Source of the DNA: Hyphomonadaceae bacterium
GTDB lineage: Bacteria > Pseudomonadota > Alphaproteobacteria > Caulobacterales > Hyphomonadaceae
Assembly: GCA_024742355.1 (NCBI GenBank)
Contig: JANSYM010000012.1
Coordinates: 1 to 64,000, forward strand
Length of the DNA: 64,000 nucleotides
Direction: 5' to 3'
The notes under the pieces: model-generated
The model's database searches: none
What the model saw: only the letters and a program-made list of their open reading frames with translations
Told to the model about the DNA's origin: nothing
Made by a program: the position numbers and the translations under genes
In this document: piece by piece, positions 1 to 64,000 of the stretch
How the letters are laid out: every line of letters begins with the position of its first letter
Numbering within the stretch: position 1 is the first letter of the stretch

Positions 1-66
1 ACGAAAAAGACTTATAAGAGCAGAACCACCCCTGGCAGGCGCTTGGTCCAGGTGATCAAGGCCTAA
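1..66 (+). CDS. C-terminal end of an unidentified protein (truncated by window edge)
   Basis: Frame 1 is open from the first base to TAA at 64-66 and encodes 21 residues ending in GRRLVQVIKA. The stretch is rich in Lys and Arg and reads like a genuine basic C-terminus, but it is too short to name the protein. No stem-loop with a T-run follows directly. The next 600 bases hold hairpins and no convincing gene. It could also be a chance open frame. Confidence 0.35.
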   Translation, partial: TKKTYKSRTTPGRRLVQVIKA

Positions 67-236
67 CGTATGAATGAATGTCACCGCAGGCGCGCTTTGA
101 CCAGGCGCTATTACGCTGTCTCGAAAGAGCAGCAGTTCGTTTCCCGCGTTTGTCGCAAAGCGCGCCTAGCCTTCTTGCATCCTCAGGGGGAGACCTCGTG
201 AGGGGATTTGGTGTGCGCAAATCTCCTCCAGGCGCT

Positions 237-529
237 CCCCACGGAATTTCCGTGGGGCCCAGCACGGGATATTGTGGCCGGGGTCGGGAGCGCTCTTATC
301 GCTCCCGGTCCAAACGGCAAAGACGGATGATGGGCTGCCCAGACCAGGCTGGGCAGAGCGTCGTGGATAGTTTGGGTCACTCCGATTCCGAAGACACCTG
401 CGCAGGCAGGTGTCTAGGGACAGGATCTGGCGAACAGGACGGGGCGATATTACCGTCCTTGGATACCTGCCTGCGCAGGTATCGGCGGTGAAAGGGAAAC
501 TCGCACGAGGTCCCGGGTCGAGCCCGGGA
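237..529. repeat. Cluster of seven perfect 7-10 bp hairpins (REP-like) in a 618-bp gene-free stretch
   Basis: The gap 67-684 has no convincing gene. It contains seven inverted repeats with perfect arms: 237-257 (arms CCCCACGGAA/TTCCGTGGGG), 285-307 (CGGGAGCG), 335-356 (CTGCCCAG), 392-415 (AGACACCTG), 436-459 (AGGACGG), 462-483 (GATACCTG) and 511-529 (TCCCGGG). The hexamer loops at 401-406 (CGCAGG) and 470-475 (CCTGCG) are complementary to each other. Such GC-rich palindromes are typical of extragenic repeat families in proteobacteria. A structured RNA cannot be excluded. A further small hairpin lies at 656-670, just upstream of the next gene. Confidence 0.6.
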
Positions 530-684
530 TAATCGGTCGGTCTGCTCCGTCCCCGGCCCCGCCTGCGACAACTTTACGTTGCGTAACAGGGCTTTAAATG
601 GTAAAGAATTTCCGCCAGGGGACGATATTTCAACCATAACCAGACGCCTCTGGCGCGCCTGTAACAGGCGTATGGTGGGAGAAT

Positions 685-1167
685 ATGATGAGTAAGATTA
701 CGACACGCTGGGCCCTTGTGGCGCTGGCCGCCGTCGGCCTTTCCGGGCTTGCGAGCGCGCAAACGTTTACGTTTGAATCGACGACGACGGATCAGACCAT
801 GCTGGGCATGGCGCCGGGGACCGGTCCGTCGGGACAGCACTGGACTGCAGATGTGGTCACCACATTCGCCGATGGGTCAACCGCGACCTCGACGACGGAA
901 TGCGTGGCGACCTCTCAGCCGCCCAACAATAACATCTTCGCCATGCACGGCATTTGCGAAGGGTCCGCAGAAAGCGGCACCTGGGCCTCGATCATGGGCT
1001 GCAACCCAATGGGCGAAGGCAGCATGAGCATGGGCTGCGTCGGCGGCCTGTACGGCAAGTCGGGTGACTTTGAGGGCATGCAAGGCGCCTTCACCGCCCA
1101 TGTCAGCGGCGGCACTAGTCACGGCACCGGCGAGTGGTACGAAGCCGAAGCCGCCGACGAAGAATAG
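685..1167 (+). CDS. Secreted protein of unknown function, 160 aa
   Basis: The protein starts with a clear Sec signal peptide: Lys/Arg, then a hydrophobic stretch, with cleavage probably after ASA near residue 26. The mature part is small, rich in Gly, Ser, Thr and Met, has four Cys that could form disulfides, and ends with an acidic tail. GGTGGGAG precedes the paired ATG codons at 685 and 688, so either may be used. I do not recognise a domain. The predicted location is the periplasm or outside. It stands alone on the plus strand, with typA convergent behind it. Confidence 0.7.
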   Translation: MMSKITTRWALVALAAVGLSGLASAQTFTFESTTTDQTMLGMAPGTGPSGQHWTADVVTTFADGSTATSTTECVATSQPPNNNIFAMHGICEGSAESGTWASIMGCNPMGEGSMSMGCVGGLYGKSGDFEGMQGAFTAHVSGGTSHGTGEWYEAEAADEE

Positions 1168-1288
1168 GAACGCGGACGGCCGTTCGCCTGATGCAGGTCA
1201 GGATTCATGCGGGCTGAGGGGACCTATTGGTCAGCCACCATGGATGCCAGTTCAGATTGGCAGAACGGTGCTGGGCGTTGCATGTGCG

Positions 1289-3115
1289 CTAAGCGTTTGC
1301 GGCTTTGGCCGCGCGCTTGCGCTCATGCGGATCGAGGTGGACCTTGCGGAGCCGAATGCTCTGCGGGGTCACCTCTACCAGTTCATCATCCGCGATATAG
1401 GCGAGAGATTTTTCCAGCGTCATCTGCAGCGGCGGGGTCAGGCGGACGGCTTCATCTGTCCCCGAGGCGCGCACGTTTGAGAGCTTCTTGCCCTTGAGCA
1501 CATTGACCTCGAGATCATTGTCGCGCGTGTGCTCGCCAATGATCATGCCCTGATAGACCTTGTCGCCCGGATGGATCATCATCGGGCCGCGATCTTCCAG
1601 GTTCCACAGCGCGAAAGCGACCGCTTCGCCCTTGTCCATGGCGATCAACGTGCCGGTGCGGCGGCCCTGAATCTTGCCCTTGTATTCTGCATAATCGAGG
1701 AAGACGCGGTTCATGATTGCGGTGCCGCGCGTGTCCGTCATCAGCTCGCCCTGATAGCCGATCAGGCCGCGCGTCGGGGCGTGGAACACCATCCGGGTGC
1801 GGCCAACGCCAGACTGTTTCATCTCGACCATTTCGGCCTTGCGCTCGGAAAGTTTCTGCACGACCGCACCGGAAAACTCGTCATCGACGTCGATCACAAC
1901 TTCCTCGATCGGCTCCAGCCGTTCGCCGCCCTCGCCTTGCTTGAAGACAACTTGCGGGCGTGAGACGCCAAGCTCATAGCCTTCACGGCGCATGGTTTCG
2001 ATCAGGACAGCGAGTTGCAGTTCGCCGCGCCCGGAAACGATGAAGCTCTCGGCTTCCGTCGACCGCTCGACTTTAAGCGCGACATTGCCTTCGGCTTCCT
2101 TGAGGAGACGATCCCAGATTACGCGGCTGGTGACCTTGTCGCCTTCAGTCCCGGCCAGCGGGCTGTCATTGACGCGGAAGGTCATGGACAGGGTTGGCGG
2201 ATCGATTGGCTGGGCCTCAATCGGTGTGTTGACGCTCGGGTCGACGAACGTGTCAGCCACGTTGGCCTTGGCGAGACCTGCAATGGAGACAATGTCGCCG
2301 GCTTCCCCGACTTCAATTGGCTCGCGTTCCAGTCCGCGAAAGGCGAGGACTTTCGAGACGCGGCCATTCTCAACCAGGCTGCCATCGCGCGACAGCACTT
2401 TCACCGTCTGGTTCGGCTTGACCGTGCCAGAGGTGATGCGGCCGGTCAGGATGCGACCAAGGAAATTGTCGGCGCCAATCGTCGTCGCCAGCATGCGGAA
2501 GGCGCCGTCTTCGACCTTGGGTTCCGGCACGTGCTGCACGACCAGGTCGAACAGCTCGTTCATGTCCGTGCGCTCGTCTTCATACTGGGTCGACATCCAG
2601 CCATTCTTGGCCGAACCGTACAGGATCGGGAAATCGAGTTGGTCATCATCGGCGCCAAGTGCATCGAAGAGGTCGAACACTTCATTGATGACTTCGTCCG
2701 GGCGGCGTTCCGGCTTGTCGATCTTGTTGACCGCGACAATCGGACGGAGGCCAATTTTCAGCGCCTTGGAGACCACGAACTTGGTCTGCGGCATCGGCCC
2801 TTCAGCGGCATCGACCAGAACGATCGCGCCATCGACCATGGACAGGATACGCTCCACCTCGCCGCCAAAGTCGGCGTGTCCGGGCGTATCGACAATATTG
2901 ATCCGCGTATCGCCCCAGACAACGCTCGTAGTCTTGGCGAGAATGGTAATCCCACGTTCCTTTTCGAGATCGTTGGAATCCATCATCCGCTCAGCCGTCG
3001 CTTCATTCTCGCGGAACGTGCCGGACTGTTTCAGCAGGCAGTCGACCAGTGTCGTCTTGCCATGGTCAACGTGGGCGATGATCGCAATATTGCGCAGGGA
3101 TGTTGGCTCAGTCAT
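1289..3115 (-). CDS. typA: Translational GTPase TypA/BipA
   Basis: This is a 608-residue ribosome-associated GTPase of the EF-G family, involved in ribosome assembly and in stress and cold adaptation. The G1 motif AHVDHGKT lies at residues 14-21, followed by RGITI, DTPGHADF and NKID, then the EF-Tu domain 2, EF-G domain V and the BipA-specific C-terminal region that ends in a Lys/Arg-rich tail. Length matches the family. The frame stays open upstream, but the ATG at 3115 gives the normal N-terminus immediately before the GTPase core. The gene is monocistronic and is divergent from the sulfotransferase-like gene across a 223-bp gap. Confidence 0.97.
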   Translation of the reverse strand: MTEPTSLRNIAIIAHVDHGKTTLVDCLLKQSGTFRENEATAERMMDSNDLEKERGITILAKTTSVVWGDTRINIVDTPGHADFGGEVERILSMVDGAIVLVDAAEGPMPQTKFVVSKALKIGLRPIVAVNKIDKPERRPDEVINEVFDLFDALGADDDQLDFPILYGSAKNGWMSTQYEDERTDMNELFDLVVQHVPEPKVEDGAFRMLATTIGADNFLGRILTGRITSGTVKPNQTVKVLSRDGSLVENGRVSKVLAFRGLEREPIEVGEAGDIVSIAGLAKANVADTFVDPSVNTPIEAQPIDPPTLSMTFRVNDSPLAGTEGDKVTSRVIWDRLLKEAEGNVALKVERSTEAESFIVSGRGELQLAVLIETMRREGYELGVSRPQVVFKQGEGGERLEPIEEVVIDVDDEFSGAVVQKLSERKAEMVEMKQSGVGRTRMVFHAPTRGLIGYQGELMTDTRGTAIMNRVFLDYAEYKGKIQGRRTGTLIAMDKGEAVAFALWNLEDRGPMMIHPGDKVYQGMIIGEHTRDNDLEVNVLKGKKLSNVRASGTDEAVRLTPPLQMTLEKSLAYIADDELVEVTPQSIRLRKVHLDPHERKRAAKAANA

Positions 3116-3338
3116 ATCGTGCGTCCTGGGGAGGGAGGGCCGTTTTCGGCATATATCTTTGCGCGCGCCATACACGCCGCCACCCGATTTGGCTATGGTC
3201 GAACCGCAACTGCCGGAAACGCGCATGGATCACGCACCGGCAGCTGGCATGTTGCTGCGCTTTGTTGGCGTGGTTTTTGAATACGAAAGCAATGATCAAT
3301 AAGGATGCCCGAAACCGGGACTTGAGGGAACAGACATC

Positions 3339-4310
3339 GTGAACGGGATCGTCAAAAAGCTTGGCAAGAAAGTCCACCAGTACCAGCTGGACCAGATCAG
3401 CCGTCAAAGCCGGTTTGATCCGCGCGACTCGATCCTGGTTTCCGCCAATCCGCGCGGCGGGTCGACCTGGTTGTTCGAGGTTTTGACCAGCATCCAGGAC
3501 ACGGCCACACTGTACGAACCACTGCATCAACGTTGGGTGCCGGAGCTTTCCGAGATCGGGTTCGACTGGCATCAACGCATCCCCGAAGACGCCGACTGGC
3601 CAGAAGCACGGCAATTGTTCAAAGACATTCTCAGCGGCCGCAAACTCACGACCGATGTCTGTCAGTACTCAAGCGTGCAGGACTATCGAAATGCCAACCG
3701 CCTGGTGGTCAAGTTCATTCGCATCAATGATTGCTTGCCCTGGCTGTTGAAACAGTTCGACTTCAAGCTGAAACCGGTGGTGCTGACACGGCACCCGATT
3801 GCCATTGCGGCGTCAACGCTGCGCCACGAAAACTGGCAGAGGCGCCCGTCTCACTATGTGTTCCCGGAAACCCGTTATAGCGACTATTCCGACAAAGATC
3901 GCGCGTTCCTGGAATCGCTGTCCACCGTCGAAGAAGTCCGCGTCGCCAAATGGTGCACGCGCAATCGTTCTTTCCTGACGCATGAGCGGCACAACAAGGA
4001 CTGGATTACGCTGCATTATGAAGACATGCTGCTGAACCCGGAGGCCAGCCTTCGGCATCTGTTTTCGGCTTGGCAAATGGATGTGCCGGACGCTGCCATG
4101 TCGCTGGTCGACAAAGCCAGCCGCACGTCGCGCGAAACAACCTTTTCTGACGACAAGCAACAACAGCTGGAAAAATGGCAGACCCGGTTTTCTGCCGACC
4201 AAATCGATCGCATGATTGCCATTCTCGATCATTTCGAGATTGATCTTTATGGCCGCGAAGCAATGCCGAAGATGGCCTCGACCATGGCCGCCAAGCTCGA
4301 CCAAGGCTAA
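3339..4310 (+). CDS. Sulfotransferase-family protein
   Basis: This 323-residue protein has the PAPS-dependent sulfotransferase fold. The 5'-phosphosulfate loop is SANPRGGSTWL at residues 35-45 and the 3'-phosphate motif is VVLTRHPIAIAAS around residues 145-158. The family transfers sulfate from PAPS to a carbohydrate, lipid or other hydroxyl acceptor; the acceptor cannot be read from the sequence. No signal peptide is seen, so it should act in the cytoplasm or at the inner membrane face. The start is GTG at 3339 with GAGGGAA upstream. No sulfate-activation genes are near. Confidence 0.8.
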   Translation: MNGIVKKLGKKVHQYQLDQISRQSRFDPRDSILVSANPRGGSTWLFEVLTSIQDTATLYEPLHQRWVPELSEIGFDWHQRIPEDADWPEARQLFKDILSGRKLTTDVCQYSSVQDYRNANRLVVKFIRINDCLPWLLKQFDFKLKPVVLTRHPIAIAASTLRHENWQRRPSHYVFPETRYSDYSDKDRAFLESLSTVEEVRVAKWCTRNRSFLTHERHNKDWITLHYEDMLLNPEASLRHLFSAWQMDVPDAAMSLVDKASRTSRETTFSDDKQQQLEKWQTRFSADQIDRMIAILDHFEIDLYGREAMPKMASTMAAKLDQG

Positions 4311-4389
4311 ACCGCCGGACAGTTCCCCCCCTGACAAATCCGCCCGTCACGGTTAATCGTGATCAGGAGAGACCGTTCGGAGGGACACG

Positions 4390-5856
4390 ATGCGTCTGAT
4401 TTTGTGTGCGCTCATCGCACTGGTTGGGTTGACCGCGACGGCAGTCGCCGAAAAACGGATCGCGCTGGTCATCGGCAACAGCAATTACGAGACGGTTGGC
4501 TGGAACCTCGAAAACCCGGTCAATGATGCAGAGCTGCTTGCAGGGGCCTTGGAAACCGTTGGGTTTGAAGTCCACACCGTCCTCGATGGCACCAAAACCG
4601 GTATGGAAGAGGCCTTCCAGGCTCACGCGGATCGATTGAAAGATGCTGGCGAGGATGCTGTCGGCTTTTTCTTTTATGCCGGCCACGGCGCCCAGCATCG
4701 CGGTGTGAATTATCTTGTCGCGTCCGACGCCAAACTGACCTCAGCGCTCGATCTGATGCGGCAGCCCCAGCTCGATCTGATCATGGATTATCTCGAATAT
4801 GCGGGAAACCAGACAAATTTCATCGTGCTGGATGCCTGTCGGAACAATCCGTTGCCCGCCTCTATGCGAAATGCGCCGCAAGGCCTGGCGAGCAGCCAGC
4901 GCGTGCGCGGCACCCTGATCGCTTACTCTACAGCACCGGGCATGGTCGCCGAAGATGGCAGCGGGTTGAACAATAGCGCTTACTCAGCAGCGCTCGCGGC
5001 GTTGATGACACAGCCCGGCTATTCGGTTGAAACCCTGTTTCGGGTCGTCGCGACCCGGGTCGAAGATGTCACCGGCGGCTTCCAGATCCCGTGGACCGAA
5101 AGTGGCTTGCGTGGAGAAGCGGATTTCTGTTTCGCCGGATGCGAGCTGGTCGCGGCAAATGACGAGGAAGCGGCGGCGCTGGCCGAAGTGGTCGCCAGCG
5201 ATGATCCGTTGATGATGGAGGTTTTCCTCGATGTATTTCCGGAAACCCAACATCGCAACTATCTGGAATCTCGCATGCGCCAGCTTGAGATTGAACGCAG
5301 CGCCGCCGACGAGATCGCGCGCTCCAGAGAAAGCGCGGATTTCCTGCGCGAGCGGCTTGGTGTCACCACCCTGATCTCCGAAGTTATCACGCCGTGGGCC
5401 GACAATGCTCAGCAAATCACCGCCCGGCTCGGCATGGAGGCACGGATTGCTGAAAAGGATCCCGCCCATGCAAAGCTGGATGAAAGCCTGTTTGTCTTTT
5501 TCGACGAGAATTCATCGACTTTGTCGGATGAGGCGATCGAGCATCTGTCCTTGTTCGCCACCTACACCGCACAGCCCCATCTCAGTGACAACGGGCCAGC
5601 CAGCCTGTCCATCATTGCCAGTTGCAGCCCGGACGAAACAGATATGACCATCTGTCAGGACCGCGCCTTCACGGTGCGCGATCAGCTGGCTGAGCACGAA
5701 ATCTATGACGTCGCCATTCGATTGACCGAAAACTGGGGATCGATCCGGCAAATCTCCCCGGGTGATAGCGGCTTCGACCCGGATGCGCTTAATCGCTATG
5801 CCGCGATCATGTTGCTCAGTGATGAGGGCGAAAGCGGCATAGCACCTTCAGAATAG
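4390..5856 (+). CDS. Secreted caspase-fold protease with an OmpA-like C-terminal region
   Basis: The protein has 488 residues. A signal peptide (1-20) is followed by a peptidase C14/caspase-like domain with the catalytic dyad visible as His99 in YAGHG and Cys150 in DACRNNP. After a helical linker (about 270-350) comes a region from about 365 to 480 whose FFDENSSTLSDEA segment and later helices resemble a diverged OmpA-type peptidoglycan-binding domain. It is therefore likely periplasmic, possibly held at the cell wall. GGAGGG lies 5 bases before the ATG. Substrates are unknown. The caspase assignment is firm and the OmpA relation is tentative. Confidence 0.85.
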   Translation: MRLILCALIALVGLTATAVAEKRIALVIGNSNYETVGWNLENPVNDAELLAGALETVGFEVHTVLDGTKTGMEEAFQAHADRLKDAGEDAVGFFFYAGHGAQHRGVNYLVASDAKLTSALDLMRQPQLDLIMDYLEYAGNQTNFIVLDACRNNPLPASMRNAPQGLASSQRVRGTLIAYSTAPGMVAEDGSGLNNSAYSAALAALMTQPGYSVETLFRVVATRVEDVTGGFQIPWTESGLRGEADFCFAGCELVAANDEEAAALAEVVASDDPLMMEVFLDVFPETQHRNYLESRMRQLEIERSAADEIARSRESADFLRERLGVTTLISEVITPWADNAQQITARLGMEARIAEKDPAHAKLDESLFVFFDENSSTLSDEAIEHLSLFATYTAQPHLSDNGPASLSIIASCSPDETDMTICQDRAFTVRDQLAEHEIYDVAIRLTENWGSIRQISPGDSGFDPDALNRYAAIMLLSDEGESGIAPSE

Positions 5857-5889
5857 GACGCTGTATCACGAAGCCACATTCAAATTAGC

Positions 5890-5920
5890 TTGACTCCTAA
5901 TTATCTTTTTTGCTAATTAG
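5890..5920 (+). promoter_or_regulatory. Promoter with overlapping operator for the SdpR-like/SdpI-like operon
   Basis: TTGACT at 5890-5895 and TAATTA at 5914-5919, 18 bases apart, look like -35 and -10 boxes. An inverted repeat CTAATTA (5897-5903) / TAATTAG (5914-5920) covers the spacer and the -10 box. A third half-site, AATTAGC, begins near 5883. The expected transcription start falls on the ATG at 5926, so the mRNA may be leaderless. Autorepression by the downstream ArsR-type protein is the natural reading. Confidence 0.6.
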
Positions 5921-5925
5921 CAGAA

Positions 5926-6222
5926 ATGGCAAATGAAGTGTTCAAAGCGCTTGGGCATCCGTTGCGGCGCCAGGTCATGGCCCTGCTTCGGCAGGGGCCC
6001 AAAAGTTCCGGCGAATTGGCCGAGGCCTTTGACGCGGCCTGGCCGACGGTGACGCGGCATCTCAATGTCTTGAAGGATGCCGATCTGATCACCGCCGAGC
6101 GCCACGGCACATCGATCATTTACCGCACCAATACAAGCGTCGTCGAAGACGCCGTCAGCGCCCTGATGGGCATGATTGGCAAGGATGATGGCGATGACGA
6201 TTTGAAGGAGGCCGCAGAATGA
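5926..6222 (+). CDS. ArsR-family repressor, SdpR-like
   Basis: This 98-residue winged-helix protein reads FKALGHPLRRQVMALL...SGELAEAF...PTVTRHLNVLKDADLI, the classic ArsR/SdpR layout. No metal-binding cysteines are present, which suits the SdpR group of autorepressors rather than metal sensors. It overlaps the next gene by four bases (ATGA), so the two are translationally coupled. There is no Shine-Dalgarno sequence before the ATG, consistent with a leaderless message. By analogy with Bacillus, it would repress its own operon until the SdpI-like membrane partner sequesters it; the analogy is inference. Confidence 0.88.
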   Translation: MANEVFKALGHPLRRQVMALLRQGPKSSGELAEAFDAAWPTVTRHLNVLKDADLITAERHGTSIIYRTNTSVVEDAVSALMGMIGKDDGDDDLKEAAE

Positions 6223-6920
6223 TGCGAACCGGACTGATATTCTCAACCATTGCCGTGATCGGCATGTGCGCCGTCAATTTATGGGCGATGCCGCAAATTC
6301 CAGATGCACAAGTGCCCGTGCATTGGGGGCTGGACGGTACGCCTGACCGTTATGGCGATCGCAGCGAAGCCCTATTCGCCTTATGGATGATCCCGGCAGC
6401 GACGGTGTTTGTCAGCCTGCTCCTGGCGATCGCCCCGCGGCTCGATCCGAATGGCGACAATCTGATGAAGAGCCGCAAGGCCTATGTCGCGATCTGGTGT
6501 TCGGTGATGATCATGCTTCTGGCGGTGCATGCCGGAATTGCCATGCTGATGGTGCGCAGCGTCGTCGCTGATCCGGACGCCAACGAGTTTGTGCGCTTCG
6601 TCATCGCCGCGTCGGCGGTGCTGATCATCATCAAGGGCAACTACCTGCCCAAGACCCGATCGAACTGGTTTCTTGGCATTCGCACGCCGTGGACGCTGTC
6701 GAGCGACATCACGTGGGAAAAGACCCACCGCCTGGCGGGTCGACTGTTCATGTTGTCCGGCTTTGTCTGCCTCGTCGGCGCCTTCGTCCTGGAGGGCGGC
6801 TGGCTGATCGTAATGTTCATGAGCACACTGCTGCCAACCGTGCTGATCAGCGTCGCCTACTCATACATAATCTGGCGCAACGCCCCTGATAAACGGATCG
6901 GAACGGAATATTTCGTATAG
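6219..6920 (+). CDS. SdpI-family integral membrane protein
   Basis: The 233-residue protein has about six hydrophobic segments. The N-terminal DUF1648-like part includes the PVHWGLDGTPDRYG motif after the first membrane span. The C-terminal part carries the SdpI signature FLGIRTPWTLSSDITWEKTHRLAGR. In Bacillus, SdpI gives immunity to the SdpC toxin and titrates SdpR at the membrane. In alphaproteobacteria the pair is usually found, as here, without an SdpC gene, so the role may be membrane-stress sensing. Its start overlaps the repressor stop. The gene faces the lipoprotein at 6939. Confidence 0.88.
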   Translation: MMRTGLIFSTIAVIGMCAVNLWAMPQIPDAQVPVHWGLDGTPDRYGDRSEALFALWMIPAATVFVSLLLAIAPRLDPNGDNLMKSRKAYVAIWCSVMIMLLAVHAGIAMLMVRSVVADPDANEFVRFVIAASAVLIIIKGNYLPKTRSNWFLGIRTPWTLSSDITWEKTHRLAGRLFMLSGFVCLVGAFVLEGGWLIVMFMSTLLPTVLISVAYSYIIWRNAPDKRIGTEYFV

Positions 6921-6938
6921 TCGGAATGGGGTGTCGGT

Positions 6939-7538
6939 TTAGTCGATGGTTTCTTCCGCCTGCATCACAACTGCTGTTTCGCCAGACTCCAGGGTATCAA
7001 TTGTAGTCGCCACCTGCGCCTTTGACTGAGCCGATTGCCAGTCGCCAATCTTCACCGGGACGGCGTAAGCGCGGCTCTCAGAGTAGCCATCGCTCATATC
7101 CGCCGTCGCCATAATGTGGATGTGATAAGCCCCGTCAGCAGCTGACGCAAAGTTGATGCGCCACGTATGAGTCGTGACATCAGCCATATCGAAGCGAGCG
7201 CTGGTTTGTGCGCCAAACACGTCGAGTCCATCTTCTCCGCTGGCCTGAAGAGTCAAGGTTCCAGCCGGATAGCCTTCATTCACCGTCAAAGTCACCGTAC
7301 CGGTCTCATTCACCGCAATCGCCGCCACGGTATCGTGCGAGAAGGTGACGGATGCACCAGGCTTTACCGTGGTGATCGGCGGCGCCAGTTTGACATCGCT
7401 TTTCGTTTCCGTGATCGCGGGTTCAACACTCTCACCGGGCGCATTAGCGACCACCGGATCGGCGGCGCGTCCTTGCGCGCAGGCCGCGAGCAGAGTGGCC
7501 GCGCTGATTGAAACCAAGAGTCCTGTTCTCATACGCAT
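6939..7538 (-). CDS. Lipoprotein of unknown function, 199 aa
   Basis: The N-terminal signal ends in a lipobox (LLAAC), so the protein is predicted to be lipid-modified. The rest is beta-rich: a segment near residues 45-90 resembles choice-of-anchor or cell-surface beta-sandwich domains, and around residues 130-145 comes HTWRINFASAADGAYHIHIM. Two adjacent ATGs exist. AAGGAG is only 3 bases from the first (7541) but 6 from the second (7538), so the second is preferred. It lies 18 bases downstream of the protease-like lipoprotein gene and is probably co-transcribed with it. Confidence 0.72.
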   Translation of the reverse strand: MRMRTGLLVSISAATLLAACAQGRAADPVVANAPGESVEPAITETKSDVKLAPPITTVKPGASVTFSHDTVAAIAVNETGTVTLTVNEGYPAGTLTLQASGEDGLDVFGAQTSARFDMADVTTHTWRINFASAADGAYHIHIMATADMSDGYSESRAYAVPVKIGDWQSAQSKAQVATTIDTLESGETAVVMQAEETID

Positions 7539-7556
7539 CATATTCTCCTTGTCCGA

Positions 7557-9311
7557 CTAGTTGACCGTGAAGTCAAAGCAGCTGTCACCTGCGGCAGCGC
7601 CGCCGCACTCGGCATTGTTGCAATCATAGATCTCAATCGCATAAGTCCCCGCATCGAGTGTACCGGTCCAGCTCTCGCTACCATCAGCGCTTGAAAACGC
7701 ACGGCGGTCCTGATTGCGGGAATCGTTCGTGAATACCGAACCGCGCTCCCAGATGATGAAATCCGGGTCGGTGGTCGTTGCCGGACCAGATGTTTCGGTC
7801 GCCGTCATCGTTACAGCGCCAGTGCTGGGAAGCGTGACAGTGATAAACTCGCGAACTCCATGTTTATTCGTATCGCCATTCGTTGCTGTTGAACAAACAT
7901 TTACGGCCGCGCCGCCGACAGTCGCCACCTTGTAGATCGGCAGGATCTGCGGCAACCCGCCATCATTGGTTTCGCCAACGCCGCGCGGATCCGTGGTGTT
8001 GATGTCCTCGGCGGCCAGCATCGCATCAAAAGTCGACGCATTGATCCCCGCTTCATTCCGCACCCGGTTGGCAAACTCGAATATTGTCGTGAAATTGACC
8101 GCGTCTCTATAGGCTGGGTCTGTGAAGGCATTGTAGAGCGGCCCCAACCCGCCAGATATCGTGTCGGCACCATCATCCGCGCTATCAAACAAATCGTACA
8201 ATAACTGTTGCGTGGTCGCCTCATTGAACCATCCCGGAACCCGCGGTCCGGCGGATGAGGTCAGGTCAGTTTCGACGCTGAAAGTAAATCCAGTGGCTTG
8301 TCCGCTACCGCCGCTGTCGCGATAATTCGGGTCGCCGAGTATCATGCCCGCAAAAGCATTGCCCCAGCCTTCGCCAAAGGCGAGGCGGGAATCAAGCCGA
8401 TTGCTCAAACTGTGCGACCCTCCAGGCGAATCTGATCGCGACAATTGGTCTTCGAAATAATGCCCAAATTCGTGCACGATGACGTGGTCGTCATATTCGT
8501 CCGTATCATTGTTCTCATCGCCGAGGATACGGATCGTCGGTACACCATTGGTGCGGGTATAGGAGGAGGTCCCGATTTGGCCCTGCGTGACGTCGCCGCT
8601 AACAGGAACGTTATTCACGCTCCAGAATACTTGCAGCGTTGGAAAACTGACATTTGGGTCGACAATCGCAATTCCCGAGACTGCCTCATAGATGGCGTCG
8701 AGAATATTGAACGGTGCGGCGGCGCGCGTGCTTGTATAGCTGGCGCCACCCCAGCCCGAAGCAGCGTTCAGGTCGCGAGTTGAGTTCGCGGTACCAGAGT
8801 CGGCAAGCGTGCCCTGCAATATGTAAATTGCATTGCTGCTCGTATTGTCGACCACCGAAATGTCCCAGCTTGCGCCGGTGGTTTGCTCAAGCTGACTCCG
8901 CACTTGGATGCGGACATTGGTCGAAGAATTGACGTCGACCGAATAATTGCCACTGGCGTCCGTGATATCGCGGTCGAGTTCTGTGCCGCTGCCGTCAACC
9001 GCCTGAACGATGACGCCGCGCGCAGGCACTTGCGCAATCGCCGAATAATCGAGCCCGGTGAAATCACTCTGACTGGGCACTTTGTCAAAGGTCACCGCAC
9101 CGCTAATCGTCACCGAAGATGGCGGAGGAGGAGGCGGTGGCGGCGGCGGGGGAGGCGGCGGCGGTGGGGGAGGCGGAGGTGGCGGGGGTGATGGCGAGAC
9201 TGACGCGCCGCCGCCTCCTCCTCCGCCACACGCGGCAACCATGCCGGCGGCAAATACCACAGCTATAACGCTGGCAACGCTACGCAATTTCGTTGACCGA
9301 GTGTTTTTCAA
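7557..9311 (-). CDS. Zinc-metalloprotease-like lipoprotein with a poly-proline stalk
   Basis: The protein has 584 residues. A lipobox (VAACG) is followed by seven glycines and then 23 consecutive prolines, a likely stiff stalk that lifts the catalytic part off the membrane. Next comes a beta-sandwich region. The zinc site is H280-E281-F-G-H284, and E314 in GEGW is a plausible third ligand. SLSNRL between them resembles M36 fungalysin enzymes. The C-terminal 110 residues look like a bacterial pre-peptidase C-terminal (PPC) domain with several cysteines. It is probably an extracellular or surface endopeptidase. It is the first gene of a two-gene operon with the 6939-7538 lipoprotein. Confidence 0.82.
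   Translation of the reverse strand: MKNTRSTKLRSVASVIAVVFAAGMVAACGGGGGGGASVSPSPPPPPPPPPPPPPPPPPPPPPPPSSVTISGAVTFDKVPSQSDFTGLDYSAIAQVPARGVIVQAVDGSGTELDRDITDASGNYSVDVNSSTNVRIQVRSQLEQTTGASWDISVVDNTSSNAIYILQGTLADSGTANSTRDLNAASGWGGASYTSTRAAAPFNILDAIYEAVSGIAIVDPNVSFPTLQVFWSVNNVPVSGDVTQGQIGTSSYTRTNGVPTIRILGDENNDTDEYDDHVIVHEFGHYFEDQLSRSDSPGGSHSLSNRLDSRLAFGEGWGNAFAGMILGDPNYRDSGGSGQATGFTFSVETDLTSSAGPRVPGWFNEATTQQLLYDLFDSADDGADTISGGLGPLYNAFTDPAYRDAVNFTTIFEFANRVRNEAGINASTFDAMLAAEDINTTDPRGVGETNDGGLPQILPIYKVATVGGAAVNVCSTATNGDTNKHGVREFITVTLPSTGAVTMTATETSGPATTTDPDFIIWERGSVFTNDSRNQDRRAFSSADGSESWTGTLDAGTYAIEIYDCNNAECGGAAAGDSCFDFTVN
9120..9188 (-). repeat. Proline-codon tract (23 CCN codons)
   Basis: Sixty-nine bases of almost pure GGN/CCN triplets encode 23 prolines near the N-terminus of the protease-like lipoprotein. 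Third bases vary, so it is not a perfect microsatellite, but runs of GGC and GGA triplets could slip in register and change stalk length in steps of one residue. Confidence 0.85.
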
Positions 9312-9504
9312 CGTCCCATCTCCATTCGCACATCGCAGTTATATCGGGTCTGCAGCACTTCGACGACTAACAAGAGGTTAAAGTGCAGCCTTCCCGATCA
9401 CAGCAAGCTGCGCGAAGTCCCGAAAGCTGACAAGCATCGTTTGACTGTTCTGACTGAACTGTGATGGAAAATAACGCCTGTTTTGCGCCAAAAATGAAAC
9501 GTCC

Positions 9505-9534
9505 GAAGGCGCAGAGAAACATCCCTGCGCCTTC
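9505..9534 (-). terminator. Likely intrinsic terminator of the vWA gene
   Basis: Inverted repeat GAAGGCGCAG/CTGCGCCTTC with 10-bp arms and a 10-base loop, 56 bases after the stop of the minus-strand vWA gene. On that strand it is followed within a few bases by a T-rich stretch (TTTCATTTTT). The rest of the 9312-9589 gap shows no gene. Confidence 0.65.
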
Positions 9535-9589
9535 TTCTCTCCCGCGTCGCGTCCCGAGCCTGCGGGAAGGTTTTGTGAACCGCTCAGGT

Positions 9590-10366
9590 TTAGCGGTTGG
9601 ATGGCCCTTTGCGTTCCTTGACGTCTTCCTCTTCCGCGACGGCGCGGTCTTCAGCGTCAAAGATGATCTCGGCTTCTTCGCCCTTGCCATAGTCGCGGGC
9701 TTTCTTGGCAAGGCGTTCTTGCGTCACGGCCAGCGAGCCAGAGCTCACCGCCATCTGCTTGGAACGATCGACGCCGACCGCATCGGCATCACCGAAATTG
9801 GCAAATTCTGCGCCGAGGAAGACGACTTCCCAGCCGCGCTTCTCGGCCCGGTCGAGGGCGGCCTTGGCGCCCTGATAGGTCACTTCGCGTGAGGAGTTTT
9901 CCTGGCCATCGGTCATGATCACGATCACGGCCTTTTCCGGATTGTCGGCCTCGGCCATGGTGATGGTGCGATTGATCGCATCGAAGAGCGGGGTCATGCC
10001 GCGCGGGCTGACCTCGTCATTGGTGACATTCGACCAGGCCTCAGGCGTCACGTCCTTGCGCAGGACGTCATATTGGAAACCTTCCTGATGATCGAAGACG
10101 GCCAGTGTGACCGTGGTCTCGAGGTCATCGGCTTCGCCCTCTTCAACCTTGCCGACGGCGGCCGCATAAGCGTTCACCGATCCGAGCGCTTCGTCCCAGA
10201 TGTCAGACATGGAGCCCGTTCGGTCGAGAAGGATATAAGAAGAAACAGCATTCATGGTCGGGACATCCGCAATCAGTTCAGGGGTGGGTTTGGTCTTGGC
10301 ATTGGCTCCAAAAGCTAAGGCGGCAGCGGCGAGGACGCCGGTGACGGTCAGAGTTGTTCTTTTCAT
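9590..10366 (-). CDS. Secreted von Willebrand factor A domain protein
   Basis: The 258-residue protein has a Sec signal peptide (cleavage near ANA, about residue 22) and one vWA domain. The metal-ion-dependent adhesion site is visible as DRTGSMS, where the usual DxSxS has Thr at its third position, with RGMTPLFDAI and VIVIMTDGQENSS following. The C-terminal 40 residues are highly charged. The start at 10366 is chosen over an upstream in-frame extension because it begins the signal peptide (MKRTT) and follows GGAGACGC. It is likely a periplasmic metal-dependent protein-binding module; partner unknown. Confidence 0.85.
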   Translation of the reverse strand: MKRTTLTVTGVLAAAALAFGANAKTKPTPELIADVPTMNAVSSYILLDRTGSMSDIWDEALGSVNAYAAAVGKVEEGEADDLETTVTLAVFDHQEGFQYDVLRKDVTPEAWSNVTNDEVSPRGMTPLFDAINRTITMAEADNPEKAVIVIMTDGQENSSREVTYQGAKAALDRAEKRGWEVVFLGAEFANFGDADAVGVDRSKQMAVSSGSLAVTQERLAKKARDYGKGEEAEIIFDAEDRAVAEEEDVKERKGPSNR

Positions 10367-10624
10367 GATATGCGTCTCCCATTCGCTTGTTGATGAAAAC
10401 GAGCCTGCCGGGGAAACAAGGCGCTGAACTGGCTGTAATCTGGGCAATTTAACCTTAATTGTGTCCGCCCCTGCCCGATTTCGGTCATCGCGCGTTCAGG
10501 TTCGGGCGTGAGCGCCAGACGATGCCTATCGAAAACAACAGGCCAGCTAATCGCTGAAGGCACTTGCGCTGCATCGCAGAGCGCGCCATACGCGCCTGAA
10601 TCAAAAATCTCGATGGAGTCGACA

Positions 10625-11857
10625 ATGTCCTCTGCGCCCAAAAAAGTTGTGCTCGCCTATTCCGGAGGGCTCGACACCTCCATCATTCTGAAATGGCTTC
10701 AGACAGAATTTGGCGCCGAGGTGATTACCTTCACCGCCGATCTCGGCCAGGGCGAAGAGATTGAACCAGCCCGCGCCAAGGCGATCGCGGCAGGGGTCAA
10801 ACCGGAAAATGTGTTCATCGAGGATGTCCGCGAAGAATTCGTCCGCGACTTTGTCTTCCCGATGTTCCGCGCCAATGCGGTTTATGAAGGCGTCTACCTG
10901 CTCGGCACCTCGATTGCGCGGCCGCTGATTGCCAAACGGCAGATCGAGATTGCCGACATGATGGGCGCTGATGCGGTCTGTCATGGCGCTACCGGAAAGG
11001 GCAATGACCAGGTCCGTTTCGAGCTCGGCTATTATGGCCTGAACCCCGACATCAAAGTCATCGCGCCATGGCGCGACTGGGACTTCAAGTCCCGCACCGA
11101 CTTGCTGAAATTTGCTGAAGAGCAAGGCATCGAGATCACCAAGGACAAACGCGGCGAGGCACCCTTCTCGGTCGACGCCAACCTGCTGCACTCATCTTCC
11201 GAAGGCAAAGTCCTGGAAGACCCGGCAGAAGCCGCACCGGAATTCGTCCACATGCGGACCATCGCGCCGGAAGATGCGCCGGACGAGCCGGAAATCATCA
11301 CCATCGGATTCGAAAAAGGCGATGCCTGCGCCATCAATGGCGAGGCGATGAGCCCGGCGACGATCCTGACCAAGCTCAACGAATATGGTCGCAAGCATGG
11401 CATTGGCCGCCTCGACCTGCTGGAAAACCGCTTTGTCGGCATGAAGTCGCGCGGGATTTACGAAACCCCAGGCGGCACCATCCTGCTGACCGCCCATCGC
11501 GGTATGGAATCGATCACCATTGACCGCGGCGCTGGCCACCTCAAGGACGAGCTGATGCCGCGCTATGCCGAGCTCATTTATAATGGCTTCTGGTGGAGCC
11601 CGGAGCGCGAAATGCTCCAGGCCGCGATTGACCACTCGCAACTTTACGTCACCGGCGAAGTGAAACTGAAGCTGTATAAAGGCGGCGTCCACCTGGTCGG
11701 CCGGAGCAGCCCTTACTCCCTCTACCGCGAAGACATCGTCACCTTCGAAGACGACCACGGCGCCTACGATCAGAAGGACGCGGAGGGCTTCATCAAGCTG
11801 AACGCCCTGCGCCTGCGGATCCTGGCCGGGCGCGATCGGAAGTTTGGGAAAAACTAG
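10625..11857 (+). CDS. argG: Argininosuccinate synthase
   Basis: ArgG joins citrulline and aspartate with ATP to argininosuccinate, the penultimate step of arginine synthesis. The 410-residue protein carries the ATP pyrophosphatase loop AYSGGLDTS near the N-terminus, then the citrulline/aspartate-binding segments [13 protein letters not shown] and RGIYETPGG. The ATG at 10625 is chosen because GGAG lies 6 bases upstream (10615-10618) and the protein then begins normally; in-frame ATGs at 10508 and 10613 would only add an unlikely leader. It is monocistronic and divergent from the vWA gene. Confidence 0.97.
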
Positions 11858-11882
11858 CATCCAAATTCAACTGGCTTCCTGG

Positions 11883-11909
11883 CCCCTCTCCCGATCGCGG
11901 GAGAAGGGG
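11883..11909. repeat. GC-rich hairpin after argG
   Basis: CCCCTCTCCCG pairs with CGGGAGAAGGGG around a short loop, with one bulged A. It lies 26 bases after the argG stop and has no T-run, so it is either a weak terminator or an extragenic repeat. The surrounding gap 11858-12294 otherwise contains only the tRNA-like sequence described separately. Confidence 0.5.
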
Positions 11910-11976
11910 GGCGCTAGACGAACGTGTGAACCGAAGCGCGTAAGATTTATCTTGCCTTGAGCTGAGCCATCCCCTA

Positions 11977-11990
11977 AACGCCCCACACCA
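11977..11990 (+). repeat. Partial copy of the tRNA-like 3' end
   Basis: AACGCCCCACACCA repeats the 3' end of the tRNA-like element (AACGCCCCACCA at 12181-12192) with a two-base insertion. No tRNA body precedes it. Confidence 0.4.
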
Positions 11991-12100
11991 TGAGAAATAG
12001 AACGCTCCACCACTATTATTGCACCTAGCAATACGCCGCGCCCGCTGAGGCGCGCATGAGAGCCCTATTCCCTTCTAACAGCATGACAGCACACGCCTAT

Positions 12101-12192
12101 GTGGGGCGTTTTCTCCACGCCGGGCTGTAAACCCGGTCCCTTAAACAAGTGGAGTGGTCAGGTGAGAGGTTCGATTCCTCAACGCCCCACCA
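12101..12192 (+). other. tRNA-like element (degenerate tRNA-Tyr-like, no D arm)
   Basis: A 10-bp terminal stem pairs 12101-12110 with 12181-12190 and ends in CCA. A 5-bp anticodon-type stem (12120-12124 with 12132-12136) holds the loop CTGTAAA, which would give anticodon GTA (Tyr). A T-loop-like TTCGATT lies at 12170-12176 in a short, imperfect stem. Between the acceptor and anticodon parts only about 10 bases remain, so no canonical D arm fits. Instead CTCCAC (12113-12118) pairs with GTGGAG (12149-12154). It may be a decayed or rearranged tRNA, or a tRNA-like RNA; I would not call it a working tRNA. Confidence 0.5.
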
Positions 12193-12294
12193 ATCTCGCC
12201 GGTTCGCGCCAGCGAACGAACAGGTCTTGTGGACCTATTCAAGGCGCAGATTGCGCCGGCAGGCGCTTCTTCATGCTCTGTTTTCGAGCTGACC

Positions 12295-12663
12295 ATGAAA
12301 TATGTCCGCTTTCAAAGCCTCCAGCCGTGCAGCGGCACGCCGTCAAAACTCGGCATCTTCCAGATCGCCTTTCGCGTTCGCAATCTCAAGGATGTGCGCG
12401 CTTATGATGCGGACGCAATCACGCGTCAGATGGCGTGGTTGCAAAAACATCTCCACAGCCCGGATATGAGCGATAGCACCTACCGCGCGATCTTCTGGTT
12501 CAAGGACACCGCCCACGAACCCTTGCGGCGCGTCTGGGCGATGAAGCCATTTCTGGAAGCCTATGGCTACTGGATCGAGGTCGTGAAGACCTGGGATCCG
12601 GGAAACATCCTGTACGAAGATGGCTGGCAAGTCGCCGCCAAGCCGTGGCGCTCTATCAAGTAA
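12295..12663 (+). CDS. Conserved-looking protein of unknown function, 122 aa
   Basis: This is a soluble protein with no signal peptide. It is rich in aromatic residues and has a mixed alpha/beta pattern: MKYVRFQSLQ, FQIAFRVRNL, AIFWFKDTA, WIEVVKTW. I recognise no catalytic motif. The ATG at 12295 starts the well-formed part, and the frame upstream runs into low-quality sequence. The ribosome site is weak. It lies just downstream of the tRNA-like element and upstream of a small membrane protein in the same direction, but 101 bases separate them. Confidence 0.65.
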   Translation: MKYVRFQSLQPCSGTPSKLGIFQIAFRVRNLKDVRAYDADAITRQMAWLQKHLHSPDMSDSTYRAIFWFKDTAHEPLRRVWAMKPFLEAYGYWIEVVKTWDPGNILYEDGWQVAAKPWRSIK

Positions 12664-12764
12664 ATCAGGGCGGGGCGCATGCGCGCCATTCCGCCGCGCG
12701 GCGATCCGGGGGCTGTTCGAAATGCCCGCGCCAAGCCTAGTCTGCTCTTCATCGGAGCAAAGTC

Positions 12765-13115
12765 ATGGCCAATCTTCTCCTCTATGTCGCTGGCGCACTG
12801 ACCATCGCGATTGCGATTGCGCATGGTTATCTCGGCGCGGCCAAAGTCGTCGGGCCGAGCAAGGCGCCGAATGCGTCGGCCAAGCGCATTCTGCATGCGA
12901 TCATGTTTCTGTCGGCGGTCTATTGGGCGGTCGGCGGCGCAATACTGCTTGCGACCCCGGTCCTGTTCGAGGGCGAGACCCGCAAATGGGTGGTCTATGT
13001 CATTGCGGCGATGCTTCTGTCCGGCGCCCTTGGCAATCTGTGGGGCATGCGGGCCAGGCATTTTGGCGGCTATTTCCTGCTGATTGTCAGCGCTCTCGCG
13101 GCGGCAGGCGCATAG
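12765..13115 (+). CDS. Small integral membrane protein, 116 aa
   Basis: Four hydrophobic segments cover most of the protein: about 3-22, 43-63, 73-90 and 98-114. Short polar loops carry a PSKAPNASAKR stretch and a GMRARH stretch. No conserved functional residue is recognised. It is an inner-membrane protein of unknown role. ATG 12765 is preceded by GGAGC nine bases upstream. Confidence 0.7.
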   Translation: MANLLLYVAGALTIAIAIAHGYLGAAKVVGPSKAPNASAKRILHAIMFLSAVYWAVGGAILLATPVLFEGETRKWVVYVIAAMLLSGALGNLWGMRARHFGGYFLLIVSALAAAGA

Positions 13116-13185
13116 CAGGGCCTTGCCCTACCCCCTTGCCTTCCCCAAATGCGCTTGAACCATTTTGGCTGGAGGAGCCTCGCTT

Positions 13186-13701
13186 ATGACCACCCCGATC
13201 TATAAATCCACTATTGGCGTGATGATCCGCCAGGCTGAAGCGCTTGTTGGCATTATGGAGGCCGGCCGCGCCCATCTCGGCGATGATGCCGATGCCTTTA
13301 TCCATGAACGCCTGGTCGAGGACATGCTGCCCTTCTCGTTCCAGATCCGCGCGGTCTGCCACCAATCCATGGGCGGCATCCGGTCGATGCGCTCAGGCGA
13401 GGCCGGGCCGCCGCCTGACATGAAGATTGCGTCCTATGCCGAACTGGAAACGCTGCTGGCTGATACGATCGCCGAACTGAAATCGATCGAGCCCGCAGAA
13501 CTCGACAGCCTGCTTGGCAATGACCTGATCTTCGCGCTCGGGGATTTCAAACTGCCCTTCAAAGGGCTCGGCTTCCTGACCTCGTTCATGATGCCGAACT
13601 TCTTCTTCCACATGACCACGGCCTACAACCTGCTGCGCCAGAAAGGCGTGCCGATTGGCAAGCGCGAATATCTCGGCGCCATGGATATGAATATGGGCTA
13701 A
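13186..13701 (+). CDS. DUF1993-family protein
   Basis: The 171-residue all-helical protein matches the DUF1993 pattern: an N-terminal bundle beginning TIGVMIRQAEALVGIMEAGRAH, a middle MLPFSFQIRAVCHQS and a C-terminal FFFHMTTAYNLLRQKGVPIGKREYLG. The family resembles DinB/YfiT-type four-helix bundles and has no established reaction. GGAGGAG at 13171-13177 supports the ATG at 13186. It is convergent with the DUF1232 gene, with a bidirectional hairpin between. Confidence 0.8.
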   Translation: MTTPIYKSTIGVMIRQAEALVGIMEAGRAHLGDDADAFIHERLVEDMLPFSFQIRAVCHQSMGGIRSMRSGEAGPPPDMKIASYAELETLLADTIAELKSIEPAELDSLLGNDLIFALGDFKLPFKGLGFLTSFMMPNFFFHMTTAYNLLRQKGVPIGKREYLGAMDMNMG

Positions 13702-13716
13702 GGCCCCAAAGTGATT

Positions 13717-13737
13717 GTCCCGGCCAGGTGCCGGGAC
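13717..13737. terminator. Hairpin between convergent genes
   Basis: GTCCCGG/CCGGGAC, 7-bp arms and 7-base loop, midway between the stops at 13701 (+) and 13750 (-). It has no T-run; it may act as a weak bidirectional terminator or be an extragenic repeat. Confidence 0.45.
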
Positions 13738-13749
13738 GATTGTGTCGGC

Positions 13750-14322
13750 CTATCCCGCGTGGAACAGCGACGTGATCATGTCTGATCCAGGCGCGCCGCC
13801 TGTGCGACGACGGCGACGACGACGCATGCGGGACTGCAGCTCATCACGCGCCACTTTCAGCGGCTGTGCATCGGCTTCCTTGGCCGCGAGATCATCGCGA
13901 TTGTCGCAGAAATCAGCATAGGCCTCGAGCTCTGGCGCCAGATCGAAGGCGGCGAGGTCAACCATGATCGTATCATCCAGGAACCCAATCCCGGGCAGAT
14001 CGTCCGGAATGATGTCGTTCGGGTCCGCAAAATAGGCGAGCACTTCCAGCACGCGGGCGCGATCGTCGTTTTCGAGGTTCCAGTCGCGGTCCTTCAGCAT
14101 TGCCACCATGTTCTGCAAGGTCAGCATGCGCGAGACGACGAAGGTCGGCGGGTCGCTTTCGAGCGCTTTAACCGCCAGCGCCTCGGCGGCCAGAATGACC
14201 CGGTCATCGTCGCGCAATGCCCGGTTCTTGCGCGCCTTTGCCAGGCGGCCTTTGAAATATTCGATATCCTTCGGACCGAGTTCGAAATTGATCCGCAGCG
14301 TCTGCTGTTCTGTGACTTCCAT
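13750..14322 (-). CDS. DUF1232 (YkvA-like) protein with an arginine-rich tail
   Basis: The 190-residue protein has the YkvA/DUF1232 signature DPNDIIPDDLPGIGFLDDTIMVDLA around residues 110-135. The N-terminal half is helical and charged. The C-terminal part contains a run of eight arginines (MRRRRRRRRTGG), which could bind nucleic acid or acidic lipid. GGGGAGG upstream supports ATG 14322 over the in-frame ATG at 14388. Function of the family is unknown, though it is often membrane-associated; no strong membrane span is seen here. Confidence 0.75.
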   Translation of the reverse strand: MEVTEQQTLRINFELGPKDIEYFKGRLAKARKNRALRDDDRVILAAEALAVKALESDPPTFVVSRMLTLQNMVAMLKDRDWNLENDDRARVLEVLAYFADPNDIIPDDLPGIGFLDDTIMVDLAAFDLAPELEAYADFCDNRDDLAAKEADAQPLKVARDELQSRMRRRRRRRTGGAPGSDMITSLFHAG

Positions 14323-14462
14323 GGGCTTTGCCTCCCCGCTTGTGTCTCTCTTTGCTGCAACGATGCCGACAGATCCAGCGTTAGGCAAGCCCGTCAGTTT
14401 AGAAAAGATCGCTTGCCGCTCAGCGCTTTAGGCGCTTCGATTGTCGCCACGGAGGAAATGTC

Positions 14463-15056
14463 ATGACGCGAATTAGCCCAGCGAGTGAAGACCAATTGAC
14501 CGCGAGCAAGGATTTGCTGGCACTGGCGGCCGCAGCGATGGGGTTTGAAGCCAACTCCCTGAAAGTGATGGCGCGCCAGCCTGCGATCCTGCAAGGCTTC
14601 ATGGCCCTGTCCGCCGCAATCCTGGGTCCGAATGCCAGTCTCGACCCGGTCTTGCGGCAGATGATCGCACATATATCAAGCGCCGCTGCCGGGTGTGCCT
14701 ATTGCCAGGCGCACACGGCACATGGCGCCGAACATCGCGGCGCCGATGCGGCCAAGCTCGAGGCGTTGTGGAGTTTTGAAACCAGCGACTTATTCAGCCC
14801 GGCCGAGAAAGCCGCGCTCGATCTGGCGCTGGCTGCGGGCAGCGTACCGAACCAGTCGACCGACGCCCATTTCGAAGCCTTGCGCGCGCATTATAGCGAG
14901 GACGAGATTGTCGAAATTGTCGGCGTTATTGCGCTTTTCGGCTTTCTAAATCGCTGGAACGATACGCTCGCCACGACCCTGGAAGACAGCCCGCTGGCCT
15001 TTGCCGAATCGCACCTTGCTCCGAAAGGCTGGGTCGGCGATCGGCATACGGACTGA
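14463..15056 (+). CDS. Carboxymuconolactone decarboxylase/AhpD-family protein
   Basis: The 197-residue helical protein carries the AhpD-type redox motif in AGCAYCQAHTAHGA, that is CxxC followed by the conserved His. Members are disulfide reductases or peroxidase partners, and some act in aromatic degradation. Without a peroxiredoxin next door its electron partner is unknown. GGAGGAAATGTC precedes the ATG. The next gene, a GNAT protein, begins two bases after its stop, so the two form an operon. Confidence 0.85.
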   Translation: MTRISPASEDQLTASKDLLALAAAAMGFEANSLKVMARQPAILQGFMALSAAILGPNASLDPVLRQMIAHISSAAAGCAYCQAHTAHGAEHRGADAAKLEALWSFETSDLFSPAEKAALDLALAAGSVPNQSTDAHFEALRAHYSEDEIVEIVGVIALFGFLNRWNDTLATTLEDSPLAFAESHLAPKGWVGDRHTD

Positions 15057-15058
15057 GC

Positions 15059-15556
15059 ATGAGCGTTCGCCGTTTCCGCATCTCTGACCTGACCGTGCTG
15101 CATTCCGCCAATCAGGCATCGGTGCCCGGCGTCAGCACCGAAACGCTCACGGATTTGAAAAAGTGGATCGATCTTTCGGTTTGTTTTGTCGCTGAGGGTG
15201 CGAACGGCGCGCCGCTTGGCTTCCTGACACTGATCGAGCCGGGCATCCCAGACTATCCAAGCTCTAACCTCCGTTGGTTTGAAGACTATGCGACCCGCAC
15301 CGGCAAGTCTGTCATTTATGTCGACCGAATCGCCTTGTTGCCTGAGGCCCGCGGGCAGCGACTGGGCGAGGCACTCTACCAGGCTGCGTTCGAGCACTTT
15401 TCAGACCGTGACGAGATCGGGTGCGAGGTCAATATCGCGCCGCCCAATCCCGGGTCGCATCGCTTCCATCAAAGGCTCGGCTTCCATCAGATTGGCGAGC
15501 AATCCTTTGATGCCGGCGCAAAATCCGTCGCCTATTATGTCCGGTCGCTGACTTAG
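15059..15556 (+). CDS. GNAT-family N-acetyltransferase
   Basis: The 165-residue protein shows the GNAT fold. Acetyl-CoA-binding motif A is IYVDRIALLPEARGQRLGEALYQAAFEHF (about residues 82-110), with RFHQRLGFHQIGEQ near the C-terminus. The family acetylates amines on small molecules or proteins; the acceptor is not predictable. The start lies two bases after the AhpD-like stop, so translation is probably coupled and the pair may act together in a detoxification role (inference). Confidence 0.83.
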   Translation: MSVRRFRISDLTVLHSANQASVPGVSTETLTDLKKWIDLSVCFVAEGANGAPLGFLTLIEPGIPDYPSSNLRWFEDYATRTGKSVIYVDRIALLPEARGQRLGEALYQAAFEHFSDRDEIGCEVNIAPPNPGSHRFHQRLGFHQIGEQSFDAGAKSVAYYVRSLT

Positions 15557-15741
15557 CGATCACGTCTCTACCGCGACGTCAGTCCTAGTCCCCTGTCATC
15601 ACTGGCAATCTGTTCACGTGAATTTTTATGCGCTTTGATCTCGACTCGGATAAAAAACGGCGCTTCACTCCCCGTTAAGCCGTCCGAGAGAGGCTACTGT
15701 CCAGACCGCGAATCGGTCGTGAGGGAGACTGGTCGAGTTCA

Positions 15742-17538
15742 ATGAAGCCAACTGATACCGGCAACCCGGACTACTTTCATAAAGTCGTCGATTGCCAATG
15801 GGCCTGCCCCGCCCACACGCCTGTTCCGAATTATATCCGCTTGATCGCCCAAGGGCGCTACAGCGACGCCTATATGGTGAACCGCGCCTCGAACGTGTTT
15901 CCAGGTGTTCTCGGCCGCGTCTGCGACCGCCCGTGCGAGCCGGCCTGCCGCCGCACGCGGGTTGAGGAAAAGCCAGTTGCGATCTGCCGCCTGAAACGTG
16001 TCGCCGCTGATCACCGCGATGACATTCGCGACCGCCTGCCCAAGAAACCGGCTCAGACCAATGGCAAGAAGATTGCCCTGATCGGTGCTGGTCCGGCCTC
16101 GTTCACGGTCGCCAATGACCTCGCCCCACTCGGCTATGAGTGCACGATCTTTGAAAAGCTGGACAAGCCCGGCGGCCTGATGCGCTCCAACATTCCCGCA
16201 TTCCGCCTGCCGGAAGACGTGTTGATGGACGAGCTCGGCTATATTCTCGACATGGGCGTGGAGCTGAAGCTCGGTACGCCCGTTGAGAGCATGAGCGCGC
16301 TTCTGAAAGAAGGTTATGACGCGGTCTTCGTCGGAACCGGTGCACCCAAAGGCAAGGATCTCGGCCTGCCCGGCCGCGATGAGTGCCAGGACAATATCCA
16401 TATCGGCATCAACTGGCTGGAAGAAGTGGCCTTCGAGCACACTGACAAGATTGGCGAGAAAGTCCTGATCATCGGCGTCGGCAACACCGCCATGGATTGT
16501 TGCCGGACCTCGCTGCGTCTCGGCGCCAGCGATGTGAAAGTCATGGCGCGCAAGCCGCGCGCCTTCTTCAAGGCCTCCGACTGGGAACTTGAGGACGCTG
16601 AAGAAGAGAATGTCGAAATCCTGGTCAATCATTCGCCCAAGGCCTTCGTGCATGAGAATGGCAAGCTGACGGGCATGCTGTTCGAGCGCATGGAGTATGA
16701 CCTCGACGAAGCTGGCCGGATCACCGATCAACGCGTCGTCGGCGAAGAGATGATCCCGTGCGACGATGTCATCCTGGCAATCGGTCAGGAGAATGCCTTC
16801 CCCTGGATCGAGGCCGAGGCCGGTATCGAATTCGACAAATGGAGCGTGCCGGTTGTCGACAAGGTCACGCACGAATCGACCCGCAAAGGCGTATTCTTCG
16901 GCGGCGACTCCGCCTTTGGCCCGCTCAACATTATCTGGGCCGTGGAGCATGGTCACCAGGCCGCGATTTCGATCCACAATCATTGCCGCGGCTTACCGCT
17001 GACCGATCGCCTGCCCGACCAGATCAATCTCGCTTCCGCCAAGATGGGCATGGCGGAATGGCGCTATTCCAACGCCTTTGACGACGCGCCGCGCCGCAAG
17101 ATGGAACATGTCGAGCTGGTCGAGCGTTTCAAGAAAATCGACACCGAAGTTGAGCTCGGCTTTTCGGCCGAACAGATTGCGACTGAGGTTCAGCGTTGCC
17201 TGAACTGCGACGTGCACACGGTGTTTGAGGCCCCGCTCTGTGAAGAGTGCGATGCCTGTATCGATGTCTGCCCGGTAGAGTGCCTCTCCATCACCCCGAA
17301 CGCCGAGAGCGAAGCCGACTTGCGCGCCGCGCTTTCAGCGTCTGATCCGACCGTTGATCAGGACCTGTTCGTGTCATCGGCGCTGCCGCTGACCGGTCGG
17401 GTGATGATCAAGGACGAGAATATTTGCCTGCATTGCGGCCTTTGTGCCGAGCGTTGCCCGACTTCGGCCTGGGACATGAAGGAAGGCGTTATCAAGATCC
17501 ACCACGCGGCGGATCAATTGGAACCGACAGAGGCCTGA
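15742..17538 (+). CDS. FAD/NAD(P)-dependent oxidoreductase with ferredoxin domains, partner of the 2-oxoacid oxidoreductase
   Basis: The protein has 598 residues. An N-terminal cysteine-rich Fer4 domain (CQWACPAHTPVPNYI and CDRPCEPACRR) is like that of the glutamate synthase small subunit and dihydropyrimidine dehydrogenase. The FAD site is KKIALIGAGPASFTVANDL near residue 110 and the NAD(P) site is VLIIGVGNTAMDCCRTSL near 242. The C-terminus adds two [4Fe-4S] ferredoxin motifs, near 489-515 (CEECDACIDVCPVECL) and near 558-570 (CLHCGLCAERCP). It probably passes electrons from the downstream KorAB enzyme to NAD(P). One base separates its stop from korA. Confidence 0.88.
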   Translation: MKPTDTGNPDYFHKVVDCQWACPAHTPVPNYIRLIAQGRYSDAYMVNRASNVFPGVLGRVCDRPCEPACRRTRVEEKPVAICRLKRVAADHRDDIRDRLPKKPAQTNGKKIALIGAGPASFTVANDLAPLGYECTIFEKLDKPGGLMRSNIPAFRLPEDVLMDELGYILDMGVELKLGTPVESMSALLKEGYDAVFVGTGAPKGKDLGLPGRDECQDNIHIGINWLEEVAFEHTDKIGEKVLIIGVGNTAMDCCRTSLRLGASDVKVMARKPRAFFKASDWELEDAEEENVEILVNHSPKAFVHENGKLTGMLFERMEYDLDEAGRITDQRVVGEEMIPCDDVILAIGQENAFPWIEAEAGIEFDKWSVPVVDKVTHESTRKGVFFGGDSAFGPLNIIWAVEHGHQAAISIHNHCRGLPLTDRLPDQINLASAKMGMAEWRYSNAFDDAPRRKMEHVELVERFKKIDTEVELGFSAEQIATEVQRCLNCDVHTVFEAPLCEECDACIDVCPVECLSITPNAESEADLRAALSASDPTVDQDLFVSSALPLTGRVMIKDENICLHCGLCAERCPTSAWDMKEGVIKIHHAADQLEPTEA

Positions 17539-17539
17539 T

Positions 17540-19351
17540 ATGAGCGGACCAGGACTAAACGATTTTGTCATCAAGATCGGGACCGTAAACGGAACCGGTT
17601 CGGCCAGTGCCAACGGCCTGCTGATGAAGTCGATCTTCCGGATGGGCATTCCAGTGGTCGGCAAGAATGTGTTCCCGTCAAACATCCAGGGCCTGCCGAC
17701 CTGGTATGAAATCCGTGTCTCGGGCGACGGCCATGCCGGACGCTCCGGCGAGGTCCACATGATGGTGGCGATGAACCAGGCGACCTATGATCAGGACCTG
17801 GCTGAACTCGCGACCGGCGGTGTGCTGCTATACGATTCGACCTGGCCGCGCCCGCAGCTTGAGAACCGCCCGGACGTCACCGTGATCGGTGTTCCACTGA
17901 TGGCGATGTGCAATGAAGTGGTGAAAGCCGCGCGTTCGCGCATCCTGATGAAGAACATGGCCTATGTCGGCGCCGTCGCCGCGCTGGTCGATATCGATCT
18001 CGGCGTCATTCGCAGCCTGATCGAGGAGACATTTGCGGCCAAGGCGAAGCTGATCGACAGCAATATGGAAGCGGTGAAGCTCGGCTATGACTATGTCAAA
18101 GCGAATTATGAATGTCCGCTGCGCTTCCGGGTCTCAGCGCTCGACAAGACCAGCGACAAGGTGATGATTGACGGCAATACGGCCGCGGCGCTTGGCTGCG
18201 TCTATGCCGGCGCGACCTTCGGCGCCTGGTATCCGATCACGCCGTCGACCTCGCTGATGGATGGCTTTGTCAAATACTGCAAAAAACTCCGCGTCCACGA
18301 AGAGAGCGGCAAGAACAAGTTTTGCATCATTCAGGCCGAGGATGAGCTCGCCGCCGCGGGCCTGATCATCGGCGCGGCCTGGAATGGTGCCCGCGCGTTC
18401 ACCCCGACCTCAGGCCCCGGCATTTCGCTGATGAGCGAGTGGATCGGCTTTGCCTACTATACCGAAATCCCGGTCGTTTTCTTTGACATTCAGCGCACCG
18501 GCCCATCGACCGGCATGCCGACGCGGACGCAGCAATGCGATATCCAGACGACGGCCTATGCCTCGCATGGCGATACCAAGCATATCGTCCTCTACCCGTC
18601 CGATCCGAATGAGTGTTTCGACTTTGCCGTGCGCTCGTTCGATCTCGCGGAACGGTTCCAGACGCCGGTCTTCTTCCTGTCCGACATCGATCTCGGCATG
18701 AATGACTGGATGGTCGATGAACTGACCTGGGATGACAATTACGTTCCGGATCGCGGCAAGGTCCTGTCGGAAGATGATCTCGCCAAGATGGACTCCTTCT
18801 CGCGCTATCTCGATGTTGACGGCGACCATATTCCGTACCGCACGCTGCCGGGGACCGATCCCAAGGGCGCGTATTTCCTGCGCGGGTCCGGCCACAATGC
18901 GCACGCGCGCTATACCGAACTCGGCCACGAGTATCAGGAAGTGGTCGACCGCTTGCTGGCAAAATGGGAGAGCGCCAAGACCGCTGTCCCGGCGCCGGTG
19001 GTACAGAAAGCCGCGAGCCAGACGCGATATGGCATGATTGCCATTGGGACCAGCGACGCCGCCGCCACCGAGGCCCGCACGCGCCTGGAAGCCGACGGCA
19101 TGCCGATCGACTATATGCGCATCCGCGCCTTCCCGTTCACGGATGAGGTCGAGGCCTTCATTGCTGATCATGAGGAAGTCTTCGTGATCGACCAGAACCG
19201 CGACGCGCAATTGCTGAACCTGCTGCTGACGGAAACCAGCGTACCGCGTGAGAAGCTCACACCGGTGCTGCACTATTCCGGCGAGCCTCTGAATTACCGG
19301 TTCGTCTGTGATGAGCTGATGAAGCGGATCAAACTGAGGAAGATCGCATGA
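17540..19351 (+). CDS. korA: 2-oxoacid:ferredoxin oxidoreductase, fused gamma-alpha subunit
   Basis: The 603-residue protein joins a gamma domain (about 1-190, with IGTVNGTGSASANGLL and GDGHAGRSGEVH) to an alpha domain (about 210-470, beginning with GAWYPITPSTSLMDGF). This matches KorA-type 2-oxoglutarate or related 2-oxoacid:ferredoxin oxidoreductases, which decarboxylate a 2-oxoacid to acyl-CoA and reduce ferredoxin. Substrate specificity is not certain from sequence. It overlaps korB by four bases (ATGA), and the two should form the catalytic core together. Confidence 0.9.
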   Translation: MSGPGLNDFVIKIGTVNGTGSASANGLLMKSIFRMGIPVVGKNVFPSNIQGLPTWYEIRVSGDGHAGRSGEVHMMVAMNQATYDQDLAELATGGVLLYDSTWPRPQLENRPDVTVIGVPLMAMCNEVVKAARSRILMKNMAYVGAVAALVDIDLGVIRSLIEETFAAKAKLIDSNMEAVKLGYDYVKANYECPLRFRVSALDKTSDKVMIDGNTAAALGCVYAGATFGAWYPITPSTSLMDGFVKYCKKLRVHEESGKNKFCIIQAEDELAAAGLIIGAAWNGARAFTPTSGPGISLMSEWIGFAYYTEIPVVFFDIQRTGPSTGMPTRTQQCDIQTTAYASHGDTKHIVLYPSDPNECFDFAVRSFDLAERFQTPVFFLSDIDLGMNDWMVDELTWDDNYVPDRGKVLSEDDLAKMDSFSRYLDVDGDHIPYRTLPGTDPKGAYFLRGSGHNAHARYTELGHEYQEVVDRLLAKWESAKTAVPAPVVQKAASQTRYGMIAIGTSDAAATEARTRLEADGMPIDYMRIRAFPFTDEVEAFIADHEEVFVIDQNRDAQLLNLLLTETSVPREKLTPVLHYSGEPLNYRFVCDELMKRIKLRKIA

Positions 19352-20403
19352 CCTCTTTCGTCAAACCCAAGATCCGCCGTTCGAATGAACCGCTGAACGA
19401 GCTGGGTCTCGCGCGGGCCGACTATGAAGGCAACATGTCGACGCTCTGCGCGGGGTGCGGTCATGACAGCGTCACGGCCGCCATCGTGCGAGCGTTTTAC
19501 GAGCTGTCCATCCCGCCGCATCGCGCCCTGAAAATTTCAGGAATTGGCTGCTCGTCCAAGACGACCAGCTATTTCATGAACGACTCCCACGGCGCCAATA
19601 CCGTACACGGACGTATGCCGTCTTTTGCAACGGGCGCCTTGTCAGCGAATAATGATCTCGCCACGATAGGCATCTCCGGCGATGGCGACAGCCTGTCGAT
19701 TGGCCTGGGTCAGATGGCGCACGCTATGCGGCGCAATGTGAACATGCTCTACATGCTTGAAAACAATGGCGTTTATGGCCTGACCAAGGGTCAGTTCTCG
19801 GCTTCTGCAGATTTCGGGTCCCTGCCCAAGAAAGGTGATCCGAACGAGTTTTCGCCGATCGATCCGGTCGCGTTCGCACTGTCTGTTGGCGCCACATTTA
19901 TCGCCCGCAGCTTCTCCGGCGACCGCAAGCAATTGGTGTCACTGATCAAGGCTGGCCTGAAGCATAAGGGCTTCGCCATCATCGACGTGATCAGCCCTTG
20001 CGTGAGCTTTAATGATCATAAGGGCTCAACCAAGTCCTATGCCCATACCTATGAATTCTACTCCAAAGCCGTGCACGCCGATTATATCGCGCCGAGCCAG
20101 GAGATTGTCGCGGCCTATGATGAAGGCGAAGTGATGCCCGTCGAGCTGCACGATGGCGGCTATATCCAGCTCAGAAAGATCGATAACAGCTACGATCCGA
20201 CCGATCGTGGCGCCGCGTTCAATCGGGTCATGGCCAGCGACAATGCCAATGAAATCCTGACCGGTCTGCTCTATATCGACGAGAGCCAGCCGGACCTGCA
20301 CCGGACGCAGAATATGGAAACCCGTCCGCTGAACGAGATTCCGTATACGGAACTCAATCCCGGGGCTGAGGCATTGTCAGCGTTACAGTCAGAGTTCCGG
20401 TAA
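19348..20403 (+). CDS. korB: 2-oxoacid:ferredoxin oxidoreductase, thiamine diphosphate-binding beta subunit
   Basis: The 351-residue protein contains the TPP/Mg motif GDGDSLSIGLGQMAHAMRRNVNMLYMLENNGVYGLTKGQ around residues 110-150, and the cluster-binding CAGCGH near residue 30 with GCSSK further on. Length and motifs fit KorB. Together with the gamma-alpha subunit it forms the CoA- and ferredoxin-dependent enzyme. The stop is 3 bases from that of the convergent FAH-family gene. Confidence 0.92.
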   Translation: MTSFVKPKIRRSNEPLNELGLARADYEGNMSTLCAGCGHDSVTAAIVRAFYELSIPPHRALKISGIGCSSKTTSYFMNDSHGANTVHGRMPSFATGALSANNDLATIGISGDGDSLSIGLGQMAHAMRRNVNMLYMLENNGVYGLTKGQFSASADFGSLPKKGDPNEFSPIDPVAFALSVGATFIARSFSGDRKQLVSLIKAGLKHKGFAIIDVISPCVSFNDHKGSTKSYAHTYEFYSKAVHADYIAPSQEIVAAYDEGEVMPVELHDGGYIQLRKIDNSYDPTDRGAAFNRVMASDNANEILTGLLYIDESQPDLHRTQNMETRPLNEIPYTELNPGAEALSALQSEFR

Positions 20404-20406
20404 GGC

Positions 20407-21417
20407 CTAAACCGCCACTACATTTTGCTCGATTGCGCCGAATATGGACTTGCCATCCGTATCCAGCATTTCGATGCGGACGCTGTCACCGGCTTTCATG
20501 AACGGCGTCTTGAACTCGCCGCTGGCAATCTTCTCGATCATCCGGATTTCGGCGATGCAGGAATAACCAAGACCGCCTTCGCTAACCGGCTTGCCGGGGC
20601 CGCCATCGGCGCCCTTGTTTGACACCGTGCCGGAACCGATCACCGTCCCAGCGCTGAGCGGCCGGGTCTTGGCAGCATGGCTGACCAGGCGTGCCAGAGA
20701 AAAGGTTGCATCATCCGCGGCTTCGGCCCGGCCAAACGGCGCGCCATTATAGTCAACACGCAGCGGCAGATGGACGAGATTGTCCTTCCACGCCGCGCCA
20801 AGCTCGTCCGGCGTCACCGCCACCGGCGTAAACGCGCTTGGCGGCTTGGACTGGAAGAAACCAAACCCTTTGGCCAGTTCTGGCGGTATGAGACCGCGCA
20901 GCGAGACATCATTGCAGAGCATGATCAGTTTGATGTGATCGGCCGCGTCGGCCTCGCCGACGCCCATCGGGACGTCATCGGTGATCACGGCGATTTCGCC
21001 TTCCATGTCGCAGCCCCAGGCGACATCGCCGAGCGGGATGTCATCGCGTGGGCCGAGGAAAGCATCTGAGCCGCCCTGATACATTAGCGGGTCATCATAG
21101 AAACTTTCCGGCACTTCCGCGCCGCGGGCTTTGCGCACCAGTTCCACATGATTGATATAGGCCGAGCCATCGGCCCATTGATAGGCGCGCGGCAACGGAC
21201 TCTCGCACTCGCGCTCGTGAAAGCGGAAGGTTGGGACCGAGCCCAGCTCAACGCCTTCAGCCAGACGCGCCAGGCGCGGCGCAACACTGTCCCAGTCATC
21301 GAGGGCAGCCTGCAAGGTCGGCGCGATCCGTGCCGCGTCTGTGCAGCGCGTCAAATCCTTGGAGACAACAACCAGACGCCCATCGCGGGTGCCATTCTTA
21401 AGGGTGGCGAGTTTCAT
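20407..21417 (-). CDS. Fumarylacetoacetate hydrolase-family protein
   Basis: The 336-residue protein has the FAH fold, with DMEGEIAVITDD for metal binding in the middle and a C-terminal GSGTVSNKG...GLGYSCIAEIRMIE segment. In an operon with hpd it most likely acts in tyrosine/homogentisate breakdown, hydrolysing fumarylacetoacetate or a related acylpyruvate. No homogentisate dioxygenase or maleylacetoacetate isomerase gene is in the window. It follows the VOC gene with a 3-base gap. Confidence 0.87.
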   Translation of the reverse strand: MKLATLKNGTRDGRLVVVSKDLTRCTDAARIAPTLQAALDDWDSVAPRLARLAEGVELGSVPTFRFHERECESPLPRAYQWADGSAYINHVELVRKARGAEVPESFYDDPLMYQGGSDAFLGPRDDIPLGDVAWGCDMEGEIAVITDDVPMGVGEADAADHIKLIMLCNDVSLRGLIPPELAKGFGFFQSKPPSAFTPVAVTPDELGAAWKDNLVHLPLRVDYNGAPFGRAEAADDATFSLARLVSHAAKTRPLSAGTVIGSGTVSNKGADGGPGKPVSEGGLGYSCIAEIRMIEKIASGEFKTPFMKAGDSVRIEMLDTDGKSIFGAIEQNVVAV

Positions 21418-21420
21418 GTA

Positions 21421-21972
21421 TTAGCTCTCTTCAGCAATCTTCTCATGCAGCCAGGCTGCGTGGCGGGGGGCCTTTTTGGTCTGGCTCCATTCTTCCAGCA
21501 TGACCGGTGCGACGCGCTTCAGTTCAGCATACTGATCCGGTGTGCCAATATCGCAGGCCAGTTCGAGGCGATGTCCGCTCGGGTCGAAGAAGTAGATCGA
21601 CTTGAAGATGCCGTGATGCGTTGGCCCAAGGACGTCCAGGCCATGCGCCTCGGCACGCTCTTTCGCCGCCATCAATTCTTCCATGGAGCCGATTTTGAAA
21701 GCAATATGCTGGACCCATTCCGGCGTCTTTTCATCGCGCCCCATTTCCGGCTGTTCCGGCAGCTCGAAAAAGGCGAGGACATTGCCATTCCCGGCATCGA
21801 GAAAGATGTGCATGTACGGATCATAGGCGCCGGTCGAGGGCACGTGATCCTCCGCTATCGCCAATTGGAAATCCATGCCGAGCACCTGATTGTAGAACTC
21901 GACCGTTTCCTTCGCATCCTTGCAGCGATAGGCGACGTGATGGACGCCTTGCAGGTTTGGAGCTTCAGTCAT
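21421..21972 (-). CDS. VOC-superfamily (glyoxalase-like) metalloprotein
   Basis: The 183-residue protein has the paired beta-alpha-beta-beta-beta modules of the vicinal oxygen chelate fold: VHHVAYRCKDAKETVEFYNQVLGM at the N-terminus, WVQHIAFKI in the middle, and FFDPSGHRLELA near residue 140. The two His and the terminal Glu (RLEL) fit a metal site. Its place inside an hpd operon suggests a dioxygenase or isomerase step in aromatic amino acid breakdown, but the substrate is unknown. Its ATG overlaps the hpd stop by one base. Confidence 0.82.
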   Translation of the reverse strand: MTEAPNLQGVHHVAYRCKDAKETVEFYNQVLGMDFQLAIAEDHVPSTGAYDPYMHIFLDAGNGNVLAFFELPEQPEMGRDEKTPEWVQHIAFKIGSMEELMAAKERAEAHGLDVLGPTHHGIFKSIYFFDPSGHRLELACDIGTPDQYAELKRVAPVMLEEWSQTKKAPRHAAWLHEKIAEES

Positions 21973-23072
21973 CAGGCAGGCTCCTCAACGTTCAGTACAC
22001 CGCGATTGACCTGATCACGTTCTATGCTCTCGAACAAGGCTTTGAAATTGCCTTCGCCGAAGCCTTCCTTGTAATCGCCTTTGCGCTGGATGAATTCGAA
22101 GAAGACCGGCCCGATGCGTGGTTCTGCGAAGATTTGCAGCAAGAGACGCGGCTGACCGCCCTCTGTGGTGCCGTCAAGCAGAATGCCGCGGGTCTGCAGC
22201 TCGCTGACAGGCTCGCCATGGCCCGGCAGGCGCTCATCAAGCATCTGGTAATAGGTTTCGGGAGGCGCGGTCATGAACGGTACGCCGCCCTTTTGCAGCT
22301 TGTCCCAGCAAGTCACCAGATCATCGCAAATCAGCGCGATGTGCTGGATGCCTTCGCCATTGAACTCGCGCAGGAATTCCTCGATCTGGCCACCACCCGA
22401 CTTGCCCTCTTCGTTGAGAGGGATACGGATCTTGCCGTCCGGCGCCGTCAGCGCCTTGGAGGTCAGTCCGGTATATTCGCCCTTGATGTCAAAATAGCGG
22501 ATTTCCTGGAAGTTGAAGAGCTTCTCGTAGAAGTCGGCCCAATAGGCCATGCGGCCGCCATAGACATTGTGGGTCAGGTGATCGATCAGATCGAACCCAA
22601 AGCCTTCCGGATTGCGATCAACGCCTGGCAGGTATTCGAAATCAATGTCGTAGATTGACAGGCCTTCGCCGTCCTGGGTGTAGCGGTCGATCAGATAGAT
22701 GATCGAATTGCCGATGCCGCGAATGCCTGGAATGTGCAGCTCCATCGGACCCGTCTCGACCTGGATCGGCTCGGCGCCCTGTTCCAGAAGGTGGTCGTAA
22801 GCCTCAGCCGCGTTGCGCACCCGGAAGCCCATGCCGCAGGCGCTTGGACCATGCTCACGGGCAAAATACCAGGCCGCAGACTTTGGCTCATAATTGGTGA
22901 TCAGATTGATCCCACCCTGACGCCACAACTCGACTTGCTTGGAGCGGTGTTTGGCCACTTTGGTGAAGCCCATGGTCTCGAATACGGGCTCGAGCATGCC
23001 TTTTTCAGGCGCCGAAAACTCAATGAATTCAAAGCCATCAAGACCGGCTGGATTGTCAAACAAATCGGCCAT
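21972..23072 (-). CDS. hpd: 4-Hydroxyphenylpyruvate dioxygenase
   Basis: HPPD converts 4-hydroxyphenylpyruvate to homogentisate using Fe(II) and O2. The 366-residue protein shows the iron ligands in [16 protein letters not shown] and FFEFIQRKG, and the usual C-terminal product-site segment [33 protein letters not shown] precedes ATG 23072; an open extension upstream runs through the promoter and is rejected. It is the first gene of the hpd-VOC-FAH operon, with an 18-bp palindrome on its promoter. Confidence 0.96.
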
Positions 23073-23126
23073 AGGACCACCTCCGCGCAATGTTATGAGT
23101 AGAATTGTGGTCGCTATACCAGACAA

Positions 23127-23144
23127 TAGTTGCATATGCAACTA
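23127..23144 (-). promoter_or_regulatory. 18-bp palindromic operator on the hpd promoter
   Basis: TAGTTGCATATGCAACTA is a perfect palindrome. Read on the minus strand, TTGCAT inside it can serve as the -35 box, followed after 17 bases by TATAGC as the -10 box, which leads into hpd. An 18-bp dyad of this kind is typical of MarR- or IclR-size dimeric repressors. No such regulator gene is adjacent. Confidence 0.7.
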
Positions 23145-23246
23145 ATTCACATTTCAAATGTTGCCTGAACCTCATCGAGCGCCTGATTCTCTGCCACCTC
23201 CTGTACAGGTATCGACGGGACGTAAGCGATCGTGCCAAGAGAATGC

Positions 23247-24017
23247 ATGTCCGCTTCCCTACTCGACCAACTGAACCAGATCTGCCAGTCCTTTGCCGAA
23301 CGTCCCGGTGACATCGCAGTGATCGCGCATTCAAAGGTCGACCCGGCCTTGTCGGTCGCCATTAACGAAGACCGTCCCTTCCCGTCTGCCAGCGTGATCA
23401 AAGCCGCAATTGCCTGTGCCGCTCTGGACGCTGACGATCTGGATCTTAGCCGCCCGGTTGCGATCGGCGATCTGGACGACACATTCTACTGTTCCATTCT
23501 GCAAGCTTTTGAGCCGGACGACCAAATACCGCTGAAGGCCCTGATCGGACTGATGCTGATCGTCAGCGACAACCCGGCGACCACTGCCATCCTCGATGCG
23601 GTGGGCTTGGACAGGGTTAACAGCTGGTTACGGAAGAACGGTCTGGCGGACACGAATATCGCTGTCGGCTTCGATGATGCGTCCCTCGGACCGCCCTTGC
23701 GCGCCAATCTGACGACAGCGCGCAATTGTCTGTGCTTACTCCAGCTGATCGATACCGATCCACGCTACGCCCAGATCAAACACATGCTCGCCAACAATCT
23801 GCGCAATGAGCGCATCCCAAAATTGCTGCCCGACACGGCTGTGATCACGCACAAGACCGGCACGCTGAACGGCTTGATGCACGATATTGCCCTGATTGAG
23901 AGCCCTGATGCGGCCTTCCACCTGATCGTGCTGGCGGATGGGCTGCCGGACGATCACGATTTCGGGGGCGACATCGCGCGTTTCTCGCAACAGGTTTACG
24001 GTCTGATGGCCAACTAG
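23247..24017 (+). CDS. Serine hydrolase of the class A beta-lactamase fold, apparently cytoplasmic
   Basis: The 256-residue protein holds the three class A motifs: S49-V-I-K52, S107-D-N109 and K203-T-G205. The omega-loop ExxLN expected of true class A beta-lactamases is not seen, and there is no signal peptide, so an intracellular serine hydrolase or D,D-peptidase is more likely than a resistance enzyme. ATG 23247 is preferred to the GTG at 23232 because AGAGAA lies just before it. It overlaps the ddl stop by four bases on the opposite strand. Confidence 0.8.
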   Translation: MSASLLDQLNQICQSFAERPGDIAVIAHSKVDPALSVAINEDRPFPSASVIKAAIACAALDADDLDLSRPVAIGDLDDTFYCSILQAFEPDDQIPLKALIGLMLIVSDNPATTAILDAVGLDRVNSWLRKNGLADTNIAVGFDDASLGPPLRANLTTARNCLCLLQLIDTDPRYAQIKHMLANNLRNERIPKLLPDTAVITHKTGTLNGLMHDIALIESPDAAFHLIVLADGLPDDHDFGGDIARFSQQVYGLMAN

Positions 24018-25168
24018 CGACGCGGCAGCAAGCGCGCATCCTGCGGCACAGGGTCTTCAAACGTCTTGATCGTGTCGCTCGTCGCTTCGTCGATCAGATG
24101 CTGGATCAGTTCCGGGAACAGTAAGGGCTCCGCCGCTGCTTCCCACAGGAAGAAGCCATAGGATCCGGGAATGGCATTGATCTCGTTGAACCAAAGCTCA
24201 CCGGTTTCGGAATTCGACATAAAGTCGATCCGCGGCGCACCGCGCTTGCCGAGGGCGGCAAAGGTCCGGCGCGCATAATCGTGGATCTTGTCCTTCAGTT
24301 CGCGCGGCAGATCCGGATTGATGTCGCGGGTTAAGGACAGCATGCCTTCGGACGGTTTGAACGTGCCTTTGGTGCCGCCATCGTCTGACAGGTATTTCTC
24401 GCGAAAATCCAGCAGCTCAGCGCCTGATTTCGGGCGCTCGATTGCCGAGAGCTTAATCTCCTCACCCTTGGCGATCATGGCAATATTATACTCGACCAGG
24501 TTTTGAACCTGCGGTTCGATCAGCGCCAGCGTGTCTTTCTTGAGCACATACTCAACCAGCGGCCAGACCTCATCTGCGGTCCTGGCGAGGCCGACGCCGA
24601 CGCTGGACCCGAGATTGGCCGGCTTGACGATAACCGGATAACCGAGCGCCGCTTTGACGTCTGGCAGGATCATATCGGCATCTTCGATCTGCGCCCGGTT
24701 GACCGTGACATGGGGCAGCACGTTCACCCCGGCCGCCTTGACCAGCGCCTTGGTCACGTCCTTGCGCATGGCGATCGCGTTGCTCGAGGCGGGCAGGCCA
24801 GTCACCGGAATGCCCAGCAGTTCAAAATAGGCCTGGATGCGGCCATCCTCGCCAAACGTCCCATGAAAGACCGGAAGCACGCAATCGACCGGCTGGATCA
24901 CTGTCCCATCCATGCCGCAGACGACCGGGCCATTGTCGCTCCAGCGAAATGTCACTTGCTGGCTGAGCGGCGGGCGCGGCTTGTATTTTGAGATATCGCG
25001 CAGGCCTGACCCGATCCAGAACCGGTTGGCGAAATCAGAATAGACCGGCAAAATATCGACGTTTCGGACATCGACCGCGTCCATTAATTGGTGTGCGCTG
25101 ACGACACTGACATCATGCTCTGAGCTGGCGCCGCCGAAAATAATCACAGTTTTGAGCGATTTTGCCAA
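24014..25168 (-). CDS. ddl: D-alanine-D-alanine ligase
   Basis: This ATP-grasp enzyme makes D-Ala-D-Ala. Visible motifs are GGASSEHDVSV at the N-terminus, VFHGTFGEDGRIQAYFELLGIP, KPANLGSSVGV for ATP binding, EKYLSDDGGTKGTF on the omega loop, and NEINAIPGS near the C-terminus. No ATG fits the N-terminus. TTG 25168 gives a normal start (384 residues) and lies downstream of a -10-like TATACT (25203-25208), whereas the upstream TTG at 25234 would lie before that promoter. It stands next to a serine hydrolase and a Mur-type ligase rather than in a dcw cluster. Confidence 0.88.
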   Translation of the reverse strand: MAKSLKTVIIFGGASSEHDVSVVSAHQLMDAVDVRNVDILPVYSDFANRFWIGSGLRDISKYKPRPPLSQQVTFRWSDNGPVVCGMDGTVIQPVDCVLPVFHGTFGEDGRIQAYFELLGIPVTGLPASSNAIAMRKDVTKALVKAAGVNVLPHVTVNRAQIEDADMILPDVKAALGYPVIVKPANLGSSVGVGLARTADEVWPLVEYVLKKDTLALIEPQVQNLVEYNIAMIAKGEEIKLSAIERPKSGAELLDFREKYLSDDGGTKGTFKPSEGMLSLTRDINPDLPRELKDKIHDYARRTFAALGKRGAPRIDFMSNSETGELWFNEINAIPGSYGFFLWEAAAEPLLFPELIQHLIDEATSDTIKTFEDPVPQDARLLPRR

Positions 25169-25202
25169 TTTTTCACCAGTCTTAAGTCTAAGGTCTGCGT
25201 AG

Positions 25203-25208
25203 AGTATA
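25203..25208 (-). promoter_or_regulatory. Putative -10 box of ddl
   Basis: TATACT on the minus strand, 35-40 bases upstream of TTG 25168. No good -35 match stands at 17 bases, so this is suggestive only. Its position argues against the more upstream TTG start. Confidence 0.4.
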
Positions 25209-25242
25209 GAGAGCGAATCGCCGAGCGGGATCAAGCCAGTCT

Positions 25243-26004
25243 ATGACCACAGCATTGAAGCCAAATTTGGTTCAAATTGGGGACGCCTCAAAGCCTCCCG
25301 TGGTATTTGGCCATGGCTGGGGCCGAACCTATCGCGATTTCATCCCTGTGGCGGAAGCCCTGGCACCCGTTGCGAGCAGCTATCTGATTGATTTTCCTGG
25401 CTTCGGCGACACGCCGCGGCCGGATGAAAACTGGGGCACACAGGATTATGCCGAGCACATCCTGGGCTTTGTGCGCGCCGAGCTCGGCCTGTCCAGCTTC
25501 ACCTGGGTCGGTCATTCCTTTGGCGGCCGAGTCGGCATGCGCATCGCGGCGCAGCATCATGACGCCATTGATCATCTCGTCCTGGTTGCATCTGCTGGCG
25601 TGCCGCGCACGCGCACGTCCTGGCAAAAGCTGAAAGGCCGGCGACGCGGCATGGCATTCAAGTTCCGCAAGGCCATGGCCAAAAGCGACGAGGCTTTGCA
25701 GGTGCTGGAACGGGAATATGGGTCGGCCGATTATGTCCACAGCCGCGAGATCGGCATGCGCGATATTTTCGTGAAGACCGTCAACGAGGATCAGACGGAT
25801 ACGCTGCCGCAGATCCAATGCCCGACCACGATCATCTATGGCGGCCAGGATTTCGAAACCCCGGTCGAGATTGGTGAGAAGCTCGCAGCTGGAATCGCCC
25901 AATCAACGCTGGTCGTCTGTCCGCATTATGATCACATCTCGATCCTCGACCGCGGACGCCACCAGATCGCGCTCGCCATCAAAGAGCAATTGCGGGGCAA
26001 ATGA
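25243..26004 (+). CDS. Alpha/beta hydrolase
   Basis: The 253-residue protein has the alpha/beta hydrolase fold: oxyanion segment FGHGWGR (about 22-28), nucleophile Ser92 in GHSFGG, Asp203 in GGQD and His231 in YDHISILD, together a complete triad. A basic cap (KLKGRRRGMAFKFRK, about 129-143) separates the core halves. No signal peptide. It overlaps the Mur-type ligase by four bases (ATGA) and is divergent from ddl. The likely substrate is an ester or amide handled by its neighbours, but which one is unknown. Confidence 0.88.
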   Translation: MTTALKPNLVQIGDASKPPVVFGHGWGRTYRDFIPVAEALAPVASSYLIDFPGFGDTPRPDENWGTQDYAEHILGFVRAELGLSSFTWVGHSFGGRVGMRIAAQHHDAIDHLVLVASAGVPRTRTSWQKLKGRRRGMAFKFRKAMAKSDEALQVLEREYGSADYVHSREIGMRDIFVKTVNEDQTDTLPQIQCPTTIIYGGQDFETPVEIGEKLAAGIAQSTLVVCPHYDHISILDRGRHQIALAIKEQLRGK

Positions 26005-27596
26005 ACATGTTGAGCCACCTGCCCTTCGCTGTTTTCGTCCTGGCGCTTGCCGGCTTCGGCATGGTGCGGATCAACACGATCCTGACTTATTTCCAGCAGG
26101 AAGAGTATGACAGCTCGCGCTTCCTGGGCGCGGTGTTACGGGTGCGGTTGTTTGATGTCCTGGCGACGCTTGGCTTGATCGCCCTGGTAATCGCAAACAC
26201 CTTCATCGATCTCGGCACATTCGTCTGGCTCATCGCCGCCGCCCTGCTCGCGCTGATCAGCGTGCGCGAGCGCGGATACACGTACAAGAAAAAGCTGGTC
26301 GCGACCGAGCGCCTGAAACGCATTCGCTGGCTCGCGCGCGGGTTCTATTTGATCAGTCTGGGGCCGCTCTTCGTGCACCCGTTCGCCGTATTCGCGATCC
26401 TGCAGCTGGTGCCCCTCTGGATCATGCTCGCCAATCGCCTGCTGCGACCATTCCAGGAGACCGTCAATCAGGGCTTTATCGATCAGGCGGTGGAGAAGCT
26501 GCAAGCGTTCGAGCCCGTCACCATTGGCATTACCGGCTCGTTCGGCAAGACCACAACCAAGCACATATTCGCAGAAATCCTCGAATCCGCAGGGCCGGTC
26601 TTCTATAGCCCCGGTAGCATCAATACCGTGCTGGGCCTGACGCGGAACATTCGCGAAAAACTGCAACGTGGGCACAAATATTTCATCGCCGAAATGGGCG
26701 CCTATGGCATCGGCTCGATCAAACGTCTGTGCGATTTCTCCGATCCCGAATTTGGCATCGTCACGGCAATCGGCAATGCGCATACAGAACGATTTGGCGA
26801 CATTGCCACGATCGCAAAAGCCAAATCGGAACTGGTCGAACATGTCTGTGCGCGCGGCGGCATAGCGGTCTATCCGCACGAGATCCTTGAGCACCAGCCT
26901 TTTGCGGACTTGCGGGCGCAGTATCCGGACCTCATCCGCACGGTCGGCGATACGGCTGACGCTGATTTCCAGATTGTCAGCGCCGATCTTGAGGACAGCA
27001 ATTGGGCGATCACGCTGCAGAACACGCGGTCACCGTCAGAGCCGCCAATCACCTACACGCTGCCCTTGCTCGGCGACCACAATATTCTCAACTCCGCGCT
27101 CGCCGTGGCCATGACCTATCTGATCAGTCCCGTCACAGCGACGCGCATTCCGGCCTTCTCCAAAGATGTGGAACAGGTCCAGCACCGGCTGCAAAAGGTA
27201 GATGCGCCAGGCCAGCCACTGGTCCTGGATGACGCTTACAATTCAAACGAAGTCGGCTTCAAAAACGCCGTGACCGTGCTCAGCGAACTGGCCAGGCAAC
27301 GCGGCGGCAAAGCCATCCTGGTGACACCGGGCGTCGCTGAAATGGGGCTTGAGCATGACCGCGTGCATGGCCGTCTCGGCGAACATGCTTCAGCGCTGTG
27401 CGACACAGTGATCGCCGTAAATCCGGACCGGATCGAGGCCTTCGCGTCCGCCCTCGACAAGACCAAAGTCGACTATCATGCCCGCAATTCCTTTGCCGAG
27501 GCGCGCCGCTTGGTCAGCGAACTCAGCAGTGAGAAAGACGTCGTCCTTTACGAGAATGACTTGCCGGATCTGCTGGAAGAAACGCGGCTTCTTTAA
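26001..27596 (+). CDS. Membrane-anchored Mur-type ligase (MurF-like)
   Basis: The 531-residue protein begins with about 150 residues of membrane domain holding roughly four hydrophobic segments (7-22, 52-69, 73-88, 115-147), then a MurF-like catalytic module. The ATP loop is GITGSFGKTTTK (176-187), followed by EMGAYGIGSIKRL, the central-domain IGNAHTERFG and the C-terminal domain with LDDAYNSNEVGFKNAV. The UDP-MurNAc-binding N-terminal domain of true MurF is absent and replaced by membrane helices, so the acceptor is probably different or lipid-linked. It would add a (di)peptide, plausibly D-Ala-D-Ala from the adjacent ligase. Confidence 0.85.
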   Translation: MNMLSHLPFAVFVLALAGFGMVRINTILTYFQQEEYDSSRFLGAVLRVRLFDVLATLGLIALVIANTFIDLGTFVWLIAAALLALISVRERGYTYKKKLVATERLKRIRWLARGFYLISLGPLFVHPFAVFAILQLVPLWIMLANRLLRPFQETVNQGFIDQAVEKLQAFEPVTIGITGSFGKTTTKHIFAEILESAGPVFYSPGSINTVLGLTRNIREKLQRGHKYFIAEMGAYGIGSIKRLCDFSDPEFGIVTAIGNAHTERFGDIATIAKAKSELVEHVCARGGIAVYPHEILEHQPFADLRAQYPDLIRTVGDTADADFQIVSADLEDSNWAITLQNTRSPSEPPITYTLPLLGDHNILNSALAVAMTYLISPVTATRIPAFSKDVEQVQHRLQKVDAPGQPLVLDDAYNSNEVGFKNAVTVLSELARQRGGKAILVTPGVAEMGLEHDRVHGRLGEHASALCDTVIAVNPDRIEAFASALDKTKVDYHARNSFAEARRLVSELSSEKDVVLYENDLPDLLEETRLL

Positions 27597-27605
27597 TCAG
27601 CGCGA

Positions 27606-28175
27606 TCAGGCGGCTGAATAGCGCATCTGAATGCGATTGAGCGCATCATGCAATTCGTCGATCGGCGAGGCCTTGCGATCTGCGACCTCCGGGAAGCGCT
27701 GTTCGGAGTTATAGCGACCGAGCGCCATCTCGCGGGCGCGGCTGACACGGCTCTTCACCGTGCCGGCTGAACATCCGAGCACGTCGGCAGCTTCATCATA
27801 GGTGAAACCGGCAGCAACCACGAGAAGGAACGCTTCGCGTTGCGCACGTTTCAGCGAGTCCACGGCCTGCAACATTCGGGTCAGGCTGGAACGTTGTTCG
27901 AGATTGCAGTCGGCAACGAGTTTTGCTTCGATTTCTTCCTGCTCTCTGGTTTCGCTGCGCGTGTCGACGCGGCGCTGCTGATAGAAGTCATTCCTCAGAA
28001 TCCGGAACAACCAGCCGCGCAACGGGCCTTTGCCTGGGTCATAATCATCCTGGTGTTGCCAGGCTTTGAGACAGGCATTCTGAACCAGGTCATCCGACCG
28101 CGTCACATCACGGCAGAGCAAGCGAGCGTAGGCTCTCAGTTCTGGTAACAGTGCCTCTAATTTCTCAGAGAACAT
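27606..28175 (-). CDS. ECF sigma factor
   Basis: The 189-residue protein has regions sigma2 (DDLVQNACLKAWQ, about residues 28-40) and sigma4 (FTYDEAADVLGCSAGTVKSRVSRAR, about 123-147). Its layout resembles the ECF15/EcfG group of alphaproteobacterial general-stress sigmas, though this is not certain. ATG 28175 follows GGGGAT and matches the N-terminus of the neighbouring paralogue. An upstream TTG at 28196 is less likely. Its ribosome-binding region is almost identical to that of flgB. It is divergent from a second ECF sigma across 269 bases. Confidence 0.9.
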   Translation of the reverse strand: MFSEKLEALLPELRAYARLLCRDVTRSDDLVQNACLKAWQHQDDYDPGKGPLRGWLFRILRNDFYQQRRVDTRSETREQEEIEAKLVADCNLEQRSSLTRMLQAVDSLKRAQREAFLLVVAAGFTYDEAADVLGCSAGTVKSRVSRAREMALGRYNSEQRFPEVADRKASPIDELHDALNRIQMRYSAA

Positions 28176-28444
28176 CGCGAAATCCCCATAATTCAACCTA
28201 CACTAGTTTTTTAATACCTAAGATTTCGTTTCCAAGCAGGAAGACTTGAAATCTGGGCGCGTTCAGCACCCATGAGGCACCTTTGGGAAAGCAACCAGAG
28301 ACACAATGCGGCGTGAAAGCTTGGGTAGACTTCAATCTATACGCTTGTCCCCCAAACTAGTTACAGCGTTTACGAATGAAGAATTGGGTTTACCCTTAAT
28401 TAACCAACTCTTTGGACATCTTTAACGGCTAGAGGGGCTGAACG

Positions 28445-29017
28445 ATGTTCACAGACGAACTGGAAGCGATTTTGCCAGAGATCCGGGCCTATGCGCGGAT
28501 GCTTTGTTCCAACCGAGATATGGCGGACGACATTGTCCAAAATGCCTGTTTGAAAGCGTGGAAAGCGCGCACGTCCTTCGACCCCAAACGCGGCGCCTTT
28601 CGCGCCTGGATGTTTACCATCACCCGCAACGAGTTCCTGCAGCTGGTTCGCAAACAACGCCCGGTCGATTGTTACGACCCGGCTGATTTCGAATACAGAT
28701 TGGTCCAGGAATGCCAGCTTGAGAGCCGCTCGGCCTGTTCGGATGCGATCCAGGCGCTGTTCAAACTGAGCGCAGAACAGCGCGACGTGTTCATTCTCGT
28801 GCTCGCAGCGGGCTATTCTTACGAAGAAGCCGCGACGATCTGCAATTGCAGCGTCGGTACAATCAAGAGCCGGATCAACCGCGCCCGATCGAAGCTAAGC
28901 GAGCTGCTGACCACCAGCGAGAAAGACGATCCTCATTCTGCTGCTCAATCGATCGAATTTCACGGGCTCGATGACATTTTTGGGCGGGTCGACGCGCTGG
29001 TCAAAGACGCGGCCTAA
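28445..29017 (+). CDS. ECF sigma factor, paralogue of the divergent gene
   Basis: The 190-residue protein has sigma2 (DDIVQNACLKAWKA) and sigma4 (YSYEEAATICNCSVGTIKSRINRARSKL), an EcfG-like arrangement similar in sequence to its divergent neighbour (MFTDELEAILPEIRAYAR against MFSEKLEALLPELRAYAR). The C-terminus, about 25 residues after sigma4, is acidic. No anti-sigma gene is adjacent; the nearest is NepR at 42.6 kb. GAGGGG lies 8 bases before the ATG. A candidate small RNA with an EcfG-type promoter follows directly. Confidence 0.9.
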   Translation: MFTDELEAILPEIRAYARMLCSNRDMADDIVQNACLKAWKARTSFDPKRGAFRAWMFTITRNEFLQLVRKQRPVDCYDPADFEYRLVQECQLESRSACSDAIQALFKLSAEQRDVFILVLAAGYSYEEAATICNCSVGTIKSRINRARSKLSELLTTSEKDDPHSAAQSIEFHGLDDIFGRVDALVKDAA

Positions 29018-29059
29018 GGGCCTGTTCGCACACCCGGAAAAACTTTTTTCAAAAAAAAT

Positions 29060-29085
29060 GGAACGGAATTGACCGCTCATGCGTA
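29060..29085 (+). promoter_or_regulatory. EcfG-type promoter of the candidate small RNA
   Basis: GGAAC at 29060-29064 and CGTA at 29082-29085 with 17 bases between. The known EcfG consensus is GGAAC-N16/17-CGTT, so there is one mismatch. The expected start, about 7 bases downstream, falls at the base of the first hairpin of the candidate RNA. Confidence 0.55.
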
Positions 29086-29091
29086 GGGTCA

Positions 29092-29156
29092 ATGGAAACG
29101 CCCGTTTCCAAATCTCCATTATTCCCTAGCCCGCATCGCAAGGTGCGGGCTTTTTT
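29092..29156 (+). ncRNA. Candidate small regulatory RNA, about 65 nt
   Basis: No gene fits here, but the layout is that of a small RNA: an EcfG-type promoter, a 5' hairpin at 29093-29110 (TGGAAACG/CGTTTCCA), an unpaired linker 29111-29127 and a strong intrinsic terminator. The linker segment AAATCTCCAT (29110-29119) can form 10 consecutive pairs, one of them G-U, with AUGGGGAUUU in the ribosome-binding region of both the minus-strand ECF sigma gene and flgB. It recalls GsrN of Caulobacter in being a stress-sigma-dependent RNA, but no sequence identity is claimed. Confidence 0.6.
29128..29156 (+). terminator. Intrinsic terminator of the small RNA
   Basis: AGCCCGCA (29128-29135) and TGCGGGCT (29144-29151) form a perfect 8-bp stem with an 8-base loop, and T residues run on to 29156. 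It also ends any read-through from the upstream sigma gene. Confidence 0.88.
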
Positions 29157-29304
29157 CTGCATTTTTTTGAATCCGCGCGATCTGTAATGGAATCGGGGGA
29201 CATAGCGCCCGAGAACGGGCGCAAGGTGTAAACAACTATACAACCAGTAATAGAATAGTAGGGGATTTCCCGTAGCTGTTTCCAGGCTAGGGAGAACATA
29301 AAAA

Positions 29305-30408
29305 ATGATTTCATATCCTCCTCCGAAATTCGAAGAGCAAAAATCGGAGATTTTGCAACGCTACCAAATTCTATGCGAAGATCAGTCTGCTGGCGCGCTC
29401 TGCCTGGCCGACTCAATCGCACTGGCCCTGCGGACACCTTACGTGATCGCAGCGCTCAATCGCCGCTACAGAAGCTGGTATCACTGCGAACATGGATTTT
29501 CCGGATACCCGAGCGCCGATCTTCAATCCTATTTCGCCCGCATGCACTTGTCGCAAAGCCGGTTTGAAGTGTCTGACATCGGAGAAGAATCCTTCTTCCT
29601 GAGCCATACGACGGGATTGGAGTTGCCCAAGATGAAGGCGCTCGCTGGCGTACCGCTAACCGATCCCAACGGTAAACGATTTGGCACGCTGTGCATCGCG
29701 GACCCGAATGCCCGCACGTTCAGCGACGCAGAAATGACCCTACTCGGAAGCTTCGGACAGCTGGTCAGCAATGATATCTGCATGCGCAGCGCCGCGCGCT
29801 ACGCGGTGCGCGATCTGGTCGAGCTCGAGCAGGAAAAATGTGACCTGTTCGAACTTGCAACCATCGATCCGCTGACCAAGGCGCTTAACCGCCGCGCGTT
29901 CATGCGCTTCGGCGAGCGCGAGCTGAACCGATTCAAGCGCGACAATACACGTCTGTCTGCTCTGATGCTGGATATCGACCATTTCAAACAGGTGAACGAC
30001 GTTCACGGCCACGCCGTCGGCGACCGTGTCCTGACTAAAATGGTCTCGGTAGCTGCCAGCGTGGTGCGAGAGGAAGACCTGATCGGCCGTCTCGGAGGCG
30101 AGGAGTTCGCGATTGTTCTGGTCGATTCCGGCGCGGATGCCGCCGCCCGCGTCGCCGACCGCATCCGCCAAGCGATCAAACAGGTGAAATTTCCAGGCGA
30201 TGGTGGCCCATTCAACGTCACAGTCAGCATCGGCGTTGCCGAGCCGCTGCCTATGGAAGCCAGCATTGATGACGTGCTGGAACGCGCCGACGCCGCATTG
30301 TACCAGGCCAAACGCTCTGGGCGTGATCGCGTGATCGTCGCTGCGGAGAATCTGCACGCACTGCCATCCGAACAGGCAGAACCGGCTACAAAACGCCTCA
30401 GAAACTAG
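29305..30408 (+). CDS. GAF-GGDEF diguanylate cyclase
   Basis: The 367-residue protein has an N-terminal GAF sensor domain (about 25-175) and a C-terminal GGDEF domain. The active site reads GGEEF in GRLGGEEFAIVL, and a product-inhibition I-site RxxD (REED) lies five residues before it, so the enzyme should make c-di-GMP with feedback control. The substrate-binding DIDHFKQVND and terminal ADAALYQAKRSGRDRV are intact. c-di-GMP would link to the flagellar and pilus genes nearby. The leader carries the hairpin 29205-29222, TATACAAC at 29237-29244 and GGGGATTT at 29261-29268. Confidence 0.93.
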   Translation: MISYPPPKFEEQKSEILQRYQILCEDQSAGALCLADSIALALRTPYVIAALNRRYRSWYHCEHGFSGYPSADLQSYFARMHLSQSRFEVSDIGEESFFLSHTTGLELPKMKALAGVPLTDPNGKRFGTLCIADPNARTFSDAEMTLLGSFGQLVSNDICMRSAARYAVRDLVELEQEKCDLFELATIDPLTKALNRRAFMRFGERELNRFKRDNTRLSALMLDIDHFKQVNDVHGHAVGDRVLTKMVSVAASVVREEDLIGRLGGEEFAIVLVDSGADAAARVADRIRQAIKQVKFPGDGGPFNVTVSIGVAEPLPMEASIDDVLERADAALYQAKRSGRDRVIVAAENLHALPSEQAEPATKRLRN

Positions 30409-30449
30409 GCCGATCGCCGAGCCGCCAGATTCTCATGTTACACCATTTG

Positions 30450-30484
30450 AAAAGGCCGCCATCCGGTTCGGATGGCGGCCTTTT
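30450..30484. terminator. Strong bidirectional terminator
   Basis: AAAAGGCCGCCATCC pairs with GGATGGCGGCCTTTT, a 15-bp perfect stem with a 5-base loop and A/T tails on both sides. It lies between the convergent cyclase and glutamate dehydrogenase genes. Confidence 0.92.
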
Positions 30485-30507
30485 CATTTGGTGCTGCAGG
30501 GCAGGAT

Positions 30508-31935
30508 CTACATCGTGTATAGATCCATGACACTGGCAATGCGGCGCACGGCAACCATATAGGCGGCCGTCCGCAGGTCCTTGCACTCAGGATGCGCTGC
30601 GCGCACCTCGCGCATGGCAACATAGGCGGCGCGCATCGTGTCATCGAGCCCGGAGCGAACCAGATCTACTTCACCGGCACCGGATTCGAGCTTTTCTTTC
30701 AGCCCTTCATCCAGACCATTGGGCAGCAAAGATTCGAGCTGCTGAAGGAAGGCACGGCTGCGACCTTCTTCCTGGCGACGTTGCATCCGGCCAAAGCGCA
30801 TGTGCGAAATATTCTTCGCCCACTCAAAGTATGACACGGTGACACCGCCCGCATTGGCGTAGAGATCAGGAATGATCGTCACGCCGCGCTCAAGCAACAT
30901 GTCATTGGCGTCAGCGGTCACCGGACCGTTGGCCGCCTCAATGATCAGCGACGCCTTGATGCGGCTGGCATTCTCGTGCGTGATCACGCTTTCACACGCA
31001 GCTGGGATCAGAATATCGCAGTCATATTCCAGGCCTTTGGCCCCATCAGGGCTGTACGTCGCGCCCGCGAATGCTGCCAGCGAATGACGGCCGTGAATGT
31101 GCGCCTTCAGGGCTTCGACATCGATGCCATCATCGTTGAACAGGGCGCCGTCGCGCTCAACCACTGCGACGACTTTTGCACCATCTTCTTCGCTGAGGAA
31201 CTTGGCGGCGTGATAGCCGACATTGCCGAGCCCCTGCACGATCACGCGCTTACCTTCCAGCGTGCCGGACAGACCGGCCGCCTTCACATCATCTTCGTGA
31301 CGGAAGAATTCCTGCAATGCGTATTGAACGCCGCGGCCCGTGGCTTCGGTTCGACCCGCAATGCCGCCTGCATTCAGCGGTTTGCCGGTGACGCAGGCGC
31401 GTGCATTGATGTCGGTCGGATTCATGCGCCGATACTCGTCGGCGATCCAGGCCATTTCGCGTGCGCCGGTGCCCATGTCAGGGGCCGGAACGTTCTGAGA
31501 TGGATTGATCAGATCGCGCTTGATCAGCTCGTAAGCAAAGCGGCGCGTGATCTTTTCCATTTCGTGCGGTTCCCACTCCGTCGGATCGACGATCAGGCCG
31601 CCTTTTGACCCGCCAAATGGCGCTTCAACGAGCGCGCACTTATAGCTCATCAGAGCGGCCAGTGCTTCCACTTCTTCCTTGTGCACTTCGATCGAGTAGC
31701 GGATGCCGCCTTTGGCAGGCTCCATGTGCTCGGAGTGGACCGAGCGATAGCCTTTGAAGCTGTGCAGTTCGCCGCGCAGGCGAACCGAAAACTGGACCTC
31801 ATAGGTCGAGTTACAATTGCGGATGGCCAGGGCAACATCATCCGACAGTCCGAGCAATTCGATCGCCCGATCATACATAAGATTGACGCTTTCCAGGAAG
31901 CCGGACGTTATCGGTTTCTTGACTTGGATATTCAT
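30508..31935 (-). CDS. gdhA: Glutamate dehydrogenase (Glu/Leu/Phe/Val dehydrogenase family)
   Basis: The enzyme interconverts glutamate and 2-oxoglutarate plus ammonia. The 475-residue protein has the substrate lysine region PAKGGIRYS, PFGGSKGGLIVDP, PAPDMGTGAREMAWI and the dinucleotide fold VIVQGLGNVGYHAAKFL. ATG 31935 (MNIQVKKP) follows GGTGAGGAAAAC; the frame extends 10 codons upstream without support. Cofactor specificity cannot be decided from this reading. It supplies the 2-oxoglutarate that the KorAB enzyme at 17.5 kb might also use. Confidence 0.93.
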   Translation of the reverse strand: MNIQVKKPITSGFLESVNLMYDRAIELLGLSDDVALAIRNCNSTYEVQFSVRLRGELHSFKGYRSVHSEHMEPAKGGIRYSIEVHKEEVEALAALMSYKCALVEAPFGGSKGGLIVDPTEWEPHEMEKITRRFAYELIKRDLINPSQNVPAPDMGTGAREMAWIADEYRRMNPTDINARACVTGKPLNAGGIAGRTEATGRGVQYALQEFFRHEDDVKAAGLSGTLEGKRVIVQGLGNVGYHAAKFLSEEDGAKVVAVVERDGALFNDDGIDVEALKAHIHGRHSLAAFAGATYSPDGAKGLEYDCDILIPAACESVITHENASRIKASLIIEAANGPVTADANDMLLERGVTIIPDLYANAGGVTVSYFEWAKNISHMRFGRMQRRQEEGRSRAFLQQLESLLPNGLDEGLKEKLESGAGEVDLVRSGLDDTMRAAYVAMREVRAAHPECKDLRTAAYMVAVRRIASVMDLYTM

Positions 31936-32041
31936 GTTTTCCTCACCTTCTTTGATGAGGAACACATTACAATATCTTGTTTTAATTACGGATAATTGAA
32001 TATCAGAGTTTTCGAGATCGTGTAAACCCGATCACAAACAT

Positions 32042-32081
32042 GGTTACTCAGGTGGCGCAAATTTGCAGTTCCTGAGTAACC
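32042..32081 (-). terminator. Terminator-type hairpin after the TadG-like gene
   Basis: GGTTACTCAGG/CCTGAGTAACC, 11-bp arms, with an inner GCAAATTTGC palindrome in the loop, starting 6 bases after the stop of the minus-strand TadG-like gene. The following minus-strand sequence is only moderately T-rich. Confidence 0.65.
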
Positions 32082-32087
32082 CTTTGT

Positions 32088-33869
32088 TTACTGCGAAATC
32101 CGCAGATCCGAGATCGATGTCGCGATTTTGCGATAGGCTTCTGTCAGCTCGGCAGCGGTTTCGGGCTCAAAGTAATAGTCCGCTCCCGAGGCACAATAGG
32201 CGAGGACTTCCCGGCCCGCGCGTGGCGCGTTCAATGCCACCGCATAGACCTTGATGCTCTTGCGTTTCATGCCGTCGCACAGGTCGCGCGCCTGGTCATC
32301 CGAAGACCCCTGCTCCGGGAAAATCTCGGCATTGAACTCACCATCCGTCATCAGGATGACAACCTTTTCGGAGTCCGGTTCGGTGAAAGACAATGGTGTG
32401 CTGGCGCCGGTAAAGATGCCGCCCCAACTGTCAGAGATCAGATACCAGCTCCAGCCGACGCCCAGGTGCCCGGCTGTGCCGCCGCCTGCGGTCAGATTGT
32501 CGACATAGGTGTTGAGGCGCGTGCGATTATTGGTCAGGCCCAAGGGAGTCGCGTTCCGGCACTCGGTACCACGATACCAGCTATGATCAGGGCGATTCGG
32601 ATGTCCGACTTTCCAGACACCGCCATCACGGTGATTGGAGTCTTCCTCGAACCAGGCCTGACGGTGTGCCAAATAAGCGCCGGTACCAGGTGTGGTATCC
32701 GTGAAGGCTTCCGTGCCATCCCGCTCCCAGACGCAGGTTGATGTCAGCGTATAGGTCTTGGTTTCGGGTTCCGAGCTTGTGTCGCGCGCGATTTCGAAAT
32801 CAAACGTTTCGTCATACAGCACGGAGCCGCGACCCCGTCGTTGGTCATATGCGCGAACCCGCAACGAGTAATCACCTTCGCGCCAGTTTCGACCGTTGCG
32901 GCGCGAGTAATTACCTCGGCGTTCGCCGTATAAGGAATATGGTTCGCCACTATCTGTTCGATTGCGCCGCGTTGGGCCTCTCAATTCGAGGCGCATGCTA
33001 CCAACGCGACCGCGCAGATAGCTTGAGCGTGGCACGGTAATGCCCACGGTCAGGCGTTGTTCAGTTCGGTTATTGCCCGCCCAGTCTTCGATTCCGATGA
33101 CGGCATTATCGCCAAATTCTGTGATCACGCGGTTGCGGCTGGCATCGATCAGCTCGATGGTCAGGTCCGAACTCAATCGTCCTCGGTCTGTCGTCACACC
33201 GGAATCAGAGCCTGCGATTGTGTGCGTATAGGTCCGCGTCGCGGGAACACCGGTCACTTGTTCAAAATACTGCCCCGCATTGACCATGCTATTGTATGAA
33301 ATCATGGCGAGGCGCGTGTCCTCGATGAGCTCGGCGGGGGCGTCCGGAGGTAGAAGCACATCAACTGCTTCTTTCGCCGCCGCTTTCAGATTTCGCAGGC
33401 GGCTGGAACTGTTCATCGACCCGGAAATGTCGAACATGAAAGCGACATCCAGCTTGTCGATCCCGTACTCAGCGGTCGAATCGACGCGGAAATCGAGCTT
33501 TTCCTTGCCGATAACGCGCGACAGGGTCGTTTCCTGCGAGCACAGAATTTCGGAATTCACTTCTTCAACACCATGGACGACCTTGGTCACCGCAGCATTG
33601 CAGCGAAAGCCGCCACCAATCGAATTGATCTGCGCGTCGATGAAGCTCTGAACCGAGGACTTCACATCACTATCCGACGCGCCGGTTTGCTTCAGGCGAG
33701 CCGCCGCGAGCACTGCAGAGTCCACAACCAGTTGAACTTTTTGCTTCTTCTTGATCGTATTCTGGAAGTCCAGAGCGAAGCCAGCTACCGCGAAAATCGG
33801 AATGATAGACAGCGCGAAGATAATCGCGACTTGCCCGGACTCGCCTTTTAGTTTGCGGAACCAACTCAT
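32088..33869 (-). CDS. TadG-like pilus assembly protein with a vWA domain carrying a long insertion
   Basis: The 593-residue protein begins with a TadE/TadG-type segment (ESGQVAIIFALSIIPIFAVAGFALDFQN, about residues 11-38): a membrane anchor for Flp-pilus assembly and export. A vWA domain follows with the metal site DISGSMNSS near residue 145 and its second half VVILMTDGEFNAEIF near 505. Between the halves lie about 250 residues, including an Arg/Tyr-rich beta-type segment (YSRRNGRNWREGDYSLRVRAYDQRRGRG). No other tad genes are adjacent. Start ATG 33869 follows GGGTGAT; GTG 33878 is an alternative. Confidence 0.85.
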   Translation of the reverse strand: MSWFRKLKGESGQVAIIFALSIIPIFAVAGFALDFQNTIKKKQKVQLVVDSAVLAAARLKQTGASDSDVKSSVQSFIDAQINSIGGGFRCNAAVTKVVHGVEEVNSEILCSQETTLSRVIGKEKLDFRVDSTAEYGIDKLDVAFMFDISGSMNSSSRLRNLKAAAKEAVDVLLPPDAPAELIEDTRLAMISYNSMVNAGQYFEQVTGVPATRTYTHTIAGSDSGVTTDRGRLSSDLTIELIDASRNRVITEFGDNAVIGIEDWAGNNRTEQRLTVGITVPRSSYLRGRVGSMRLELRGPTRRNRTDSGEPYSLYGERRGNYSRRNGRNWREGDYSLRVRAYDQRRGRGSVLYDETFDFEIARDTSSEPETKTYTLTSTCVWERDGTEAFTDTTPGTGAYLAHRQAWFEEDSNHRDGGVWKVGHPNRPDHSWYRGTECRNATPLGLTNNRTRLNTYVDNLTAGGGTAGHLGVGWSWYLISDSWGGIFTGASTPLSFTEPDSEKVVILMTDGEFNAEIFPEQGSSDDQARDLCDGMKRKSIKVYAVALNAPRAGREVLAYCASGADYYFEPETAAELTEAYRKIATSISDLRISQ

Positions 33870-33939
33870 TTGAATCACCCATCGGCCTTGTTGAAGCTTC
33901 AGCGTGTTACATAGCGAATTATCATTAATTCCCGTTTGA

Positions 33940-33947
33940 GTTGTATT
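33940..33947 (-). promoter_or_regulatory. AATACAAC octamer upstream of the TadG-like gene
   Basis: AATACAAC on the coding strand, 71 bases before the start codon. The same octamer stands upstream of flagellin, flgJ and fliM. Confidence 0.4.
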
Positions 33948-34122
33948 CCAATTCCACCCCTTCCTCTTAACCCTTCATCAATGGTTTGAATGCGCCACGC
34001 CAAGTTTTTTGTTCGAAATCGAAAACAGGACTTGAACCCCGTCCACTGCAGGCTAGGCTGAATTCCTGTGGCAATAGGTCACAAAATCTGCGGTCAAATT
34101 TGGCGGGGGCCGAACTCAATCA

Positions 34123-34314
34123 ATGTCCAAGCATTATGTCAGCATGACGGACTTCGAATATGTTGCGGACTTATTGCGCGCACTACGCGTATTCGCACCC
34201 GAATTCGAGCATTTGTCAGACGACGTGACGGAAGAGCTGATCGAAAGCCTGGGTGTTTCAGAAGCCGCATTGCGCCGGGCTGCGGCAGAAGTCGCGCTGA
34301 AAACTGCAACCTGA
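34123..34314 (+). CDS. Small protein, 63 aa, paralogue of 38850-39056
   Basis: It is a small, helical, acidic protein. It shares YVADLLRA near the N-terminus and a C-terminal E(S)LGxxExALRRxAAE with the 68-residue product at 38850, so the two form a family. No function is recognised. The ribosome site is weak (no clear GGAG), but the conservation between the two copies supports coding. Its stop is 20 bases from the stop of the convergent Crp/Fnr gene. Confidence 0.7.
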   Translation: MSKHYVSMTDFEYVADLLRALRVFAPEFEHLSDDVTEELIESLGVSEAALRRAAAEVALKTAT

Positions 34315-34333
34315 GCCTGTCTCAACCGACGCC

Positions 34334-35002
34334 TTAGGCTTCCTGGTCAGCGACCCAAGCCTCCAACGCGTCTATATTGACCTTGATCAAAGCGCGCTGG
34401 CTGCGTTCAACCAGGCCAAGCTCCTCCAGCAATTTCAGGCATTTTGAAACACTGATGCGCGTCACCGCCATGATCTCCGCGATTTCCGCCTGCGTGAGCT
34501 CCACATTCGATTCGTTTTGCGCAATGCTCAGCAAGCGCTTGGCCAAGCGCAGGAGAAGCGGATCTTCGCGCTCCTGTTTGAGGAAATCGAGCGCAACCAG
34601 CAAACGAGTCGACAGGTCCCGAAACAAATACTCGGCGAACCCAATATCTTTCCCGATCAGCTGATATACGGTCTTCCGGTCGAGCAACACGGCGCGCGTG
34701 CCGTCTTCCAGTGCTGCAATCTGGAATGGGTTGGACGTCTGCAAATGCATACCAGCATGATGCAGGACCTTGCCGCGATTTCGGTAGATCGCTGTAGGTG
34801 TAAACTCTTCATCGCTCGGATAGAGCAACGTGACATTGCCCGCGAGGACAATCAGCAAATGATCGTCGCTCTGGTGCGCATCAAGAATGATGTCGCCGGC
34901 GTCGGCTTCGAGGAATTCACCGCTCTGCTCGATCTGGTCCCACGTCGCATCAGACAGGCGATTGAGCTTGTCGCCCTTTTTTGACGCAACTGTCCGAAGC
35001 AA
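34334..35002 (-). CDS. Crp/Fnr-family transcription regulator
   Basis: The 222-residue protein has an N-terminal cyclic-nucleotide-binding-type beta-barrel (about 15-115) and a Crp-type winged helix (about 150-218, TQAEIAEIMAVTRISVSKCLKLLEELGLV). No Fnr-type N-terminal cysteine cluster is present, so it is not an O2-sensing Fnr; the ligand is unknown. The nearby XRE gene (35019-35381) is in the same direction 16 bases upstream, so the two probably share an operon. Confidence 0.9.
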   Translation of the reverse strand: MLRTVASKKGDKLNRLSDATWDQIEQSGEFLEADAGDIILDAHQSDDHLLIVLAGNVTLLYPSDEEFTPTAIYRNRGKVLHHAGMHLQTSNPFQIAALEDGTRAVLLDRKTVYQLIGKDIGFAEYLFRDLSTRLLVALDFLKQEREDPLLLRLAKRLLSIAQNESNVELTQAEIAEIMAVTRISVSKCLKLLEELGLVERSQRALIKVNIDALEAWVADQEA

Positions 35003-35018
35003 TGATCAACCCCACTGT

Positions 35019-35381
35019 TTAGGCTACGAATTTCCGCGGTTTTCCCGCGTCGTCCGATTCTCTTAGTGCCTCACACAGATTAGACAATGTCTTGTTGCTT
35101 CGGAAACTTTGCAAAATCAAAGCATTTGCTTCGTCTTCGTTGATTTCGTCTTGGCTCAATCCCGAGCTGCTTGGGTGAGCATCGAAGAACCAGCGAATCT
35201 CGACGCCGTATGCGCGCGCAGCGCGTTGCAGGATCATCGGAGTCACCCGAACAACACCGCTTTCGTTTTGCGTCAGTTCGAACTCGGACAGTTGCAGCTG
35301 CTCTGCGGCAGACGCAATCGTCAGCGCTGCAGCTTGACGGGCTTGCCGGAGCTTCTCACCCAATCGGAGATCCAGGTTCAT
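35019..35381 (-). CDS. XRE-type helix-turn-helix protein (WFF motif)
   Basis: The 120-residue protein has an XRE-like HTH (about 8-58), diverged in the recognition helix, and the motif IRWFFDAHP at residues 62-70. An acidic linker and a helical tail of about 50 residues follow. ATG 35381 has GGAGG nine bases before it; a TTG at 35408 is less likely. Its promoter region carries two GTAAAC hexamers. It is one of four such proteins within 9 kb. Confidence 0.82.
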   Translation of the reverse strand: MNLDLRLGEKLRQARQAAALTIASAAEQLQLSEFELTQNESGVVRVTPMILQRAARAYGVEIRWFFDAHPSSSGLSQDEINEDEANALILQSFRSNKTLSNLCEALRESDDAGKPRKFVA

Positions 35382-35501
35382 GCGCAAATCCTCCCCCCAC
35401 AAGTTCAACGCGAAACTTGAGCGTAAACTATTTTACATTGAAAGTTAATGAGTCGTAAACCCAGCTGCGCGCGTTTGAGAACATTGGTCGTTCAAGACAG
35501 A

Positions 35502-35951
35502 TCAACCAGCGCCCTGACAGTTCTGATATGCCTGCGCAGCGTAAGAATACTCAAAGTACCCTGCAGCATTTGGAGCCACTGTCACACCGTAAACACCGTC
35601 CTCTGTTTCAGCAAAACAGTGCATCGGATTGCTCGAGTAGTTTTTCAAACTCACCGACGCGACGACGCGCGCAGCTTTGCAATCAAACGATTGAACGACA
35701 AAAACGTCATTCTTCATCGCGCGTGATTCGCGAACAAACCCATAGGTCGCGTCGAGGGCGGCACGACAGTCCTGCACGTCCACTCTATCGGTAAATGGCG
35801 TCGCCTGAATGCGGCCAAGGCTAGCCAATCGGAGCGCGTCGTCTCCCGCTGAAGCGGCAGTTGAACACGCGCCCAATGCGAGACATCCAAGCGCGAGTGC
35901 GAGTACCGCGATGGGAGGCAAAGAGCTGTTGTGCGCCGCCTTGGTTTCCAT
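35502..35951 (-). CDS. Lipoprotein of unknown function, 149 aa
   Basis: The signal sequence ends in the lipobox LGAC, followed by a short Ala/Ser stretch and a small beta-rich domain with four cysteines. I recognise no family. AAGGGGAATGAGCA precedes ATG 35951. The predicted place is the periplasmic face of a membrane. It stands alone upstream of the XRE gene, with 120 bases between. Confidence 0.7.
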   Translation of the reverse strand: METKAAHNSSLPPIAVLALALGCLALGACSTAASAGDDALRLASLGRIQATPFTDRVDVQDCRAALDATYGFVRESRAMKNDVFVVQSFDCKAARVVASVSLKNYSSNPMHCFAETEDGVYGVTVAPNAAGYFEYSYAAQAYQNCQGAG

Positions 35952-36294
35952 TGCTCATTCCCCTTGGTCTTCCGGACGATGGAGCACTTGGAACGGTGCA
36001 GGCCTGAGCCCACACCGCTCCTGTGGTGCATAGTAAGTGCGGACGTTCCTGGATGAGGCTTGGAGCGGTGCGGTGTCTCTCAGGCCTCCAGAAGGTTCGC
36101 AATTTCCGTCTTCAAATCATCCGCTTAACAAAAAACTACTTACAGTAGAAAATCAAACCGTGCTTCTACGGCCGTAACTCTGGCAAGGACGTCGATCCAA
36201 GTTTTACAAGTCATGTAATCGGAATCGCACGAAACTGGTCTTATGTGAGGGCACCTACGGTCGGTCCGCGCAACGTATCAGGGGTCTTGCAAAC
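35952..36294. other. Gene-free interval with short imperfect repeats
   Basis: No coding frame or RNA is evident. Near 35989-36090 a GC-rich part carries imperfect direct copies of CTTGGAACGGTGC / CTTGGAGCGGTGC and an inverted CAGGCCT motif. Beyond about 36115 the sequence is AT-rich and probably holds the promoter of the 36295 gene. Confidence 0.4.
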
Positions 36295-36840
36295 ATGTCC
36301 GAGATTGCAGGTTTCGACTTCACCGCGAAACTCAAAGACGGTGAGACGCTGGTATGGACAGGCCGCGGCAGTGGTCGCAATCTGAGTTTCAATATTCTCT
36401 TCCCAATGGTCGCCGTCAGCCTGCTCGGACTTTTCCTGGTTTTCGCATATCCGCTCAGCGGATTCCAGACGGAGATGGCGCTGGTTTCCCTGTGGGCATT
36501 GGTGATATCAGGGATCGTCGTTTGGTTCTTTCGGGCTCGGATGATGGGTCCATCAAAAGAAGAATATGCGATATCGGATCAGCGCATTTTTATCGTATCA
36601 GGCCCCATCGGCCGGGTTTGCCGAATCTATATGCCGACCGCGAAGAAACGCGCACGCGGCAACGCGCTGAAATTCTACGCGGTCAAACATATTCAGAAAC
36701 GCCAGGCGATCGTGTTTCTGCCTGCGCGCTCTAAATCCATCCCTCAGGGCTACCCACCTATCTTTGTTGGCGTCGAAAACTCCCTTAAAGTTGCCGAGCT
36801 GGCGGCCGAGACCTTCGACCTAAAATTGGTGAAACGGTAA
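36295..36840 (+). CDS. Membrane protein with a bacterial PH-like domain
   Basis: The 181-residue protein begins with a short domain (ETLVWTGRGSGRNL), then two membrane spans (about 33-53 and 61-79), then a C-terminal cytoplasmic region (EEYAISDQRIFIVSGPIGR...) like the bPH2/YdbT-type domains. Basic residues follow. It probably sits in the inner membrane; function unknown. The ATG at 36295 overlaps an upstream AAAC stretch with a weak ribosome site. It is 84 bases upstream of sthA in the same direction. Confidence 0.65.
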   Translation: MSEIAGFDFTAKLKDGETLVWTGRGSGRNLSFNILFPMVAVSLLGLFLVFAYPLSGFQTEMALVSLWALVISGIVVWFFRARMMGPSKEEYAISDQRIFIVSGPIGRVCRIYMPTAKKRARGNALKFYAVKHIQKRQAIVFLPARSKSIPQGYPPIFVGVENSLKVAELAAETFDLKLVKR

Positions 36841-36924
36841 GCGGACTCTTTCGAGGAATTGCAAAATTTCAACCTTATGTTGAGTAAATCAGCGAATGCT
36901 GATTCGTGAACATTGAGGCGAACC

Positions 36925-38364
36925 ATGCAAACTGCATTTGATCTGATCGTAATTGGCAGCGGCCCAGCCGGTCGGCGCGCGGCCATTCAGGCTGCGAAAC
37001 TGGATAAGAAAGTCCTCGTCGTCGAAAAATCCCGCCGGGTTGGCGGGGTCTCGGTCCATACGGGCACCATTCCCAGCAAGACTCTTCGCGAAACTGTGCT
37101 AAACTTGTCCGGCTGGCGTGAGCGCGGGTTTTATGGCCGCACCTACAAAGTCAAATCAGACATTACGGCGGACGATTTGCGCCATCGCCTGTCAAAGACG
37201 CTCGATCACGAAGTCGACGTGCTGGAGCATCAGTTTACACGCAACAATGTGACCCTGATCAGCGGACACGCGCGGTTTGTATCGCCCAACGAGATCGAAG
37301 TGACTGCGTCCGATGGAAGTGTGCGCCGTTTTTCCTTTGAGCGTGCGCTGATCAGCGTCGGCACGAAGCCTTACCGGCCAGATTACATTCCGTTCAACGG
37401 TGAAACCGTCCTGGACAGTGACGAGATCCTGCATGTCGCTGAGCTGCCGCGCTCACTGACTGTGATCGGCGCCGGTGTAATCGGCATCGAATACGCAACC
37501 ATATTCAGCGCGCTGGACATCTCCGTGACCGTCATCGAGCCTCGCACCAGCATACTGAGCTTCATTGATGACGAGTTGATCGATGAATTCACCTATGAGC
37601 TGCGCGATCGCGGCATCCGCATGCTGCTCGGCTGCAAGGCGCAGAACGTCCATGCCTGCGATGGTTATTGCGTCGTCGATCTGAGCGATGGGCGCAAGGT
37701 CAAATCGGATATGGTTCTGTATGCAGCGGGCCGGATTGGCGCCTCAGGCGATATCGGGCTCGACAAGGTCGGTCTCAGCGCTGATTCGCGCGGTCGTTTG
37801 AAAGTCGATCCGGTCAGTTATGAAACCGAAGTCCCGAACATCTATGCCGCCGGCGACATTATTGGCTTTCCAAGCCTCGCATCGACCTCCATGTCGCAGG
37901 GCCGGATTGCTGTTTGCCACGCCTTTGACGTGCCAAATCCGGCGCAGCCTGAGCATTTTCCATATGGCATCTACGCGGTCCCTGAAATCTCGACTGTCGG
38001 ATTGTCGGAACGCGAACTGAAAGAGCAAGGCATCCCCTATGAGTGCGGGATTGCGCGCTTCCGCGAAACCTCGCGCGGGCACATTATGGGTCTGCAGCGC
38101 GGCATGCTGAAAATGCTCTTCCACATCGAGACGCGACAGCTCCTAGGCGTTCACATTGTCGGCGAAGGCGCGACGGAGCTCATCCATATCGGCCAGGCGG
38201 TGCTCGTGCTCGGCGGTGAGCTGTCCTATTTCATCGATAATGTCTTCAATTATCCGACGCTGGCGGAGGCCTACAAGATCGCGGCGCTCGATGCCTGGAA
38301 CCGGCTTTCGCTGCACGATCAATCAGAAGCGGCGCCAGCGGATCTCGCCGTGGTGAACGGCTAG
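36925..38364 (+). CDS. sthA: Soluble pyridine nucleotide transhydrogenase
   Basis: SthA moves hydride between NADPH and NAD+. The 479-residue flavoprotein resembles lipoamide dehydrogenases, but the redox CxxxxC is replaced by VHTGTIPSKTLRE near residue 45, the hallmark of SthA. FAD sites are VIGSGPAGRRAAIQAA and YAAGDIIGFPSLASTSMSQGR, and the NAD(P) site is VIGAGVIGIEYA. GAGG seven bases upstream supports ATG 36925 over a TTG at 36913. A small membrane protein gene follows after 27 bases. Confidence 0.93.
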   Translation: MQTAFDLIVIGSGPAGRRAAIQAAKLDKKVLVVEKSRRVGGVSVHTGTIPSKTLRETVLNLSGWRERGFYGRTYKVKSDITADDLRHRLSKTLDHEVDVLEHQFTRNNVTLISGHARFVSPNEIEVTASDGSVRRFSFERALISVGTKPYRPDYIPFNGETVLDSDEILHVAELPRSLTVIGAGVIGIEYATIFSALDISVTVIEPRTSILSFIDDELIDEFTYELRDRGIRMLLGCKAQNVHACDGYCVVDLSDGRKVKSDMVLYAAGRIGASGDIGLDKVGLSADSRGRLKVDPVSYETEVPNIYAAGDIIGFPSLASTSMSQGRIAVCHAFDVPNPAQPEHFPYGIYAVPEISTVGLSERELKEQGIPYECGIARFRETSRGHIMGLQRGMLKMLFHIETRQLLGVHIVGEGATELIHIGQAVLVLGGELSYFIDNVFNYPTLAEAYKIAALDAWNRLSLHDQSEAAPADLAVVNG

Positions 38365-38391
38365 TGGCAACAGGAAAGCAGGACGCATCGC

Positions 38392-38700
38392 ATGGATAGA
38401 AACAGTCTCACGCTCCTCGCCGTTCTGGCGCTTTCAGTTTCCAATCTGTTTGTCGGTATCAGCACACAGAACAAACTGCTTATCCTCGCCAGTGCCGCGA
38501 TTTCGGCTGGCCTGGCCGTGTTCTACATCGCCCGAGAGTATTTCCAGATGCGCACAAATACGCACCAAGTCATGCCGGAAAGCGGCAAAGTGCGGCCTGT
38601 CGAAGCGACACGCGCGCGGTTTCCGATCTGGGTATTCGTCGTCATCCTGTTCATGATCTTGCCTGCCTTGATGTGGTTTGTGCTGACACTTCCTCGATAA
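38392..38700 (+). CDS. Small membrane protein, 102 aa
   Basis: Three hydrophobic segments (about 6-23, 29-46 and 79-99) with a short basic loop between the second and third. No recognised family. It is 27 bases after the sthA stop in the same direction, so probably co-transcribed; a link to transhydrogenase is not otherwise supported. Confidence 0.6.
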   Translation: MDRNSLTLLAVLALSVSNLFVGISTQNKLLILASAAISAGLAVFYIAREYFQMRTNTHQVMPESGKVRPVEATRARFPIWVFVVILFMILPALMWFVLTLPR

Positions 38701-38849
38701 TCACAGGCGGCCCCGACGTCAGACGCGCTCACCCGCTTTGTGTATTAAATATTACATATTGCGAAGATGCGGGAATGGTGTCTTAATCACCGCAATCGAC
38801 ACAGATCGAACTGTCAGGACATGACGGCCAGGGGATTATTCAGCGCGCG

Positions 38850-39056
38850 ATGAGCAAGCCTAAACTATCAGTCGACGACCTGGTATATGTTGCCGATATG
38901 CTTCGCGCGATCGCATGGGTCAAAAGCGATATCAATCCCGCATCGCCGGAAGCGCTTTACGAACTGGAAGAATGCCTGGGTGCCGCAGAATCGGCCTTGC
39001 GCCGGGTCGCCGCCGAGATGACGATTTCAGCGCCCGCCGGAACAAAATCAAACTGA
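38850..39056 (+). CDS. Small protein, 68 aa, paralogue of 34123-34314
   Basis: It is an acidic helical protein with YVADMLRAI (residues 12-20) and a C-terminal ECLGAAESALRRVAAE (about 41-56), closely matching the product of 34123. The N-terminus is MSKPKLSVDDL. Function unknown. Its 3' end overlaps the stop region of the convergent XRE gene at 39048 by nine bases. The copy at 34123 likewise ends next to a convergent regulator gene, so the arrangement is repeated. Confidence 0.72.
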   Translation: MSKPKLSVDDLVYVADMLRAIAWVKSDINPASPEALYELEECLGAAESALRRVAAEMTISAPAGTKSN

Positions 39057-39332
39057 TCGGCGCAGACGCGGTGCGTCAAAGACCTCTTGGCCGGGCAAGC
39101 CATCGAAAAACCAGCTGAGCGGCAAATCCAATTCCCGCGCCACACGTGCCAGTTGCAGCGACGCCACGCGCATATTCCCGGACTCCATCGCTTCCAGCAC
39201 GGCTGGTTCAATATCAATCCGCTGCGCCAATGCCGCTTGCGTTTGCCCGCATTGCTCGCGCGCTTCGATTATTCTTCGACCCAGGTGTCGATCGATTTCT
39301 GATCCCGACACGGCTTCCCCCGAATTTGTCAT
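39048..39332 (-). CDS. XRE-type helix-turn-helix protein (WFF motif)
   Basis: The 94-residue protein has an XRE HTH from about residue 15 to 70 (RRIIEAREQCGQTQAALAQRIDIEPAVLEAMESG) and the motif LSWFFDGLP at 72-80. ATG 39332 is preferred; the frame extends 16 codons upstream without a ribosome site. It is divergent from a second XRE gene (39512) across 179 bases and convergent with the small paralogous protein. Confidence 0.8.
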   Translation of the reverse strand: MTNSGEAVSGSEIDRHLGRRIIEAREQCGQTQAALAQRIDIEPAVLEAMESGNMRVASLQLARVARELDLPLSWFFDGLPGQEVFDAPRLRRSV

Positions 39333-39511
39333 CCATATATGCGACAGGCGCCAAACATACCGAAATGCCCCGTCGTGCAAGCATAATATTCATTAATGTC
39401 GGGCCTTCGTCAGCTCAAACCCCTTCACTTAGGAGTGAGCGAAAGTTGAGTACCGCTACTTTAGATTGAATTTACCTTTGCCGAATTACTCTCTTGGTCA
39501 AAGGCAGGCCC

Positions 39512-39778
39512 ATGTCCAAGACGCAAGACAATTGTATGGATGTCCAGATCGGTCAGCGCATTCGGCGCGCGCGCCTTGAGGCTGCGGTGACACAAGCCGA
39601 GCTTGGGCAGATCCTTGGCCGGTCGAGTCAACAAATTCACAAATACGAACAAGGCAGTAATCGCGTTTCAGCCGGCACGCTGTTTACGATTGCACAGGCC
39701 CTGGACCGATCCATTGACTGGTTTTTCAGCGATGCGGAATTGAGCCTGGACGCGGATCCCGCGCACTGGCTGAACTAG
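39512..39778 (+). CDS. XRE-type helix-turn-helix protein (WFF motif)
   Basis: The 88-residue protein has a canonical HTH (GQRIRRARLEAAVTQAELGQILGRSSQQIHKYEQGSNRVSAGTL, about 14-57) and IDWFFSD at 68-74. It is closest to the protein at 43368: both have KYEQG/KYEKG, NRVSAGTL and the same spacing to WFF. AGGCAGG precedes ATG 39512. Its stop overlaps the stop of the convergent isochorismatase-like gene by three bases. Confidence 0.85.
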   Translation: MSKTQDNCMDVQIGQRIRRARLEAAVTQAELGQILGRSSQQIHKYEQGSNRVSAGTLFTIAQALDRSIDWFFSDAELSLDADPAHWLN

Positions 39779-40167
39779 GCGACGGCCTGATCGTCCAGCG
39801 ACATCAGAGCGGCCTGCTGCAGGCGCGGCTGAAATCCCGATTCGGTCAACAGGCTGCAGAGGCGCTCCAACTGAGCTTCCCGGGTCACGCCCGCCAGATT
39901 GATGGTTTTCGATGGACTGTCGACAAGAAACTCGATCAAGCCGCTCGGAACCTCATGCCAGAGATCAATGGCGTTAAAGACCGGATCGTACCGCCCGATC
40001 GGCACTTGCAGCGTGGTCGCTACCCAACGAACGCCCTGGTGAACGTGTGCGATGGGAAGTTGCGCAATCCGCGCACGCCGAACCAGATCTGTGACCCGCT
40101 CCGCCAACGGCAAGAACCGTTGGTCGGGCACGTTTGGCGCGCGCGCATTGACAATCAGTAGCGACAT
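39775..40167 (-). CDS. Isochorismatase-like protein without the catalytic triad
   Basis: The 130-residue protein aligns by eye with cysteine hydrolases: LLIVNAR at the N-terminus where active enzymes have LLIVDMQ, YDPVFNAID where they have a lysine, and LAGVTREAQL where they have GVxTxxCV. All three catalytic positions (Asp, Lys, Cys) therefore appear replaced. It is probably a pseudoenzyme with a binding or structural role. It starts directly after the GNAT stop, in an operon of three. Confidence 0.6.
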   Translation of the reverse strand: MSLLIVNARAPNVPDQRFLPLAERVTDLVRRARIAQLPIAHVHQGVRWVATTLQVPIGRYDPVFNAIDLWHEVPSGLIEFLVDSPSKTINLAGVTREAQLERLCSLLTESGFQPRLQQAALMSLDDQAVA

Positions 40168-40803
40168 TTACGCGGCCACCACGCGAACATCGTCGCCGCC
40201 GCGATTTTGCGATGCATCCAGAATCCCAGGCACATCCCATTCACCTTCCGGACGGATGACTTCATACGGATCGGATGTGATCCGGATGGCCTGGGGATGG
40301 GCAGCGATCGAGATCACCATCTCCTTGTATTCGAAATCGGAGAAGTAAAAACTCGGCCGGTCCTCCAGCAGTTCGCAATTCAGTGTCTTCGACCAGAGCG
40401 GCCACAGCCGCGCCTGGATTTGCGCCGTCATCCGCCGAAACCCCTTGCGAGCTGCAACCTCGCACGCCGCCGCCAACAAGACCTTCACGACGCCGCTGCT
40501 GCGATGTTGCTGCAGGACGCTGACGCGTTCAATCTTTCCGAAGCTCGCGAACCAGCGCAATCTGAGTGTTGCGATCGGCTGCCCGTCGAGATGCGCCAGC
40601 AAATGCGTGGCGCACATGTCATTGCCGTCAAACTCTTCGTCATAGGGGCAATCCTGTTCGCCCATATAAGTCAGCGTCCGCACGGTCACGACTTTCTGAT
40701 AGGAATCAAAACTGCGCACCAGCTCGATTTCGAACTTGTCGACCAAGTCCTCCGGGAGCGGCTTGGCCAGCCCGGATTGGCCGATTTCCGTAATGTTCAA
40801 CAT
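40168..40803 (-). CDS. GNAT-family acetyltransferase
   Basis: The 211-residue protein has the sequence EQDCPYDEEFDGND (about residues 50-63) followed by THLLAHLDGQPIATLRLRWF and acetyl-CoA motif A KIERVSVLQQHRSSGVVKVLL (about 95-115). This is typical of a GNAT subgroup with an acidic N-terminal extension. The long C-terminal 75 residues are unusual. It starts within the stop of the upstream gene (TGATG), so the two are translationally coupled. Confidence 0.8.
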   Translation of the reverse strand: MLNITEIGQSGLAKPLPEDLVDKFEIELVRSFDSYQKVVTVRTLTYMGEQDCPYDEEFDGNDMCATHLLAHLDGQPIATLRLRWFASFGKIERVSVLQQHRSSGVVKVLLAAACEVAARKGFRRMTAQIQARLWPLWSKTLNCELLEDRPSFYFSDFEYKEMVISIAAHPQAIRITSDPYEVIRPEGEWDVPGILDASQNRGGDDVRVVAA

Positions 40804-41384
40804 CACGCGGCATCCCGCTCTGGACGGCGCACCGGCGGCTGCATCCACAGCTTGTCAGCGCCGAAGCCTGCCGGTTGAAAACCGATGCTGACCATCGACC
40901 GCACGCCATCCTCGGTCGCGCCGCGCGCAAAGGCAGGCACCTGACCGTATCCGTCAACGCGCATGGTCACGGTCGCCATCATGACTTTCTTGCGGGCCTC
41001 GTGGGTCGCGCCCGCATAGGCGCCGACATAGACGCCAGCACAGGTCTGACCGAGCGCTGCAAGGTGTTCCTTCTCCGGCCCGCTGGGGTCAAATGTGCCA
41101 GCCTGGATGGCCTGCAAGCCTTCCGGCGAGACGGGTACGATGATGAAGATCCCATCAATCGGATCGCCGCAGATCCAGGATGTGGAGCCGGTAATGCTAT
41201 TGATCCAGTTGATCATCTCGGCGGATGTCAGTGAGCTCCCCAACAGCTCCTCCGCCAGAGACATCATCTCTTCGTGTTCAGATGGTTTGGCTAGACGCCA
41301 CCCAAACGCACCCATGCCCTTTATAATCGCGTCGCGATCAAGCACGAACGGATAGGTTTCCAATTCTTCTGTAATTGTTGTCAT
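40803..41384 (-). CDS. GNAT-like protein, diverged, 193 aa
   Basis: No canonical acetyl-CoA motif is obvious, but the C-terminus (FARGATEDGVRSMVSIGFQPAGFGADKLWM) resembles the last strands of acetyltransferases, and the middle (GIFIIVPVSPEGLQAI) fits a beta-alpha unit. It is tentatively a diverged GNAT. ATG 41384 follows GGAGAGCAGCG; the open frame upstream (41417) has no site. It is first in an operon with the two genes below and is divergent from a LysR gene across 121 bases. Confidence 0.6.
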   Translation of the reverse strand: MTTITEELETYPFVLDRDAIIKGMGAFGWRLAKPSEHEEMMSLAEELLGSSLTSAEMINWINSITGSTSWICGDPIDGIFIIVPVSPEGLQAIQAGTFDPSGPEKEHLAALGQTCAGVYVGAYAGATHEARKKVMMATVTMRVDGYGQVPAFARGATEDGVRSMVSIGFQPAGFGADKLWMQPPVRRPERDAA

Positions 41385-41505
41385 CGCTGCTCTCCTTCTC
41401 TTCTTCCGGGATGACACAATTCGCCGATGCTCGATGCAGACAGAATCGAATTACGGTAGTACAGAAATGTAATAGGGTGATGGATAGTGGATCGGCTGTG
41501 GCACA

Positions 41506-42495
41506 ATGTTTGAAAATCTGGACTGGGATAAGCTCAAAGTCTTCAGCGTCGTAGCGGAGCTTGGCAGCATGAACGCTGCCGCGACGCGGCTCAAAGAGAC
41601 GGCACCAACTGTCTCGCGCAAGATTGACGAGTTGGAACGCACACTCAATGCGCGTCTCTTGTACCGCTCCCCGCGCGGGGTGACGCTGACAGAAGCGGGC
41701 AAGAAGGCACTGCGCTATGCCGAAATCATGTCAGATGCGGCCGATGGTCTGCGCAGCGATGTCCTTGATCACGACCTACCAGCGGAAGGCCCGGTCACGC
41801 TGTGCACGGGCGATGGCCTGGCCGCACATTGGATCGCCCCACACCTGCCTGATTTCCATCTGCAGAACCCCAAGATCGAATTGCGCCTGGTGACCACCGA
41901 CCAGCCGGACACTGAACTGCTGAACGAGAAATCCGAAATCGCCATTCAATTCAGCGAACCGCTTAGGCAGGAAATCGTCTCGAAAAAGCTGGGCATTCTG
42001 CACTATGCGTTTTTTGCGTCGCCGGAATATCTCGAAACCTTCGGTCACCCGGCCAGCCTGTTCGATCTGCACAATCACCGCTGCATCATTCACTCCGGCT
42101 ACGTCAATCAGATGGAGCGCTGGGCCCCGAAGGCGAAACAGTTTCGCGATCTGATCGACTTCGCGCTGGTGACCAATTCGGGCTCGGTGATGATCGAAGT
42201 GTGCGCCAATGGCGGCGGCATCGCGCTATTGCCGACTTACGTCCACAGCCTGGGTAAAACGATGGTGCCGCTGACCTTGCCGGAAGTTGCGCCGATTCGT
42301 TTTTGGCTGACCTATACCGAACGGGTTCGCCGCCTCGCCCGTGCTCAGATTGTGATTGATTGGCTACGCGGGCTGTTCAATCAGAAATTCTCACCCTGGT
42401 TCAGGCCGAACTTCGTCCATCCTCTGACGGTAGATGCAGAGGAACCTGTGGCAAATGCTACAGTGCAGCCGATTTCAGCACACCAGAATGCGTAA
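41506..42495 (+). CDS. LysR-family transcription regulator
   Basis: The 329-residue protein has an N-terminal LysR HTH (WDKLKVFSVVAELGSMNAAATRLKETAPTVSRKIDELERTLNARLLYRSPRGVTLTEAG, about 6-65) and a periplasmic-binding-protein-like effector domain (about 95-295). It lies divergent from the GNAT/isochorismatase-like operon, the usual sign that it controls that operon. The C-terminal 30 residues are rich in Ala, Glu and Val and look dispensable. Ligand unknown. Confidence 0.92.
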   Translation: MFENLDWDKLKVFSVVAELGSMNAAATRLKETAPTVSRKIDELERTLNARLLYRSPRGVTLTEAGKKALRYAEIMSDAADGLRSDVLDHDLPAEGPVTLCTGDGLAAHWIAPHLPDFHLQNPKIELRLVTTDQPDTELLNEKSEIAIQFSEPLRQEIVSKKLGILHYAFFASPEYLETFGHPASLFDLHNHRCIIHSGYVNQMERWAPKAKQFRDLIDFALVTNSGSVMIEVCANGGGIALLPTYVHSLGKTMVPLTLPEVAPIRFWLTYTERVRRLARAQIVIDWLRGLFNQKFSPWFRPNFVHPLTVDAEEPVANATVQPISAHQNA

Positions 42496-42617
42496 TACCG
42501 ACCCTTAAATAACGCAAAACCTGTATTGCAGAAATTATATAACTGACCGCCTTGCTTTAACGCGGCGGTTTCGTGTCCAAATGCTCACTCTAAGGGGATA
42601 ATGGTAGGGTCACGCAT

Positions 42618-42824
42618 ATGTCGGGTAAGAAAGATTTACCTGAATTGCCGCCAGAATGGCGGAAAAACACCCCCTTGGGGGAAGCGCTGAGAGCGCGCTA
42701 TGAAGACGTGCTTAACGAACCCGTTCCCGAAAAGCTGAAACAGTTGATCGAAGAGCTCAAGAAAAAAGAGCGCGAAGAGGCGTCCGGCGACGAGCCCAAG
42801 TCACCAAATATAGACCAAGACTAG
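42618..42824 (+). CDS. nepR: NepR-family anti-sigma factor
   Basis: The 68-residue protein carries the NepR helix pair: LGEALRARYEDVLNEPVPEKLKQLIEEL at residues 20-47. NepR binds and holds EcfG sigma factors until phosphorylated PhyR takes it away. Usually nepR lies next to ecfG and phyR; here neither is adjacent, though two EcfG-like sigma genes are 13-15 kb upstream. Start ATG 42618 has GGTAGGGT upstream. An acidic tail follows the core. Confidence 0.85.
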   Translation: MSGKKDLPELPPEWRKNTPLGEALRARYEDVLNEPVPEKLKQLIEELKKKEREEASGDEPKSPNIDQD

Positions 42825-42988
42825 GTTTGAGCCGCACCCAAAGCGGTGTTTCCTTGACCGACTGTTTGCCAACTGAATTTTTTCTGAACTTTTTTCCATG
42901 CTGCGGGAACAAACTCGAGCAGGGCCGCATAGTTCTTAGTGTAGCACCTGCTACGCACTCACTGCGGAACACTCGAAAGGAATTCAAA

Positions 42989-43324
42989 ATGGGGTCGGAT
43001 CCACTGATTGATCGCGAGATGCCACAATGGACCAAGTCCTTGCGGCGCCATGCGCACTTCTCTCAATCTATCGAAACAGAAGAGATGGCTGATGCCGAAC
43101 TCGACATTCAGGTGGATATTCTCAAAGCCATGACCGCAAAGGCGGCCGAGAGCCCGGTCGACATGTTGCTGAAACTGAAATTGTGGGAAAGCTTCGTGTC
43201 CCCGAACGGCGAGATCCGCGAGGACGATATCGAGTCTCAGCTCATCCTGTCGGTGATCAAGGACCTCGAAGCGTTTATGCAATCGGGCGGCGGCTCAATG
43301 ACAACATACGCCCAGGCCTCCTGA
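42989..43324 (+). CDS. Protein of unknown function, 111 aa
   Basis: It is an acidic helical protein (MGSDPLIDREMPQWTKSLRRHAHFSQSIE...) with no signal peptide and no recognised domain. AAAGGA lies before ATG 42989; the frame is open farther upstream but crosses an AT-rich gap. It follows nepR by 164 bases in the same direction and might belong to the same stress module, but nothing in its own sequence proves this. Confidence 0.6.
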   Translation: MGSDPLIDREMPQWTKSLRRHAHFSQSIETEEMADAELDIQVDILKAMTAKAAESPVDMLLKLKLWESFVSPNGEIREDDIESQLILSVIKDLEAFMQSGGGSMTTYAQAS

Positions 43325-43367
43325 CGGACGCCCGAGCGCTGGATGCCAAAATGAAAAGTGTGCGTGT

Positions 43368-43730
43368 CTAGCGCGCGCCAGCCAGGCGCAGCACTTCGCG
43401 TACCGGTCCGAGATTGCTGCTCTGGCGCAGGTCCAGCAGCAGATTCATGCAGTCGCTGAATTCCGTCGTATCAGATGCGTCAGTCTCGCCGATGCGATTG
43501 ACGACGTCTTCATCGAAGAACCAGCTGATCGGCAGATCGAGCACCTGGGAAATCTCGTAAAGCGTTCCGGCCGAAACGCGGTTCACGCCTTTTTCGTATT
43601 TCTGCACCTGCTGAAATGTCAGGCCAATCATGTTTCCGAGCTGTTCTTGAGTCAGCTTCGCGTCGCGGCGCGCCTGACGGATTCGACGACCAACTTGATG
43701 ATCCACGTGTGACGGGGTCTTGGCACTCAT
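43368..43730 (-). CDS. XRE-type helix-turn-helix protein (WFF motif)
   Basis: The 120-residue protein has a canonical XRE HTH (GRRIRQARRDAKLTQEQLGNMIGLTFQQVQKYEKGVNRVSAGTL, about 14-57) and ISWFFDED at 68-75. It is very similar in layout to the 39512 protein but has about 45 extra C-terminal residues. GGAGAG six bases upstream supports ATG 43730. A GTAAAC/GTTTAC dyad lies about 90 bases before the start. Confidence 0.87.
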   Translation of the reverse strand: MSAKTPSHVDHQVGRRIRQARRDAKLTQEQLGNMIGLTFQQVQKYEKGVNRVSAGTLYEISQVLDLPISWFFDEDVVNRIGETDASDTTEFSDCMNLLLDLRQSSNLGPVREVLRLAGAR

Positions 43731-43817
43731 TTTTCTCTCCATTCGCGTGCGGCGTTTTATGATTGAATATGCCGCTTATTCGCGCAGCGATAGTATGACG
43801 GACATGGTGAAGAGAAG

Positions 43818-43831
43818 GTAAACTTGTTTAC
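43818..43831. promoter_or_regulatory. 14-bp dyad GTAAAC-TT-GTTTAC
   Basis: A perfect inverted repeat upstream of the XRE gene at 43730, overlapping the stop codon of the coiled-coil flagellar gene. The hexamer GTAAAC also occurs twice upstream of the XRE gene at 35381, which suggests a binding site for this regulator family. Confidence 0.45.
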
Positions 43832-44154
43832 ATGCTGCTGTCTTCGCGCAAAATCGACTGCGAACACATTGTTTCTTTTATATTATTTTGAATCTCTGCT
43901 GCTTTGGCTTTCAGTCCGCGCGCTTGCTCTTCCAGCGCCTCACTTCTGGCCTGGAGGTAGCGTCCGTATCCATTCTGGAGACTGATTCGGGTAAATCCAT
44001 CCGTATCCTGATCGAGCTTCGCGCGCTCCTCAGCAAGGTCTTTCTGCTTGAGCTCGATCAGCCGGATCTCTGACATCACGGCGCTCAGACGCCGGACCTG
44101 ATTCTGGTGTTTCAGGTCGAGCAGTTTGGGAACAATCTCACTCGGCTCAGCCAT
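43828..44154 (-). CDS. FliJ-like coiled-coil protein (export-associated)
   Basis: The 108-residue protein is almost entirely charged coiled coil (SEIRLIELKQKDLAEERAKLDQD and ARSEALEEQARGLKAKAAEIQNNI). It overlaps flhB by eight bases and is last in the flgB-flhB operon. FliJ is the usual coiled-coil partner of the export ATPase, and this protein may fill that role, but sequence similarity is too weak to be sure. Confidence 0.55.
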   Translation of the reverse strand: MAEPSEIVPKLLDLKHQNQVRRLSAVMSEIRLIELKQKDLAEERAKLDQDTDGFTRISLQNGYGRYLQARSEALEEQARGLKAKAAEIQNNIKETMCSQSILREDSSM

Positions 44155-45235
44155 CCCGTTTTCCTATATGCTGGCGAACACGCTCGACATATTGGATGGC
44201 CGCGGCCACGGCTGCAAAGTGTTCGTGTTTGATCTCTTCATCAATTTCGACCAGGCGATACATGGACCGCGTGGTGGGGGGATCGCGATAGATGGGGACG
44301 CCGTTGGCCTGCGCCACTTCGCGGATTTTTGCGGCCAGGTGATCGACGCCTTTGGCGACACAGACCGGCGCATTGTCGCTGTCCGGGTCCCATTTCAGGG
44401 CCACCGCATAATGTTCCGGGTTGACCATGACGACCGTGGCGCTTTCGACATTTTGCAGCATGTCGCTGCGGGTGATCTGTGTGCCCCGTTCACGGCGCTG
44501 CTGCTTCAGCTGCGGATCGCCTTCATTCTGTTTCATCTCTTTCTTCAGGTCTTCGCGCGTCATGCGCAGGCGCTGGCCGTGCAGATAATGCTGCAGCGGC
44601 AGGTCAAGCAGAGCCAGGACGACCTGGAAGATGAAGAAATAGAAGATCAGCTTGAGAATCTGATTGAGCGTGAATGTCCCGATCCCCTCGCGCCCGAGCG
44701 CGCTGGCGCCGTAATATTCAGTGGCGAAATAGAGCAGGAAGTACGCAGCAATCAGACCTGCAAAGATCATCTTCGCGGCGTCCTTGAGGAAATCCAGCAA
44801 TCCCTTCGCGCCATATTTCTTCTTGATATTCTCGACCGGCGACAGCTTCTTGACGTCAGGCTGAATCTTCTTGGTCGAGAAGGCGATGCCTTGTTGCAGG
44901 ATCAGGACCAGGATCACGCAGGCTGCAAGCACCATGAAGATGGGCAGGATCGCGAACATGATGTCGGCCAGGGTCTTGCGCGTCTGCACACCTTGATCGG
45001 TAAACACGTCGGTCGCGTATTCCTCGGCATAATAGAACAGGCTGGTGAAACCCGTGCCCAATTGCTCTGACGTGAACGAGACGAAAACAATGGCCGAGAT
45101 GCCGATTCCGATCAGGAGGCCAAGCGTGTTGGCCTCCTTGGACATCGGAACATCGCCATCCTCTCGCGCCTGTCGCAGGCGCTCATCGGAGGCTTCAAAT
45201 TCCTTTTCGCCGGACTGTTCTTCCTGGTCAGCCAT
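44147..45235 (-). CDS. flhB: Flagellar export switch protein FlhB
   Basis: The 362-residue inner-membrane protein has four membrane spans (about 35-55, 95-115, 155-175, 190-215) and a cytoplasmic autocleavage domain. The cleavage site reads N272-P273-E274-H275, where most FlhB proteins have NPTH. It sets the switch from hook to filament export. The N-terminal Lys/Glu-rich segment and the spans are normal. It overlaps the downstream coiled-coil gene and follows fliR by six bases. Confidence 0.95.
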   Translation of the reverse strand: MADQEEQSGEKEFEASDERLRQAREDGDVPMSKEANTLGLLIGIGISAIVFVSFTSEQLGTGFTSLFYYAEEYATDVFTDQGVQTRKTLADIMFAILPIFMVLAACVILVLILQQGIAFSTKKIQPDVKKLSPVENIKKKYGAKGLLDFLKDAAKMIFAGLIAAYFLLYFATEYYGASALGREGIGTFTLNQILKLIFYFFIFQVVLALLDLPLQHYLHGQRLRMTREDLKKEMKQNEGDPQLKQQRRERGTQITRSDMLQNVESATVVMVNPEHYAVALKWDPDSDNAPVCVAKGVDHLAAKIREVAQANGVPIYRDPPTTRSMYRLVEIDEEIKHEHFAAVAAAIQYVERVRQHIGKRDG

Positions 45236-45241
45236 GACGTC

Positions 45242-46000
45242 CTATAACCACACGATCAATTGCATGATCCGCTCCTGCCAGACCATCAGCAGCGCCCCGA
45301 TCGAGACGGCGAGCAGGAACAGGCCAGCGCCGACCAGGAATGGTGCACCGACAAAGGCGACCATCATTTGCGGCATCGCTTTGTTGATGAAGCCGAGGCA
45401 GATATTGTAGAGCAGGTTCATCGCCACGAAGGGCCAGGACAGCATGATGGCGAAGGCGAAGGCGGCATAGAAACTGTCAAACAGATAGGCCTGCCCCGTC
45501 CACGACACGGTGCCCACTGGAACTGTTTCATAGAGCCCGATCCAGCTGGTGATGACCTGGACGTGGAAGTCCATGGAGAAGAGCAAGGCCGCGCCGGCCA
45601 TGGTCAGCAGGTTGGCGGTGGCGGTCTGGGCTTCATCTTCCAGAGCGACGCCGAGGAATTGCGACAGCCCGATCGATTGCGCGATCACAGCGCCGGTAAT
45701 TCCGAGCACCCAGATAATCACCCGCAACCCAATCCCCAGGAACAGGCTGAGCAGGACTTCCGTCAACAGAACCAACGCAAAGTCCGCCATTCGCGTCGGC
45801 ATGTCATAATCGGCAATGCCGAGGCCTGAGATCGCTGCGGACAGGGCCAGCAGGACCATGATCCGCACTTGCGCCGGGATCACGCGCTCGCCAATGCCCG
45901 GAATCAGGATGATCACGAATGACAGCCGTGCGACCGTCAGCATGAACTGCCCGACCCAATCAGCGAGGTCGGGTCCGAGCAGATCAATGATCGGGATCAT
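45242..46000 (-). CDS. fliR: Flagellar export membrane protein FliR
   Basis: The 252-residue protein has about six hydrophobic segments, starting FMLTVARLSFVIILIPGIGERVIPAQVRI, the family signature. With FliP and FliQ it forms the export gate. Its start overlaps the flhA stop by four bases. fliP is not in the window. Confidence 0.93.
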   Translation of the reverse strand: MIPIIDLLGPDLADWVGQFMLTVARLSFVIILIPGIGERVIPAQVRIMVLLALSAAISGLGIADYDMPTRMADFALVLLTEVLLSLFLGIGLRVIIWVLGITGAVIAQSIGLSQFLGVALEDEAQTATANLLTMAGAALLFSMDFHVQVITSWIGLYETVPVGTVSWTGQAYLFDSFYAAFAFAIMLSWPFVAMNLLYNICLGFINKAMPQMMVAFVGAPFLVGAGLFLLAVSIGALLMVWQERIMQLIVWL

Positions 46001-48075
46001 ACGACGCCGACGATTTGCGGCCTGGTCCCTGACTTGATCTCTTCATAAGCCAGGACCGCGTTGCGAATGCCTTTGCTGGCGAGCACGGTCTGCAGGAAGC
46101 GCCGGCGTTTCGAGGAGGTTGCGATTGAGGCCACGACGCCGCGCGAAGCGGTTTCGTTGAGCTTCTCCTGAATGCCATTGAGCAGTTCGCTGAACAGTTC
46201 CGGCGGCAGCGCAATGTCCGTGGCGCCGGCTTCCGACTTGATCTCATGCTCGGCAAATCTCTGTTCCCAATTGGTCGAGAGCTGGACGAGTGGAAGCCGC
46301 CCTTCCCCGTCCTGGAGCTTGTTGAGGATCTGGAAGGACAGGCGCTGGCGCACGAGTTCGATGATGTGCGTGACGGTCGCGCCTTGCGACTTCGCCTCGC
46401 CCACTGTCTCGAGGATCAGGAAAATGTTGCGGATCGAAACGCGCTCCTCGAGCAAGGCACGCAGGACCGACAGCAACAGCTCTGGCGCCACCTTGGCGGG
46501 GATATACTCGTCCAGCAGGCGCTTATTGTTTGCGGCGCGGTCTTCGTCCGAAACGCTGGTCAGCGCATCCAGTGTGTTGAGCATGACCATACGGGTAAAG
46601 ATCAGCGAGAAGTTCGCCTGGATCAGCTCCAGCATGTGCGTGGCCAGCACCTCAATCGGCTCGATCACTGGCACGCCGGCAGCGACGAGCTCCTGCTTCT
46701 TCGTCGTTGGCAGCCAGCGGGCGGAGGCCTTGTAGACCGGTTCCAGAACCTTCTCACCCTGCAGGTGCGGCAGCTGGTCTTCTTCCATCAGGGCCAGCAT
46801 GGAGCCTGGGCGTAGCAGTCCGGTATCGACCGGAACGCCCTGAATCTTGAGACGATAGATATTGCGCTCCAATGTCGGATTATCGGTCATCCGAATGGAA
46901 GGCAGCACGAAGCCGTATTCTTCCGCGATATAGCGCCGGATCTTCTCGATCCGCGCCTCAATGCCGCTATCGCCCTGGAGCACCGTCGCGACGAGATCAG
47001 GCGCGACCTCGAGGTGGATTTCGTCAGAATGGATGGAATCGCCGATCTGATCGGCTTTCTGGATTTCTTCCTGTTCTTCGCTGACGGCACTGTCTTCGAG
47101 TTCCTGTTGCTGCTTGCGCAGATAATACGCGGCAACGCCGAACCCGATGGCCGCGGCCATGAAAGGCAGGAAAGGCAGGCCTGGGAACAAGGCAAAGACC
47201 GTGAGCAGGCCCGAGACGATCATCAGCGCCGTGGCATTGCCGCCCAGCTGCTTGCCGAGCGCCTCGTCAATCGCCCCATCGTCGCGGCCCTTGGACAGCA
47301 GCAGCGCGGCAGAGACCGATACGATAACTGCCGGGATCTGCGAAACCAGGCCATCGCCAACTGTTAGGATCGAATAGTTTGACGCGGCCTCGCCAATAGA
47401 CAGCCCATGCGCGCCGACGCCGAAACCGATACCCGCAATGAGGTTCAGTGCGGTGATCAGGAGGCCTGCAATGGCGTCGCCTTTGACAAATTTCGAGGCA
47501 CCATCGAGCGAGCCGAGGAAGCTGGCTTCTTCCTGTTCTTTCTGACGACGCTGGCGCGCTTCTTCATGGCTGATCGCACCGACGGCAAGATCTGAGTCAA
47601 TCGCCAGCTGCTTGCCCGGCATGGCATCAAGGGCGAAACGCGCACCGACTTCCGCCATCCGGCCCGCGCCTTTGGTGATGACCATGAAATTGACGATGAT
47701 CAGGACGCCAAACACAACCAGGCCGACAAACAGATTGCCGCCCATGATGAACATGGCAAAGCCCTCAATCACGCCGCCGGCTGCATCGGTGCCGGAATGA
47801 CCTTCCGAAATGATCAGCTTGGTCGAGGACACATTGAGCGCCAGGCGCAGGATCAGAGATGCCAGCAGCACACTCGGAAATGAGGAGAAATCAAGCGGTT
47901 TTTCGATGAAGATCGAGGTCGTGAAAATCAGGATCGCAAACGCGAAAGACGCCGTCAGGCCAAGGTCCAGGACCCAGGCTGGAACTGGCAACACCATGAC
48001 CAGAATCACCAACATCAAGCCAATCGCGAGCAGTGCGGTTGGCTTGGATAAATCGAGCAGTTTCATGTCTGACAT
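45997..48075 (-). CDS. flhA: Flagellar export channel protein FlhA
   Basis: The 692-residue protein has about eight N-terminal membrane spans (to about 330), a FHIPEP-family signature region near 140-160 (IVNFMVITKGAGRMAEVGARFALDAMPGKQLAID) and a large cytoplasmic domain from about 350 that docks chaperone-cargo complexes. Length fits. It follows fliQ by seven bases and overlaps fliR. It energises substrate export with proton flow. Confidence 0.96.
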   Translation of the reverse strand: MSDMKLLDLSKPTALLAIGLMLVILVMVLPVPAWVLDLGLTASFAFAILIFTTSIFIEKPLDFSSFPSVLLASLILRLALNVSSTKLIISEGHSGTDAAGGVIEGFAMFIMGGNLFVGLVVFGVLIIVNFMVITKGAGRMAEVGARFALDAMPGKQLAIDSDLAVGAISHEEARQRRQKEQEEASFLGSLDGASKFVKGDAIAGLLITALNLIAGIGFGVGAHGLSIGEAASNYSILTVGDGLVSQIPAVIVSVSAALLLSKGRDDGAIDEALGKQLGGNATALMIVSGLLTVFALFPGLPFLPFMAAAIGFGVAAYYLRKQQQELEDSAVSEEQEEIQKADQIGDSIHSDEIHLEVAPDLVATVLQGDSGIEARIEKIRRYIAEEYGFVLPSIRMTDNPTLERNIYRLKIQGVPVDTGLLRPGSMLALMEEDQLPHLQGEKVLEPVYKASARWLPTTKKQELVAAGVPVIEPIEVLATHMLELIQANFSLIFTRMVMLNTLDALTSVSDEDRAANNKRLLDEYIPAKVAPELLLSVLRALLEERVSIRNIFLILETVGEAKSQGATVTHIIELVRQRLSFQILNKLQDGEGRLPLVQLSTNWEQRFAEHEIKSEAGATDIALPPELFSELLNGIQEKLNETASRGVVASIATSSKRRRFLQTVLASKGIRNAVLAYEEIKSGTRPQIVGVV

Positions 48076-48082
48076 CCGCGCC

Positions 48083-48346
48083 CTAGCCCAGTATCATGGG
48101 GATGATGGTATTGTTGAAAAGATCGAGACAGACCCGCGTCATGTACCCGATGCTGAGAAAGAAAACGACGACCACGGCGACAATTTTCGGCACGAAAGTC
48201 AGGGTCATTTCCTGAACGGATGTCAGCGCCTGAACCAGGCCGATCGCAAAACCGAGCACCAGCGTCACGCCGAGAATGGGAAGCCCCATCATCACGCCCG
48301 TCCAGAGAGACGCGCGCAGAACTTCAAAAATTTCAGATTCGCCCAT
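48083..48346 (-). CDS. fliQ: Flagellar export membrane protein FliQ
   Basis: An 88-residue protein (start ATG 48346; a longer open frame upstream is not supported) with two membrane spans (about 15-38 and 52-75) and the typical pattern GLPILGVTLVLGFAIGLVQALTSVQEMTLTFVPKI. It is part of the export gate. It lies between fliE and flhA. Confidence 0.93.
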   Translation of the reverse strand: MGESEIFEVLRASLWTGVMMGLPILGVTLVLGFAIGLVQALTSVQEMTLTFVPKIVAVVVVFFLSIGYMTRVCLDLFNNTIIPMILG

Positions 48347-48362
48347 TATCCCCTGGCTCCGT

Positions 48363-48659
48363 CTAGACTGGCATGCGCAGCAGTTCCTGATAGGCTTCGA
48401 CAACCTTGTCGCGCACCGTCACAGCGGTTTCGAGGACCATTTCGGCATTCGCCAGAGCTTCGACCATGGCGTGAGGATCGGCGCCGGTCACCGCTGTCTC
48501 GACGGCGGCTTGCTCAGCTTGCTGGATGGCGGTCTTGAAGTCAGAGACGCCTTTTGCGACCGGATTGTCATCCTGGGCTGGCTTGGCCGCGCCGCTGGTC
48601 GGGGTCTGAATCTTGGCCGGGTTGATCGAGGCGTAGGCGCCAAATCCGAAATTGGTCAC
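48363..48659 (-). CDS. fliE: Flagellar basal-body protein FliE
   Basis: The 98-residue protein links the MS ring to the proximal rod. The C-terminal part ADPHAMVEALANAEMVLETAVTVRDKVVEAYQELLRMPV matches the family. It is 10 bases downstream of flgC in the same operon, the usual order in alphaproteobacteria. Confidence 0.93.
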   Translation of the reverse strand: MTNFGFGAYASINPAKIQTPTSGAAKPAQDDNPVAKGVSDFKTAIQQAEQAAVETAVTGADPHAMVEALANAEMVLETAVTVRDKVVEAYQELLRMPV

Positions 48660-48669
48660 TTAACCCTCC

Positions 48670-49053
48670 TTAGCGCCGCAGCACGTCGAGCAATGAATTG
48701 TACATTGTCCGCGCCTGCTGGAATGAGTTGAGATTGGCCTCATAAGACCGGCTGGCCTCGCGCAGGTCGGCCATTTCGGTGACCAGCGAGACATTGGAAA
48801 GCGTCACATAGCCCTCCTGGTCGGCCATTGGATGCTCAGGATTGAACTCGGTCGCACCTTGCGTCTGGTCGAGCACGGTACGCAAAGCCGCGAACGAGAC
48901 GCCGCTGCCTGTGGGTGGCTCGCTGACCAGGATCTTGCGTTTGTAGCCGGGCGTGTCGGCATTTGAGACATTCTCCGCGCCGACCGTGATGCGCTGCGAT
49001 TGCGTGCGCATGCCAGCGACCGCTTGCTGCATGGAAAAATCAAATGGATTCAT
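48670..49053 (-). CDS. flgC: Flagellar proximal rod protein FlgC
   Basis: A 127-residue rod protein with the N-terminal signature SQRITVGAENVSNADTPGYKRK and a C-terminal helix SYEANLNSFQQARTMYNSLLDVL. It follows flgB by 11 bases. Confidence 0.95.
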   Translation of the reverse strand: MNPFDFSMQQAVAGMRTQSQRITVGAENVSNADTPGYKRKILVSEPPTGSGVSFAALRTVLDQTQGATEFNPEHPMADQEGYVTLSNVSLVTEMADLREASRSYEANLNSFQQARTMYNSLLDVLRR

Positions 49054-49064
49054 GCTTCAAGCCC

Positions 49065-49424
49065 CTATGTCCGCCGACCGAGCGCGAGTTTCATCAAGTC
49101 CATGGACTTGGTGTAGACATTCAGCGCCATCGTGTGTTTGCCGACCGCTTCGGCCGATTTGAAAACTTCTTCTTCAATGCTGACCGTGTTGCCATTCGGC
49201 GCTGCCGCGCCGCTGGTCAGGCGTTGTTCGAAGCCTTGCGCGAAATCCAGCCCGCCGGGCTGGTGACTGGTTCGAGTCATGAAATCGGCAAAGGATTCGA
49301 CCTCGACCGCCTTGTAGCCCGGCTCGTTCGCACGCGCGAGATTTCCCGCACTGGTTTTCTGAGTTTCAGCCGCATGTCGCGCCATTGCCCCATAGATCTG
49401 GAAGAGCGACATGTCAGACAACAT
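49065..49424 (-). CDS. flgB: Flagellar proximal rod protein FlgB
   Basis: The 119-residue rod protein has the signature GNLARANEPGYKAVEVESF and is the first gene of the flgB-flgC-fliE-fliQ-flhA-fliR-flhB operon. ATG 49424 is preceded by GGGGAT. The bases 49414-49440 are 25/27 identical to the start region of the ECF sigma gene at 28165-28191. It is divergent from fliI across 89 bases. Confidence 0.94.
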   Translation of the reverse strand: MLSDMSLFQIYGAMARHAAETQKTSAGNLARANEPGYKAVEVESFADFMTRTSHQPGGLDFAQGFEQRLTSGAAAPNGNTVSIEEEVFKSAEAVGKHTMALNVYTKSMDLMKLALGRRT

Positions 49425-49513
49425 CGAGAAATCCCCATAAGTTAACGATTCCGCAAAATTTGCGACTATAAGTTGAAGAAAGGATTAACAGATACCCTAG
49501 GTTTAATTAACTT

Positions 49514-50860
49514 TTGACGACGCACAGCGCATTTGCATCACCCGGCCGGCTATGGGGGTCGGTGACCGAGATTCTCCCCGGGATGATCTCACTCGCCGGC
49601 ATCAGCCATGCCTCCGGCATCGGCGACAGTGTAATCATCGAGAAGCCGGGCCAGCACCTGATCGGTGAGATCATGACGGTCACGGGCGAAGGCGCGAAAG
49701 TCCTTATGTACAGCTCGACCGACGCCCTGCGCATCGGCGACCGCGCTTATGTCTCGCACCAGGATCATGTCGAGATTGGCGACCACTGGCTCGGCGCGCT
49801 GATCGACTATCGCGGCCAGGTCCAGATGCGCCGCGTCCCGGACGTCGCAAACCCGCGCGCGGTGACCGCGCCGCTGCAGCGCGACCCGGTTTCACCGGCT
49901 GACCGCAAGCCGCTTGGGCCGCGCCTGTCGACACAGCTCAATGTCACCGACACATTGCTGCCGATCTGTCGCGGCCAACGCATCGGTCTGTTTGCGGGCT
50001 CCGGCGTCGGAAAGTCGACTTTGCTAGGCCGCCTCGCTGGCGGCATGAGCGCAGATCGGGTGGTGATTGCGCTGATCGGCGAGCGCAGCCGCGAGGTGCA
50101 GGAATTTATCGACAGCGTTCTGCCACCGGAGATCCTGCCCAAGACCACGATTGTCGCCGCGACCGCGAGCGAACCGCCCGGCGCCAAGAAACGCGCCGCC
50201 TACTGCGCGATGGCAGCGGCGGAATATTATCGTGACCAGGGCCATTCAGTATTGCTCTTGTTCGATTCCCTGACGCGTTTTGCCGAGGCCCACCGCGAAA
50301 CGGCGCTGATGGCGGGCGAGACGCCAGCCTTGAACGCCTTCCCGCCTTCGACGGTGCGCGTGGTCTCAGAGCTCGCCGAACGTACAGGCCCTGGCGCCAA
50401 GACCAGCGGCGACATCACTGCGATCTTCTCGGTTCTTGTCGCCGGTTCTGACTTCGAAGAACCCGTCGCCGACATGGTTCGCGGCATTCTCGACGGTCAT
50501 ATCGTCCTGTCGCGCAAGATTGCCGAGCGCGGACATTATCCGGCGATTGATGTGCTGCGCAGTGTCTCGCGCAGCCTGCCCAAAGCGGCCACGGATGAGC
50601 AGAACCAGATGCTGCAGGTCTTCCGCCGCCTGATGACCACATATGAAGAAATCGCACCCATGGTCCGCGCCGGACTGTTCGAGTTCGGCACCGATCCGCA
50701 GGCCGACCTCGCGCATGCGCTGCACAAAAGCCTCGACCAGTTCCTGACCGAGCCCAGCAATGGGATCGAGATGTCGTTTGATTATCTCAAAGGGTTGCTG
50801 ACCCCGGCGCTGGAATCTCCCGCTCCCGAAGCTGGGGCGGCGAGCTTAAAACCGGCTTAG
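49514..50860 (+). CDS. fliI: Flagellar export ATPase FliI
   Basis: The 448-residue ATPase has Walker A (FAGSGVGKSTLLGRL, near residues 160-174), ALIGERSREVQEF and Walker B VLLLFDSLTRFAEAHRE. It powers or primes the export apparatus. The start is uncertain: TTG 49514 gives the family-like N-terminus but no ribosome site is visible, and GTG 49562 is an alternative. Its last 15 bases overlap the convergent DUF1217 gene. Confidence 0.95.
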   Translation: MTTHSAFASPGRLWGSVTEILPGMISLAGISHASGIGDSVIIEKPGQHLIGEIMTVTGEGAKVLMYSSTDALRIGDRAYVSHQDHVEIGDHWLGALIDYRGQVQMRRVPDVANPRAVTAPLQRDPVSPADRKPLGPRLSTQLNVTDTLLPICRGQRIGLFAGSGVGKSTLLGRLAGGMSADRVVIALIGERSREVQEFIDSVLPPEILPKTTIVAATASEPPGAKKRAAYCAMAAAEYYRDQGHSVLLLFDSLTRFAEAHRETALMAGETPALNAFPPSTVRVVSELAERTGPGAKTSGDITAIFSVLVAGSDFEEPVADMVRGILDGHIVLSRKIAERGHYPAIDVLRSVSRSLPKAATDEQNQMLQVFRRLMTTYEEIAPMVRAGLFEFGTDPQADLAHALHKSLDQFLTEPSNGIEMSFDYLKGLLTPALESPAPEAGAASLKPA

Positions 50861-51682
50861 AAACAGGTTCTGACTGGCGAAAGAACCAAAACCGACAGCA
50901 TTTCCCAGCAAGACGAGCGCTGTCGCCGCCGGCCCTGTGGCGGCGGCATTCCGGTTCAATCCATCAAGCGCGACATAGCGCGACACCATGCGATCGATCG
51001 TGTCCGGGTCCTTCAGATCCTGCACCGATGACAGGCCGAACTGGCTCTTCATTTTTTCATCAAGAATGCGCGCCTGCTGATCGAGATCGAGTTGTTGCAT
51101 CTCGGTTGGCAAACCGAGCGCGCTTTCCAGAACGGTGCGCACCGGAACACTGCCCAGAAGACGATACAGAACGGTCTGATCCGACGCGCCGTCCGTCACC
51201 AGTTCCGTGATCTCATCCTTGTAATTGAGCGACAGACGCATCGCATTGTCTTGCTCACCGACGGCCAACTCAAATGCCTCTGCTGCAAACCGCGCTGTGA
51301 TGCGTTCAAGATTCGGCAATGTCAGCAGGATCTTGCCATCGACAGGCCGCATCTCTTCGGCAAAACGGCTATATTGCGGATTGTTGAGCCGGGCGAGAAA
51401 TGTGCTCTCGGGTTTCTGCACTTCTTCGAGAACCGTGCGGACATAGCCGGTTTTCCACTCCTCGCCGGCGAGACCGAATGCGGTCATCGAGATCCGGCGC
51501 AAGCGGCCATCGCTGAGGAAATCCTCCACCGCCATCGGTTCTGCGAACTTCTCGGTGAAATAGTCGATATCGTTCTTGATTTGCGGCGACTTGGAATAAG
51601 TATCCAGCTGCGAATCATACGTCGTTTGCAGGAAGTTCCAGCCTCCAAAACCTGACAGGGGTATGACCGGCTGGAACACCAT
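50846..51682 (-). CDS. DUF1217 flagellar-associated protein
   Basis: The 278-residue protein matches the DUF1217 family found in alphaproteobacterial flagellar clusters (IKNDIDYFTEKFAEPMAVEDFLSDGRLRRI..., RFGLSSVQDLKDPDTIDRMV-like C-terminal part). It is helical, without signal peptide. Its function is not established. It follows flbT by three bases, which places it in the flaF-flbT unit. Confidence 0.85.
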   Translation of the reverse strand: MVFQPVIPLSGFGGWNFLQTTYDSQLDTYSKSPQIKNDIDYFTEKFAEPMAVEDFLSDGRLRRISMTAFGLAGEEWKTGYVRTVLEEVQKPESTFLARLNNPQYSRFAEEMRPVDGKILLTLPNLERITARFAAEAFELAVGEQDNAMRLSLNYKDEITELVTDGASDQTVLYRLLGSVPVRTVLESALGLPTEMQQLDLDQQARILDEKMKSQFGLSSVQDLKDPDTIDRMVSRYVALDGLNRNAAATGPAATALVLLGNAVGFGSFASQNLFLSRF

Positions 51683-51685
51683 TTT

Positions 51686-52102
51686 CTAAGCCGCCAGAGC
51701 GCCTGAATTGTCCTGGCCCAGCAGCTGGGCTTCAAGCTCGATCACCTGCTTCAGATAGCAGAGCGAAGAGTAATAATTGCCCCGGCGCAGCATCTCGCAC
51801 AGCGTCGGGATAAGGTCGGGCTTGATGTGCGCAAATGCGCCTTTCAGGTCTTCGCAGGCCCGATAGAGCGCGGGCAGCGTATCGTCTTCTTCCAGGTCTT
51901 TGGTGATCAGAAGCTGGATCGCATAATAGACCTGCTTGACCGGCGTATCGACCTCTTCTGGCTTCAGCGCGTCGCGGCATCGAAGCACCATGACGTCTGG
52001 CCCAGGTACGCGAATGCGACCTGGACGGTCGCCGTTTTCAAGCATGGTGCCATTGATGATAAAGCGCTCACCCGGAGCGAGTTTTAGCATTAAACCGGAC
52101 AT
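51686..52102 (-). CDS. flbT: Flagellin translation regulator FlbT
   Basis: The 138-residue protein (MSGLMLKLAPGERFIINGTMLENGDRPGRIRV...) is the alphaproteobacterial FlbT, which in Caulobacter binds the flagellin mRNA leader and limits its translation until the hook is complete. It lies downstream of flaF and flagellin, the usual arrangement. Confidence 0.95.
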   Translation of the reverse strand: MSGLMLKLAPGERFIINGTMLENGDRPGRIRVPGPDVMVLRCRDALKPEEVDTPVKQVYYAIQLLITKDLEEDDTLPALYRACEDLKGAFAHIKPDLIPTLCEMLRRGNYYSSLCYLKQVIELEAQLLGQDNSGALAA

Positions 52103-52134
52103 TCCTAGTCCCCTCTTTAAGTCTACTCTTGGTT

Positions 52135-52497
52135 CTAAACCTGGCGTTTGAGGCCACCCATGATGGACTCATTTATCTCAATCAAATCAGCGATTTCGCC
52201 CTCGCCGCTCAGAATTTTCATGCTGGCGCGCCGGACAAAAATGGAAAGTTCAAGGAGAGACTTGCGGGTCGCTTCGTTCAACTGATTTTCAGGATGAAGC
52301 AGGTCTGTGGAGAGGAGGGTCCACAATTCGAGGTTTCGATTTACAGCGTCTGCCCAGGTCGAAGGATCGGTCTTTTCCAGATCTTTCGCAGCGATCAGTC
52401 CATCGGTGATTTGTTGAAACAAAGCATGTTCGAGAGACTTGTTATCAGCGGTTCGGTTACGAACTTCGCCATACGCTTTGTGAGCCAGTGCCTGCAA
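52135..52497 (-). CDS. flaF: Flagellin synthesis regulator FlaF
   Basis: The 120-residue helical protein with the FlaF pattern (ALFQQITDGLIAAKDLEKTDPSTWADAVNRNLELWTLLSTDLLHPENQL) acts with FlbT on flagellin production. It lies between flagellin and flbT, 65 bases after the flagellin stop. Confidence 0.94.
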   Translation of the reverse strand: MQALAHKAYGEVRNRTADNKSLEHALFQQITDGLIAAKDLEKTDPSTWADAVNRNLELWTLLSTDLLHPENQLNEATRKSLLELSIFVRRASMKILSGEGEIADLIEINESIMGGLKRQV

Positions 52498-52525
52498 TCA
52501 ATCCTCCCAGGATCTTGTAAAAGAG

Positions 52526-52553
52526 CCTGAAGCGCTCGAGGGAGCGCTTCAGG
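52526..52553 (-). terminator. Terminator of the flagellin gene
   Basis: CCTGAAGCGCTC/GAGCGCTTCAGG form a 12-bp perfect stem with a 4-base loop. On the minus strand a CTCTTTT follows. It sits between flagellin and flaF, so flaF-flbT may be expressed partly by read-through. Confidence 0.8.
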
Positions 52554-52562
52554 CGGTTGGTA

Positions 52563-53810
52563 TTATCGGAACAGTGACAGCAGAGACTGTGGCGCCTGGT
52601 TCGCGATAGACAGCGCTTGAGTACCAAGCTGCTGCTGAACCTGAAGGGCCTGCAGTTTCGCCGAAGCTGCTTCCATGTCTGTGTCCGTCAGACCACCGAT
52701 ACCGGAAGTCAGAGAGTCAACCATGGTTTGAACGAATTCGCTCTGCGTATCGATCCGCTTCTGAGCAGAACCGAAGCCAGCAGCCGCATCAATCGCCTGG
52801 CCAAGCAGACCTTCGATAGATGTCAGAGCAGCCGTAGCACCGGTGTCTGTCGTTACGTCGATGGTTGCCAGGTCACCCAGGCCACCAGCAGAAACGCCAG
52901 CTGTACCGCCTGTAGACGAGAAGCTGGTAATGTCGACTGCTGCGCCAGAATTGTTGGTGATCGAAATCGCATTGTCAGTCCGCGATACAGTGTAGTCGGT
53001 TTGACCCGTAGCAGACAGGAAGTTCGAAAGCTGTGTTTCGAGGTTCGCAGCTACAGAGTTTGCACTATCGCTGGCACCCGCAACATATTCGAATGTCCGT
53101 GTACCGATATTGTTGTTCGTGCCGGTATCATCCAGCTCGATGCGATATCCGTTGCCGTCAGCAACAGACGCGACAGTGATGACTTGCGTGGCCGTATCAG
53201 CGACCGTGTCAGCCGTACCAGCGTTCGTACCGCCATTGTCGATCAGAGACGTATCCGTCACAGCCGTACCGCCATAAGTGGCCGCCGTGCTGGAGTTGGA
53301 GATCGACAGGTCAGAACGCGCAACGTTGATGTAAGACGCGTTGACGGTGCCGGCAGACGTGCGGTCGAGAGACGCCAGAACGGCAACATCATCAGTTGAT
53401 GCACCGTCGATCAGGTTCAGGCCGTTAAACTGAGCGGCGCCAACGATCGATCCGACCTGGTCACGCAGAGCCGAGATGTCGGTCTGGATCTTGGTCCGGT
53501 CAACGTTTTCTTCCTGAGCCGAAACGATCAGCTCTTTCATGTCCTGAAGAACGTTGGTAATTTGCTCAGAAGCCGAGCGTGCAACGCCGACTGAAGAGTT
53601 ACCAAGGTTCAGCGAGTCCTGAATCTGTTTGAAGCTTTCAACGTCCGTAGACATAACTGTTGAAATCGCCCAGATCGCGGCGTTGTCTTTCGCAGACGAA
53701 ACTTTCTTACCAGTCGAGATTTCAGACTGGACCATTGCGAGGTCTTTGTTGATGCCACGCAATGTTTCAAGCGCAACCATGGCGCTATTATTGGTAAGAA
53801 TACTAGACAT
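52563..53810 (-). CDS. Flagellin
   Basis: The 415-residue protein has the conserved N-terminal D0/D1 helices (NNSAMVALETLRGINKDLAMVQSEISTGKKVSSAKDNAAIWAISTVM) and C-terminal D1/D0 helices (ALQVQQQLGTQALSIANQAPQSLLSLFR). The variable middle is rich in Thr, Ser, Ala and Asn. No cysteine is present, as usual for flagellins. Only one copy is seen. FlaF and FlbT follow. AATACAAC lies 88 bases upstream of the start. Confidence 0.97.
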   Translation of the reverse strand: MSSILTNNSAMVALETLRGINKDLAMVQSEISTGKKVSSAKDNAAIWAISTVMSTDVESFKQIQDSLNLGNSSVGVARSASEQITNVLQDMKELIVSAQEENVDRTKIQTDISALRDQVGSIVGAAQFNGLNLIDGASTDDVAVLASLDRTSAGTVNASYINVARSDLSISNSSTAATYGGTAVTDTSLIDNGGTNAGTADTVADTATQVITVASVADGNGYRIELDDTGTNNNIGTRTFEYVAGASDSANSVAANLETQLSNFLSATGQTDYTVSRTDNAISITNNSGAAVDITSFSSTGGTAGVSAGGLGDLATIDVTTDTGATAALTSIEGLLGQAIDAAAGFGSAQKRIDTQSEFVQTMVDSLTSGIGGLTDTDMEAASAKLQALQVQQQLGTQALSIANQAPQSLLSLFR

Positions 53811-53897
53811 TGATGCTTTTCCTTATTTGGTGTGGTCCTAAGAGGGACTCTTTGTTCAATGTCATCCTGACAGCCCTTTTACGGCAAACCACTCTAG

Positions 53898-53905
53898 GTT
53901 GTATT
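53898..53905 (-). promoter_or_regulatory. AATACAAC octamer upstream of flagellin
   Basis: AATACAAC on the coding strand, 88 bases before the flagellin start. The same octamer precedes flgJ, fliM and the TadG-like gene. Confidence 0.4.
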
Positions 53906-53943
53906 TTGCTGTTTACTATTACAGGGTGTACATTTTCTTAATG

Positions 53944-54330
53944 CTAAGCCTTGCTTTCAAAGCCGCCGACAGAATCTGAGAATTTCACGCGGCTGCCATA
54001 CTCATTATAGGAACCGACCAGCGTATCTGACTGCATGCGGCCTAGCCGCGTCAGGATGCGGCCGAGGCCATGCCGCATCGCTTCGAGATGGCGACTATGC
54101 TCGCCGGCGGTCGCCTGGACTTGTTGTATGCGCTTGATCATGGCCGGGGATTGCTGCGCCAATGCCCCGGATTCGATCGCCGAAGTTAACGCATTAAAGT
54201 GGTCGAGCTTAATCTTGGCCAACTCACCCAGCTCGGCGAGATTTCCGGCGACAATAAACTCGGCCTCGCGCTCAAATACAGATTCTATAGAGGCCAGACA
54301 TGTTTCCAATTGTTCGGTTGTCATGCTCAT
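53944..54330 (-). CDS. FlgN-like export chaperone
   Basis: The 128-residue helical protein (MTTEQLETCLASIESVFEREAEFIVAGNLAELGELAKIKLDHFNALTSAIE) resembles FlgN, the chaperone of hook-filament junction proteins. Identity is weak, so the symbol is withheld. It overlaps flgJ by four bases (ATGA), indicating co-translation. Confidence 0.65.
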   Translation of the reverse strand: MSMTTEQLETCLASIESVFEREAEFIVAGNLAELGELAKIKLDHFNALTSAIESGALAQQSPAMIKRIQQVQATAGEHSRHLEAMRHGLGRILTRLGRMQSDTLVGSYNEYGSRVKFSDSVGGFESKA

Positions 54331-54626
54331 GACTCACTCCCTGCTTCTGGATCAGTCGGCGCAGCCCGTTGCTTGTCGAGCAGTCCCAATGGATGCTGTT
54401 TGGCAATGTCTTCCGCAATCGCCTCGACAAAATAGCGCGAGAACATGGCGGCGCCGTCACCGCCGCCAAGAGTCAGCGCCTTTTCGAGTCCTGTATGCGT
54501 GAGCAGCTCGGCCCAGAGCAATTGCTCGAACCGCAACTCGCTATTGTCTTCAGCGGAGAGTTTTGGCTGCGTTGGCGCTTGCGCAGCGCCCGTCGGCAAA
54601 GGCATCGACGTCGGTGTAATGGTCAT
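54327..54626 (-). CDS. flgJ: Rod-binding protein, FlgJ N-terminal type
   Basis: The 99-residue protein has the rod-cap motif ELRFEQLLWAELLTHTGLEKALTLGGGDGAAMFSRYFVEAIAEDIAKQHPLGL, as in the short FlgJ proteins (also called CheL) of alphaproteobacteria, which lack the glucosaminidase domain of enteric FlgJ. It caps rod growth. It is divergent from fliK; AATACAAC lies 68 bases upstream. Confidence 0.85.
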   Translation of the reverse strand: MTITPTSMPLPTGAAQAPTQPKLSAEDNSELRFEQLLWAELLTHTGLEKALTLGGGDGAAMFSRYFVEAIAEDIAKQHPLGLLDKQRAAPTDPEAGSES

Positions 54627-54693
54627 TCCTAGACCCTCGAAAGCTTAATCGTTTTTAAACTTAAAGTTGTTAATTCAGTCTTTACGCCCCCTT

Positions 54694-54701
54694 GTTGTAT
54701 T
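54694..54701 (-). promoter_or_regulatory. AATACAAC octamer upstream of flgJ
   Basis: AATACAAC on the coding strand, 68 bases before the flgJ start, inside the flgJ/fliK divergent region. Confidence 0.4.
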
Positions 54702-54725
54702 GGTGGCCAGTCAGGATGACGCTAA

Positions 54726-56051
54726 ATGATATCGATCTTACCTTCTGAAGGCTTGGCGCCTTCTCAGTCGGCGCCGAAGCAGAACAAGCTCTCAGACGCT
54801 TCGTCTAAATCAGACGAACCCTCTTTTTCTTCCCTTGTTTCCCGCGACTCTTCGGATGGCGCTTCCGATCCGGATGCAGACGCCCCTGTCGGCGAAACTG
54901 CATTGGCAGATCAGAGCGAACCGGCAGCGAAAACACCGCGCGCGAACGGCGCATCCGCACTGACCGGCCGCGAGCCGATTGATCCTGCGATCCTGGCCTC
55001 CGAGGAGGCCGCACCGGAGACGACGGACGCTGATCTGCCACGCGCCCCCGCGCCAGCCCGCACTAACGCAGTGCCTCAGGCAGAGACGGCTGTACCGCAA
55101 GCGATTGCTCCAACCAAAACGCCGCCGGACATCAACGTCGCGAGCGATGCAGACCCGTCTGTCCAGGGCAAGCGTGCCCAGGCAACAGTCTTGCCCGGGG
55201 CCGTGAATGCCGAGCAGATGCAAGACGCCAAGGTCAAGCTGGACCCATCGGCCCAGGCGACGCCCAAGGCCGACGCCGTCATCGACGCGTCCATCGACAC
55301 AGTCACCAAGTCAGTCAAATCCGGCGCCGATGTCGCCGCGCAATTCCCAACGCCTGGCGCAACGGCTGAAGCGAGCGACGACGCATTGCGCATCATCCGA
55401 CAACAGGATGGCGTGGAGCTTCCGCCTCAAGGTGGCAAGCTTGCTGAGCTGGCCAGCGAAGCAGACCTCACCGCATCGACGGTCAAATCGGCTCTAAGCG
55501 CCTCAGGTGCTGACGCCAAAGCCCCCACCGCCGCCTTGCCCGACGCATTGATCTCCATCGCGCAACCGACAGCTACATCCGCGCCTGCAGTCACCTCTGG
55601 ACTGACGCCAGTGGCCCCGTCGGTTCCGATTGCCGCACCAAGTGAGCTTAACGCAATCATTCTCAACGCCGTGAAAAATGGCGGCGAGCCGCGCGAGCAA
55701 TTAATCGTGCAGCTTGATCCGCCCGAACTCGGACGCGTCGCCATCGACTTCAAGTTTGACGCTCAGGGCGTGCAGCAAATCACGGTCACGTCAGAAAACC
55801 CCGAAGCGCTTCGCCGCCTTCGCGAGCTTCATTTCGAATTGACTGAAGCGCTGAAAGACCATGGCCTGTCAGAGCAGAACCTGACCTTCCGTCAGCAGGC
55901 GGACGATCAGTCACAACCGTCCTGGCAAATGCCAGAGCGCAACGGCTCCGGCACACTCTTCTCGGCAAATGAAGAGCCACCGGCCGAATCCCCTCTTCTC
56001 CGGTCCAATTCTGCTTACACGCAGCCTGACCGGCTCGATCTCACGCTTTAG
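54726..56051 (+). CDS. fliK: Flagellar hook-length control protein FliK
   Basis: The 441-residue protein has a long Ala/Pro/Asp-rich disordered N-terminal ruler region and the C-terminal FliK domain (EQLIVQLDPPELGRVAIDFKFDAQGVQQITV...LRELHFELTEALKDHGLSEQNLTF, about 325-395). It measures the hook and acts on FlhB to change export specificity. Followed after 9 bases by flgD. Confidence 0.92.
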   Translation: MISILPSEGLAPSQSAPKQNKLSDASSKSDEPSFSSLVSRDSSDGASDPDADAPVGETALADQSEPAAKTPRANGASALTGREPIDPAILASEEAAPETTDADLPRAPAPARTNAVPQAETAVPQAIAPTKTPPDINVASDADPSVQGKRAQATVLPGAVNAEQMQDAKVKLDPSAQATPKADAVIDASIDTVTKSVKSGADVAAQFPTPGATAEASDDALRIIRQQDGVELPPQGGKLAELASEADLTASTVKSALSASGADAKAPTAALPDALISIAQPTATSAPAVTSGLTPVAPSVPIAAPSELNAIILNAVKNGGEPREQLIVQLDPPELGRVAIDFKFDAQGVQQITVTSENPEALRRLRELHFELTEALKDHGLSEQNLTFRQQADDQSQPSWQMPERNGSGTLFSANEEPPAESPLLRSNSAYTQPDRLDLTL

Positions 56052-56060
56052 GAGTAAGCC

Positions 56061-56735
56061 ATGACCGAGGTAAATCCCGCCGCATCGACTGGCGCCACGA
56101 ATACGACCAGCACGTCGAGCACCGCGATCAATACCAGCGGCATTGGCGAAGAGTTCAACAATTTCCTGCAGCTGCTCACCGCGCAGATCAAGAACCAGGA
56201 CCCGCTGTCGCCGCTCGATTCAACCCAGTTCGTCGAACAGCTCGCGACCTTCTCGTCCCTGGAACAACAAGTCAAAACCAATGTCAGTCTTGAAGGTATT
56301 GCTTCGATGATTGGCGACCTGCACGCGATTGTCGCGAATGACTGGCTCGGCCAGGAAGTTGCCGTCGCGTCAAAACATGTCGCTTATGAAGGCAAGCCGG
56401 TGGAGTTCGAGGTGAACCCCTCACTCGCGCACGATCAGGCTGTGCTCACCGTGACCGACAACCAAAACAATGTGGTCTGGCAAGAAGCCCTTGATCCGTC
56501 TACGGATCGATACACATGGGACGGCGATATCGCCAACCAGAACGCCAAGGCTGCCAGCGGGATTTATCAGTTCCAGCTCGACCTGTTCAAAGGTGGTCAA
56601 CCGATCGCTCAAACCGATGCTGAGTTCATCACCAAGGTCACGGCCCTCGGAAGCGAGAATGGCAAACTGGTTCTGGGCACCGACAATTATCTGACCGGTG
56701 ACCTCGCAACGACGCGCAAAATCTCTGACGATTAG
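56061..56735 (+). CDS. flgD: Flagellar hook-capping protein FlgD
   Basis: The 224-residue scaffold caps the growing hook. The N-terminal signature FNNFLQLLTAQIKNQDPLSPLDSTQFVEQLATFSSLEQQVKTN is clear, followed by beta domains (DNQNNVVWQEALDPSTDRYTWDG). AGGAG lies 7 bases before ATG 56061. Its stop overlaps that of the convergent fliL gene by four bases. Confidence 0.95.
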   Translation: MTEVNPAASTGATNTTSTSSTAINTSGIGEEFNNFLQLLTAQIKNQDPLSPLDSTQFVEQLATFSSLEQQVKTNVSLEGIASMIGDLHAIVANDWLGQEVAVASKHVAYEGKPVEFEVNPSLAHDQAVLTVTDNQNNVVWQEALDPSTDRYTWDGDIANQNAKAASGIYQFQLDLFKGGQPIAQTDAEFITKVTALGSENGKLVLGTDNYLTGDLATTRKISDD

Positions 56736-57271
56736 AGATTCTGCTTCGCCATATCCACGATCAGGACGTTCTGAATACCATCGTCGATTGAGTCCTTGAG
56801 ATTCATCAGGATCATCGAGCGTATGGTCTCATAATTGTTGATATTGGTCGGCTCTTCGAGCGTGCGTCCATCATTGCTGAGGCCGATCAGCGTGGTCATG
56901 ATATTATCGCGCAGTTTCGGTTCTTCGGAGAACAGTTTCTCGGACGTCGAGGAGTCGGTTTCCAGGCTGATATGCAGAATGACCAGGCTGGTGACCTGAC
57001 CACCGCGCATGATCGGGACAACAAATTCACGGCTGAACTTGTAATAGGCAGAGCTGCCGGAGCTCGCCTTCTTGCCATGTCCGTCATCATGCTTGTCTTT
57101 TTTCTTGGCGGTCTTGCCATGATCATCGCCGTGATCATCGTGATGCTCATCATCACCCGCCTCGGTTTGCGACGCGGTTGCTTCAGACGGGGTCTTCAAG
57201 ACCACCGCGGCAAAGCTGCCGGCAGCGACAAAGATGATAGCGACGAGGCTGGTAATGATGAGTTTCATCAC
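56732..57271 (-). CDS. fliL: Flagellar stator-associated protein FliL, with an acidic/His-rich linker
   Basis: The 179-residue inner-membrane protein has one N-terminal span (about 4-24) and a periplasmic FliL domain (YYKFSREFVVPIMRGGQVTSLVILHISLE..., about 74-179). Between them is a linker (about 38-70) packed with His, Asp and Lys. FliL surrounds the stator. It lies 8 bases after flgH. The charged linker is longer than usual and might bind metal (inference). Confidence 0.85.
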   Translation of the reverse strand: MMKLIITSLVAIIFVAAGSFAAVVLKTPSEATASQTEAGDDEHHDDHGDDHGKTAKKKDKHDDGHGKKASSGSSAYYKFSREFVVPIMRGGQVTSLVILHISLETDSSTSEKLFSEEPKLRDNIMTTLIGLSNDGRTLEEPTNINNYETIRSMILMNLKDSIDDGIQNVLIVDMAKQNL

Positions 57272-57279
57272 GTTTCCTT

Positions 57280-57996
57280 TCAGAACGGGAGGACAGTTTC
57301 GAGGACCCTGGGAACAAGGCCACGTTTCATCCCGGCCATGGTTTCACCCTGGCTCAGGTAAGAGAGATTGGCGTCCGCGATTTTCTCGTAGGACACGGTA
57401 TTGGTGCGGGTAATATCCTGTGAACGGATGACGCCGGACACGGTCAGGTAGCGAATTTCATTGCTGACCTGGGTCTGCTGATATCCGGCAATGATGAGAT
57501 TGCCGTTCGGCTCGACCCCGACGACACGGGCCGACAGGCGAAACGTCACCTGTTCGGCGCGATTGACGGCGCCATTGCCGGTCAGGGCAGACGTTCGGTC
57601 ATAGTCGACGCCTGGCGACAGCGTTGCGCCGCCCGGCAGAACGCCATTGGCCCATTGCGGCAGGCCGAAAAGCGCTCCGAGATTGAACTGCTCATTGGTC
57701 GAACGGTTGCGCGACAGCGAAGTCTGCACATTCGCCTGGTCATTCATGTCGACGACAACGGTGAGCAAATCCCCGACATCCTTGGCCCGGCGCATGCCCA
57801 GCAAGGCGTTCGGCGCGGTCGTCCAGAGCGACGCCGATTGCGCCGTTTCGGTCGGCCCGGACTGAGCCGATTGCGACCAGTTGATCGGCTGCTGTGGCGG
57901 CGCCACTTGCTGCGCGGTTTCCGTGCCGCCTGATGCGCAGGCCGACACGGTCAGCGCGACCATCCCGGTCGCAGCGAAAAATCCTATTTTACCCAT
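57280..57996 (-). CDS. flgH: Flagellar L-ring protein FlgH
   Basis: The 238-residue lipoprotein (lipobox SACASG) has the L-ring pattern RAKDVGDLLTVVVDMNDQANVQTSLSR and RLSARVVGVEPNGNLIIAGYQQTQVSNEIRYLTVSGVIRSQDI. It anchors the rod in the outer membrane. It overlaps flgA by 13 bases. flgI (P ring) is not in the window. Confidence 0.95.
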   Translation of the reverse strand: MGKIGFFAATGMVALTVSACASGGTETAQQVAPPQQPINWSQSAQSGPTETAQSASLWTTAPNALLGMRRAKDVGDLLTVVVDMNDQANVQTSLSRNRSTNEQFNLGALFGLPQWANGVLPGGATLSPGVDYDRTSALTGNGAVNRAEQVTFRLSARVVGVEPNGNLIIAGYQQTQVSNEIRYLTVSGVIRSQDITRTNTVSYEKIADANLSYLSQGETMAGMKRGLVPRVLETVLPF

Positions 57997-58385
57997 ATCC
58001 AGCCTCCTGCTTGGACAGTGCCTTCAACCACCTGGCGTGACTGAAGGTTCAAAACGGGGACGGTCTCATTCTCACCGGCTTCCCCCATGGCGCGGCCGGT
58101 CAGAGAAATCTCCAACGGCCCTCTCAGATACTTTACCGTGACAAGCTGATTGCGCTTTACGAGGCGCGGGCTCTGCGTGTCCTTTTGCTGAATGCTCTGC
58201 CCGGCATAGACGGTGCGGCGGACCTCACGTCCCAGCAGTGCATTGTGCTCGTCCTGCCAGACATCGCCTTCGGGACTTGTATTCTCGTAGGTGATGAGAT
58301 CGCCGGCACGGATGACATCATTGGCGGTCAGCGAGACCGGGCTCGATACGCTCAACCCGAGGCTGAAAAAGATGGCGCTAATCAT
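57984..58385 (-). CDS. flgA: P-ring assembly chaperone FlgA
   Basis: The 133-residue protein with signal peptide and a SAF-type domain (IRAGDLITYENTSPEGDVWQDEHNALLGREVRRTVYAGQSIQ...) is short for FlgA but carries its core. It assists P-ring formation in the periplasm. It lies 4 bases after flgG and overlaps flgH. Confidence 0.88.
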   Translation of the reverse strand: MISAIFFSLGLSVSSPVSLTANDVIRAGDLITYENTSPEGDVWQDEHNALLGREVRRTVYAGQSIQQKDTQSPRLVKRNQLVTVKYLRGPLEISLTGRAMGEAGENETVPVLNLQSRQVVEGTVQAGGWIWVK

Positions 58386-58389
58386 GGCG

Positions 58390-59175
58390 CTACCTCAGCC
58401 GCGTCGTGGCCGCGAGCATTTCATCCGAGGCGGTGATCACCTTGGAGTTTAGCTCATAGCCCCGCTGCGCTTCGATCAGGTCGGATATCTCCTTCACCAC
58501 ATCGACGCTGGAATCCTCCAGGAAGCCCTGGCGCAATGTGCCGAGACCATTGCTGCCAGGCACCTGCCGGTTCGGATCACCGGACGCTTCCGTGCGACGG
58601 AAGAGATTGTCGCCGAGCGCTTCCAGGCCCTTCTCATTGACGAAGCTGACCAGTGAGATGACACCGATCCCCTGACCGTTCTCATCATTGTCGAAATAGG
58701 CCGTGACCTGACCATCACGGCTGATCGAAATGCGGTTCGCATCCGCCGGAATGGTGATGCCGTCAGCCAATGGGTAGCCATCCATGGTGACGATCTGGCC
58801 ATCAGCGCTGCGATTGAGCTTGCCGTCCCGCGTGTAGACCGACTCACCATCTGGCAGCGCGACCTCCAGGAAGCCATTGCCATCAATGCCGATATCAAGC
58901 TCGGCGCCGGTCTGGCGCATTGAGCCCTGGGTGATCTCAACCGAGACCGTCGAGGCTTTGACCCCGGTGCCGAGCTGGATGCCTGCAGGCACCACAGTGC
59001 CGAGCTGCGAGGTCAGCGTGCCAGGCGTGAGATATTGCTGGTACACAAGATCGGAAAATTCGGCGACGCGCGGCCTGTATGCCGCGGTGCTCATGTTCGC
59101 GATATTGTTCGAAATGACATCGACGCGCATCTGCTGCGCGGCCATGCCGGTTGCTGCTATCTGGAGAGATTTCAT
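58390..59175 (-). CDS. flgG: Flagellar distal rod protein FlgG
   Basis: The 261-residue rod protein has the signature MAAQQMRVDVISNNIANMSTAAYRPRVAEFSDLVYQQ and the C-terminal SSVDVVKEISDLIEAQRGYELNSKVITASDEMLAATTRL. It follows flgF by 16 bases. Confidence 0.96.
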   Translation of the reverse strand: MKSLQIAATGMAAQQMRVDVISNNIANMSTAAYRPRVAEFSDLVYQQYLTPGTLTSQLGTVVPAGIQLGTGVKASTVSVEITQGSMRQTGAELDIGIDGNGFLEVALPDGESVYTRDGKLNRSADGQIVTMDGYPLADGITIPADANRISISRDGQVTAYFDNDENGQGIGVISLVSFVNEKGLEALGDNLFRRTEASGDPNRQVPGSNGLGTLRQGFLEDSSVDVVKEISDLIEAQRGYELNSKVITASDEMLAATTRLR

Positions 59176-59191
59176 GGCTTACCTCCTGTGC

Positions 59192-59905
59192 CTACCGGTT
59201 CCTTACCGTTGAAATAAATTGCGTGATGCGCTGGTGTTCTTCCTCCAGCACGTTTTGCCCCGCTTCATAGGCGCGCTGGACCTCAATCATCCGCGCCATC
59301 TCCAGAACGGGAGAAACATTTGATGCTTCGAGCGCGCCTTGCAGAACGCTCGCATTTTCGATGGGTTCGGTGCCGCCTTCAGCCGAGAAGCGCGTGTCCG
59401 TGTCGCGCTGCAGCTCACCATTGGCTCTGAACACGCCAATCTGCCCGAGCAGCTCGCCATCCACCGTGATCGTGCCATCGCCGGCTATGGAAATATTCGC
59501 GGCCTCGGGCGGGATCTGGATGGGCGTATTTCCAGCGTCCAGGACACTGGCGCCATCAGGTGTGATCAACTGTCCGTCGGCAGAAACCTGAAACGACCCG
59601 GACCGGGTCAGGCGTTCGCCCGCTGGTGTTTGCAGCGCGAAAAATCCCTCGCCCTGAATGGCGACATCGAACTGGCCGCCGGTAAATTTCACCGTGCCCT
59701 GGGTCAGGTCGAAACTGTGCCCGGCCAGCGCGCCCATCGAGAGCGAGGGCGTGTCGGGCCCTGTGCTGACGAGATATTCGGCAAACACCGCCCGATCGGT
59801 CTTGTATCCGGTCGTGTTGGCGTTCGCGATATTGTTGGCGACGACTTGTAGCTCTTTCAACAAACCGTCTTGCCGCGAAATCGTGGCATAGATGCTATTA
59901 CTCAT
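59192..59905 (-). CDS. flgF: Flagellar proximal rod protein FlgF
   Basis: The 237-residue rod protein (QDGLLKELQVVANNIANANTTGYKTDRAVFAEYL and C-terminal EMARMIEVQRAYEAGQNVLEEEHQRITQFI) is related to FlgG. It overlaps the preceding TPR-like gene by eight bases. Confidence 0.95.
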   Translation of the reverse strand: MSNSIYATISRQDGLLKELQVVANNIANANTTGYKTDRAVFAEYLVSTGPDTPSLSMGALAGHSFDLTQGTVKFTGGQFDVAIQGEGFFALQTPAGERLTRSGSFQVSADGQLITPDGASVLDAGNTPIQIPPEAANISIAGDGTITVDGELLGQIGVFRANGELQRDTDTRFSAEGGTEPIENASVLQGALEASNVSPVLEMARMIEVQRAYEAGQNVLEEEHQRITQFISTVRNR

Positions 59906-61601
59906 GGCTGGCTCCTGCCTGCGAAGATGAGAGGGCGAGTTTGGACGCTTCGAGAAGCGGGGCGATCTGGTAAGGGCGAAGGCGTTCAGGACGCGCTGGA
60001 CCTTCGGCCTGCTTGCCGCGATGGATGCGTTTCACACGCTCCAGGCGCAGGCCGTCATCGAGGCTGAGTTCCGGTGCCAGGGTTTCCACATTGGCGGCAT
60101 AAAGCGCCCAATCGTCTGCCAGCGCGGCATGTTCGATCAGCTCCAGCTGTGTCGCTGGTGCGCCGTCGAGATTGTCATAAGAGCGGGCGGCGACTTCTGC
60201 AGCGCCTGCCTGAACCGCGCGAATACCGGCCAGGCGATTGACGTCAATCAAGCTCGGATAAGCGGCTCGCAGGTCAAACAGCTTGTCGTCGGCGCCGCTC
60301 CAGAACGCGGCTTGCGCCAGAAGCTGGGCGACGTCTTCATCACGCTCGACCTGCTCCAGCAGAGCTTCGACCAGGCTGATAAGGCCAAGCTCCAGGGCGA
60401 TCTCGGCGCCGCGGCGGCGCAAGGCATTGCCCTGCGCGTCATAAGGAAGGCTGGTATGAAATTGCGTGAGAGTCTTCAGGCCTTTCAACGAGGCAGCTGG
60501 TTCGGCGCTGACCAGATAGGCGTCGAGGGATTCGATGATGTTGCGATCGACCGCGGCGCGGATTTCCTCGGCCTCGGCGATCGGCAATGTCTGCACGCGC
60601 TGCAGCCCGGCATAGAGATTGTCGCTTTCCAGGTTCTGCATGACAAAGGCGAGAACCTGTTCGAAGCCGTGCTTGGTGTCATTCTGCTCGAGGATGTTCC
60701 AGGCTTCCTCAAGCGCGAATTCCTTGATCGTCGGCCGCAATGTGTCATTGCGCTCGATCAGGATCAGCAAGGCTGGCAGCTTCAGTGTCGGCCGACTCAT
60801 CAGCATGACCAGGCGGTCATCGGATTCGCTGCCATTGGGCATGTCGGCAATCGCGGTTTTCAGGGCCATCAGCTGGGTCGAGTTCTCAATCTCCTCGACC
60901 GAGAAAGTCGACAGGACCTGCTGCGCGAGGTCGGCGCGGCGTTGCAGGATGAGCGTTGGAATGGTCAGCGTCGCGACATCTTGACGAAGATTGTGCGGAA
61001 GCCCGCGAATATTTGGAACGTGCGGCTGGATGCGCTCAACACCGTCCGGCTCGAACCCGCGCAGTTCGGCGACAGCAAGCCAGAAATCAGCCTCGCCATG
61101 ACAGGCGGTCAGGTCGCGGAAATAGGCGATGTCCGGCTCGGAGCGCGCCGACATCAACTCGATGAACTTGCGATAGACCTGCCACTCCTCGTCGGGCGCA
61201 AAGGCCAGCATCGCACCGGCTTCGCTGTACAGGCCAAGCGCCAGTTTTGACTTCAGGTTTTTCAGGAACGCAGCGTTTGCGTCACCCGCGTCGTCGGCGC
61301 CGGCCGCGGGCAGTTCAGTGAAGCGACGAAGAGACTTTTCGACAGAAAAATCAAGCGGGTAGTCGCTCGAACAGACCATTGCCTGCGCCAGGGTCATGGC
61401 CGGCGCGTCGCCCGGCTCAGCCTCGCCATTGCGGACCAGAAGGCCGCCACGAATCGCGGTTTCAACAAATGCGTCTAAGCCCGCCGCGCTATTTTCGCGG
61501 ACGGGCTCGTCACTCGGTTGATCTGTTCCTGGTTCCGGGTCGGCATAGGCTGCCGCTGTCAGAACCAGGCCGAGACTGGCATATGTTAAGCGCCGGATCA
61601 T
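59898..61601 (-). CDS. Secreted helical-repeat protein between motA and flgF
   Basis: The 567-residue protein has a signal peptide (1-20) followed by an almost fully helical body with TPR-like spacing and few aromatic residues. I recognise no named family. It overlaps motA by four bases and flgF by eight, so it is tightly coupled to the motor operon. Rhizobial clusters have a periplasmic MotC beside motB; this could be a functional counterpart, but no sequence proof is available. Confidence 0.75.
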   Translation of the reverse strand: MIRRLTYASLGLVLTAAAYADPEPGTDQPSDEPVRENSAAGLDAFVETAIRGGLLVRNGEAEPGDAPAMTLAQAMVCSSDYPLDFSVEKSLRRFTELPAAGADDAGDANAAFLKNLKSKLALGLYSEAGAMLAFAPDEEWQVYRKFIELMSARSEPDIAYFRDLTACHGEADFWLAVAELRGFEPDGVERIQPHVPNIRGLPHNLRQDVATLTIPTLILQRRADLAQQVLSTFSVEEIENSTQLMALKTAIADMPNGSESDDRLVMLMSRPTLKLPALLILIERNDTLRPTIKEFALEEAWNILEQNDTKHGFEQVLAFVMQNLESDNLYAGLQRVQTLPIAEAEEIRAAVDRNIIESLDAYLVSAEPAASLKGLKTLTQFHTSLPYDAQGNALRRRGAEIALELGLISLVEALLEQVERDEDVAQLLAQAAFWSGADDKLFDLRAAYPSLIDVNRLAGIRAVQAGAAEVAARSYDNLDGAPATQLELIEHAALADDWALYAANVETLAPELSLDDGLRLERVKRIHRGKQAEGPARPERLRPYQIAPLLEASKLALSSSQAGASHE

Positions 61602-62464
61602 GCTGCTTGGCGTAGCCCTTTCACTGCTTCTTCAACTTCATCAAAGGATGGCCGCACCCGCGCCGGCGCGTGTCGGCGCGCCACCTCGAGGCAAATATTG
61701 ACCGGGTTCTTGTGCAGGCTGGAGACCAGCATCTCACCGATCATCGAATAAAAGAAATGCTCTTCTTTACGGGTATGCGCGACCTTGGCGGCGAACGGTC
61801 CGACCACGCCATAGGCCAGGAAAACTCCAAGGAATGTCCCGACCAGAGCGCCGCCGATCATGCCCCCCAGCACCTCCGGCGGCTTGTCGATCGACGCCAT
61901 GGTCTTGATCACGCCAAGCACCGCAGCAACAATCCCCAGCGCTGGCAAGGCGTCGGCCATGCTTTGCAGGGCGTGCGAGCCGTGAAGACGTTCTTCGAGC
62001 AGGCTTTCCAGATGCTTCTCGAGCAGCTCCTCAACCTGATGCACATTGTCGAAATTCATGATCATCGAGCGGATCGTGTCGCAGATCATCTCGATCGCTT
62101 CGTGGTCCTTCAGAATCTTCGGATAGCGCTGGAAAATCTCCGACTCATTCGGCGCCTCGATATGCGCTTCGATGTCGACCGGGTTTTCCTTCAGGACGCT
62201 GAGCAGCTCATGCATCATGCACAGCAGGTCCTGGTAATCCTTCTTCTTCCATTTTGGACCAGCAAAGGCGGCCATGACATCGCCGCCCGTATGCTTGATC
62301 GTGGCAAAATCGTTTGAAGCGAGGAAAGCACCGGTCGCGGCGCCGCCAATCATCATCATCTCAAATGGCAGAGACTTCAGGATGATGCTCATCTTGCCCC
62401 CGGCGAGGATATACCCGCCAAAGACCATGCCCATCGTAACGACAAGTCCTAATATAGCGCCCAC
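61598..62464 (-). CDS. motA: Flagellar motor stator protein MotA
   Basis: The 288-residue protein has four membrane spans (about 5-20, 35-50, 165-190, 205-225) and the conserved cytoplasmic loop (DHEAIEMICDTIRSMIMNFDNVHQVEELLEKHLESLLEERLHGSHALQSMADALPALGIVAAVLGVIKTM). With MotB it forms the ion channel that drives rotation. It follows fliM by 37 bases. Confidence 0.95.
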   Translation of the reverse strand: MGAILGLVVTMGMVFGGYILAGGKMSIILKSLPFEMMMIGGAATGAFLASNDFATIKHTGGDVMAAFAGPKWKKKDYQDLLCMMHELLSVLKENPVDIEAHIEAPNESEIFQRYPKILKDHEAIEMICDTIRSMIMNFDNVHQVEELLEKHLESLLEERLHGSHALQSMADALPALGIVAAVLGVIKTMASIDKPPEVLGGMIGGALVGTFLGVFLAYGVVGPFAAKVAHTRKEEHFFYSMIGEMLVSSLHKNPVNICLEVARRHAPARVRPSFDEVEEAVKGLRQAA

Positions 62465-62501
62465 AGAACGCCTCCCTTCAACCCAACTCTACAAAGTCTG
62501 T

Positions 62502-63383
62502 TCATGTCGCTGCGACCTCCTGGAGGAAGGCCGGATCGATTTGTGATTTCAGCCGCACTGCCCGCTGATGCTTCCAGACGCCGAGTTCGCCTTCAGCGAT
62601 ATCCACGGGGCCTTCGACGGTGTTGGCGGTGACGGTCAGCTTGGACCGGTGCGTGCCGGGCAGCTCGATAACGGTGCCCGCCTCAAGCCGCAGACAGTCG
62701 GCGACGGTCATCGGCACGCGATCGAGCACGACATCCAATCGAACGCTGGAATTCTGGACCCGCGGTTGCGACAATCCCTTGCCGCCGCTGACCGCCCCCC
62801 CACCCAGGGAATCATCGCCAGCGGAATCTGCCAAAGCCAGGACGGCGTCGAGTTTCAGCGCAACGCCGATGCGGAACGCTTGTCCTTCCAGGTCGCAAAG
62901 ATAATAGACGACCAGGCAATTGCCCTCGATTTCCAGGCCTTCAAATGCGGCGGCCTCAGGCATTTCGCCCTCAGCGCCCAGCATATCGAACGTGGTGGCG
63001 AGCTCTTCGCTCAAGCGCGTGGCCGGGGGTTCTAGCAAGAGCTGCAAAAACAATTGCGGTGCCTCAGCCAGTCGCGAGGCATCCTGCTGCATTTTCTGCG
63101 CGGCGAACCGCGCTGCCACGAGATTGTCGATCGAAACAGCGACAACGAATTCACGTGATTCGTTTCGGAAACCATAGACATAAGCGCCGAACAAATCGTC
63201 CGCGAGGGCGGCCCCGGGACTGACTTCGCGCGACTGCAATCGCAGCTCGCCTTCATCCTGCAAGACGCCGTTCAACCAAGTGGATATCGTGCGCTCGAGC
63301 GTCGTCCAGAACGGTTTGTTCTGCAACACACGGGGCGGAACGCCGCCACTCGATTCAAGCTTTTTCCGAAGCACGGCGCTCAA
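62502..63383 (-). CDS. fliM: Flagellar switch protein FliM (N-terminally short form)
   Basis: The 293-residue protein has a FliM middle domain and a C-terminal SpoA domain (VQNSSVRLDVVLDRVPMTVADCLRLEAGTVIELPG...KSQIDPAFLQEV). The usual N-terminal CheY-binding peptide (LSQDEIDALL-type) is not present; the protein begins MSAVLRKKLESSGGVPP. It forms the C ring. It is divergent from motB; AATACAAC lies 93 bases upstream of the start. Confidence 0.85.
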   Translation of the reverse strand: MSAVLRKKLESSGGVPPRVLQNKPFWTTLERTISTWLNGVLQDEGELRLQSREVSPGAALADDLFGAYVYGFRNESREFVVAVSIDNLVAARFAAQKMQQDASRLAEAPQLFLQLLLEPPATRLSEELATTFDMLGAEGEMPEAAAFEGLEIEGNCLVVYYLCDLEGQAFRIGVALKLDAVLALADSAGDDSLGGGAVSGGKGLSQPRVQNSSVRLDVVLDRVPMTVADCLRLEAGTVIELPGTHRSKLTVTANTVEGPVDIAEGELGVWKHQRAVRLKSQIDPAFLQEVAAT

Positions 63384-63475
63384 AATATACCCCTAGATGA
63401 AAGAGAAATCTCTCTATTTAAGATTGAATTCTATGATGAATAAAAGGTTAGCAGAGCTCAAAAAATCGACCCTGA

Positions 63476-63483
63476 GTTGTATT
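63476..63483 (-). promoter_or_regulatory. AATACAAC octamer upstream of fliM
   Basis: AATACAAC on the coding strand, 93 bases before the fliM start, in the fliM/motB divergent region. Confidence 0.4.
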
Positions 63484-63540
63484 TCGGAAATTTACCGTAC
63501 TTTGCTAAGCCAGCTTCAGTGAAAAATTTGGGTAGGCACA

Positions 63541-64000
63541 ATGGCTGACGCTTCGAACGGACTGGCTCCGGTCATCATCATCAAGAAGAAGAAAAAAGCT
63601 GGTGGTGACGGACACCATGGCGGTGCGTGGAAGGTGGCCTATGCCGACTTCGTGACCGCGATGATGGCCTTCTTTCTTTTGATGTGGTTGCTCAACGCGA
63701 CGACAGAAGAACAGCGCAAGGGCATCGCGGATTATTTCAATCCGACAATTCCGATCTCACGGATTTCAGGGGGTGGTTCAGATGGCCTCAATGGCTCTTC
63801 CATCTTCACTGAGCAGACTTATGCCAAGATGGGCACTGGCGCGACCGCATCGTCGACGCTGGCCAAGACCAAGCCGCTCACACAGGACGAGAATGAGAAA
63901 TTCGCGGAAGCCTCCGACGAAGACGCTGGACCGTCCAAGATTACAGAAGCCGAGCAAGCCGCCGCGATTGCGCAGCTGGAAATGATGCTCAGCGAGGAAT
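63541..64000 (+). CDS. motB: Flagellar motor stator protein MotB, 5' part (truncated by window edge)
   Basis: The first 153 codons are present. A Lys-rich N-terminus (IIIKKKKKAGG) precedes WKVAYADFVTAMMAFFLLMWLL; Asp36 in YADF is the ion-binding residue and the segment is the single membrane span. The plug and linker (TTEEQRKGIADYFNPTIPISR) follow. The OmpA-type peptidoglycan-binding domain lies beyond the right edge. It is divergent from fliM. Confidence 0.95.
   Translation, partial: MADASNGLAPVIIIKKKKKAGGDGHHGGAWKVAYADFVTAMMAFFLLMWLLNATTEEQRKGIADYFNPTIPISRISGGGSDGLNGSSIFTEQTYAKMGTGATASSTLAKTKPLTQDENEKFAEASDEDAGPSKITEAEQAAAIAQLEMMLSEE

Follow-up and report, generated by a model that had tools for sequence, protein, structure and literature searches.

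The stretch between the ECF sigma factor gene sigma1 and a GAF/GGDEF diguanylate cyclase gene raises the question of whether a separate RNA is encoded there and, if so, which messages that RNA acts on. An initial annotation of the window (the whole 64,000-nucleotide stretch of DNA analyzed, from the genome here called G000) had read from the letters a GGAAC-N17-CGTA promoter, a 5′ hairpin, an unpaired linker and an intrinsic terminator, and all four elements are present at the positions given in Table 1. The promoter begins 42 bases 3′ of sigma1, and the diguanylate cyclase gene is the next one, at 29305. The hairpin has a loop of only four bases, GCCC, and its seventh pair is unpaired in two distinct rows of the alignment; the linker between hairpin and terminator is AAATCTCCATTATTCCCTA. 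The predicted fold has an energy of −27.6 kcal/mol (z = −5.3), and none of 200 shuffles folds as well.

Table 1. Positions in the window of the sRNA gene, its neighbors and the candidate target sites
Feature	Position	Strand	Basis or remark
sigma2, divergent paralogous ECF sigma gene, candidate target	27606..28175	-	Pfam, tree
ATGGGGATTT at sigma2 ribosome-binding site	28180..28189	-	10 pairs with seed; before sigma2 start 28175
sigma1, EcfG-like ECF sigma gene directly 5′ of sRNA	28445..29017	+	Pfam Sigma70_r2 and r4_2, tree
EcfG-class promoter of sRNA, GGAAC-N17-CGTA	29060..29085	+	Read from sequence; boxes invariant in 9 genomes; -35 GGAAC 29060-29064, 17-base spacer, -10 CGTA 29082-29085
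sRNA, predicted ~65-68 nt, predicted start	29091..29158	+	Fold z and comparative evidence
5′ hairpin, GCCC loop	29093..29110	+	6 of 7 pairs never vary
Single-stranded seed	29110..29122	+	AATCTCCATTAT (29111-29122) invariant in 9 genomes
Intrinsic terminator, stem-loop 29128-29151 and U run	29128..29157	+	Compensatory pairs
GAF/GGDEF diguanylate cyclase gene	29305..30408	+	Next downstream of sRNA in all nine carriers
nepR leader AGGGGATAATGG	42593..42604	+	12 contiguous pairs with linker; NepR by Pfam
Second promoter of the class, GGAAC-N17-CATA, before gene after nepR	42906..42931	+	GGAAC-N17-CAT[AT] in 9 of 9 carriers
AUGGAGA just upstream of or at start of XRE-type regulator gene	43736..43742	-	7-9 pairs with seed
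fliQ start region AGGGGATAATGGG	48342..48354	-	13 contiguous pairs with linker; FliQ by Pfam Bac_export_3
ATGGGGATTT at ribosome-binding site of gene taken as flgB	49429..49438	-	10 pairs with seed

Strong comparative evidence leads us to regard the sRNA gene as real and stand-alone. The sRNA occurs in nine of 29 genomes of the genus (Henriciella-like) and in none of 76 other genomes of the family; its 29-base core, GGAAACGCCCGTTTCCNAATCTCCATTAT, was searched allowing up to three mismatches and is exact in all nine carriers, and the reversed pattern has no match in the same 29 and 76 genomes. The carriers are the window's own genome, four close relatives of it (G028, G024, G011 and G008) and four more distant genomes (G015, G003, G001 and G026). 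Seven exact core matches carry names, of which five are Henriciella MAGs and the other two a Hyphomonas and a Hyphomonadaceae MAG. A BLAST search with a 141-base query returned 12 rows among 61 genomes, of which three terminator-only rows (L010-L012) were dropped, leaving the nine carriers. The sRNA lies 3′ of a sigma1 ortholog in every one of them, within ~120 bases in eight and at ~540 in G015; sigma2 runs divergently, and the GGDEF gene comes next after the sRNA. Invariant columns over the nine genomes are concentrated in the -35 region TGGAACG (7/7), the -10 region CGTAG (5/5) and the 5′ end, hairpin and seed together (30/32), against 1/16 in the promoter spacer, whose length is 17 throughout, 10/24 in the terminator, 18/93 downstream and 3/84 at the end of sigma1, a figure that is too low because sigma1 lies further off in G015. 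In the terminator stem, five of ten pairs are changed on both sides with every cell still paired, and this covariation is destroyed when the partners are slid. The conservation of promoter, linker and terminator on which the initial annotation had staked its reading is thus present in nine genomes, and the covariance search that it proposed sets the carriers apart: over 398 genomes of the order, model R1 scores 77.5-94.2 bits in eight carriers among the matches listed (without G026) and at best 32.4 bits outside the carriers, where 11 rows at 26.9-32.4 bits are near chance for 398 genomes.

Searches among known RNAs point to novelty. SdsR/RyeB is a stress-sigma-dependent sRNA built of a 5′ hairpin, a linker and a terminator. 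Its Rfam model (RF00111) gives 21.9 bits against a threshold of 38, which we treat as chance; no Rfam family matches the sRNA over threshold, and three of the sub-threshold alignments lean on the terminator. Viral contigs scanned with a 26-base pattern yielded no copy, and no earlier report of it appears among the titles and abstract openings listed. On these searches, we take the sRNA to be probably a new, narrow and lineage-specific RNA family.

Two readings would make the element something other than an sRNA gene. All nine genomes have it placed after sigma1 and before the GGDEF gene, as expected if it were the sigma1 terminator or a leader or attenuator of the GGDEF gene, but we consider this very unlikely, since the element has its own invariant promoter boxes flanking a divergent spacer, its hairpin and linker are conserved far beyond what a terminator needs, and a separate conserved block precedes the GGDEF gene; both versions were rejected on those grounds. 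That block (GTGTAAAC...TTTACA or a near form, 29200-29300 on the plus strand) is shared by the nine carriers and probably serves the GGDEF gene as a promoter or as a site for a regulator. Still less credible is that a tiny ORF (METPVS..., with its ATG at or beside the predicted 5′ end) is the conserved entity: the ATG is invariant in nine genomes, but the plus-strand frame runs to 6, 10, 26, 31 or 48 codons depending on the genome, and it varies no more at third codon positions than elsewhere, which upholds the earlier statement that no protein gene lies here. A tiny ORF on the minus strand of the element was dismissed by reading alone.

The promoter assignment depends on which sigma factors the carriers have. 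In a tree of 23 rows that holds both genes from five of the nine carriers, and that has a very long outgroup branch, a midpoint root and no EcfG of known function among its rows, sigma1 and sigma2 are sister clades (85/92) and fall into one group with the NepR-linked type A factors from G017 and G025, a group that leaves out type B (100/100). G017 and G025 are the two non-carriers of the genus that were examined; in them nepR adjoins an ECF gene of either type, type A being 53% identical to sigma2 and 40-49% to sigma1. Searching 61 family genomes with sigma1 gave matches of at least 65% in five genomes only, all of them carriers, the next best being 54%. The type B factor was not seen in the window's genome, where only sigma1 and sigma2 match sigma1 at E below 1e-30. 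Where the sRNA locus and nepR share a contig (seven genomes), 10-14 kb separate them, and a PhyR-like gene stands beside a second nepR on another contig of the window's genome. An EcfG-type factor thus appears to have been duplicated in the carriers and to lie apart from nepR, and because sigma1 and sigma2 are kin to NepR-linked EcfG-type factors, the stress-sigma reading of the promoter appears good. The start of sigma2 at ATG 28175 is backed by an in-frame stop just upstream in G003.

The EcfG-class promoter proposed in the initial annotation is borne out by its invariant boxes and by the tie between the sRNA and an EcfG-like sigma gene, and the second GGAAC promoter in Table 1, present before the gene after nepR in all carriers, gives its class another conserved member nearby. 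That gene (42989-43324, plus strand) encodes a 111-residue protein with no Pfam match and is likely a member of the EcfG regulon. Inspection also shows repeated sites of the form GGAAC-N15-17-CGTT ahead of genes near the type B loci in G017 and in G025. Counting against the EcfG reading, the -10 box of the sRNA is CGTA and not the textbook CGTT. No obvious GGAAC promoter was found in the stretches scanned at sigma1, sigma2, both nepR genes and phyR. GGAAC-N16/17-CGTW has 61 matches in the genome and 170 for the reversed control, an unremarkable count, so that conservation, and not the motif alone, makes the case for the promoter.

The question of targets was framed by the observation that the complement of the linker, ATGGGGATTT, precedes the starts of both sigma2 and the gene taken as flgB, and it is found there as described, including the single mismatch followed by three further pairs at sigma2. 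The 10 pairs at sigma2 are kept in five of nine carriers, namely the window's genome and its close relatives (with Watson-Crick pairs throughout in G008), and the site has one mismatch in the distant carrier G015; it is lost in G003, G001 and G026, three of the four distant carriers. Its proposed repression by the sRNA is therefore backed by the sites in close relatives and, nearly, in G015, and weakened by the three losses and by unremarkable pairing energies. We consider it plausible that sigma2 mRNA is a target in close relatives, giving negative feedback between sigma paralogues, and this is the best-supported part of the circuit first proposed.

For flgB the evidence is more uneven. The gene is named by its position before flgC, fliE, fliQ and flhA, its protein having no Pfam match. 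All 10 pairs are present in four of nine carriers (G000, G028, G024 and G011); the site reads AUAGGGAUUU in G008, GGGGAUUU in G003, GGGAUUU in G001 and G026 and GGAUUU in G015, so that only GGATTT is common to the nine. The earlier claim that flgB is repressed thus keeps a complete site in four carriers and is left with partial sites in five, where the seed is nonetheless invariant. The site is absent in the 14 non-carriers with a match, a contrast that is confounded by kinship because carrier flgB proteins are much closer to that of the window (71-100% identical, against 50-57% in non-carriers). Since the seed does not vary where the sigma2 site is gone or the flgB site is partial, neither target explains its conservation, which must have another or additional cause.

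Longer pairing with the linker than at sigma2 or flgB occurs in the window's genome at fliQ and nepR. The 13 pairs at fliQ recur in G024 and G028 and fall to 6-7 in the remaining five, eight genomes having been examined, and the 12 at nepR fall to eight or fewer in the other seven examined. The bases at the fliQ sites of G024 and G028 differ slightly and still form 13 pairs. In G000 one sequence, AGGGGATAATGG, is common to the fliQ start and the nepR leader, and the match to the linker extends over 13 and 12 bases, respectively. Among the carriers, the complementarity retained most broadly is that of AUGGAGA at the XRE-type regulator gene, where the same seven bases stand in all eight carriers in which the ortholog was found; as 7-9 pairs on a Shine-Dalgarno sequence, it is a weak indication. 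The XRE-type gene lies beside nepR (43368-43742, minus strand), and orthologs of at least 83% identity occur in carriers only, with matches of ~61-67% in carriers and non-carriers. The start region of the gene after nepR, which begins AUGGRG in eight of nine, also pairs with the linker, and the leader of the GGDEF gene does so strongly in G003 and G015 only. We regard flgB, fliQ, nepR and the XRE regulator as weaker target candidates than sigma2.

How far such pairing exceeds chance depends on the measure. The pattern RTGGRGRTTT has four sites in the window, one of them the sRNA's own antisense, against 0.54 expected (none of 100 shuffles reaches four), and 31 in the whole genome against 8 for the reversed control; among the 30 with context, four stand just before a plausible start (sigma2, flgB, an ExbD-like gene and a gene for a small membrane protein), and one more (L146) overlaps what may be the TTG start codon of a lipoprotein-like ORF. 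When 297 window leaders were ranked by energy, with overlapping ORFs dropped by length, sigma2 came second, 71 of 200 shuffled linkers reached the best score, and no flgB leader stood among the best 15 of 297. Mean energies were taken over orthologous leaders for the 64 of 75 genes that had them in five or more of the nine genomes (the other 11 were left out); fliQ came first, a result reached by 5 of 60 shuffles, and sigma2 fifth, its mean being attained by the top gene in 30 of the 60 shuffles.

Contiguous pairs were counted as well. At least 10 are found in some genome for seven genes (sigma2, flgB, fliQ, nepR, flhB, flgC and a small gene at 38850), against 2.04 with permuted linkers (6/300 reach seven), and in 16 gene-genome cells, in which near-identical genomes are counted several times, against 3.02 (2/300); at least nine pairs in at least four genomes occur for two genes against 0.60, which 42 of 300 shuffles reach. 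With the anti-SD blocks CUCC and CCCU kept, the seven genes stand against 2.25 (4/300), and cells of at least 10 and at least nine pairs are matched in 2/300 and 21/300. The window's genome alone, with all genes kept, gives four genes against 0.75 (3/300). Because sigma2 and flgB had led to the sRNA in the first place, they were left out of a repeat test, in which five genes against 2.33 (32/300) and seven cells against 3.16 (30/300) were not above shuffles. With the same gene caller, at least 10 pairs were found for 3 of 67 window genes (reached by 4/100 shuffles) and for 5 of 370 genes in a 400-kb stretch elsewhere (C4; 9/100). The leader tests used gene starts picked by script, not all of them correct (41506 is one of the wrong ones); the XRE-gene row for G011 represents a paralogue, and fliQ of G028 (13 pairs) and the gene after nepR were left uncounted owing to a misplaced start. 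Compared with the window leaders, a check of the kind that the initial annotation had called for, the linker stands out by contiguous pairs even against anti-SD-preserving shuffles, but not once sigma2 and flgB are left out, and it is unremarkable by energy. The target signal is suggestive but not decisive.

We favor, with a probability of roughly 0.68, a lineage-specific, stand-alone, trans-acting sRNA that is driven by an EcfG-type sigma factor and whose seed blocks translation of several mRNAs. Under stress, a general-stress sigma factor of the EcfG type (sigma1, sigma2 or both being the likeliest) would transcribe it from the GGAAC-N17-CGTA promoter, starting at the predicted 5′ end and stopping at its own intrinsic terminator. 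The product would be an Hfq-type RNA with a hairpin at its 5′ end, an exposed seed of 12 bases rich in C and U, and a U tail, for which the expected features are present by sequence (own promoter, exposed seed, terminator with U tail, Hfq encoded in the genome), and it may bind Hfq. Its seed would pair with the G-rich ribosome-binding or start regions of several putative target mRNAs and probably block their translation, repression being the sign of regulation that we infer; in close relatives, pairing with sigma2 mRNA would create the feedback between sigma paralogues. For such an anatomy, an EcfG-driven, Hfq-type RNA with a ribosome-blocking, CU-rich seed would be an ordinary mechanism.

The proposals about targets differ in how well they fit this evidence. 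The circuit first proposed, in which the sRNA represses sigma2 and flgB through AAATCTCCAT pairing with AUGGGGAUUU at their ribosome-binding sites, we regard as unlikely: both sites exist in the right place, with the carrier pattern and the excess over anti-SD-preserving shuffles given above, but they are not kept in three and five carriers despite the invariant seed, their energies are unremarkable, the signal is not significant without the two genes, and the flgB contrast follows kinship. It is a good deal more conceivable, at somewhat under even odds, that the seed serves one or more other conserved targets, such as the XRE regulator, and that pairing at sigma2 and flgB is incidental to Shine-Dalgarno complementarity. 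The constancy of AUGGAGA at the XRE start, the pairing start of the gene after nepR and the background of equally good sites elsewhere in the genome are consistent with this; against it, seven to nine pairs around a Shine-Dalgarno sequence weigh little, and these genes came to light on inspection rather than by prior prediction. More speculatively, and improbably in our estimate, the EcfG duplication in the Henriciella lineage might have brought with it a dedicated sRNA as the third arm of a stress switch, made by one sigma factor, damping the sister sigma and NepR, shutting the flagellar export operon at flgB and fliQ, and linking stress, motility and the neighboring c-di-GMP enzyme in one locus.

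The favored reading, a multi-target sRNA, finds its closest parallel in GsrN of Caulobacter crescentus, described as an sRNA activated by the general-stress ECF sigma factor, with a 5′ C-rich loop, an intrinsic terminator and an influence of Hfq, and with homologs typically near ecfG, nepR or phyR genes (PMC5869019). A known target of GsrN is katG. Like GsrN as described there, the Henriciella-type sRNA has an EcfG-class promoter, a terminator and a place near an EcfG-like locus, here behind the sigma gene in 9 of 9 carriers, a likeness of wiring; unlike GsrN, it is ~65 rather than ~100 nt long, its loop is only GCCC, and its invariant part includes the linker, AAUCUCCAUUAU. UdsC of Rhodobacter sphaeroides is reported to bind the 5′ UTR of rpoHII mRNA and to affect motility and stress resistance, its effect on the motility regulator torF being thought indirect (PMC9779115). 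Both are alphaproteobacterial sRNAs with the mRNA of an alternative sigma factor as a target (here a candidate), but UdsC, according to that account, is made from a 3′ UTR and acts on an RpoH-type factor. In Sphingopyxis granuli, the paralogues EcfG1 and EcfG2 are divergently placed with nepR adjacent, and GGAAC promoters have a flexible -10 box (CGTT, CATT, TGTT and GGTT are named), as many as 14 distinct -10 sequences being reported for an EcfG regulon (PMC7083833). The Henriciella-type locus likewise has two divergent EcfG-type paralogues and a GGAAC promoter with a non-CGTT -10 box, but nepR is ~10-14 kb off here, and the portion of the S. granuli report at hand names neither an sRNA nor CGTA.

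Taken together, the sRNA is most likely a new EcfG-class, trans-acting regulator with several targets and GsrN-like wiring. By the portion of the literature available to us, GsrN is the alphaproteobacterial general-stress sRNA that has been studied in depth, and the Henriciella-type sRNA would be another. With its nearly invariant 5′ half beside duplicated EcfG-type genes, it may offer a compact system for studying how an sRNA is wired into the partner-switching stress response, and its targets are cheap to test. The same locus would also allow one to ask whether sRNAs couple the stress response to motility.
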